From the NCBI GenBank assembly GCA_947492135.1, contig CANLQR010000013.1:1-35926 (forward strand): 35,926 nt of DNA, read 5' to 3'. The notes under the pieces are model-generated. The model did not search any database, was not told the origin of the DNA, and was given only the letters and a program-made list of their open reading frames with translations. Shown piece after piece: positions 1 through 35,926 of this stretch. The stretch's first letter is position 1. Each line of letters begins with the position of its first letter. Source of the DNA: Deltaproteobacteria bacterium. GTDB taxonomy: Bacteria > Myxococcota_A > Polyangia > Nannocystales > Nannocystaceae. The translations under genes were made by a program, and so were the position numbers.

Positions 1-2028
1 GCCTTGGTGCTCGTCGGCGACATCTCGCCGGCCGAAGCCCTGTCGCTGGCCGAGCAGGCCTTCGGCGCGTGGGAGCCCGGTGAGCTCGCGACCGTCGAAC
101 CTGTCGACCAACCGATCGCCAACGGCCGCGTCGTCATCGAGGTCGAAGACGTCGGACCACCCCACCTGTCGCTGGCATGGCCGATGCCACCGGCGGATAC
201 CCCCGAATACGACGCGCTGGAGATCCTGAGCGCGGTCTTGGGTGGACGCGGTGGTCTACTGCGCAGCGCCATGCGCGAGAAGGTCGGGGGCTGGGGTTCG
301 CACATCGGCTCGATTCGCGACTTCAACGTGTTCATCATGCTCAAGCCGGGGCAGAGCGCGACAGTGGCCGAGGAAGCGACGCTCGAAGGACTCCGGGCGA
401 TCGCCGAGGATCGCGTCGATGCGGGTGCGTGGCCCAACGCCCTGGCTTCGGCACAGTTCGAGCAACTCGCCTGGGCCCGGGGTCCGGGCTCGCTGATGCA
501 GCACATCGCTCGCTCGTTTCTCGCGCGGCGAGCGTGGACCACGGGTTCGGGGTCGCCCGCGGCCCCGGCCCCGACCCGGCCGCAAATGGTTGCTGCCGCC
601 CAGAGTCTCCTGGCGCGCGGCCACGTGGCGCTGCACCAGCACACCGGCAAAGCCACGCGCGTGACGACGCCGTCACTTCCGATCCCGGTGCGACCACCAG
701 CACGACCGCAGCAAAGCGCCTTCGTGAGCGCGCTGCTCGCCGCGCCGACCGCTTCGACCGAGCCCCGCTTCTTGATCGAGGGCAGTCACTACGAGACGTC
801 CAGGCACGGGGCCGGGCGCGTCATCACCGTCAAGACCGACAGCCCGCTGTTCCACCTGTCATGGATCTATCCGGTCGGTACAGCCGAAGATCCATTTTCC
901 TGCGAGTCGTTGCGTGGACGCATGCGTCTGCTGCAGATCAGCGGCGCTGACCTCTCGGTGTTCTGCAGCACCACCGACAGCCGCTACGAGATCACCGCGG
1001 CCGCCGATCGGTTTGCCGAGTTGATGCCAGCGCTGCTCGCATGGTTCGCTGCCGGAACGATGGATCCAGAGACGGCGAACAAGTACGTCGAAAACCTGGT
1101 CAGCATGCGGATCGACGCCCGCGCCCAACCGTTCGTCCACGCCACTGCGGCGGAGTTTTACGGCCTGCTGGGAGACCACGCCCTCGACACCCAGCTGCCC
1201 AGCGACGCCGAGCTGCGCAGGCACGGCGCCAGCTCGATCCTCGCGGCGTTTTCGCGGCTTTCGCAATACGACGCCGACGTGCTCTACGCCGGTCCCGATC
1301 CCGAAGCCCTGCGGGCCGCGTTGCCGCCACCCACGGGCGAGACCCTCGGCAAAGTCCATGCGCGGGTCTATCGGCAGCCACCCAAACCCGAGGTATTGTT
1401 CATCCACGACCCGAACCTCGAGACCGTCACCGTGCGGGCGTCGGTACCGTGGATCGCGACGACACCTCGCGCGCATCTGGCCGCCGCGATGCACCGCGGG
1501 CTGGTGCTGGATGCCGAGCGCGCCGCTGCGTTCTCGGCGGACTTCGACGCGCTCGGGTATGCCGTGCCGTTCTCGCCGGGACCCCCGATCGCGATCGGCC
1601 TGGGCTTTCAGATTGCACCCGAGGCCCTGGCAACCGCCATCGACGCGGCCTTGACCGGTCTGCGGGCCCGGCCGACGCCCGACAACTTCGCGACCGCCCG
1701 TGCCCAGCTGGAGACCGCGTTCCGAGCCGATCGCACGGCACCGCGGCGGATCCCCGAGCTGGTGTATGGGTGGGGCCCCGATACGCCCGATCCTCGGGTC
1801 GCGCAGTGGCTCGCGCTGCCCAGCCTCGGGTACGACGATGTGATGGAGTACTACGCGACGATCGACGCGCTCATCCCAGTCGTCGTGGTCTCTGGAAACG
1901 CCGAGCGCGTCGACTTCGACGTGCTGCAGCGTTTCGGCGAGGTCGTCCACATCGACCCCGCGAACGTCATGCGCGACCAGAGCTTCTCGGGCTTTGGTCG
2001 AAACCTGCCGTTGTTGATCGACGAGTAA
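1..2028 (+). CDS. M16 family zinc peptidase, 5'-truncated by window edge
   Basis: The reading frame is open from the first base, so the true start lies upstream; the TTG at 4 is probably not the start. The first residues (LVLVGDIS, then an alternating helix) match the beginning of the M16 C-terminal domain that follows the catalytic half. From about residue 240 a second M16-like pair of domains follows. No HxxEH zinc motif is visible in the part present, so the catalytic His/Glu residues must lie upstream if the protein is active; the second half looks like the usual non-catalytic half. M16 proteins of this kind are mostly periplasmic or outer-membrane processing peptidases that degrade peptides in a closed chamber. 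The gene ends 7 bp from the convergent maeB stop, with no clear hairpin between. Family assignment is firm; substrate is unknown. Confidence 0.82.
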   Translation, partial: ALVLVGDISPAEALSLAEQAFGAWEPGELATVEPVDQPIANGRVVIEVEDVGPPHLSLAWPMPPADTPEYDALEILSAVLGGRGGLLRSAMREKVGGWGSHIGSIRDFNVFIMLKPGQSATVAEEATLEGLRAIAEDRVDAGAWPNALASAQFEQLAWARGPGSLMQHIARSFLARRAWTTGSGSPAAPAPTRPQMVAAAQSLLARGHVALHQHTGKATRVTTPSLPIPVRPPARPQQSAFVSALLAAPTASTEPRFLIEGSHYETSRHGAGRVITVKTDSPLFHLSWIYPVGTAEDPFSCESLRGRMRLLQISGADLSVFCSTTDSRYEITAAADRFAELMPALLAWFAAGTMDPETANKYVENLVSMRIDARAQPFVHATAAEFYGLLGDHALDTQLPSDAELRRHGASSILAAFSRLSQYDADVLYAGPDPEALRAALPPPTGETLGKVHARVYRQPPKPEVLFIHDPNLETVTVRASVPWIATTPRAHLAAAMHRGLVLDAERAAAFSADFDALGYAVPFSPGPPIAIGLGFQIAPEALATAIDAALTGLRARPTPDNFATARAQLETAFRADRTAPRRIPELVYGWGPDTPDPRVAQWLALPSLGYDDVMEYYATIDALIPVVVVSGNAERVDFDVLQRFGEVVHIDPANVMRDQSFSGFGRNLPLLIDE

Positions 2029-2035
2029 AAGCCCC

Positions 2036-4315
2036 CTACTCGGCCGCGAGCCGGCGTCGATCGTGCTCTTGCGCCGCTACCACGGTGAGCGCGCTCATCA
2101 GCACGATGGTGTCGACCTCGCAGTCGCGCTCGAGCACCGTCACTGCGCGGGCCATGCCGAGCAACACCGGGCCCACCGAGGTCACGCCCCCGAGCTCTCG
2201 AACCAGCTTGTAGGCGATGTTTCCGGCGTCGAGGTTGGGAAAGACCAGCACGTTGGCGGGACCGGTCATCCGAGAAAACGGGAACGTCCGCTGCTGCAGC
2301 GCAAAGTCGACCGCGTGGTTGCCCTGCATCTCGCCGTCGACCTCGAGATCGGGTCGACGCTCGCGCAGCAACGCCACGGCTTCGGCGACCTTCTCGGCCT
2401 CGCGATGACGCACCGAACCGAAGTTCGACATGCTCAGCATGGCAATCCGCGGAGTGACCTCGAACGTCTTGGCCGCATCCGCGAGCAGAATCGCGATGTC
2501 GGCCAGGGCCTCGGCGTCGCAGCTGACGTTCACGGTGGTGTCACCGAAGAACAGCATGCCGCGCTGATGGTGGAGCATGAGGTACATGCCCGCGGTGCGG
2601 CGAATGCCCGGCGCCAGACCGACGATCTGCAGCGCCGGACGGATCATCTCCGAGTACGGCGCAAGCAGGCCGGTGACCACGCCGTCGACGCGGCCCTGCG
2701 CCACCATCATCATGGCGAAGTGGTTTCGATCCCGCATCAGCTTGACCGCACCCCGGCGCCCCAACCCCTTGCGCTGGCGCCGCTCGTACATCTCGGTCGC
2801 ATAGTCGGAGAGCGCCGCGTCGGTGGCCGGATCGATGATCTCGCACCTCGAGAGGTCGAGATCGATGTCACGGGCTCGCACCACGCTCTCGATGAGGTCG
2901 CGAGGGCCGAGCAGCACCGGCAGCGCGACGCGCTCGTCGAGCAGGATCGAGCAGGCCTGGAGGATCCGTGGGTCGTCCGCCTCGGGAAACACGATGCGTT
3001 TGGGATCGGTTGCGGCGCGCCGCACGAACTTGCGCAGCACCGCACTGGACTGGCCCAGCAGGCCCCGTAGATGCTCGACATAGGCGGGCTCGTCGAATGG
3101 ACCGGGCGCAGCCCCCGACTCGACGGCCGCGCGGGCCACCGCCGGCGCCACCCAGTACAGCACCCGCGGATCGAAGGGCTTGGGGATGATGTAGTTGGGT
3201 CCGAAGTGAAACTCGGCGCCGTACACCCGCGAGACCTCGTGGGGAACGTCGCGCCGGGCGAGCTCGGCCAGCGCGCGGGCGGCCGCGAGCTTCATTTCCT
3301 CGGTGATCGTCGTGGCCCGAACGTCGAGCGCTCCGCGGAAGATGAACGGGAACCCCAGAACATTGTTGACCTGGTTGTCGAAGTCGCTGCGCCCGGTGGC
3401 GACGATCGCATCGGGGCGGGCGAGCTTGGCCACGTCGTAGCCGATCTCGGGATCGGGGTTCGCCAAGGCGAAGATGATCGGCCGTGGGGCCATCTTGGCG
3501 ATCATCTCGGCGTCGACCAAGCCCCCCTTGGACAGGCCAAGGAACACGTCGGCGCCGACCAGGGCTTCGGCCACCGTCCGCATCGGCGTGTCGACTGCGA
3601 ACTGTCGCTTGACCTCGGTGAGGTCGGTGCGACCGCTGTGGATCACGCCCCGTGAATCCGCCATCACGATCTTCTTGGGATCGACGCCGAGGCTGATGAA
3701 AAATCGCGAACACGCGATCGCCGAGGCACCTGCACCGCTGACCACGACCCGCAGGGACTCCAGCGGCTTGTCCTGAAGCAGGGCGGCGTTGAGCAGGGCG
3801 GCTCCCGAGATGATCGCGGTGCCGTGTTGGTCATCGTGAAACACCGGGATCTTCATGCGCGCGCGCAGTTTTTCCTCGATGTAGAAGGACTCCGGTGCCT
3901 TGATGTCCTCGAGGTTGATCCCGCCGAACGTCGGCTCGAGCGCCGCCACGCACTCGATGAACAGATCGGGATCCGAGGCGTCGAGCTCCAGATCGAAGAC
4001 ATCGATGTCGGCGAACTTTTTGAACAACACCGCCTTGCCCTCCATCACCGGCTTGGAAGCCAGGGGACCGATGTCGCCCAGCCCCAGCACCGCCGTGCCG
4101 TTGGTGATCACAGCGACCAGGTTGCCGCGAGCGGTGTAGCGGTAGGCGAGGCTGGGATCGGCAGCGATCGCCAAGCACGGCTCGGCCACGCCGGGCGAGT
4201 ACGCGAGCGACAGATCGCGCTGGCTCGTCAGCGGCTTGGTCGCGACGACCTGGATTTTTCCAGGGCGTCCGGCTGTGTGGTAGTCGAGGGCTTCTCTACG
4301 CCGGACCTTCTTCAT
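2036..4315 (-). CDS. maeB: NADP-dependent malic enzyme with phosphotransacetylase-like domain (MaeB)
   Basis: This 759-residue protein has the length of the MaeB family. Residues 1-430 form the malic enzyme: the N-terminal malic domain ([34 protein letters not shown]) and the NAD(P)-binding domain ([15 protein letters not shown]). Residues 430-759 form a phosphotransacetylase-like domain ([12 protein letters not shown] near its start, [14 protein letters not shown] near the end). MaeB enzymes oxidatively decarboxylate L-malate to pyruvate in the cytosol, making NADPH. In characterised members the PTA-like domain is mainly regulatory, binding acetyl-CoA. The ATG start gives [13 protein letters not shown], a normal start for the family. 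It is the last gene of a minus-strand run, 41 bp after the MutS-like gene. No lesion is visible. Confidence 0.96.
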
Positions 4316-4356
4316 GCCGGCCGACGATAGCGCGATATCTCGCCAAGCGTGCGGAG

Positions 4357-6156
4357 CTACACCTGCAAGCCTACCGCTCGCATCAACGCCAGCGCGTTGC
4401 TGGTCTGGACGATACCGTCACGCAGTCGATAGTCGAACACCAGGCGATCCCCGTGGAGCTCGTCGCAAAAATGCACATTGCGGATCCGCGGCGCATCGGG
4501 CTCGACATCCATCGCGAGCGCGAGATCGTGCGTGGTCATCATGCCGACCGCACCGAGCTCGACGAGCCGCAAGAGCACTCCCCGCGCCCCGACCCGGCGA
4601 TCGCTCGAATTGGTGCCGTGCAGGACCTCGTCGAGCAAGAACAGCACCGGGGTCGCCCCTCCCGAGAGCTCGACGATCTGGCGCAGCCGCGTGATCTCGG
4701 CGTAGAAGCGCGAGGCCCCGTCGCGAAGCGAATCCTCGACGCGGATCGACGCGCCGAGCTGCACCACCGACAATCGCAGCGCGGTCGCCCGCACCGGCGC
4801 CCCGGCGAGCGCGAGCACGACATTGACGCCCACGGTGCGCATGTAGGTGCTCTTGCCCGCCATGTTCGAGCCGCTGATCACCAGCGCCCGCACGGGGGTG
4901 CCGAGCGCCACATCGTTGCTCACGCTGGTCTGTGCGGCGAGCAGTGGGTGCCCAAGGCCGCTACCGACCACCGTGGTCTCGCCCTCGACCAGCTCGGGCC
5001 ACACATCGGCGGGCTGCTCGAAGGCGCGGGCCGACAATGCACCCAAGGCTTCGAGCTCACCCAGCGCGTGGAACCACCGCGCGACGTCGCGGCCGTTGCG
5101 AAGCCGCCAGCGCTCGATGCCCAGGCAAAAATGCTCACCCCAGCACAGAAACCACGCGACGATCGCGAAGATCTGGCTGTTCTGGAGGTGAAGCCACTCG
5201 GCCCAGCGACGCAGCCCGCGAATCCGTGTCGAGGCCGAGTCGTTGCCGTGGACCAACGCCGCCCGCAGCTCGACCAGCAGCGGCGCGGCGAACGTCTCGC
5301 GCTCGAGCCGGGCCAGCGACTCGGCGACGACCGCCAGCTCGCGGGCGGGGCGTTCGATCGCGGCCTGGGTGCTCTTGGTGAACCCACGGACGTCGCGATG
5401 AAACCACGCCAGCGCGATCGTGACCGCCACCGACGCTGCTGCCGAGATCACGCCCGTCAACCCCAGGGTTGCGGCCAGCACTGCGAACGGCGGCAGCACC
5501 CACGAGAGCACCACGGTACGACGACGCTGACGCTCGTCCAGCAGCGGTGGCCCTTCGCCCCACTTGGCGAGTGCGGCCGGATCGACCTCGGCCCGGACCG
5601 AGGCTCCGACGCTGGCGAGATCTTCGCGCAACCCGACCGCCGGGACGAGCTCGCGGATCGCCTCACGGCGGCGTTCGAGGGTCTCGAGGTCGGCGGGCGC
5701 CAACAGCCACGACGCCAGCGCTTGCTCGCCCGCTGCGGTCCTCGCGGTGCAGAGCATCTCGAACACCGAGCCGTGGCCGAACAGATCGAGATCGCGAGCG
5801 TAGGGGTGATCGCTCGGCGCCAGATCGGCTCGCACGTTGCCCCGGCCCGGCCAGGTGCCGTCGAGCCGCGATAGCCCCTGGTCGTAGTGAGCCACGCCCC
5901 GTCGCGCGCGATCGATGCGTCGGTGCTCGCGCTCGTGGCGGATCACCAGCGCGATGAAGCCTGCGGCGGGGACCAGCATCCACCACACCCCGAGGTGTCC
6001 ACCGTAGGCGAGCCAGCCTGCCAGCAGCAGCGCAGCGAAGCTCGCCAATCGGGCGCGGGCGATCCACAGCGAACGTCCCTGCGCGGATTCCAACTCGCCG
6101 GCGCAGCGCGCTCGCCCGCGGGAGTAGACGTCATGTGGCGTGGACAAGCCGATCAC
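4357..6156 (-). CDS. Membrane-anchored MutS-family ATPase (MutS-like, not MutS1)
   Basis: About 599 residues. The C-terminal 200 residues are a MutS ABC-type ATPase: Walker [17 protein letters not shown], a Walker B region ending [15 protein letters not shown], and a following TTHDLALA motif. The N-terminal mismatch-recognition domain of MutS1 is absent. Instead there are hydrophobic segments near residues 30-70 ([21 protein letters not shown]) and 205-240, so the protein is probably membrane-bound. Similar proteins occur in Bacteroidota and Myxococcota and have no settled role. I chose the GTG at 6156 because it overlaps the stop of the upstream haem lipoprotein as GTGA, which suggests translational coupling. 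The frame stays open further upstream, but that part would lie inside the lipoprotein gene. A general role in recombination or repair is inference from the ATPase only. Confidence 0.85.
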
Positions 6157-6929
6157 TTCCAAAGCAGCGGCCAGTGCAGCGGCATGCCGAACACACGATC
6201 GGCCTGCTGGGCGTGGCAGTCGCGACACGCGGCGATCACCCCGGCGGCGGTGACCTCCCCGGTGGGTGCGACCGTGGCGTAGATCCAGCCCTTGTCGGTG
6301 CCCTCGGGCGCATCGCGAAGCTGGGCCATCACGAACAAGCCGATCGGATCGCCCGCACCAAAGAAACTATCGCCATTGCGTGCGGCCCGCATCATCCCGT
6401 CCCGAGATTGTGCGCCCAGCGGCCGCGGTGCAAACGATTCCTTGACCAGCACCTGAAGCACGTCGCGACGCGACGTGAGTTGCGCGACGCTGCCGAAGGA
6501 CTTGGGGAGCCGTGTGGTGGTGTCGGTCGCTTTCCAGTACGCCATCGCGTCGAGCGCATGCAGGCGAAACACCTTCTCGCCGTGGCCGGCAGCGGCTCCC
6601 GCGGTGCTCAGATGCTGCACGCCGGCGACCGGCACAGCGCATGACCCCGGTGCCCAGTGAAACTGGGCGTCGACCAGGCCCCACGTCGAGAAGCTCGCGG
6701 CGACCTCGCGCACCAGCGCAGCGAACGGCACCTCGGCCGGTGGGTTCGGTTCGGGTGCAACAGCGATGGGCTCGGGTGCAACAGCGATGCGTTCGGTCCC
6801 ATCGTCGGTTCGGCGCTGGTCGGACTGCGCCGAGGGTGAGGCCGGTGGGTCCGCATGGCTGCTGCCCGCGCAGGCGGTGAAGCAACCCAGCAACAGGCCA
6901 AATCCGAGGCCACGTCCGAAGCGCGTCAT
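6153..6929 (-). CDS. Haem c lipoprotein, cytochrome P460-like
   Basis: The 258-residue protein begins MTRFGRGLGFGLLLGCFTAC, a lipoprotein signal peptide with candidate lipid-bearing Cys16 or Cys20. A short IAVAPEP motif is duplicated just after it, reflecting a roughly 21-bp DNA repeat near 6750-6795. The fold region (ALDAMAYWKATDTT, GDSFFGAGDPIGLFVM, KGWIYATVAPTGEV) ends in one CxxCH haem c site, CRDCH at residues 235-239. A Trp-Ile-Tyr stretch, a short loop and a terminal CxxCH is the arrangement of cytochrome P460-type proteins. That assignment is by pattern and remains tentative; a plain monohaem cytochrome is the alternative. It would sit in the periplasm as an electron carrier or small-molecule oxidase. 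The MutS-like gene downstream overlaps it by 4 bp, and the response regulator lies 116 bp upstream. Confidence 0.75.
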   Translation of the reverse strand: MTRFGRGLGFGLLLGCFTACAGSSHADPPASPSAQSDQRRTDDGTERIAVAPEPIAVAPEPNPPAEVPFAALVREVAASFSTWGLVDAQFHWAPGSCAVPVAGVQHLSTAGAAAGHGEKVFRLHALDAMAYWKATDTTTRLPKSFGSVAQLTSRRDVLQVLVKESFAPRPLGAQSRDGMMRAARNGDSFFGAGDPIGLFVMAQLRDAPEGTDKGWIYATVAPTGEVTAAGVIAACRDCHAQQADRVFGMPLHWPLLWK

Positions 6930-7045
6930 CGTCAAACCATAGCCTTGCAGGACGCCTTGACGTGTCACGGGGCGGTAACCCCCGACCGCGCCGGGCCAAA
7001 GCCGCAGGTCGCCGCGCAAGCGCCGGGCGACGTCGCGTCCGCCCG

Positions 7046-7744
7046 CTACGCTTCCCGCCAACGGTACCCTGCGCCGACCACCGTCTCGATGCGATCGAAC
7101 GTGGGGTCGATCGCCTCGAGCTTGCGGCGCAGGCGATTGACGTAGGTGTCGATGATGCGCGGGGCGACGACCGTCCCGTCGCCCCGAATACGCTCGAGCA
7201 GCGCGTCGCGAGACAGCACGATCCCCGGGCGTCGGGTCAGCGCGTCGAGTAGGCGTAGCTCGGTCATCGTGGTCTGCACGATGTGACCGGACCACTGCAC
7301 CTCGAGCCGCGCGTCGTCGAGCTGGAGCGCACCGATCCGCCGTGGGGCCGTGGTCGGCTCGATCACCGCACCGCCACGGATGGCCTGGCGTCGGAGCAGC
7401 GCAGCGACCCGCGTCGTCAGCACCCGGTTCGAGAACGGCTTGGTCACATAGTCGTCGGCGCCGAGCTCGAGTCCGAGCGCCTCGTCGAGCTCGTCGTCGC
7501 GCGCCGTGAGCACGAGAATCGGCAGAGGATCACCGCGGCCTCGCAGCGTACGCACCAGCGCAAGCCCGTCGAGCTTGGGCATGTTGACGTCGGTCACGAG
7601 CAGCTCGATATCGCCGGCCTCGAGACGATCGAGTGCCTCGCGACCGTCGGCGGCACAGACCACCTCGTGGCCGGCATCGCCGAACGCCAGGGTGAGCACG
7701 GCGAGCAGGCCCGCATCGTCGTCGACCAGGAGAAGTCGGGCCAT
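7046..7744 (-). CDS. OmpR/PhoB-type response regulator (orphan)
   Basis: Two domains are seen in 232 residues. The receiver (1-120) carries the full phosphorylation set: acidic pair D8-D9, phosphoacceptor D52 (LLVTDVNMPK), T80 (LVLTARD) and K102 (VTKPFS). The C-terminal winged helix (from about 135) has the OmpR-family pattern, including LTRRPGIVLSRDALLERI, the IDTYVNRLRRKLE recognition helix and the closing VGAGYRWRE. It should bind DNA as a phosphorylation-dependent dimer. No histidine kinase lies next to it, so the partner is elsewhere in the genome. It sits between the SIMPL gene (65 bp upstream) and the haem lipoprotein (116 bp downstream). The targets are unknown; the adjacent downstream genes are the obvious first candidates, but no operator repeat is visible. 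Confidence 0.93.
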   Translation of the reverse strand: MARLLLVDDDAGLLAVLTLAFGDAGHEVVCAADGREALDRLEAGDIELLVTDVNMPKLDGLALVRTLRGRGDPLPILVLTARDDELDEALGLELGADDYVTKPFSNRVLTTRVAALLRRQAIRGGAVIEPTTAPRRIGALQLDDARLEVQWSGHIVQTTMTELRLLDALTRRPGIVLSRDALLERIRGDGTVVAPRIIDTYVNRLRRKLEAIDPTFDRIETVVGAGYRWREA

Positions 7745-7809
7745 CGCTGGACAAGCCTAGGGGATCAGCGCCGCGGTCGCATCGCCGGCGGCACTTGGTG
7801 GGCCAACCG

Positions 7810-8385
7810 CTATTGGCGGGGGCGGTGGGCGTAGCTGACCCGAGCGCGGGCGGTTGCGAAGATCAGCCCCGTCGACTCGACCGGCACGTTGCACTCGACG
7901 TCGGCGGCACGCAGCTCGAGCAGCTCGTGGCCAAGCACGTGGGCCGCCACCTGGGCGTTGGCCCGTGCAACCCCGAGCGCCGCCTCGGTCACCCGCGCCC
8001 GCGCATACGACGGGTCGCGCAGGCCCCAGACGATCCCCGACCCCGGCGCGGCACCGGCCATGATCGCCACGTCGAGCAGCACGCCGGCCGCCTCGGGTGG
8101 CATCTGCGCCCGCATCACCCGATGCAGTCGATAGCCCTCGAGGTCCCCGCGTTCATCGAACATCGGGTCGAGTGTGCGCTCGAACTCGGTGACCATCTCG
8201 GGGAGCTTGGGTTCGGTCTCACGGATCGAATCGAGCACGATCGTGATCCGCGACGCGCTCGCGCTCGTGGCGTCCGACGCGGTCTTGCCTTCGGTCACGA
8301 TCACGATCCGCACCCACGCGACATCGGTCGACACCGGGAGCAACGCGTCGCCGGTCACGGAGATGGTGCCATCGGTGCTGGACAT
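7810..8385 (-). CDS. SIMPL (DUF541) domain protein
   Basis: The 191-residue protein matches the SIMPL/BP26 pattern. It opens with ISVTGDALLPVSTDVAWV, followed by the long helix holding a TASDATSASASRI segment, then a beta-rich C-terminal half (ALGVARANAQVAAHVLGH; closing ATARARVSYAH). Family members usually carry a signal peptide and form channel-like periplasmic or surface oligomers. This one has none visible: the start MSSTDGTISVTGD goes straight into the domain. It is therefore probably cytoplasmic, or the true start is missed. No functional prediction beyond the domain is justified. It lies 59 bp downstream of the molybdoenzyme and 65 bp upstream of the response regulator, all on the same strand. 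Confidence 0.82.
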   Translation of the reverse strand: MSSTDGTISVTGDALLPVSTDVAWVRIVIVTEGKTASDATSASASRITIVLDSIRETEPKLPEMVTEFERTLDPMFDERGDLEGYRLHRVMRAQMPPEAAGVLLDVAIMAGAAPGSGIVWGLRDPSYARARVTEAALGVARANAQVAAHVLGHELLELRAADVECNVPVESTGLIFATARARVSYAHRPRQ

Positions 8386-8444
8386 CGGTAGACCCTACCC
8401 TCGTTCGGGGTCCAGTGGGCGCTCCGGCTGGGTCCCGGGGTGAT

Positions 8445-10694
8445 CTACCCCAGGTCAGCGACCGCCGCGTGCTCGAGCCGCTCGAGCCGCGCGGCCACCG
8501 ACTTGTGCCACGGGGTCCCGACGAACGGATCGCGATCGCCCGCCTGGGTCAGCTCGTTGGGCGCCACGCCGACGCCGTCGGTGCCCGGATAGCTGACGCC
8601 CAGCCCGTTGGGCAGCGAGATGTGGCCGGGCTGCATCATGTCGGAGATCGCGATCTGAACCTCGACACTGGCGCGCGGCGTCGTCAGACGGACGCGGTCG
8701 CCAGAGGTCACGCCCAGCGCCGCAGCGTCGACTGCGGCGATGCGCAGCGCGTGCTCGTCGGGTCGGCCGCGCCAGCTCGGGTCGCGGACGATGGTGTTGG
8801 CGGTGAACGAGCGGCGCTCGCCCGCCGACAACACGAACGGGAACGCGGCCGGCCGCGCGGGCGCAGGTTCGCGGAGCTTCGTCACCTCCTCGAGCAGATC
8901 GGGCAGCGCGAGCTCGATGCGCGCGCGACCGATCCGCGTGAAGCTCTCCGCCCAGGTATCGCGCGCGAACACCAGGCCCGAGGGCGCGGCGAGGATCGCA
9001 TCGAAGAGCGTGGAGGCAGCGACCGGTGCTGGACCCCCGAAGCCAGCGCGAGCGAGCGACGCCGGCGACGCCATCGCGGCGCCAAACGCAGCGCCGAACA
9101 ACACGGCGGCCTCGGCCATCCCCTCGGGTAGCACCGGCCCCAGCGTGCGGTAGGCGATCACGGCCGCGAGACCGGCCTTGGGCGTCGCAAGCACGTGCTG
9201 CATGAACGCGGCGGCGTATTGCAACCGCCCTTGTGTCGCCGCCTCGCGCAGCGGCGCGTAGTCGGCCTCGCCCAGTGCGCCCATCGCTTCGAGCAGGCGG
9301 GCATGGATCTCGGCCTCGGTGTGCACGCCCGCCGGCGGCGCGAACAGCCGGTGACGCAGGTGGAACACGTTGTCGGGGAAGTCGAAGTTGAAGAAGGTGG
9401 CTTCGGCCTTCTCGAACTGTGTTGCCGCCGGCAGCACGTAGTCGGCCTGCCGTGCAGTCTCGGTCATCGCGACGTCGATCACCACCGAGACCTCGAGCGC
9501 GCGCATGGCCGCACGAAAGCTCGCGCTGTCCGCGAGCGAGTGCGCCGGATTGGCGGCCTCGACGATCATCGCGCGGTAGCGCTTGGGGTGGTCGGTGAGG
9601 ATCTCCTGCGCGATCACATTGCACGGCACCAGGCCACCGACCAGGCGTTCGCCGAGCACGGGCGTGCGGCGATCGTCGTCGGTCTTGACCACCAGCAGCG
9701 GCGACAACGGCGTGGGCACGAAGTGCGTGCCGGGCCGGCCGAAGTTCCCGGTGAGCAGCCACACCAATCGATGCAGGTAGCTCACCAGCGTCGAGTGCCG
9801 GTTCATCTGCACGCCGAGATCCTCGTACGACGCGAAGCTCCGGGCGCCGGCGATCACATCGACCGTACGCGATAGCAGCGCCTCCTCGATGCCCGCCCGC
9901 CCGGCATACTCGGCGACGGGAATCGTCGAGAACGCCTCCTCGACCGCGGCCAGGCCCTGGGTATGCGCATCGACGAAGGCGTGGTCGATCGCGTGGGTCT
10001 GCACCAACCGGCCGACCATCGCCGCGAGCAGCCACGCATCGGTCCCCGGCCGGACCTGCAGGTGGATGTCGGCCATCGCCGCGGTCTCGCTGCGCCGCGG
10101 ATCGACGACGATCATGGTCCGCGCCGGATCGCGAGCCATGTGCTTGAGGGTCGTGCGCGCGTGGGGAAACGAGTGCGAGTGCCACGGGTTCTTGCCCAGG
10201 AACATCGCGACCTCGCAGTGCTCGAAGTCACCGCGGGTGTACGCGCCGATCATCCGACCGGTGACCCAGAACTCGCCGGTCTTCTCCTGCGCCAGCGCGT
10301 TGGAGCGATAGCGCGAACCCAGCGCGCGCCTGGTCGCGGTGGCGTAGGCCCCCGGCAGGTGGTTTCCCTGGCCACCGCCGCCGTAATAGAAGATCGCGTC
10401 GCCGCCGAAGCGATCGCGCACGTCGACGAGCCGCGCGGCGATCTCGGACAATGCCTGATCCCATCCGATCTCCTCGTAGTCCCCCGCCTTGGTTCGGCGC
10501 AGCGGCGAGAGGATCCGATCACGCGCGTGCTGGTAGTGATCGAGCCGGTGGGCCTTCTCGCAGGCGTACCCGTGGGAGCCCGGGTGGGCACGATCGCCGC
10601 GCAGCCGCACGAGGTGACGGTCGTGGTGTCCGCCGAGCTCGACCTCGATCCCACAGTTGCACTCGCACAGGATGCACGCGGTCGGCTTCCACAT
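8445..10694 (-). CDS. Molybdopterin-dependent oxidoreductase, [4Fe-4S]-containing, cytoplasmic
   Basis: 749 residues from the ATG at 10694, chosen because the domain begins at once with MWKPTACILCECNCGIEVE. The [4Fe-4S] cluster site is C8, C11 and C15 (CxxCxxxC) plus the Cys in GYACEKAHRLD. The molybdopterin domains follow, with FYYGGGGQGNHLPGAY, the cofactor-contact segment around MFLGKNPWHSHSFPHA, and the dinucleotide-binding C-terminal domain (LRIAAVDAAALGV, HISLPNGLGVSYPG). There is no Tat signal, so the enzyme should stay in the cytoplasm. Overall it belongs with formate dehydrogenase/nitrate reductase-type (DMSO reductase superfamily) single-subunit enzymes; the substrate cannot be read from sequence. 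No electron-transfer subunit lies next to it. The frame extends 100 codons further upstream but that part lacks protein-like composition and crosses the divergent gene. Confidence 0.9.
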   Translation of the reverse strand: MWKPTACILCECNCGIEVELGGHHDRHLVRLRGDRAHPGSHGYACEKAHRLDHYQHARDRILSPLRRTKAGDYEEIGWDQALSEIAARLVDVRDRFGGDAIFYYGGGGQGNHLPGAYATATRRALGSRYRSNALAQEKTGEFWVTGRMIGAYTRGDFEHCEVAMFLGKNPWHSHSFPHARTTLKHMARDPARTMIVVDPRRSETAAMADIHLQVRPGTDAWLLAAMVGRLVQTHAIDHAFVDAHTQGLAAVEEAFSTIPVAEYAGRAGIEEALLSRTVDVIAGARSFASYEDLGVQMNRHSTLVSYLHRLVWLLTGNFGRPGTHFVPTPLSPLLVVKTDDDRRTPVLGERLVGGLVPCNVIAQEILTDHPKRYRAMIVEAANPAHSLADSASFRAAMRALEVSVVIDVAMTETARQADYVLPAATQFEKAEATFFNFDFPDNVFHLRHRLFAPPAGVHTEAEIHARLLEAMGALGEADYAPLREAATQGRLQYAAAFMQHVLATPKAGLAAVIAYRTLGPVLPEGMAEAAVLFGAAFGAAMASPASLARAGFGGPAPVAASTLFDAILAAPSGLVFARDTWAESFTRIGRARIELALPDLLEEVTKLREPAPARPAAFPFVLSAGERRSFTANTIVRDPSWRGRPDEHALRIAAVDAAALGVTSGDRVRLTTPRASVEVQIAISDMMQPGHISLPNGLGVSYPGTDGVGVAPNELTQAGDRDPFVGTPWHKSVAARLERLEHAAVADLG

Positions 10695-10736
10695 GCCGTC
10701 ACGGTTACATGGGGGGGCCGGCCGCGACAACGGGCA

Positions 10737-11666
10737 TTGTTGCAGGGCGTGCCGGAGCGACTGCCTGTCGGCTGTGCGGACTTCGAGCGACCTGCCCAGG
10801 ATCTCCGGCCGACGATCCCGAGTGATCTTCCCGCGTTCGGTATCGAAACCACCTTCGACATCGAGGTCGCCCCCGCCAGCGAGAACCTCACCGACCTCCA
10901 ACCAGCCGAGCGCCGCGCCGATCTCGTGGTCGTCTTGCATACTCCGGGCGATCCTCGAGCTCATCGCGCCCTGGTGATCGAGGTCCAGCTCCAACCCGAC
11001 CCCCGCAAGCGATTCGCCTGGCCGGTCTACGTCGCGGTCACCCGCGCCCGACTCCGGTGTCCCACGACACTCGTCGCGATTGCGCTCGATGCCGCCACCG
11101 CGGGCTGGTGCGCGGCGCCGATCCCCCTCGACGACAACGCGTCCGAGCTACGCCCGCTGGTCCTGGGGCCCACCCGTGTTCCGATCGTCGACACCCCGAT
11201 CGCCCGCCGTCACCCCGAGCTTGCCGTGCTCTCGCTGCTCGCTCATCGCGGCGAGGCGAGTGCGCTCCAGATCGGTCGTGCGGTGCTTGCCGCATGCGAC
11301 GACCTCGACCCCGAGCGCGCAGAGTTGTATGCTGACATCGTCATTGGCTTCATCAACGAAGCCGCCCGCCGCGTCCTGGAGGCCGAGATGAACCTCGAGA
11401 ACTACGAAGTGCAGAGCGAGTTCCTCCGCAAGCTAAAAGCGAGCGCACAGGCGCAGGGCGAGGCGCAAGGCCACGCACAAGGCCAAGCCGAGGGCCGCCG
11501 CGAAGCGCTCACGTGCGCGGTCGTCGAGGTCCTCGCCGCCCGCGGCTTGGCCGTGACCGACGAGCAGCGCGCCAGGATCACCGCGTGCACCGATCCCGAC
11601 GCGCTCGTGGCCTGGCTGCAGCGGGCAGCGACCGCGAGCAACGCCGACGAGCTGTTCGGGCGCTAG
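10737..11666 (+). CDS. Rpn-like/PD-(D/E)XK family protein of unknown role
   Basis: About 309 residues. The core has the nuclease-like pattern RADLVVVLHTPGDP, then VIEVQLQPDPRKRFAWPVY, in which an acidic residue, E-x-Q and a following positive patch match the PD-(D/E)XK arrangement of Rpn-like/transposase-related proteins common in multiple copies in myxobacteria and actinobacteria. A helical C-terminus includes a short Q/G/A-rich repeat (QAQGEAQGHAQGQAEG), also typical of the group. The start is uncertain: no ATG is in frame near the domain, and TTG at 10737 or 10740 or GTG at 10749 are the candidates. The gene is divergent from the molybdoenzyme with only 42 bp between, so both promoters must share that space. 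Rpn proteins have been linked to recombination and phage defence; that role here is speculative. Confidence 0.68.
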   Translation: MLQGVPERLPVGCADFERPAQDLRPTIPSDLPAFGIETTFDIEVAPASENLTDLQPAERRADLVVVLHTPGDPRAHRALVIEVQLQPDPRKRFAWPVYVAVTRARLRCPTTLVAIALDAATAGWCAAPIPLDDNASELRPLVLGPTRVPIVDTPIARRHPELAVLSLLAHRGEASALQIGRAVLAACDDLDPERAELYADIVIGFINEAARRVLEAEMNLENYEVQSEFLRKLKASAQAQGEAQGHAQGQAEGRREALTCAVVEVLAARGLAVTDEQRARITACTDPDALVAWLQRAATASNADELFGR

Positions 11667-11786
11667 TGTCGTGAGTCATAGATTCGCGGAAGAACTCGTC
11701 GCGTGAACGATTCGCGAGCAGTAGGGATGAAGCCGCCCCAGGTCGGAGCCTCGGCCCCGGGCACGATCAGCGTGGGCGCCGTCGCA

Positions 11787-12110
11787 CTACTTCTTCGGGT
11801 ACCCGTTCAGGCGCAACCCGAACAGGAACGTCTGCGCGAACTGTCGATCCGCGCGCGCCCGCACATCATAGTCGAGCCCGAGCGCGAGGCCGACGCGCTC
11901 GGCAATGCGGAACTCCCAGCCCACCCCGACGAGGCCGCCGACGCCCGGCTTGAAGGGATCACGCACCGGGGCGTAGGCGAGCGTCGAGGCGCCGACGCCG
12001 AGCCGAAGGAACAGGGGCCCGACGAAACGCGTCGCGACGACATCGAGATCGACGCCGACCTTCTTGGTGTGCAGGCCCAGCGGTTGCTTGACGCCGACCT
12101 CGGTCGCCAT
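11787..12110 (-). pseudogene. C-terminal remnant of an outer-membrane beta-barrel-like protein
   Basis: About 107 codons from an ATG at 12110 to a stop at 11787 read as alternating amphipathic strands (VGVDLDVVATRFVGPLFLRL, VGVGWEFRIAERVGLALGLD, FAQTFLFGLRLNGY), which is what the last strands of a small barrel look like. There is no signal peptide, and upstream the same frame runs into an artificial-looking Arg/Ile/Val stretch made by the tandem repeat at 12168-12239. I therefore read it as the 3' end of a gene whose front was lost. The 120 bp between the Rpn-like stop and this remnant hold no recognisable gene. Confidence 0.45.
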
Positions 12111-12167
12111 TGCGACCACGGCGACAGCAGCGACGACGACCAGTGCGACGCGGCCAACGACGACGGC

Positions 12168-12239
12168 AACGATTCGGCGAACGATTCGGCGAACGACTCC
12201 GCCAATGATTCGGCAAACGACTCCGCAAACGACTCGGCG
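12168..12239. repeat. Six-copy 12-bp tandem repeat
   Basis: Six consecutive 12-bp units of the form aacgaytcsgcn. The first two are identical (aacgattcggcg); later units vary mostly at wobble positions. In the plus frame shared with the downstream kinase fragment they encode Asn-Asp-Ser-Ala six times, ending in Lys-Lys-Pro. Because variation keeps NDSA constant while changing third bases, that frame may once have been translated as an acidic linker. Confidence 0.85.
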
Positions 12240-12353
12240 AAAAAACCATCCCACCGGACCCATCGCGGCGATGCCTCGGATGTCGCGCTTGTCGTATCCG
12301 AAACGCGTCGCGCGATTGGGATCGAGGACGACGAGGCGGGCACGTCCCACAGC

Positions 12354-12470
12354 CTGCTGCCGGGCATGCGGCTCCCCGGCTCGCGGCTCCGGATCCTCGA
12401 GCGCATCAACCACGGCGGCTGCGGCGTCTACCGCGGCGAGCACGTCGATCTGCGTCGGCCGGTGGCGATC
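12354..12470 (+). pseudogene. Ser/Thr protein kinase N-lobe fragment, cut before the catalytic lysine
   Basis: In one plus-strand frame the sequence reads LLPGMRLPGSRLRILERI, then a glycine-rich loop (NHGGCGVYRGEHV) and DLRRPVAI. This is the start of a PknB-type kinase, where VAIK with the ATP-binding lysine should follow. The match stops after VAI: the next codons read SRSRRR and are simply the reverse complement of the opposing gene's end. The loop also has one residue fewer than the usual GGMGxVYxG. The break at 12470/12471 coincides with the stop codon (12469-12471) of the minus-strand PAS gene. The NDSA repeat lies in the same frame upstream and may have been its N-terminal linker. Confidence 0.7.
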
Positions 12471-13158
12471 AGTCGCTCGCGCCGCCGCGGGGCGGCGTCC
12501 CCAGCTCGCGGCCGACGTGCGCCAGCATGCCTCGCGCACCCGTCAGATCCCTCGCGAGGTTGGCCATCACCTCGGCCATCGCGGCCCGCGAAGCGACCGG
12601 TGCCGCCATGTCCACCAGGCGCCGGAGCTGACCCAGCTCGTGGTGGGCGTTGCCCAATCGCGCCTGCGCGACCGCACGGCCGTCGTGTGCGTCGCGCCAC
12701 CGTTCGTCGGCGGGCCCCTGAGCCGCGAGCACGATCAGCGTCGCAGGGTTGCATCCCCAGCGGATGCTCGTCCTTTGTCGCTCGCATTCGACGCCGTCGA
12801 CACGGCTGATCAGGCCGGGCTCGCCAGCGAACTCCCGCGGCGCCGCCCAACCGTACAGCTCGCGAGCCGGTTGGCCGAGCAGGTGCTCGGCGGGTCGGTT
12901 GACGAAGATGACCTTTTCGCCCTCGTCGAGGACGACGATGGGCGAAGTACCGGACAGCAGGAGCAGCATGAGCTTCGCGTCGGCCAGCAATCGTTCGCGC
13001 TGGGTGACCGCGAGCTGGGCGCGCAGGCGCCGACGTTCGAGCGCGCGCACCAGACCGTACCCGAGGTGCCCACCGACTAGGTCGTCGGCGGTGATGATGT
13101 CGTCACACAGGTGCAACGCGCGGTAGAGGACGAGCTGCGATGCGGAGTGGGGGAGCAT
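12469..13158 (-). CDS. Receiver-remnant/PAS-domain protein, possibly a gene fragment
   Basis: 229 residues. The first 60 residues (LVLYRALHLCDDIITADDLV, then a GYGLVRALERRRLRAQLA helix) resemble the last helix of a receiver domain running into a linker, but no phosphoacceptor region precedes them. A PAS domain follows at about 65-120 (TSPIVVLDEGEKVIFVNRPA, LLGQPARELYGW). The rest is helical with no histidine kinase catalytic motifs. The protein looks like the middle of a receiver-PAS sensor that lost both ends: the start abuts a histidine kinase fragment on the opposite strand and the stop falls exactly on a kinase fragment boundary. It could still be expressed as a small PAS protein. Confidence is in the PAS domain, not in the gene being whole. 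Confidence 0.5.
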   Translation of the reverse strand: MLPHSASQLVLYRALHLCDDIITADDLVGGHLGYGLVRALERRRLRAQLAVTQRERLLADAKLMLLLLSGTSPIVVLDEGEKVIFVNRPAEHLLGQPARELYGWAAPREFAGEPGLISRVDGVECERQRTSIRWGCNPATLIVLAAQGPADERWRDAHDGRAVAQARLGNAHHELGQLRRLVDMAAPVASRAAMAEVMANLARDLTGARGMLAHVGRELGTPPRGGASD

Positions 13159-13181
13159 CGCGAGGATCGCGGTGGTGTCGT

Positions 13182-13409
13182 CACGACCTGCGGACCCCGC
13201 TGGGGTCGATCGTCATGGCCGCCGCCTTGCTGCTGCGGCGCGGCCACCTCGACGAGCAAGACGCCACGACCACCGCGCGGATCATTCGCAGCAGTCAACG
13301 CATGACGCAGATGATCACGCAGCTGCTCGATCTCACACGCGCTCGTCTCGGCGGTGGGCTGCCGATCGAAACCAAGCCCATCGATCTGCGGGAGGTCTGC
13401 CAGAACGTA
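13182..13409 (+). pseudogene. Histidine kinase HisKA (dimerisation) fragment
   Basis: The frame opens with HDLRTPLGSIVMAAALLL, which contains the phosphoacceptor histidine box, followed by an ARIIRSSQRMTQMITQLL helix and LDLTRARLGGGLPIE, the HisKA two-helix hairpin, and the PIDLREVCQNV linker that normally leads to the ATPase domain. At about 13409 it stops resembling a kinase. The next bases read, in another frame, as the interior of a CheR methyltransferase. Upstream of the His box the sequence matches the start of the opposing PAS gene. Both ends are therefore truncated, and no ATPase domain remains. Confidence 0.75.
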
Positions 13410-13410
13410 G

Positions 13411-15423
13411 GAGGCCTACTCGATCGCCATCCTGCTGGTCGAGCGCATGGCGGCGATCAAGGCCAGCTTCACGGTGCAACTGTTCGCCACGGACATCGAC
13501 AGCCAGGCGATCGCCACCGCCCGCGCCGGTTTCTATCCGGCCGGCATCGCCGCCGATCTTTCGCCCGAACGTCTGGCGCGCTACTTCACCGCCGAAACCG
13601 GCGGCTATCGCATCCATAAAAGCATCCGCGACCTGCTGGTCTTTTCCGAGCAGGACGTCATCAAGGACCCTCCCTTTTCCAGGCTCGATCTGCTCAGTTG
13701 CCGCAATCTGCTGATCTACATGGGCACGGCCCTGCAGAAGAAACTCATCCCGCTCTTTCACTATGCCCTCAAGCCGGAGGGCACCTTGTTCCTCGGCACT
13801 TCCGAAAACGTGGGCGATTCTGACCGCCTGTTCACTGCCATTGACCGCAAGGCCAAGCTCTATCGGCGCAAGGACGACCTGCCGGACCCGCAGCGCGCGG
13901 CCGTCGGGCGGTTCGCGCCGCCCCTCACCGCGATGGATGCATCGGTCGGCTGGCCCGCAGAGCGCGGAGCCGCGAAGTCGGCGGCCACCGGGGCCCAATC
14001 GCTGCGCGAAACTACCGAGCAGGCCCTGCTCTCGCAGGTCATCGCCGTCGGCGCGCTGGTCACTGCCCAGGGCGATATTCTCTATCTGCACGGCCGGACC
14101 GGCATGTTTCTCGAGCCCAGCCCCGGCGAGGCCGGCATCAACAACATCCTCGAGATGGCCCGCGAGGGCCTGCGCCGCGAGCTGACCTCCAGCCTGCACA
14201 AGGCGGTGGGCACCCGCGACACCGTCGTCTACCCGGGCCTGCGCGTAAAAACCAACGGCCACTTCACCACCGTCAACCTCACCATCCGGCCAGTGACCTC
14301 CGGCCCGGGCGCGTCCCCGGAGGCGCCGCACTTTCTGGTCATCCTCGAGGATGCGCCGCTCGCGGCCCGGGCGCCGCCGCCCGACGTCGCCGCGGCCGAC
14401 GACCTCGCGCCCGGAGTGCACGGCACCATTTCACCGGACGCCGCCGAGCGCATCGCCGCGCTCAAGGCCGAACTCCGCGCCAAGGAGGACTATCTCCAGA
14501 GCACCACCGAGGAACTGGAAACCTCCACCGAAGAGCTCAAGTCGTCGAACGAGGAAATGCAGTCCGTCAACGAAGAGCTGCAATCCACCAACGAGGAACT
14601 GGAAACCTCCAAGGAAGAATTGCAGTCGCTCAACGAGGAGCTGGCCACCGTCAACACCGAGTTGCAGACCAGGGTGACCGATCTGTCGCGGGCCAACAAC
14701 GACATGAACAACCTGCTCGCCGGCACCGGCATCGGCACGGTGTTCGTGGACCATCAGCTGCGTATCATGCGTTTCACCCCCGCGGCCGGCGCCATCACCA
14801 ACCTGATCCTCACCGACATCGGCCGGCCCGTGGGGCACATCGTCTCGAATTTGGTGGGCTACACCAGCCTTGTCGCCGATGTGCGGGCGGTGCTCGACAC
14901 GCTGGCGTCCACAGAGGTGCAGGTGCAGACCATCGAGGGCAAGAGCTACGCGATGCGCATCCAGCCCTATCGCACGCTGGACAATGTGATCGAGGGCGCC
15001 GTGATCTCGTTTGTGGACATCACAGAAATGGTGAAGACGCGGGACGCGCTGCACGCCGCCAATGAGTTGCTCCGGCTCGCCGTGGTGGTGCGTGATGCGC
15101 ACGATGCCATCACCGTAAAAGATCTGGAGGGCCGCATCCTCGCGTGGAATCCGGGCGCGGTGCGGATGTACGGCTGGAGCGAAGCCGAGGCGCTGAAAAT
15201 GAACGTGCGCGACCGCATCCCATCCGCACAGCGGGAGCAGGAGGTCGAGAAAATGAACCAGCTCAGTCGCGCGGAACTTCTGGAACCCTATCGCACCCAA
15301 CGCCTGACCAAGTCCGGCCAGATCGTGGAGATTTCGATGATCGCGACCGCCCTGCTCAACGAAGCCGGGCAAATGTATGCCATCGCGACCACGGAACGGA
15401 CGATCGGAGAAGACGCCAAATGA
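13411..15423 (+). CDS. CheB-CheR-PAS type sensor protein, N-terminal half missing
   Basis: The remaining frame begins inside CheR: codons 13411-13446 read EAYSIAILLVER, the SAM-binding segment that should follow GCSTGE, and a TAG stands immediately before them at 13408. The first usable ATG is 13447, giving 658 residues. Present are the CheR C-terminal part (TVQLFATDIDSQAIATARAG, KDPPFSRLDLLSCRNLLIYM), a long Glu-rich coiled coil (TTEELETSTEELKSSNEE and related repeats), and two PAS domains. In complete relatives a CheB methylesterase and the rest of CheR precede this. The SAM pocket is incomplete, so methyltransferase activity is unlikely. It overlaps the next gene by 4 bp (ATGA). Codons use more A/T than those of neighbouring genes, which suggests transfer from another lineage. 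Confidence 0.8.
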   Translation, partial: EAYSIAILLVERMAAIKASFTVQLFATDIDSQAIATARAGFYPAGIAADLSPERLARYFTAETGGYRIHKSIRDLLVFSEQDVIKDPPFSRLDLLSCRNLLIYMGTALQKKLIPLFHYALKPEGTLFLGTSENVGDSDRLFTAIDRKAKLYRRKDDLPDPQRAAVGRFAPPLTAMDASVGWPAERGAAKSAATGAQSLRETTEQALLSQVIAVGALVTAQGDILYLHGRTGMFLEPSPGEAGINNILEMAREGLRRELTSSLHKAVGTRDTVVYPGLRVKTNGHFTTVNLTIRPVTSGPGASPEAPHFLVILEDAPLAARAPPPDVAAADDLAPGVHGTISPDAAERIAALKAELRAKEDYLQSTTEELETSTEELKSSNEEMQSVNEELQSTNEELETSKEELQSLNEELATVNTELQTRVTDLSRANNDMNNLLAGTGIGTVFVDHQLRIMRFTPAAGAITNLILTDIGRPVGHIVSNLVGYTSLVADVRAVLDTLASTEVQVQTIEGKSYAMRIQPYRTLDNVIEGAVISFVDITEMVKTRDALHAANELLRLAVVVRDAHDAITVKDLEGRILAWNPGAVRMYGWSEAEALKMNVRDRIPSAQREQEVEKMNQLSRAELLEPYRTQRLTKSGQIVEISMIATALLNEAGQMYAIATTERTIGEDAK

Positions 15424-18400
15424 AACCCGCGGACAATCCACCAGACGCCGCCAGCCTGCGCGCGCGCGCCGAGGCCGCCTTCCGCAAAACCGCGCCGTCA
15501 CCGGAAAGTCTGGCGGCGCTCTCGCCCGAAGCCACCGAGCGGATGCTCCACGAACTGCGCGTGCACCAGATCGAGCTGGAGATGCAGAACGAGGAGCTGC
15601 GCCGCGCGCAGTTGGAGCTGGAAGCCTCGCGCGCGAGCTACTTCGACCTCTACGATCTCGCCCCGGTCGGCTACTGCACCGTGGGCGGGAACGGAGTCAT
15701 CAGCGAGGCAAACCTGACCCTCGCCACCTTGCTGGGCGTGGCGCGCAGTGCGTTGGTGGGGAAGCCTTTCTCCCGCTTCATTGTGAACGAAGACGCGGAC
15801 AGCTTCTACCTCCTGAAGAAACAGGTCGCGGTGCAGGGGACGGCCGAGGACCCAGCTGCACCCGCTGCACCCGCTGCACCCGCTGCACCATCGCACCCAA
15901 CTGAACTGCGTTTGAAACGGGGCGACGGCACGCCCGTCTGGGTCAGCCTTGTGGTGGCCGCGGCCAGGGGAGAGAGCGGCGAATGGGCGCTGCGGGTGGT
16001 GGTGACCGACATCAGCGCACGGCGGGCCCGTGAAGCCGCCGAACGGCTGGAGGCCCAGACCCAGATGGAGATCCTCAATGCCATTCCCGCCCACGTCGCT
16101 CTGCTCGATCCGGAGGGCGTCATCCGCGTCACGAACGAAAGGTGGCGGCGATTCGGCACGGCCAATCTGCTGCAAGGTCCCGAATTCTGCCAAGGCCAGA
16201 ACTACCTGCAGGTGTGCGAGAGCGCCACTGGACCCTGCTCCGAGGAAGCAAAGGACGTAGCCGCCGGCATTCGTCGGGTGCTGCGTGGCGAAGTCGGTGA
16301 GTTCTCCCTCGAATATCCCTGCCATTCACCCACGGAGCAGCGCTGGTTCCGGCTGATGGCCACGTCGCTGCGTGAGGGGCACGGGGGCGGTGCCGTGGTC
16401 ATGCATGTCAACGTCACCGAGCGCAAGCTGGCGGAGGTCGCGCTGCGCGCGAGCCGGGAGCGCTATCGCGCAATGTTCGAGTCGTTGCTCGAGGGGTTTT
16501 GCATCATCGAAATGTTGTTCGACGAACAGGGCCGACCCGAGGACTACCTCTTCCTCGAGATCAATCCTGTATTCGAGTCGCAAACCGGCCTGCGGAATGT
16601 GCAGGGCAAGCGGATGCGCGAGCTCGCTCCCACGAATGAGTCACATTGGTTTGAAACTTACGGACGAGTCGCCGTGACGGGCGAATCGATCCAATTTGAG
16701 AACGAGGCGAAAGCACTGAATCGCTGGTTCGACGTGTCTGCCTACCGGCTGGGGGGAGAAGGTAGTCGAATGGTCGGGATCTTGTTCAATGACATCACCG
16801 AGCGAAAGCGGGCTTCTGCGGCGCTCGTCGCCAGCGAAGCGCGAGCCCGTGCCATCATCGAAGCGTCCCCGGTCGCCATGGCGCTGAACGACTCGGCCGA
16901 TTTCATCACCTTCGTCAATCCGGCCTTCACCGCGACCTTCGGCTATGAACTGGCGGACATCCCCACGCTCGCCGACTGGTGGCCCAAGGCCTACCCGGAC
17001 CCGGTTTATCGGCAGTTGGTGGCCGAGACCTGGCAAAAAGAGTTGGCTCGTTCCACGCAAACGGGAACGGACTTCGCACCGCTCGAGCTGAGTATCCGCT
17101 GCAAGGATGGGACCGATCGAATCACGCTGACCAGCGCCGCGCCCTTGGAGGACGCCTTTGCCGGAACCCACCTCGTGGTGCTGCATGACATCACCGAACG
17201 CAAACGGGCCGAGGCCCGTCTCCGTGCCGCGCAGAAGGACAATTTCGACCTTCGCGGGGCGCTGGATCAGCACGCCATCGTGGCGCTGACCGACGCCCGA
17301 GGCCGGATCACCTTCGTGAACGACAAGTTTTGCCAGATCTCCCAATATTCGCGGGAAGAGCTGCTCGGCCAGGATCACCGAATGATCAACTCGGGACAGC
17401 ATCCCAAGGAGTTCTTTCGCGAGATCTGGGCGACCATCCAGTCGGGGCGCGTTTGGCAAGGAGATATCTGCAACCGGGCGAAGGATGGCACGCTCTACTG
17501 GGTAGACACGACCATCGTTCCGTTCCTCGACGAGCACGGCGCCATCGACCGATACTTGGCGATCCGAAAGGACATCACCGAACGGTGGAAGGCGGAGGCG
17601 GCGTTGCGCGAGAGCGAGGAGCGCTTTCGCCAGTTGGCGGAGAATATCCAGGAGGTGTTCTGGATCAGCGACACCACCAAGAACGATGTAATCTACATCA
17701 GTCCCGCCTACGAAAAGATATGGGGGCGCACCTGCTCGCAGCTTTATCAGGACCCGCGCTCTTGGCTGGACGCGATCCATCCCGAGGACCGGCCGCGCAT
17801 CGTCCATGCGGCGCAGACAAAACAGGCGCTCGGCCTATACGATGAGACGTACCGCATCGTGCGTTCGGACGGCGAGGTGCGCTGGATCCACGACGAGGCT
17901 TTTCCCGTGAAGGGTCCCACCGGGGAAGTCCATCGCATCGTCGGCACGGCGGAGGACATCACGGCGCGCGTGGAGATGGAGGACCAAGTGCGCCAGTCGC
18001 AGAAGCTGCAAACCATCGGCACGCTCGCGGCCGGCATCGCGCACGATTTCAACAACATCCTTGCCGCCATCCTCGTCAATTCAGAGCTGGCGATCATAGA
18101 CACGGCTCCGGAGCACCCCGCCCGCGAGAGCCTCGAGCAGATCAACATCGCCTCGGAGCGCGCGAAGGGTCTGGTGCGGCAAATCCTGGCCTTCAGCAGC
18201 CAGCAGCCGATGGAGAGGCACTCGTTGGCCCTTGGTCCGGTGGTGCTGGAAGTCGCGAAACTTCTGCGGGCGACCATCCCTGCCCGCGTCCGGATCGACA
18301 CCTCGGTGGATCCTGATGCCCCGCCGGTGCTCGCCGATGCCACCCAGATGCACCAGATCCTCGTCAATCTCTGCACCAACGCCTGGCATGCCCTCGGCGA

Positions 18401-19520
18401 TCAGCCCGGATGCATCGAAGTGAAGCTCCGGTCCGTAGTGCTGGATGCTGAGGAAGCGAGCCGGATCGCGGGTCTGCGGCCCGGGCGCTTCGCCTGCCTT
18501 TCCGTTGGCGACGGTGGAGAGGGGATGGATGCCGCCACGCGCAAACGCATCTTCGACCCGTTCTTCACCACGAAGGGGCCGGGCAAAGGCACGGGCCTGG
18601 GGCTTTCCGTCGTGCATGGGATCGTCCGGGGAAATCGGGGAGCCATCCAGGTGGTCAGCCGGCCCGGCGAGGGCACGACCTTCACGCTGTACTTCCCCGC
18701 CTCCGTCTCGGCGCCCGCTACTACGGTGCCCGGTGGCAAGGCGCCGTCCTCTGGTCGGGACACGATCAGGCACATCCTCTACCTCGACGATGATGAATCA
18801 CTGCTGTTCGCCGCCGTGCGGACGCTGGAACGCCTCGGCTACCGGGTCTCGGCTTTCGTTCGCCCGGCGGATGCGGTGAAGGCGTTCCAGGACAATCCTG
18901 GCCAGTTCGATCTCGTGGTCACCGACATGAACATGCCGGAGGTCACCGGCCTGTCCGTCGCCAAGCATCTCCTGAAGCTCCGCGCCGATTTGCCGATCGT
19001 GCTCGTTTCCGGCAATATCGAAGAAGAGTTACGACAAGCCGCTCTCGCAGCCGGCATCCGTGGCATCCTGTGCAAACCATTTACGATGGATGAAATCAGC
19101 GAAGCCATCGGTCTGCTGGATTCGAATCAACGACAGCCCCGACCCGCAATGGCCCGCATTCTGATCATCGACGACGACCCGTCCGTCCTTTCCACATTGC
19201 GGCGGGCCCTGGAGCGAGTCGGCCATGAAGTCAGTGAGGCCGACAGTGGCCCCGCCGGGCTGGCGCAACTCGGTGCGGCCCCGTTCGACCTGGTTGTCAC
19301 GAACATCGTGATGCCGGAGATGGGGGGCATCGAAGTCATCGGGCGACTGCGCCGCGACTACCCGGATCTCGGGGTGATCGCCATGTCGGGCGACGGCAGG
19401 GCGCTGCCGGAGAGCCACATGGCCACTGCGCAGGCCATGGGTGCATCGAGCATCCTGATCAAGCCCTTCGCGATCGAAGAGCTGCTCGCGGCGATTGATG
19501 CGTTGTTGAAGCGCGAATAG
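15420..19520 (+). CDS. Multi-PAS hybrid histidine kinase with two receiver domains
   Basis: 1366 residues from an ATG overlapping the preceding stop, with a GGAGA ribosome site near 15406. Order: an N-terminal coiled coil (LHELRVHQIELEMQNEELRR), about six PAS/PAC sensor modules (several ending DITERK-like), HisKA with phosphoacceptor His875 in GIAHDFNNI, and an HATPase_c domain with the G boxes GDGGEGMDAATRK and GKGTGLGLSVVHGIV. Two receivers follow: REC1 from about 1117 with phosphoacceptor D1169 (VVTDMNMPE), and REC2 from about 1244 (MARILIIDDD). REC2 has Asn1295 where the phosphoacceptor Asp is expected. There are no transmembrane segments, so it should be a cytosolic sensor. A 9-bp tandem repeat at 15861-15887 encodes an Ala/Pro linker. 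It is intact and probably co-translated with the truncated CheR-PAS gene. Confidence 0.92.
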   Translation: MKPADNPPDAASLRARAEAAFRKTAPSPESLAALSPEATERMLHELRVHQIELEMQNEELRRAQLELEASRASYFDLYDLAPVGYCTVGGNGVISEANLTLATLLGVARSALVGKPFSRFIVNEDADSFYLLKKQVAVQGTAEDPAAPAAPAAPAAPSHPTELRLKRGDGTPVWVSLVVAAARGESGEWALRVVVTDISARRAREAAERLEAQTQMEILNAIPAHVALLDPEGVIRVTNERWRRFGTANLLQGPEFCQGQNYLQVCESATGPCSEEAKDVAAGIRRVLRGEVGEFSLEYPCHSPTEQRWFRLMATSLREGHGGGAVVMHVNVTERKLAEVALRASRERYRAMFESLLEGFCIIEMLFDEQGRPEDYLFLEINPVFESQTGLRNVQGKRMRELAPTNESHWFETYGRVAVTGESIQFENEAKALNRWFDVSAYRLGGEGSRMVGILFNDITERKRASAALVASEARARAIIEASPVAMALNDSADFITFVNPAFTATFGYELADIPTLADWWPKAYPDPVYRQLVAETWQKELARSTQTGTDFAPLELSIRCKDGTDRITLTSAAPLEDAFAGTHLVVLHDITERKRAEARLRAAQKDNFDLRGALDQHAIVALTDARGRITFVNDKFCQISQYSREELLGQDHRMINSGQHPKEFFREIWATIQSGRVWQGDICNRAKDGTLYWVDTTIVPFLDEHGAIDRYLAIRKDITERWKAEAALRESEERFRQLAENIQEVFWISDTTKNDVIYISPAYEKIWGRTCSQLYQDPRSWLDAIHPEDRPRIVHAAQTKQALGLYDETYRIVRSDGEVRWIHDEAFPVKGPTGEVHRIVGTAEDITARVEMEDQVRQSQKLQTIGTLAAGIAHDFNNILAAILVNSELAIIDTAPEHPARESLEQINIASERAKGLVRQILAFSSQQPMERHSLALGPVVLEVAKLLRATIPARVRIDTSVDPDAPPVLADATQMHQILVNLCTNAWHALGDQPGCIEVKLRSVVLDAEEASRIAGLRPGRFACLSVGDGGEGMDAATRKRIFDPFFTTKGPGKGTGLGLSVVHGIVRGNRGAIQVVSRPGEGTTFTLYFPASVSAPATTVPGGKAPSSGRDTIRHILYLDDDESLLFAAVRTLERLGYRVSAFVRPADAVKAFQDNPGQFDLVVTDMNMPEVTGLSVAKHLLKLRADLPIVLVSGNIEEELRQAALAAGIRGILCKPFTMDEISEAIGLLDSNQRQPRPAMARILIIDDDPSVLSTLRRALERVGHEVSEADSGPAGLAQLGAAPFDLVVTNIVMPEMGGIEVIGRLRRDYPDLGVIAMSGDGRALPESHMATAQAMGASSILIKPFAIEELLAAIDALLKRE

Positions 19521-19721
19521 GCGGAACAGCGATCCACGACGACGACGCCCCAGCAGGTCGCGCGAGCAACGTTCTTGTTCGTGGCCATCACGGTCGTCGG
19601 CTTTGTATTCTCCGGCCTCTCGCAGGGCTTGGCCCTGGCCTGGACGCTAATTTCGACCGTCGGTACGCACCACGCGGGGTTGTTTGCCATCGCGTACCGA
19701 AAGCGGCGGCCGGCGGCGACC
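19521..19721 (+). other. Possible membrane-protein remnant after the hybrid kinase
   Basis: Directly after the TAG of the hybrid kinase the same frame stays open and reads as a hydrophobic piece: TPQQVARATFLFVAITVVGF, then an SGLSQGLALAWTLIS helix, and a basic end AIAYRKRR. That would be one or two membrane segments with a positive tail. No ATG starts it and I do not recognise a family. It may be the 3' end of a lost membrane gene or simply non-coding. The rest of the gap to 19777 shows nothing supportable. Confidence 0.25.
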
Positions 19722-19777
19722 GCAACTTCCGCGCTGGGCGCTGGCGCGTCCGACCCAGCGCTGGCAGCGTGGCCCCC

Positions 19778-20488
19778 ATGCACCGCAGCCTCCGCGATCA
19801 TCTCGTGTCCGAGCGCCACCACGGTGGACGCGGGGCGTGGCTACGCGCCGCGGTGCTCGGGGCCAACGACGGCCTGATCTCGACCGCGAGTCTGATCGTC
19901 GGGGTCGCGGCGGCCGATAGCTCCCGCACGGCGATCCTCGTCGCGGGCGTCGCGGGGCTCACCGCGGGTGCGCTCTCGATGGCCGCGGGCGAGTACGTCT
20001 CGGTGAGCTCGCAGCGCGACACCGAACGCGCCGACCTCGAGATCGAGAAGCGCGAGCTCGCGACCGCCCCGGACGCCGAGTACGCCGAGCTGGCGATGAT
20101 CTATCGCAAGCGTGGCCTCAGCCCCGAGCTCGCCGAGCAGGTGGCCGCCGAGCTCTCGCAGCAGGATCGCCTGCGGGTGCACGCACGCGACGAGCTCGGC
20201 ATCGACATCGACGCGCTCGCCAATCCGATCCAGGCCGGCCTCGTCTCCGCCGCGAGCTTCGTTGCCGGCGCGGTGATCCCCATCATGGTCGTACTCGTCG
20301 CATCGGAGGGCCTGCGCGTGGTCATGACGATGGCCGTCGCGATGCTCGGGCTCGTCGTGCTCGGGGGTGTCGGTGCGCACCTCGGCGGCGCGCCGGTGGG
20401 TCGGGCGTCGCTGCGGGTGCTGGTGGGCGGTGCGCTCGCGCTGGTGATCTCGCTCGGGATCGGGCGACTCACCGGCACCGCGTTGTGA
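19778..20488 (+). CDS. VIT family (VIT1/CCC1) iron/manganese transporter
   Basis: 236 residues from the ATG at 19778; a GTG nine bases earlier is the alternative. The pattern is that of vacuolar-iron-transporter homologues: RAAVLGANDGLISTASLIVG in the first membrane helix, then GALSMAAGEYVSVSSQRDTE, which carries the conserved metal-facing Gly/Glu and the start of the amphipathic loop. A long Glu-rich metal-binding loop follows (IEKRELATAPDAEYAELAMI and on), then three C-terminal helices. VIT/CCC1 proteins exchange divalent Fe or Mn for protons to detoxify the cytosol. There is no adjacent iron regulator. The gene is intact and its composition is like the native flanks rather than the kinase block before it. 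Confidence 0.9.
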   Translation: MHRSLRDHLVSERHHGGRGAWLRAAVLGANDGLISTASLIVGVAAADSSRTAILVAGVAGLTAGALSMAAGEYVSVSSQRDTERADLEIEKRELATAPDAEYAELAMIYRKRGLSPELAEQVAAELSQQDRLRVHARDELGIDIDALANPIQAGLVSAASFVAGAVIPIMVVLVASEGLRVVMTMAVAMLGLVVLGGVGAHLGGAPVGRASLRVLVGGALALVISLGIGRLTGTAL

Positions 20489-20515
20489 GCGGCAGTCGAG
20501 GCGTGCGGCGCTCGG

Positions 20516-20857
20516 ATGACGCCGATCGCGGAGATCACCGACAAGCGCGTGGCGAGCGAGATGCCCCTCGCACGTCGGCTCTCCCAGCGATGCACCCGAG
20601 CCAATCGTCTCGCCGGCGGTGCGATCCCGTGGCCACCGCCCGAGACCGGATTGCCCGCGGGTTTGGTCGCGATCGCGGCCCGTGCCCTCGCGCCGGGAAG
20701 CGCCGAACGCTTCGCATCCGCCGAGCAGATGGCGACCGCGTTGGCCGAAGGACTCGCCGCGCGCAGCGACATTCCCACCTACGCCGAACTCGGTGCGCTC
20801 GTGCGCGAGGGATTCGAGCCCGAGCGCGCGCGGATAGCCGGTCTGATTGGCCGCGGC
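20516..20857 (+). pseudogene. Ser/Thr protein kinase C-lobe fragment
   Basis: From about 20600 the frame reads as the end of a PknB-type kinase: GLPAGLVAIAARALAPGSAE then RFASAEQMATALAEGL, the typical final helices (rALxxdPxxRFxSAxxMxxAL). A tail follows (IPTYAELGALVREGFEPERA, RIAGLIGR) of the sort seen after the kinase domain in Nannocystales-like kinases. No HRDLKPxN, DFG or APE motif precedes it, so the front of the kinase is gone. At about 20857 the frame changes to a beta-helix protein. The N-lobe fragment 8 kb upstream on the same strand has the complementary part missing. Confidence 0.65.
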
Positions 20858-21960
20858 AGATCGAGCCCGGTACGACGATCCTTGGCGATACGGCCACGCG
20901 GGGAGCCCTGGTGGTGCGTCCGGGTGCTCGGCTCATCGCCGAGGGCACGGCCGACAAACCGATCGTGTTCACCAGTTCGCGCCCGCCCGGGGAGCGCCGC
21001 GCCGGTGACTGGGGCGGCGTGCTGTTGCTCGGCCAAGCACCGACCAACGCCCACGACCCCGATGGCAAGCCGACCTCGGGCCACGTCGAGGGCCTGACCG
21101 CTCGCGGGTCGTTCGGAGGTGATCGCATCGATGACGACAGCGGCGTGATGCGGTGGGTTCGCATCGAGTACAGCGGCGTCGCCATCGGACCCAACAACGA
21201 GATCAACGGCCTCACGCTCGCGGGCGTTGGTCGCGGCACCGTGATCGATCACGTCGCCGTTCGTCACACCGTCGACGACTGTTTCGAGTTCTTCGGCGGC
21301 ACGGTCGACGCCCATCATCTGCTGTGCCAATCCGCCGGCGACGACGCGTTCGATTGGGATCTGGGCTACACCGGACGGCTGCAGTTCTTGATCGCGCTCG
21401 ACATGTCCGAGGTATCGGGCGCGCACGGGATCGAAGGCGACAGCCAGGCATCGGCGCTCGCGACCACGCCGCGCAGCGCTCCAACCGTGTTCAACGCGAC
21501 GCTGTGCAGCCCGGTCACCGAGTTCGCCGGCGAGCGCTACGGCGTACTCGCCCGCAACGGCACCGCTGGGCAGATCCACAACGCGCTGATCATCGGATTC
21601 GATGCCGGCCTCGATGTCCGGGGCCGCATGACCGCGTTGAGCTTGGACCACTTGGTGTTCGGCGGTCAGCGCATCGGCGCTGTCGCGTACGCCGAGACCT
21701 CGCCCGAAGCCGGCGGCGCCGTCGAGGACGACGACGAGGGATTCGATGAACTCGCGGTGTACTCGGCGAACAATCTCGTCGATCCGAAGGGACTGCCCGA
21801 ATGCACGGGCGCCGGCCCGCGGCCGTTCGCCGCCGCCGAACTCCACGCCGATGCGCTCGCGCCACCCGACGACGGCTTCTTCGACCCCACTGCGCGCTTC
21901 GTCGGTGCCATCCGCGACAGCGACGACAACTGGCTGGTTCCCACCTGGGTCGGCGACTGA
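20857..21960 (+). pseudogene. Beta-helix surface protein, 5' end lost at junction with kinase fragment
   Basis: The protein-like part begins at about 20860 with IEPGTTILGDTATRGALVVR, then PGARLIAEGTADKPIVFTSS and RRAGDWGGVLLLGQAPTN. These are the typical rungs of secreted right-handed beta-helix proteins that carry lipoprotein or signal sequences. About 365 residues remain, including turns such as GGTVDAHHLLCQSAGDDAFD and a closing WVGD. The frame is open back to 20485 but that part is Arg-rich and lies over the kinase fragment in another frame, so the signal peptide and first rungs are missing. It may be silent. It ends 13 bp before a perfect hairpin shared with the opposing lipoprotein gene. 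Confidence 0.7.
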
Positions 21961-21973
21961 GCCCATGCGAAAA

Positions 21974-21997
21974 GCGCTGCGAGAGGCCTCGCAGCGC
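21974..21997 (-). terminator. Rho-independent terminator between convergent genes
   Basis: A perfect 10-bp stem, GCGCTGCGAG paired with CTCGCAGCGC around a 4-base loop. On the minus strand it is followed at once by TTTT (21970-21973), so it should end transcripts of the Cys-rich lipoprotein gene whose stop is at 22030. In the plus direction the T-run is absent, so termination there would be weaker. Confidence 0.8.
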
Positions 21998-22029
21998 GGT
22001 TCGTCTACGACTCTCGCGGAACCCGACGA

Positions 22030-23208
22030 TCAGCCGGCGGTGCAGCCGAGGATCTCGCCATCGCCGACCTCGGCGATGATGCGGCTGGTGCCCGCTTCGA
22101 AGACCACGCCGACCTCGGTGTCGCCCGCGAAGAACTGCACCCAGTCGACCGCGATGCCGGCGATCTCGCCCGAGATGTAGAAAAACTCGCCGCCATCGGG
22201 CACGTCGAACAACACGTCGAGGTCGGCTTCTTGTCCCGGGACCAGGAAGCCGAGGTGCAACGCGGTCACCCCGAACTGCTCGGTCTGCAGCTCGCTGAGG
22301 CTGCCGCGCTCGAGCAGCGCGGTATCGACACCGAGACCGTCGACCAGCTCGCTGCTCGACTCGACGCCGAACGAGGGGACCGTGTCGAACGTGCACGCGG
22401 CGACGCCAAGCACCTCGCAACACGCAGCCTTGACGAACTGCCCGTTGACCGGGTTGTGGCACAGGCCGCCGGAGTTGGGCTTTGCGTCGTCGGGGCACTC
22501 GTCCGCGGGTTCATCGAGGTCGACCTGCGCGTCGCAGGCTTCGGGCACACTTTGCAGCGAAAGTTCGTCGGCCGAGATGGCCTGCACGCACTCGGCAGCG
22601 CAGCACGAGTTCATGGCGAACCTGCCGTTTTCGCCGCGGCAGATGTCGCGGTCCTCGCCTTCCACATTGACCGTCTCCCACACCGCGCCGCCGCAGCTAT
22701 CGGCGGCGAGCGATGCCGCGAGAAAACAGCACATGTCGTCTTCGAACTTGTTATTGCCGTCGACGCAGGCGCCACCGGAGTTGCGATGCGCCGCGGGGTC
22801 GCATAGATCCGAGCAACATGCCGCCTCGACGAACTGACCGTTGGAGGCGTTGCGGCAGCGCTGCAGCGAGGCGTCGCCCGCGACCTTGGCGATCTCGACC
22901 TTCTCGGGGCAGGACGTGGCGTCCTGATAGGCCGAGAAAAGGCCGGCGTCCGCGCAACACTCGGCGTTCTCGAAGCCCGAGGCGTTGAAGCAGGTCGCGA
23001 CCACGCGATTGGTGAGCTTGTCGCCGTCGGCCGAGGTCTCTTTGTCCCCAGCAAGTAGCTCGAGTGACAGCTCCTCGGCTGCGGCGCACTCGACGTCATC
23101 GAGATCATCAGCCTTGCCGCCGCTGGCGCCACCATCGGAGGAACCTTCGGATTGTGAGGCGCAAGCGACGACGAAAAGAAGGGGAAGGATTTCGATGCGC
23201 TTCTTCAT
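22030..23208 (-). CDS. Cys-rich lipoprotein with five CC repeats
   Basis: 392 residues with a lipoprotein signal (LPLLFVVAC, lipid Cys16) and a Ser/Gly/Asp linker. Five repeats follow, each a single Cys, then 10-12 residues with a Gly/Asn-x-Phe core, then a CC pair: C73/C84-85, C118/C131-132, C148/C160-161, C190/C202-203 and C250/C263-264. The clearest are RCRNASNGQFVEAACC and LCHNPVNGQFVKAACC. Additional Cys residues surround them. After about residue 275 a Cys-poor beta-rich domain follows (VPGQEADLDVLFDVPDGGEF). The Cys pattern suggests disulfide-rich modules on the outer surface. I do not recognise a named family. A GGAG ribosome site lies 7 bp before the ATG, and a terminator follows. 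Confidence 0.85.
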   Translation of the reverse strand: MKKRIEILPLLFVVACASQSEGSSDGGASGGKADDLDDVECAAAEELSLELLAGDKETSADGDKLTNRVVATCFNASGFENAECCADAGLFSAYQDATSCPEKVEIAKVAGDASLQRCRNASNGQFVEAACCSDLCDPAAHRNSGGACVDGNNKFEDDMCCFLAASLAADSCGGAVWETVNVEGEDRDICRGENGRFAMNSCCAAECVQAISADELSLQSVPEACDAQVDLDEPADECPDDAKPNSGGLCHNPVNGQFVKAACCEVLGVAACTFDTVPSFGVESSSELVDGLGVDTALLERGSLSELQTEQFGVTALHLGFLVPGQEADLDVLFDVPDGGEFFYISGEIAGIAVDWVQFFAGDTEVGVVFEAGTSRIIAEVGDGEILGCTAG

Positions 23209-23350
23209 GGCAAACTCCAGGGGCGGCCCGCTCCGTCAGGGGGGCGGATGTGGTCGGCTCATCGCCGATGTAGGTGTCCCTAAAGTGCAGGACCCTGCCG
23301 TTTGGTTCCCGGTCCCGGACGAAGATCGTGGATGTTGCCAGCGTGACCGG

Positions 23351-23374
23351 GGCGTTGCAGAGCCTGGCAACGCC
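23351..23374 (-). terminator. Possible stem-loop after the renalase-like remnant
   Basis: A perfect 8-bp inverted repeat, GGCGTTGC and GCAACGCC with an 8-base spacer, lying 6 bp beyond the stop codon of the renalase-like remnant on the minus strand. There is no T-run, so it is only a candidate transcript end. The rest of the 172-bp gap up to the lipoprotein start at 23208 shows no gene. Confidence 0.35.
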
Positions 23375-23380
23375 AACCTT

Positions 23381-23933
23381 TAGGAGGGTGCGACTTCTCC
23401 GCGCTCGTTGTTCGCGCCGAGAGCCATCCGCACGCGATGCGCGAGGTCCATGCCGCTGACGAGCGCACCCTCGATGCGCGGACCACTGCACCAGTCGCCT
23501 GCGGCGCCGAGGCCCAGGCTCGGATCGAAGAGCGAGTCGTCGATCTCACCGGGTTCCAGCGATCGGTCGGGGTCGGCTCAGTGGACGCCGACCGGGCCCC
23601 GCCGCGCTCGCGGATGATCACCGCGCCGTCCCACCGGGCGATCACACCGCGGGCGCGCCAGTCGTTGACGACCGCGTCGAGGCGAGGGTCGCGGGTGGTG
23701 AAGTACTGCGCGCCGTGGTCGAAGGCCCACGCGCCCTCGCGCCGCGTGCTGCAGCGGCCACCCAGGCCGCGGGACCGCTCGAACACGCGGACCGCAACGC
23801 CAGCATCGGCGAGAGCGCGCGCGCACATCAACCCCGCGAGGCCGGCGCCGACGACCGCGACGCGCGGCGCGGTGTCGGTCGGCGGCGTGGTGCTCAGCGC
23901 GTCCGTCGGCCCCTTGGCGTCATCCGGCCGTGA
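23381..23933 (-). pseudogene. Renalase-like FAD/NAD(P) oxidoreductase, internal deletion and frameshift
   Basis: The front part reads VAVVGAGLAGLMCARALADA with the GxGxxG FAD motif, then VFERSRGLGGRCSTRREGAW and FDHGAQYFTTRDPRLDAVV, clearly the N-terminus of a renalase/amine-oxidase-like flavoprotein. At about 23590 the match ends. In another frame the true C-terminus follows: IDDSLFDPSLGLGAAGDWCS, then GPRIEGALVSGMDLAHRV, closing with TAA at 23381. Complete family members are about 310-330 residues; roughly 150 middle residues are missing here. No ATG, GTG or TTG start is in frame between the preceding TGA (23934) and the FAD motif, so the start is lost or CTG is used. It follows the damaged catalase-like gene in the same direction. 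Confidence 0.8.
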
Positions 23934-24929
23934 TCACCTCGCCCCGCGAGCCTGCTGACTGGCGAAGTAGACCACCTTGCGCGCGCGCATGACATCCCCG
24001 AGTGGGCGGTGCTGCGCCAGCGCGTTCCAAGGATCGAACTTTCCCTGCTCGGCTTGCTCAGCGCGACGCTTGGCCGCCTCGTCGTCGAACGACTACGGTG
24101 CGATGGTGAGGCGGGCAACGTCGACGTAGGGCGCCTCGCTCTCGGGCCAGTCGACGCTCGCGTCTTCGATGGGTGTCGTCGCTTCGTCGACGAAAAACTG
24201 CAGCTGCATGCGATACACCAGCGGCCCTTGGGCGAGGTGCTTGCCCAAGGCGTCGACCCAATCGAGTTTCGCGGCCGAGGGCCCCGGCTCGCGAGGTGGC
24301 AGCAATCGAACCCGTGCAGCCCACGCCCCGCACGAGATCGGCACCGCGCTGAACAGCCGCTCGGTCGCGAACCCCGAAAACGGCTTGCCCAGCACGCTCT
24401 GCAGTTTCTTGGCCTGACGCAGCGCACCGAGGAATCCGTACGTCCGCACCAGATAGCCGAGCAACGCGAACGGTCCGCGCTCGAGCGCGAGCACCAGATC
24501 CATGAATGCCGCGGACTTCGGTACCGAAAACGCGGCGTGATTGATCAGCAAGAAGTCCTGCGTGGTCGTCGTGCCGGTCCCCAGCGCGTTGGGCCCGTCG
24601 ACCCCGAAGACCTTGAACGCGAAGCCACGCACGTCGGGTTTGCGATCCGACGCGACGTCCATGCTGCCGTTCGACAGCCGCACCCAAGCGTCGTGCGAAC
24701 CCGGGGTCGCGAACAGACCTTGGCGGGCGTACTCGGGCAGATCGGGCAACACCTCGAGCGTCGCCGCGAGTGCGACCAGCTGCCGGCGATGGAGCGCACG
24801 TCCGGGCCCGTACTTCTTGGCGCGGCGCTGTTGGCTGGCAACCATGCCCTGGGCGTAGCGAGCGAAGCGCTCGGACTCGTCGGGCGCGACCTGTTCTTGC
24901 CACTGGGTCGATGGGGTTCGTGCAGGCAT
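23934..24929 (-). pseudogene. Catalase-like haem protein gene interrupted by an in-frame TAG
   Basis: 278 codons run from the ATG at 24929 to a TAG at 24093-24095. The same frame then continues for 52 codons with clear family sequence (SFDDEAAKRRAEQAEQGKFD, PWNALAQHRPLGDVMRARKV, VYFASQQARG) to TGA at 23934. In catalase-like proteins of the y4iL type the tail normally contains PWxALxxHxPLGxxxRxRKxVY, and a Gln often precedes the SFD, so a CAG-to-TAG change fits. Upstream features agree with the family: RALHRRQ (candidate distal His), VRLSNGS, DVRGFAFKVFG, TTQDFLLINH. Without the tail the haem pocket and C-terminal fold would be incomplete. A sequencing error is possible. No SD sequence is visible before the ATG. 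Confidence 0.8.
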
Positions 24930-24972
24930 CCGGTGACGCTGTGGTACGCCAATATCGGCTCCTCGTCATCAC

Positions 24973-24994
24973 CCAAGGGGCCCCAAGGGGCCCC
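24973..24994. repeat. Two 10-bp direct repeats with dyad symmetry in a divergent gap
   Basis: The unit ccaaggggcc occurs twice back to back, followed by cc. Each GGGGCCCC core (24977-24984 and 24987-24994) is itself palindromic. It lies in the 130-bp gap between the divergent catalase-like gene (start 24929) and the Dabb gene (start 25060), where an operator or promoter element would be expected. No regulator is known for it. Confidence 0.5.
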
Positions 24995-25059
24995 ACAATG
25001 GGCTAGCCAGCGTTGCTTGGGCACACGAATCCCCTCACACTGGTCATCGAGGCCAAGCG

Positions 25060-25389
25060 GTGATCGAACGCGTCGTCCTGATCAAGCTCAAGCCCGAGTA
25101 CGCGAATCCCGAGCACTGCTCGACGATCGCCGAAACGACCGCGACGACGCTCCAGAGTGCCGCGGGTGTTCGTGCCTTGCGGGTCGCGATCGCCTCCGAT
25201 GGCCGGACCCGCCGCGAGTGGGACCTGTGCATCGAGGTCGTATTCGACGACATGGACGCGGTCGAGCACTACCGCACCGATCCGGTACATCGCGCCTACT
25301 CGGATGGGTTCTTGCGACCGATGATGGAAAAGATCCATGTCTACAACTTCGCGCGCCACGAGCCGCGGGAGTCGGCGGGGACGCGATGA
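25060..25389 (+). CDS. Dabb (stress-responsive alpha/beta barrel) domain protein
   Basis: 109 residues from a GTG start with a GAGG ribosome site 7 bp upstream. The pattern is that of the Dabb ferredoxin-like fold: IERVVLIKLKPEYANPEH at the start, a central LRVAIASDGRTR strand, then WDLCIEVVFDDMDAVEHY and RTDPVHRAYSDGFLRPMM. Members are small dimeric cytosolic proteins, some stress-induced, some enzymes on polyketide-like substrates; this copy gives no further hint. Its stop overlaps the start of the next gene (ATGA at 25386), so the two are probably co-translated, which is unusual because the partner is a secreted lipoprotein. Confidence 0.88.
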   Translation: MIERVVLIKLKPEYANPEHCSTIAETTATTLQSAAGVRALRVAIASDGRTRREWDLCIEVVFDDMDAVEHYRTDPVHRAYSDGFLRPMMEKIHVYNFARHEPRESAGTR

Positions 25390-25973
25390 GTTCCAGGGGT
25401 CGAGTGGCCGTGGTGCTCGCGCTCGTCGGCGCCGCCTGCGAGTTCGGCCCGCTCGAGCCGCCGGCGCCGTTTCGTGCGGGGGTCTACGAGGTGGCGGTGA
25501 CGGTCGACGATGGCTGCGAGCAGATCGACGTGACGCCAGCGCCAGCGATGGACTGTCGAGCTGGACTCGCACTGGTGGAGGACGACGCCCTGTCGGTCGC
25601 GTGGCCCGAGGTCGTCGATGCCACCTACGTCGTCCACGATGACGCGGTACCCAACATCGGGCAAGCGCCGGTGTTGCGATGGTCGACCAGCGGCATCGTG
25701 CCGTCGACGGTGTGCGACAGCGCGACGCTGCGCTGGGTCATGACGCTGACCAACGACGATGACGGCAAGCTATCGGGCTCGCTGCGCAACACCTGGAGCG
25801 GCCTGACGGGCTGCCCGGTGACGCCACAGCAACCCACCGCGGATTGCACGACCGCGTTCATCTATCGCTATTCGCTCGACGAGCCCTGCGAAGATCCCTG
25901 CACGCTGGTCGACACCGTACCGCCGCCAGAGCAGCCGTACGACTGCGGGCTGTCGACGTGCGAGTGTCCATGA
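25386..25973 (+). CDS. Hypothetical lipoprotein
   Basis: 195 residues from an ATG overlapping the Dabb stop. The signal peptide VAVVLALVGAAC ends in a lipobox with the lipid Cys just after GAA. The mature part is beta-rich and has about nine Cys residues, many in the C-terminal third (CEDPCTLVDT, CGLSTCECP). I do not recognise a domain. Its composition (low Lys, many Asp/Thr) and Cys pairs resemble the other small lipoproteins in this window, which are probably on the periplasmic or outer surface. It converges on the next lipoprotein gene 16 bp away with no strong hairpin between. Confidence 0.75.
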   Translation: MSSRGRVAVVLALVGAACEFGPLEPPAPFRAGVYEVAVTVDDGCEQIDVTPAPAMDCRAGLALVEDDALSVAWPEVVDATYVVHDDAVPNIGQAPVLRWSTSGIVPSTVCDSATLRWVMTLTNDDDGKLSGSLRNTWSGLTGCPVTPQQPTADCTTAFIYRYSLDEPCEDPCTLVDTVPPPEQPYDCGLSTCECP

Positions 25974-25989
25974 ACCGGCCCACACCCGG

Positions 25990-26682
25990 TCAATCGCCGA
26001 TGACGATCTCTGCCGCGTTCTGGGCCGGGTAGTCGATCACCGTGGTGTACGTCTGCGGATACGCGATCTGGGCCCCGCCGCTCAGCGTGCACAGCCCGTC
26101 GGGCTCGGGGGCGTCGCACTCACAGGTACCCGCGCACACCCGATAGACGGTCAGCGCGAACTCGTAGAATCCCGGGGGCGGCAGATCGCGTCGCAGGCAG
26201 GTGGTCTGGCAGCCGGCTCCACCCGCGCACTGCTCGACCATCTCCAGCGGCACCAACCAGGTGCCGGGCCACGTGCCGACGCCCATCCCGTCGGGGTCCA
26301 ACCGCGCGGTGTCGGGGACCGCACAGTCGTTGCAGCCTTGGTTGCAGTCGGCGGCTCCGACGAAGTCGTCGCACAGCACCGGCGAGCACTCGCCGAGGTC
26401 GTACCGCACGACCTCGTCGCTCGCGAGCGCCGTGATGTCGAAGCCGATCGCGGCGCCACACCCCTGGGGATGGAAGTAAACCGGCGCGCCGCCGGTGTGC
26501 CGCACCGTGATCGTCACTGCCGGGCCGGTCGTCGTGTCCGACACATATTGCTCGCAATCGACGGGCGCGGACTCGGAGCCGGTGATGGCCGCGGTCGTCG
26601 AATCGCCGGCTGCGGGAGCCGGTCCAGCGCAGCCTTCCGAGATCAACAACGCGGCGAGGAGACGACGTGGTGCGCAGGGCAT
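25990..26682 (-). CDS. Hypothetical secreted Cys-rich protein, probable lipoprotein
   Basis: 230 residues. The start MPCAPRRLLAALLISEGCAG looks like a signal peptide, but the lipobox is atypical (SEG before Cys18), so lipidation is uncertain. After a Thr/Ser/Ala linker the mature part has many Cys residues in pairs (CNQGCNDC, CAGTCECD) and a beta-sandwich feel (AVTITVRHTGGAPVYFHPQG; GFYEFALTVYRVC). No known family is recognised. It lies between the convergent lipoprotein gene (25386) and another lipoprotein upstream on the same strand (26713), 30 bp apart, so the two minus-strand genes may be one transcript. Confidence 0.68.
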   Translation of the reverse strand: MPCAPRRLLAALLISEGCAGPAPAAGDSTTAAITGSESAPVDCEQYVSDTTTGPAVTITVRHTGGAPVYFHPQGCGAAIGFDITALASDEVVRYDLGECSPVLCDDFVGAADCNQGCNDCAVPDTARLDPDGMGVGTWPGTWLVPLEMVEQCAGGAGCQTTCLRRDLPPPGFYEFALTVYRVCAGTCECDAPEPDGLCTLSGGAQIAYPQTYTTVIDYPAQNAAEIVIGD

Positions 26683-26712
26683 CGGCCGGGAGGATATCAG
26701 CGCGCGTGCTCA

Positions 26713-27252
26713 TCACCGTCCCATCGCGCACTCCGTGCCGTCGAATTTTTCGAGCGGCACGCATACCGAACCGCCGCAAGAGCCGTCCTGCCCGCACAAG
26801 CATTGGCGCTCCTCGCCCTCGATCAGCTCGTCGCTGCAAGTCGGCCGCGGCCCGATGCAGACCCCGTCGCATTCGTCGACGGGGCGGAAACAACGAAAGC
26901 CTTCGCCACAAGAGGTGACGTCACACTCCTCACGCAGGCAGCCGTTCTCGTCGAACCACGACCACGCGGGTCCGCAAGGGAACACCCCTTCGCAGGGGTA
27001 TGGCACACTCCCGCACTGAAAATTGTCGTCGAGCGGGCACGTCGAAGCGGGACCACTGGAGGTCGAGCCATCCCCGAGCGTCGTGGCCTCGCTCGAGTTC
27101 GCGGGGTTATCGGTCGTGCTGTTCATCGCGCCCGAGGTGTCGGTCGCAGGCGCGCCCGTGGACGACGTGGCGCTGGTTCCGGATCCAGGATCGATGCCGC
27201 GCGTGCCGCAGGCTGCGAGTGCGAAACCAAGGGCGACTGTGCTGCGTGTCAT
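26713..27252 (-). CDS. Hypothetical Cys-rich lipoprotein with Ser/Thr-rich linker
   Basis: 179 residues. The signal peptide MTRSTVALGFALAAC has a good lipobox (lipid Cys15). A 50-residue Ser/Thr/Gly/Ala-rich linker follows (TSATSSTGAPATDTSGAM and on), a composition common in small surface lipoproteins of Nannocystales-like bacteria. The C-terminal 110 residues hold about 16 Cys residues spaced as in small disulfide-bonded modules (FRCFRPVDECDGVCIG; RQCLCGQDGSCGGSVC). There is no recognised domain. It is 25 bp downstream of the subtilase stop and 30 bp upstream of the next secreted protein, so all three may share a transcript. Confidence 0.75.
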   Translation of the reverse strand: MTRSTVALGFALAACGTRGIDPGSGTSATSSTGAPATDTSGAMNSTTDNPANSSEATTLGDGSTSSGPASTCPLDDNFQCGSVPYPCEGVFPCGPAWSWFDENGCLREECDVTSCGEGFRCFRPVDECDGVCIGPRPTCSDELIEGEERQCLCGQDGSCGGSVCVPLEKFDGTECAMGR

Positions 27253-27277
27253 TTGTGCATCGTCCCCGTGACCGACG

Positions 27278-28807
27278 TTAGTAGTCGAGATTGTTGTCCG
27301 CCTGGCAGTACGTATGCGTCACGACGCTGCCGGCAGAGCTGATGACGGTAGGATCGACGATGAGCTGCATGCAGTTGCCTTCGATGTTGTGCTCGGCGTC
27401 GAGTACAACTACCATGTGCTTGTCATCGGGCTCGTTGTCGGTGATGGTGCGGATCAGGGATCCTGCGTCCACCACGCATTCGCCGTCCGACTTCGCGCGC
27501 ACCTGCACGGAGAGTGTCACGCCGGAGATGTCGTCCTTGTCCGCATCGTTCATGTCCTCGCGTTGTTGTGTGACGCACTTGAGAATCACCTTGCCGCTCG
27601 GGATCGCGCCGCCGAACACGATCTCTTTGTGCACCTGGCTCGACGAGGTGAACGTGTTCGTTCGCATCCACATCAAGTCGTGGAGGCGAAGCCGCAGACG
27701 CCCGAGCCCGTACTGCCGGTCCGCGCCGCAACGCAGTCGCCCGCCGGAGATGCACGCCGGACTGGTGGCGCCGTTGGCACCGTTGCCGGCAGTGGCGCGG
27801 TCGCCCATCGACAGCATCACGGTATGGAGTCGCCCGGGATCGTCGATCCAGTCGAGCCCGAGGTCGAGCATCCGGTGTTTCACCTGCAGTGCGGCACCCG
27901 CGACTTGCGGCGCCGCGTAGCTGGTGCCCTCCTCCGAGACGTTGCCGGTCGACTGCGGTCCATCCACAGAGACTTCGCCGTAGGTCCCGTCCTCGGTCGT
28001 GACGTGACCCGGCCGGCCGGGTGCGACCAGGTCGACCATCGACATCGACGTCGAGAACTCTGCGAACCCGATCTTCGACATGCCGCCCCCGCGATTGCTG
28101 TAGTCCGAGAACGTCCACGAGGCATGCGAGGATGAATCGTCAGGGTCGACTGCACCGACGGCGAACGCCTTCGGGATGTCCGCGGGAGATCGAACCTCAC
28201 ACACATCCATGCCTACCCCGTCGTTGTGTGTGATCGTAACCGGCAGCACACCATCATCCCATGCATCCTCGAGCGCGTCCTCGAGTACGTGCCATGAGGC
28301 CGCGTCGCAGGCGCCCACGGTGTCTCCATTCGAGGCGTTCAGTACGTCGACGGTGACACAGTTCGTGCCGATCCCGTGTGCACAAGCGTACCCCTTCACT
28401 TTCCCTGACTCGGTCCCCGCGGCGTAGTAGTGCAGCTCGGCCTCGCGCGCGTAGCCGGTCGCGGGGAACTCCCAGGACGACAGCCCGCTCGCGATCGCGC
28501 TGTCGTGGCCGTCGGCTTGATCCTGCGAGTAGTCGCCGATCGCGATCGACGTGACTATGGTGCCGTGGGCTTGTTCGTCGGTGAAGTTCGACGTTGCCGT
28601 GCAGCCGGAGCCGGTGCAGTTGAACCTCGCTCTCGTCCGACTGCTGGGATCGCAGGACGCGTCACCTAGGAAGCACGCCTCGTCCTGGAAACCGTAACTC
28701 TCCAGTACTCCGAGCAGCAGCTCGTTCCCCGAGCTGGGTTGGCCGTCGTAGCCGGAGTCGTGGTAGCCGTTGGAACCGTTGAACGTGCGGATGTCACCGA
28801 GGGGCAC
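27278..28807 (-). CDS. Subtilisin-like (S8) serine peptidase, N-terminal region lost or frameshifted
   Basis: 509 residues from a GTG at 28807. The triad is visible: D17 in HDSGYDG, H81 in EQAHGTIVTS and S296 in GTSYAAPQVAG. The oxyanion Asn would be N195 in ITHNDG, where most subtilases have AGN. The C-terminal third is beta-rich and may be a surface or P-like domain. There is no signal peptide or propeptide: the same frame stays open for 69 codons back to the stop of the Hsp70 gene but without a start, and a neighbouring frame there reads LDFVLAKFAERREML, which could be propeptide shifted by one base. Family members are normally exported, so this copy is probably not, unless the lesion is a sequence error. 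Confidence 0.75.
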   Translation of the reverse strand: MPLGDIRTFNGSNGYHDSGYDGQPSSGNELLLGVLESYGFQDEACFLGDASCDPSSRTRARFNCTGSGCTATSNFTDEQAHGTIVTSIAIGDYSQDQADGHDSAIASGLSSWEFPATGYAREAELHYYAAGTESGKVKGYACAHGIGTNCVTVDVLNASNGDTVGACDAASWHVLEDALEDAWDDGVLPVTITHNDGVGMDVCEVRSPADIPKAFAVGAVDPDDSSSHASWTFSDYSNRGGGMSKIGFAEFSTSMSMVDLVAPGRPGHVTTEDGTYGEVSVDGPQSTGNVSEEGTSYAAPQVAGAALQVKHRMLDLGLDWIDDPGRLHTVMLSMGDRATAGNGANGATSPACISGGRLRCGADRQYGLGRLRLRLHDLMWMRTNTFTSSSQVHKEIVFGGAIPSGKVILKCVTQQREDMNDADKDDISGVTLSVQVRAKSDGECVVDAGSLIRTITDNEPDDKHMVVVLDAEHNIEGNCMQLIVDPTVISSAGSVVTHTYCQADNNLDY

Positions 28808-29011
28808 ATAATCTGCGAGCCCGTCACCGCCTTCCCCCGAGCGCGCGATCGCGGCGACGTCGTCGCGTGCCGCGATCGACGCGACAGCCCGGCGTCTTGC
28901 ACACCAACATCTCGCGACGCTCGGCGAACTTCGCCAGTACGAAGTCGAGCCACTTTGTGGTCCTCTCGTTGTCGACGATGGATCACAATGGCCCGCCGGC
29001 CGGCATGACCG

Positions 29012-30814
29012 TCACCCGCCGCCGCGGACGTCGAAGCTCAACTTCCACCGTTGCCCGCCGCCGTGCTCGACCGCAGAGAGCTCCAGCGTCCCCACCTCGG
29101 TGACCCGCGCGTGGAGGCGCACCTGTACGATCGCCCCCTCTTTGCCCTCGGGTGCGGGCAGCAGCGTCTCCAAGGGTGACAGCTCGGTCAGCTCGACCGG
29201 CGAGACCACTGCACCCACCACATCGTCGCGTCGCGTCGAGGAGCCGAAGAATCGGAACGACACCTCTTCGCCGAGCAGCAAGCCGAACAGCGCCGGAAGT
29301 TCGATCTCGGTGCCCTCTTCCATGCCACACGGCGCCACGCACACCGCGTCGATCCGCGGCGGAACCCCGGGCACGACCAGCTCGGCGCGGGCGATCCCGA
29401 CGTAGTGCGACTGCGCGGTGCCGCCCTTGATCCGCACGCCGCCCTGGCGTCGCACCCGGGCGTAGTGAGCGGCGCCTCGAGCCACCGCAAGCTCCGCGTC
29501 GGTGCCCGCGAGGACCTTGGGCGCGGTGCCGCCTTCGGCACTGACCCAGCGGGTGATCACCTCACAGATCCGCGCGCGGATCGTCGGCGACTGCGTCACG
29601 CCGCCGTTGAACAGGATCGCGGTCGGATGCACGAACGTCGTGCCAGGCTTGTTCGCCGCCCGTGGCCGCCCCAAAAATGCGGCGAGGTGTCGCGTGATCG
29701 CAGCGTCGCTCGGATACGGCAACCCCAGCGCGACGAACCCCGCGCGCTTGGGCACCAACGGCCTGGCGGACGCCTCGACCACCGGGAAGAAACCCTCGAC
29801 CAGCACCGCGTCGACGTCGGCGCGGGACAGCGTGGTGCGGATCGTGTTGCCGATCAATCGCGAGCCTCGCGAGACGATCGAGATCGGGCAGCTGTCGGTC
29901 CCACCGTCGCCCAGCAGGGTCTCCTTGGCGGCACGCGCGGCATGGGTCACGGCACGCATCTGCCAATCGTCGAGCACGGTGCCCTCGGCCTCGAGCCGGG
30001 CCTGCACGGTGAACGCCAGCGCGAGATCCATGTTGTCGCCGCCCAGCAAGATGTGGTCGCCGACCGCGATGCGCTCGAGCACCAGCGAGCCGTCGTCTTG
30101 CCCGACCGCAATCAGCGAAAAGTCGGTGGTGCCGCCACCGATGTCGACGACCAACACGACGTCATCGACCGCCAGCTGCTGCCGCCAGGTGTCGGCATGC
30201 TGCGCGAGCCAGTCGTACATCGCCGCCTGCGGCTCCTCGAGCAGCGTCGGTGCCTCGAAGCCGGCGAGCATCGCAGCCGCTTTGGTGAGCTCGCGCGCGA
30301 CCGCGTCGAACGAGGCCGGCACGGTGAGCACGACGTCCTGCTCGGCCACCGGCGCGTCGGGATGCGCGCGCTCCCACGCTGCGCGCAGATGGCCCAGGTA
30401 GCGCGCCGCAGCTTGCACCGGCGAACACTTGGGCACCTCCTCGGGTGACTGCCACGGGAGAATCTCCCCGTTTCGATCGACGCCCGAGTGGGACAACCAG
30501 CTCTTCGCCGACGAGACCAGCCGGGCCGGCGTCGACGCCCCTTGTTCGCGCGCGAAGCTGCCGACCGCATCGCGGGCGTTCGGGTACCACGGCAGCGCCA
30601 GCGAGCCGGCCGCGAACTGGCCTGCCGCGGGAAAATACAGAAACGAGGGCAGCAACGCGCGCTCACCGACCTCACCCGGCGCAACGATCTGCGGGATCGC
30701 CAGCGGCAGCACGGGGGCCACCGGATCGCTGCAGTACGCCAGCGCGCAGTTGGTCGTGCCCAGGTCGATCCCGATCGTGTACGCGGCGGGCTCGTCGTCG
30801 ATGCGCTCGCTCAT
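29012..30814 (-). CDS. Hsp70 family chaperone (DnaK-like, paired with DUF2760)
   Basis: 600 residues from an ATG overlapping the DUF2760 stop (ATGA at 30811-30814). The actin-like ATPase domain is intact: TIGIDLGTTNCALAY (phosphate 1), VVDIGGGTTDFSLIAV (phosphate 2), and ILFNGGVTQSP near the adenosine site. The substrate domain after about 450 is short and diverged; there is no canonical DVTPLSLG, lid or EEVD-like tail. It is therefore a specialised Hsp70, not the housekeeping DnaK, and no DnaJ or GrpE gene is nearby. Hsp70-like genes of this type next to DUF2760 genes recur in Myxococcota and Proteobacteria. Their client is not known. It is intact. Confidence 0.9.
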   Translation of the reverse strand: MSERIDDEPAAYTIGIDLGTTNCALAYCSDPVAPVLPLAIPQIVAPGEVGERALLPSFLYFPAAGQFAAGSLALPWYPNARDAVGSFAREQGASTPARLVSSAKSWLSHSGVDRNGEILPWQSPEEVPKCSPVQAAARYLGHLRAAWERAHPDAPVAEQDVVLTVPASFDAVARELTKAAAMLAGFEAPTLLEEPQAAMYDWLAQHADTWRQQLAVDDVVLVVDIGGGTTDFSLIAVGQDDGSLVLERIAVGDHILLGGDNMDLALAFTVQARLEAEGTVLDDWQMRAVTHAARAAKETLLGDGGTDSCPISIVSRGSRLIGNTIRTTLSRADVDAVLVEGFFPVVEASARPLVPKRAGFVALGLPYPSDAAITRHLAAFLGRPRAANKPGTTFVHPTAILFNGGVTQSPTIRARICEVITRWVSAEGGTAPKVLAGTDAELAVARGAAHYARVRRQGGVRIKGGTAQSHYVGIARAELVVPGVPPRIDAVCVAPCGMEEGTEIELPALFGLLLGEEVSFRFFGSSTRRDDVVGAVVSPVELTELSPLETLLPAPEGKEGAIVQVRLHARVTEVGTLELSAVEHGGGQRWKLSFDVRGGG

Positions 30815-31380
30815 GGCTGACCCAGCTCGACCTCGGCCGGCGCGATGATCTTGGGGTCGTGCCCCGCGGTGGTGCTCGGCAGCCGCACCTCCTCGACGCG
30901 CCAACCGTGATGCGCGAGCGTGCCGCGAAACGGCGGCTCGCCCGTGACGTTGCCGGTGACCCGCACGCGCGAGGCATCGTAGCCTGCGGGCAGCTCGATC
31001 GCCGCGCCCTCGGCCTCGCTGCGTACGGCTCGCAGCTCGAAGTACTGCTTGACCGCCCGGGCACAACCGTCGTGGACCACGCGCGCCGCTGCGCCGATAT
31101 CGGCGTCCGAGAAGCTCGACATGTCCTCCTGCAGAAAGTCGACGAAACGCCCCTCACGCTGCAAGACCGCGAGCACTTGCAGCGCGGGCGTGACGTCGCG
31201 CGGGGCCGCGATGACTTCGGCGTCGCGCACCTCGAGCTTGGGCGCGGCGGGTGGTGCAACGGCGAGCGGTGCGGGTGCGTCGAGGGTGTGTACGCGGGCC
31301 GCGAACACACCGTCGAACAGCACGCGCCAGGGCAGCAACAGGGCGAGCCAGAGGCGCGCCGCGAATCCGAGCGGTTCCAT
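30811..31380 (-). CDS. DUF2760 domain protein
   Basis: 189 residues from the ATG at 31380 (MEPLGFAARLWLALLLPWRV). After a hydrophobic N-terminal helix and an Ala/Pro linker, the DUF2760 core is clear: ALQVLAVLQREGRFVDFLQE, then DMSSFSDADIGAAARVVHDG, and the closing segment RLPSTTAGHDPKIIAPAEVE. The N-terminal helix may attach it to the membrane or form a short signal anchor. The function of DUF2760 is unknown; the fixed overlap with the Hsp70 gene implies they act together. The frame is open further upstream, but that part lies in the gap to the divergent gene and has no protein-like features. Confidence 0.88.
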   Translation of the reverse strand: MEPLGFAARLWLALLLPWRVLFDGVFAARVHTLDAPAPLAVAPPAAPKLEVRDAEVIAAPRDVTPALQVLAVLQREGRFVDFLQEDMSSFSDADIGAAARVVHDGCARAVKQYFELRAVRSEAEGAAIELPAGYDASRVRVTGNVTGEPPFRGTLAHHGWRVEEVRLPSTTAGHDPKIIAPAEVELGQP

Positions 31381-31521
31381 GTCGATCACCTGCAGGCGCT
31401 GGTTGATAGCGCACTTTGGCCGGGTCTTGTCGCGCCAAGCCCCAGCTTTCGACCCCGGTCGGGTCCACCAGGCCGGTTCTGAGGCCGCATTTGCGCCTAC
31501 AGGGCGGGCCCGGAGATGATG

Positions 31522-32122
31522 ATGTCGGGTTTGATTTTGCCGGGAAAACCGTCCTACCGCGGCGCGCTGTGTCATGGCGGACTCGCGGCGGTCACCGCCG
31601 ATGGCGAGCGCGGCGCACGCGTGCTCGCGTCCGTCGATCCCGAACACCTGCGCACGATCCGGGCCGCTGGCAGGCTCGCGTGGCTGTCCGCCGTAGCGCT
31701 CGACGAGATCAACGCCGCGTACCTTCGCGAAGCCGGCGCGGCCGGGTACCTCGACTTCTGGCGGCGCTACACGGTCGGCGCCGTGGAAACCACGCTCTTT
31801 GGCGGGCTGTTCAACGGCGCCTTGCGGATCTTCGGCCGCTCACCCAGCGGGTTGCTCAATCAAGTGGATCGGTCGGGCGTGGCAGATCACCACCCGCGAC
31901 TACGGCCTGCCCTCGGTGACAGAACACGGCGATGACGTTCGGGTGACGATGCAGGGCCTGTTGCCCGAGTGTCGACGCGTCACAGTGGCGTTGTCGATGC
32001 AGGCGTCGGTGGTGGCCCTCATCGAGCTGACCAGGTACGTGCCTGAGGTGTCGTGCGACCTCGACCGGCTCGAAGCCGACGGGAGCTTCGAGATCACGGC
32101 GCGCTGGACCCCGATGGCGTAG
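31522..32122 (+). pseudogene. Gene of unknown function split by a frameshift near 31860
   Basis: Three ATGs stand in a row (31516, 31519, 31522). GGAG at 31512 gives the best spacing for the last. The first frame reads AVTADGERGARVLASVDPEH, AVALDEINAAYLREAGAAGY and VETTLFGGLFNGALRIFGRS to GLLN, then turns to nonsense. In the next frame the protein resumes with WIGRAWQITTRDYGLPSV, VRVTMQGLLPECRRVTVALS and closes ADGSFEITARW. Joining the two at about 31858-31864 gives one coherent protein of about 200 residues, so a single-base change has broken it. It loosely resembles the roughly 200-residue myxobacterial paralogues such as TIGR02265, but I cannot assign it. It diverges from DUF2760-Hsp70 across a 141-bp gap. 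Confidence 0.6.
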
Positions 32123-32196
32123 GCCGGCTCGAGCCCGCAGCAGGCGGTTCTGAAAAACGCTCCGCGTTCTTTCGGCAGCCTGCTAGAACTCGCCAG

Positions 32197-33780
32197 GTGT
32201 TTTGCCGCTCGCGCCTGTCCCCGCTCGTGATCGCCATGCTCGTGTCGGGCTGTCCGAGCAGCGGCAGCCTCGACAACACCGCGGCCGTGGATGGCGGCGG
32301 AATCCCGGCCGGCGCGCTGGAGCACCGGGCCGCCAACGATCAGGCGAACGCCGCGTATCGCTGGGTCGACATCATGCTCGAGGCCACTGGGCGCGAGGTC
32401 GACAAGGTCGGTGCGCGCCCGACCATCATCTCACGGCAGATGGCGATCCCGATGACCGCGATGTACGACGCCTGGGCAGCGTTCGACGAACGGGCGGTGG
32501 GGACCCGCATGGGCAGCGCACTGCGACAACCCGAGGCCGCACGAACGATCGTCAACAAGGAGATCGCGATCGCGTACGCGATGTACACCACGCTGGTCGA
32601 TCTGTTCCCCGCCGATGCGCCGTGGCTCGCCGACCGCATGCGCGAGATGGGCCACGACCCCACCGCGACGCCAACCGACTTCACCACGCCGGCGGGTATC
32701 GGACGGGCCGCGGCGCTGGCCGTACTGACCTACCGCAGGGCCGACGGTGCCAACCAAAGCGGCGATGCGCCAGGCGCCGATGGGCAACCCTACGGGGACA
32801 CCACCGGCTACACGCCCAAGAACACCATCGACAAGATCGTCGATCCCGACCACTGGCAGCCGATCGCGTTCGAAGATGGCAAGGGCGGCAGCTTTGCGCC
32901 GGGCTTCCTGACGCCGCAGTGGGGCGGCGTGCGACCGTTCGCGCTCGAACGCGGCGACCAGTTTCGGCCACCACCACCGCCGCTGGTGGGCTCTGCGCAG
33001 CTCGAGCAGGACACCAAAGAGTGCATCGCGCTCAACGGCAACCTGACGCTCGAGCACAAGGCGATCGTCGAGTTCATGCGCGACGGGCCCCGCTCGACCG
33101 GACAGTCGGGCCACTGGCTGCAGTTCGCACAGGATGTCTCTCGCCGAGACAAGCACGACCTCGATACCGACGTGAAGTTGTTCTTCGCGGTCGCCAACAC
33201 CGCGTTCGATGCGTTCATCGCCGCATGGGACGCCAAGCGTCACTACGACAGTTCCCGCCCGTGGACCCTGGTGCGCCACTACTACGGTGAGACGCCGATC
33301 GTCGGCTACCTCGGCGCGTGCAAGGGTGCGGGCACGATCAAGGGCAACGAGTGGTACCCCTACTCGCCGCGCACCTTCTTGACCCCGCCGTTTCCCGGCT
33401 TCCCTTCGGGCCACAGTACCGTCAGCGCCGCGTCATCAAAGATGCTCGCGCTGTTCACCGGCAGCGACGAGTTTGGCGCCTACGCCCGCCACGAGGCTGG
33501 CCAATACACCGAGACCGGGTGCAGCACCGCGCAGATGCAAGCCCGCGAGGGCCAGCCTTCGCAGTCCGTGGCGACGTCGCGCGAGATCATCTTGAAGATG
33601 CCCACGTTCTCCGCGGTCGCAACGATGGCTGGGATCTCGCGGGTGATGGGCGGCTACCATATCCAGGCCGACAACACCGCTGGCCTGGCGCTGGGTCGCA
33701 AGATCGCAGAGTACAGCTGGCCGAAGTACCAGGCCTACTTCGACGGCACGGCGATCGAGGCCAGCGCCCCGGCAAAGTGA
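32197..33780 (+). CDS. Vanadium haloperoxidase/PAP2 superfamily lipoprotein
   Basis: About 527 residues from a GTG at 32197. The N-terminus is a lipoprotein signal (PLVIAMLVSGC). The full active-site signature is present near the C-terminus: KRHYDSSRP (K-x6-RP), FPSGHST (PSGH) and SRVMGGYHIQAD (SR-x5-H-x3-D). These residues bind vanadate in haloperoxidases or phosphate in PAP2 phosphatases. The length and long N-terminal helical domain match bacterial vanadium-dependent haloperoxidase-like proteins rather than small membrane PAP2 phosphatases. Export as a lipoprotein places it in the periplasm or on the surface. Halogenating activity is a prediction only. No SD is seen before the GTG; an upstream start would overlap the preceding frameshifted gene. 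It converges on the kinase gene 21 bp away. Confidence 0.88.
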   Translation: MFCRSRLSPLVIAMLVSGCPSSGSLDNTAAVDGGGIPAGALEHRAANDQANAAYRWVDIMLEATGREVDKVGARPTIISRQMAIPMTAMYDAWAAFDERAVGTRMGSALRQPEAARTIVNKEIAIAYAMYTTLVDLFPADAPWLADRMREMGHDPTATPTDFTTPAGIGRAAALAVLTYRRADGANQSGDAPGADGQPYGDTTGYTPKNTIDKIVDPDHWQPIAFEDGKGGSFAPGFLTPQWGGVRPFALERGDQFRPPPPPLVGSAQLEQDTKECIALNGNLTLEHKAIVEFMRDGPRSTGQSGHWLQFAQDVSRRDKHDLDTDVKLFFAVANTAFDAFIAAWDAKRHYDSSRPWTLVRHYYGETPIVGYLGACKGAGTIKGNEWYPYSPRTFLTPPFPGFPSGHSTVSAASSKMLALFTGSDEFGAYARHEAGQYTETGCSTAQMQAREGQPSQSVATSREIILKMPTFSAVATMAGISRVMGGYHIQADNTAGLALGRKIAEYSWPKYQAYFDGTAIEASAPAK

Positions 33781-33801
33781 CGATCCCGCAGCGGTGGCCG
33801 C

Positions 33802-35652
33802 TCACAGCCGGCGCTGCGAGACCGGCTCGAGCCGCGGCACCTGACCGCGGCGGCCGGCGTGTACGCGAAATCGCCGACGTACGATCCAGTCGCCCTGCAC
33901 GAAGTCGACCTCGATCTCGGCCGGCGCGTCGATCGGCTCCGAGTGCAACTCGGCCTTCAGCGCGTGGCCCGACAGCGGCGCGACGCCGAGACTCTTGCGC
34001 TTGTCGGCGTCGATGATCTCGATCGTGTCCGCTCGGACGATCACCAGCGCGTCGCTGGGATGACGCATGAACACCAGGGCGATCGCACGGCCCTCATCGA
34101 ACTTGCGCAGGGGCTTGCCGGACTCGGCATGCAGCAGATGCACCTCGTTGCCGATCGCCAGCGCGAGATAGCCCGCCGCCGCTGCGACCGCATGGATCGG
34201 CGCGTTGCCGACCCGGTGTTGCCAGGGAACCTCGCGAAGCTCGCGGTCCCATCGGGTCACGGTGCCATCGGACTGCGTCACCAGGACATCGCCCTCGCGC
34301 GCTCGGCCAATCGCGGTCACATGGGCGGCGCTGGGCAGCGGTCGCATGACGGTCTCGGCCTCGGGGTCGGCCCAGTAGCTCAGGCCGCGTGGGTCGGCGC
34401 GATACAGCTGACTGCCGCTTTCGAGCACGAACGCACCCGGCGTGGCGATCTCTTGGCGAAAACCGGGATCGGGCGCGACCTCGGCGACGGCCACCGCGCT
34501 TGCCATCGGCACCGGCGGTGGCTCCGCTGTCGTCGGGGCCTGGGCGCCCCGACCAAACGCCCAGACCGCGACGACCGTCGCCGCGATCGTGCCGACCCAA
34601 GCGAGCACCAGGCCAGTGCCGAGCGGGCGCGACGCCGACGGCGGAGGCGGCCCCTGCGAGGCATCGATCGTGGCGACCTCGGCCGTGCGCCGCTGGGTGA
34701 CCCGGAGCGAAGCCCGGAGCGCCACCATCAGGCTCTGAGTGTCGGAAAATCGGTCAGCAGGCAGCTTGGCCAGACACTTGTCGACCACACTCACCACCGC
34801 TGGCGGAAGATCGGGACACAGCGTCCCCAGCGAGGTCGGCTGGTCGTAGACGATGGCGTGCAGCAGCGCCGGGGTCGAGTCGCCGTCGAACGCGCGCCGA
34901 CCCGCCAGCAACTCGTAGAGGATCGCTCCGAGCGCGAAGATGTCGGTGGCCGCATCGACCGAGCTGGTGTTGCCCGAGGCTTGCTCGGGGCTCATGTAGT
35001 TTGGCGTGCCCATCACCACGTTGGTGCGGGTCATGCTCTCGGCCGACGACTTCATCTTGCTGATGCCGAAGTCGAGCAGCTTGACGCCCAGCCGTGCCCC
35101 CGACTCACCCGCTTGCCCACGCACCATCACGTTGGTGGGCTTGAGATCCCGATGCACGATGCCCGCCGCATGCGCGGCCGCGAGCGCCGAGCACAGCGGC
35201 TCGAAAAGCCGAATCACCTCGCGCGGGGTCGCCCGACGCCCATGCATCCAGGTGTCGAGGGTGACGCCGTCGACATACTCCATCACCATGTACGGATTGC
35301 CGTCAGCGTCGGTGTTGAAGTCGAACACCTGGACGATCGCGTCGTGGTCCAAGCTCGCGGCGATCTCGGCTTCTTGGCGAAACCGCGCGTAGGCTTCGGT
35401 GTTGTGCGCGAACTGGTGGTCGAGAAATTTGATCGAGAACCGCTGCTGCAGCCGCACGTGCATCGCCTCGTAGACGGTGCCCATGCCGCCCGACGCGATG
35501 TTCCGTGTGATGCGATAGCTGTCACCCAGGACCGCGCCGATGCGCGCGTCGCTGTCGGACAGGCCGTCGCGGCCACCGCCAATCACCTGGGTTTGCGGGT
35601 CGCGGTTCTCGATGACCGCGAGATTGGGGCGCGGCGACACCGATGGGGACAT
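33802..35652 (-). CDS. Transmembrane Ser/Thr protein kinase with extracytoplasmic propeller-like domain
   Basis: 616 residues. The kinase domain (about 45-315) has every key motif: the glycine loop IASGGMGTVY, K75 (FSIKF), HRDLKPTN (167-174), DFG (194-196) and the activation segment ending TPNYMSPEQAS. After a linker there is one membrane helix (about 345-367, LVLAWVGTIAATVVAVWAF). The outside part (about 400-600) has repeated short beta blades (QLYRADPRGLSYWAD, VTQSDGTVTRWDRELREV, LLHAESGKPLRKFD) that resemble a PQQ- or WD-like propeller. It probably senses an external signal and phosphorylates cytosolic proteins. It is divergent from aroA with 74 bp between. Confidence 0.93.
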   Translation of the reverse strand: MSPSVSPRPNLAVIENRDPQTQVIGGGRDGLSDSDARIGAVLGDSYRITRNIASGGMGTVYEAMHVRLQQRFSIKFLDHQFAHNTEAYARFRQEAEIAASLDHDAIVQVFDFNTDADGNPYMVMEYVDGVTLDTWMHGRRATPREVIRLFEPLCSALAAAHAAGIVHRDLKPTNVMVRGQAGESGARLGVKLLDFGISKMKSSAESMTRTNVVMGTPNYMSPEQASGNTSSVDAATDIFALGAILYELLAGRRAFDGDSTPALLHAIVYDQPTSLGTLCPDLPPAVVSVVDKCLAKLPADRFSDTQSLMVALRASLRVTQRRTAEVATIDASQGPPPPSASRPLGTGLVLAWVGTIAATVVAVWAFGRGAQAPTTAEPPPVPMASAVAVAEVAPDPGFRQEIATPGAFVLESGSQLYRADPRGLSYWADPEAETVMRPLPSAAHVTAIGRAREGDVLVTQSDGTVTRWDRELREVPWQHRVGNAPIHAVAAAAGYLALAIGNEVHLLHAESGKPLRKFDEGRAIALVFMRHPSDALVIVRADTIEIIDADKRKSLGVAPLSGHALKAELHSEPIDAPAEIEVDFVQGDWIVRRRFRVHAGRRGQVPRLEPVSQRRL

Positions 35653-35726
35653 CGGCGGCCATCGGCACTGCTTGAGGCCGTCCGCGGCGCTCGACGCGGC
35701 CTGGGGGCATCGGGCAAGCTCCTCGG

Positions 35727-35926
35727 ATGAACGCCAGCGGCGCTGCGTCCGTGATCGTCCGCCCGGTCGGTGCCATCGACGCGCGGCCGCGGATTCCCGG
35801 CAGCAAGAGCATCACCAATCGCGCCCTGCTGCTGGCCGCGATCGCAGCGGGGCCCTCGTCGGTGGCCGGCTGGCTCGACGCCGAGGACACCCGCTGGATG
35901 CTCGGTGCCCTGCGGGCCCTGGGCAT
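35727..35926 (+). CDS. aroA: 3-phosphoshikimate 1-carboxyvinyltransferase (EPSP synthase), N-terminal part
   Basis: Only the first 66 codons are inside the window; the gene continues past the end. From the ATG at 35727 the sequence soon reads [18 protein letters not shown], the phosphate-binding [15 protein letters not shown] signature, and then [18 protein letters not shown], the matching AEDTxxMxxALxxLG helix. EPSP synthase joins shikimate-3-phosphate and PEP in aromatic amino acid synthesis. The start is the only ATG in frame before the signature; no clear SD precedes it. It diverges from the kinase gene. Confidence 0.9.

Follow-up and report, generated by a model that had tools for sequence, protein, structure and literature searches.

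The window analysed here is a 35,926-nt stretch of DNA from a member of the Nannocystaceae. On its minus strand, a reading frame with an ATG at 23208 and a stop codon at 22030-22032 encodes a 392-aa predicted lipoprotein, hereafter the window protein (Table 1). Orthologs at 54% (G020), 50% (G012) and 38% (G007) identity indicate that the gene is real. The N-terminus, MKKRIEILPLLFVVAC, is a predicted signal peptide ending in a lipobox cysteine, as in bacterial lipoproteins; A15-C16 is invariant in 4/4 orthologs, and 24 cysteines follow C16. The gene seems to be solitary, since its downstream neighbour (20485-21960, plus strand) is convergent. Upstream of it lies a same-strand reading frame with amine-oxidase similarity (23280-23831). 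Elsewhere, the window carries a 230-aa reading frame with 16 cysteines, a lipobox-like start and no Pfam family (25993-26682, minus strand), a DUF6851 plus vanadium-chloroperoxidase-type PAP2 protein (32053-33780, plus strand), and a CheR/PAS protein beside a 1458-aa multi-PAS hybrid histidine kinase with response-regulator domains (13447-19520, plus strand).

Table 1. Positions of the gene and of the features of its product within the window
Feature	Position	Strand	Basis
Whole gene: 392-aa predicted lipoprotein, five four-cysteine modules and C-terminal domain	22030..23208	-	orthologs, codon-position GC bias
Predicted signal peptide and lipobox, residues 1-16 (...LFVVAC, lipidated Cys = C16)	23161..23208	-	read from sequence
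GGKADD box (residues 30-35), a candidate sorting signal lying 14 residues past the lipidated Cys	23104..23121	-	
Module 1 (C41, C73, C84-C85)	22954..23088	-	aligned five-module proteins
Module 2 (C100, C118, C131-C132); modelled alone as beta-hairpin and helix at CC	22813..22911	-	
Module 3 (C136, C148, C160-C161)	22726..22803	-	aligned five-module proteins
Module 4 (C172, C190, C202-C203)	22600..22695	-	aligned five-module proteins
Extra cysteine pair C207/C225 between modules 4 and 5	22534..22590	-	invariant in 7/7 sequences
Module 5 (C238, C250, C263-C264)	22417..22497	-	aligned five-module proteins
C-terminal domain (C272 to C389)	22033..22395	-	common to P-domain proteins L002, L006, L011 and L017

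A four-cysteine module and its predicted bonds

The original prediction described a lipoprotein with five C-x(10-12)-CC motifs, and these were found at residues 73-85, 118-132, 148-161, 190-203 and 250-264, with gaps between C and CC of 10, 12, 11, 11 and 12 residues. The G/N-x-F core that it proposed is present in modules 2-5 (NGQF, NNKF, NGRF and NGQF), whereas module 1 reads SGF. The Cys-poor stretch expected after the array was also recovered, with no cysteine between C272 and C389; in this region the low-confidence full-length model places strands at 343-389. That model was poor overall (mean pLDDT 48, from four sequences), as might be expected if the pattern were chance cysteine clustering or a low-complexity artefact. 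However, five C-x(10-13)-CC motifs occurred in 0/20,000 composition-preserving shuffles of the sequence after the lipid Cys (maximum 3), and orthologs and paralogs occur in two classes; this conservation refutes such an origin, to which we assign a negligible probability. At least five CC pairs alone occurred in 86/20,000 shuffles of the same mature sequence.

The motif had been read as a three-cysteine unit, but each copy has a further upstream cysteine, and the true unit is Ca..Cb..NG-x-F..CcCd. The unit was set at four cysteines because distant matches (L018, L019, L020 and L021) carry compact four-cysteine units of the form C-x-G-A-x-x-D-x-x-G-x-C-R-x-x-[ND]-G-x-F-A-x-x-x-C-C, in tandem in L018 and L021. 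The 24 cysteines thus partition into five four-cysteine units plus the pairs C207/C225 and C272/C389. The array cysteines are kept throughout the aligned five-module proteins with one exception: module 4 of L004 has lost both the Ca that corresponds to C172 and the Cc that corresponds to C202. Bonded cysteines tend to be lost pairwise in exported proteins, so this joint loss makes Ca-Cc, and hence Cb-Cd, the likely bonds. Because L044 and L004 are the same protein, the co-loss counts as one event, seen in a single genome, and it suggests a Ca-Cc plus Cb-Cd disulfide pattern.

The same loss bears on whether the CC pairs are instead redox-active or metal-binding thiols, the protein being a thiol buffer or metal store. 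The CC pairs are nearly invariant, a VIT-family transporter gene lies in the window, and in L043 and L044 a DsbA-like lipoprotein gene immediately precedes the ortholog, all of which would fit such a function. However, the co-loss pairs Ca with Cc and not both cysteines of a CC, the protein is exported with an even cysteine count (24), and the DsbA-like neighbourhood, confined to one genus, is weak because each of eight genomes holds 15-24 DsbA-like matches. We therefore consider a thiol or metal function very improbable. DsbA was likewise rejected as a dedicated partner, because G020 and G012, where it precedes the ortholog, belong to one genus and DsbA-like matches are abundant. The expansion of DsbA-like domains was seen in G000, G001, G002, G003, G007, G012, G020 and G502, often with two or more domains per long frame (open frames up to 1590 aa).

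Modelled alone from an input of 19 module rows, module 2 reached a mean pLDDT of 80.9 in the best of five models, with strands at 6-11 and 14-22 and a helix at 31-34 at the CC pair; the other four models stayed at 55-65. Each module would combine a beta-hairpin and the conserved N-G-x-F turn with a short helix starting at the CC pair. With this model, Foldseek returned no PDB match at E ≤ 0.001 (best E 2.6) and VIA-align 0/384 chains at Z of 2 or more, both being little informative at 39 residues.

An exposed loop after Cb in each module could alternatively make the protein a multi-headed inhibitor that guards the cell against proteases of its own or of other origin. The residue following Cb differs by position in modules 1-5 of the window protein (F, R, V, R and H), multi-headed inhibitors vary the loop residue from head to head, and the window contains a subtilase gene (27281-28807). 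Yet no similarity to inhibitor families was found in Pfam or PDB sequences, the conserved part is the NG-x-F core and not the loop after Cb, and the subtilase is about 4 kb distant; inhibition is an improbable function for the array.

Consistent with the original prediction, no named domain fitted in Pfam, NCBIfam or PDB sequences. For the window protein, Pfam at E ≤ 10 gave noise only (AIF-MLS, E 7.6) and NCBIfam no match. Against PDB sequences, neither the window protein nor the alignments of its orthologs (A1) and of the modules (A6) gave a match, and alignment A3 gave short non-significant matches only. PADLOC found no match in three proteins, and no relative was found among plasmids and viral contigs. 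The TB domain (PF00683) of fibrillins and latent TGF-beta binding proteins is likewise an extracellular disulfide module, but only 2/25 modules matched it, at best with 15.0 bits against a cut-off of 22.2, and the whole window protein did not match. These matches, in two orthologs (E 0.022 and 0.036; 15.0 and 14.3 bits), aligned residues 12-28 of module 5 (33-aa cut) with positions 1-17 of 44. The TB domain has eight cysteines including a CCC triplet, in contrast to the four cysteines and CC pairs of the modules. Kringles (hepatocyte growth factor, angiostatin) have the short motif CRNPdG in common with the modules, but the matches were not significant (E 0.26-1.9 over 10-11 residues; best E 0.26 over 11 residues), and kringle size and cysteine number are unlike those of the module. 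The myxobacterial Cys-rich repeat type (TIGR02232, DUF4215) gave no NCBIfam or Pfam match at E ≤ 10 for the window protein, and its models matched none of further sets of 10, 10 and 7 proteins. These repeats are also small Cys-rich units repeated in exported myxobacterial proteins (PMC3325183 among others). Since no named domain fits and the unit recurs in proteins with other partners, as shown below, we conclude that it is a genuine, little-described disulfide module, apparently undescribed.

Relatives, fixed array order and the C-terminal domain

Profile A2, to which the window protein, its orthologs and L011 contributed 19 motifs, matched 9/317 class genomes at E ≤ 0.01, and modules at E ≤ 0.001 were present in 5 genomes of a 377-genome phylum sample. 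These genome counts are lower bounds: with L036 as query, the first-look filter missed the window protein, although blastp of L036 against it gave E 1.4e-13. The family extends beyond orthologs of the window protein, the unit occurring in other proteins with 1-3 modules. Two module sets without common members matched by hhalign at 97.3% (with a pairwise, not a database, E-value). The five-module array is rare: seven such proteins were found in four same-family genomes among the 317, namely the window protein, L003 and L040 (G020), L004 and L036 (G012), and L005 and L038 (G007). An eighth, L050 (G502), comes from another class, and the four-cysteine unit is kept across all eight.

The modules had been described as degenerate, but they are not simply degenerate repeats, the five positions being individually conserved. 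When each module of the eight proteins was compared with proteins of the other groups, its closest counterpart stood at the same position in 180/240 comparisons, with 48 expected (one residue of an L004 copy was altered as a cutting mark). This excess of same-position matches indicates that the array most likely formed once and that its members diverged in place.

The eight proteins occur in a long form with the C-terminal domain between C272 and C389 (window protein, L003 and L004) and a short form with a brief tail (L005, L036, L038, L040 and L050); the short paralogs lack the C-terminal domain. By hhalign, this domain matched a domain of P-domain proteins (96.9%, E 1.8e-10). L017 has a sub-threshold P-domain match (E 0.0019; 18.7 vs 21 bits), and the ends of L002, L006 and L011 are similar to L017 by eye.

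Several single loci were also recorded. The short paralog of G020 (L063, G020:C4) has one in-frame stop between the GKADD box and module 1 and may be a decayed gene or an assembly error. In G068:C61 (L019 and L210), a module stands at the N-terminus of one protein with a CxxCH motif and a GGG-I-x-REL stretch, and another at the C-terminus of the adjoining reading frame with cytochrome-like CxxCH motifs. In L020 (526-1464, G215), one module is fused to a PNK3P polynucleotide 3'-phosphatase domain, the only match above a curated cut-off among 10 proteins (E 2e-24). The fusion protein has a lipobox-like start, and enzymes of this type are not usually found in such a setting.

Gene pairing of short paralogs with a PF04185 phosphoesterase

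Four short paralogs are of B type (L036, L040, L038 and L050), and a PF04185 phosphoesterase gene adjoins three of them on the same strand. The distance from the lipoprotein stop to the phosphoesterase was 4 nt for L036 (G012), 14 nt for L040 (G020) and 16 nt for L038 (G007), and the enzymes matched PF04185 at E 1e-73, 1.5e-74 and 5.4e-73, respectively. All three enzymes have an RR signal peptide, and the pairings span two genera. Between G012 and G007 the enzymes are 54% and the lipoproteins 44% identical, which indicates that the pairing survived long divergence. The fourth paralog, L050, is followed by a gene resembling aldehyde dehydrogenase by eye and has no phosphoesterase. Similarly, the window gene, its two closest orthologs (L003 and L004) and L005 are not beside one, so the phosphoesterase link of the window protein is by paralogy, at about 31% identity between paralog and window protein.

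In G000, the genome of the window, and in G003, an orthologous phosphoesterase (47-54% identical) follows an unrelated Cys-rich lipoprotein at a distance of 42 or 36 nt, which makes a Cys-rich lipoprotein the constant companion of this enzyme. The unrelated lipoproteins (L200, 2726-3400; L201, 1907-2590) have 22 or 21 cysteines and no CC. Next to distant homologs of the enzyme (G000 C431, G007 C655, G002 C146 and G303 C184), no Cys-rich lipoprotein was seen. A general phosphoesterase link, considered because of a PhoD gene near L011 and the PNK3P fusion of L020, was rejected: at five other module loci no phosphoesterase neighbour was recognised by eye, and the link is therefore claimed for the short paralogs only.

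Pseudomonas PlcH is also a PF04185 enzyme. PMC3601568 describes PlcH-PlcR as a secreted heterodimer of a Tat-exported phospholipase and a co-expressed chaperone-like accessory protein. The likeness, drawn by gene context, is that of an exported phosphoesterase or phospholipase with a co-encoded partner; however, the PlcR gene lies downstream of its enzyme, whereas here the lipoprotein gene lies upstream and its product is Cys-rich.

Alternatively, the protein could work without an enzyme partner, as a surface adhesin or recognition protein whose modules bind a peptide, a glycan or a lipid head-group; the ligands would then differ between the five positions, or one repeated ligand would occupy them all. 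Their occurrence on other exported proteins (L011 and L017) and the individual conservation of each position would agree with this, and Cys-rich receptors such as TraA exist in myxobacteria (PMC3325183, PMC6626042). Binding domains of this kind seem unlikely to us, because searches of Pfam, PDB sequences and structures gave no similarity to a known binding domain and the operon link with the phosphoesterase would be left unexplained.

The GGKADD box and the proposed role

Behind the lipobox, [GD]-K-x-D occupies the position of the GGKADD box in 12/12 aligned sequences, the window protein included. K-x-D behind a lipobox-like start was present at 20/20 fetched loci, in proteins of many kinds, a sample biased by selection for reaching the box. 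We searched 317 genomes with a GGKADD DNA pattern and its reversed control. The results showed 32 matches vs 0 reversed in seven genomes of genera g1, g5 and g10, 9 vs 0 in G060 (f12), and 1 match in seven g12 genomes. Two sets of 20 matches, both chosen by hand, were then compared, the first taken from G020 (7/12), G060 (9/9), G001 (3/4) and G007 (1/6) and the second from other listed genomes. A signal peptide and lipobox 13-16 residues before GGKADD were found in 14/20 of the first set and, at 18 residues, in 2/20 of the second (Fisher p 0.0002), under a looser lipobox rule written after viewing the list; the first rule gave 12/20 vs 2/20. At least 5/6 of the first-set misses were not such lipoproteins by eye or stood in other contexts, and L140 is lipoprotein-like and was missed. 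Additionally, TKGDD or TKGDQ stands at the same distance in the phosphoesterases of G000 and G003 and in the lipoproteins before them. The lysine of the box lies 14-20 residues downstream of the Cys (16 after C16 in the window protein), leaving out an outlier at 26 and an antisense match at 15 that are not such proteins. Box loci (L102-L121, L125-L144, L200 and L201) were recorded in several Nannocystaceae-like genomes and in G060.

The box resembles the Bacteroidetes LES, which according to PMC5080379 is a short motif near the lipidated Cys marking a subset of lipoproteins, with lysine mainly at +3. Both would be short motifs at a set distance behind the lipidated Cys in a lipoprotein subset, but the window protein, with its lysine at 16 residues, does not have the optimal C-X-K-(D/E)2-X. 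Nor does it carry the signal of Myxococcus xanthus extracellular-matrix lipoproteins, alanine at +7 according to PMC3222651; its +7 residue is Gly22. In the open-access literature searched, no description of a GGKADD-type box was found, and GKADA occurred only in virus papers. The GGKADD box may be an undescribed sorting signal, a candidate drawn from sequence comparison. The lipobox and this box are the only two features that speak for the cell surface, where we infer that the protein would reside. It is possible, though rather doubtful, that a G-K-x-D-D box about 13-18 residues behind the Cys serves Nannocystaceae and relatives as a lipoprotein sorting or surface-display signal unlike known ones, and that the five-module proteins are its clients, a new disulfide scaffold holding or maturing exported phosphoesterases at the envelope.

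The anatomy, with its array, four-cysteine unit, conservation by position and common C-terminal domain, is well supported, as is the gene pairing, while bond pattern, stalk, surface location and binding are inferred. From the paralogs mainly, the window protein most likely serves exported proteins as a lipid-anchored scaffold or partner that is locked by disulfides. The full reading, which we favour tentatively, is that of a lipid-anchored, exported array acting as a stalk or partner. In its mature part, five small modules locked by disulfides would stand in a fixed order ahead of a distinct C-terminal domain. Together the modules probably form a stalk that is stiff, resists proteases and would bind a partner with its faces. 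The paralogs that lack the C-terminal domain probably have as their partner the exported PF04185 phosphoesterase whose gene comes next in the operon, and the lipoprotein would chaperone, anchor or present this enzyme. The stalk of the window protein would instead present the C-terminal domain to a ligand.

If this reading is right, these bacteria possess a small module with two disulfides that matches nothing in Pfam, NCBIfam or the sequences of solved structures; its fixed arrangement in units of five has been maintained in two bacterial classes, and it has an enzyme partner that can be tested. To our knowledge, the choice of lipoprotein destination is open for most phyla outside Bacteroidetes, and the GGKADD box, if it is a true signal, would offer a handle on that choice in these Gram-negative bacteria.
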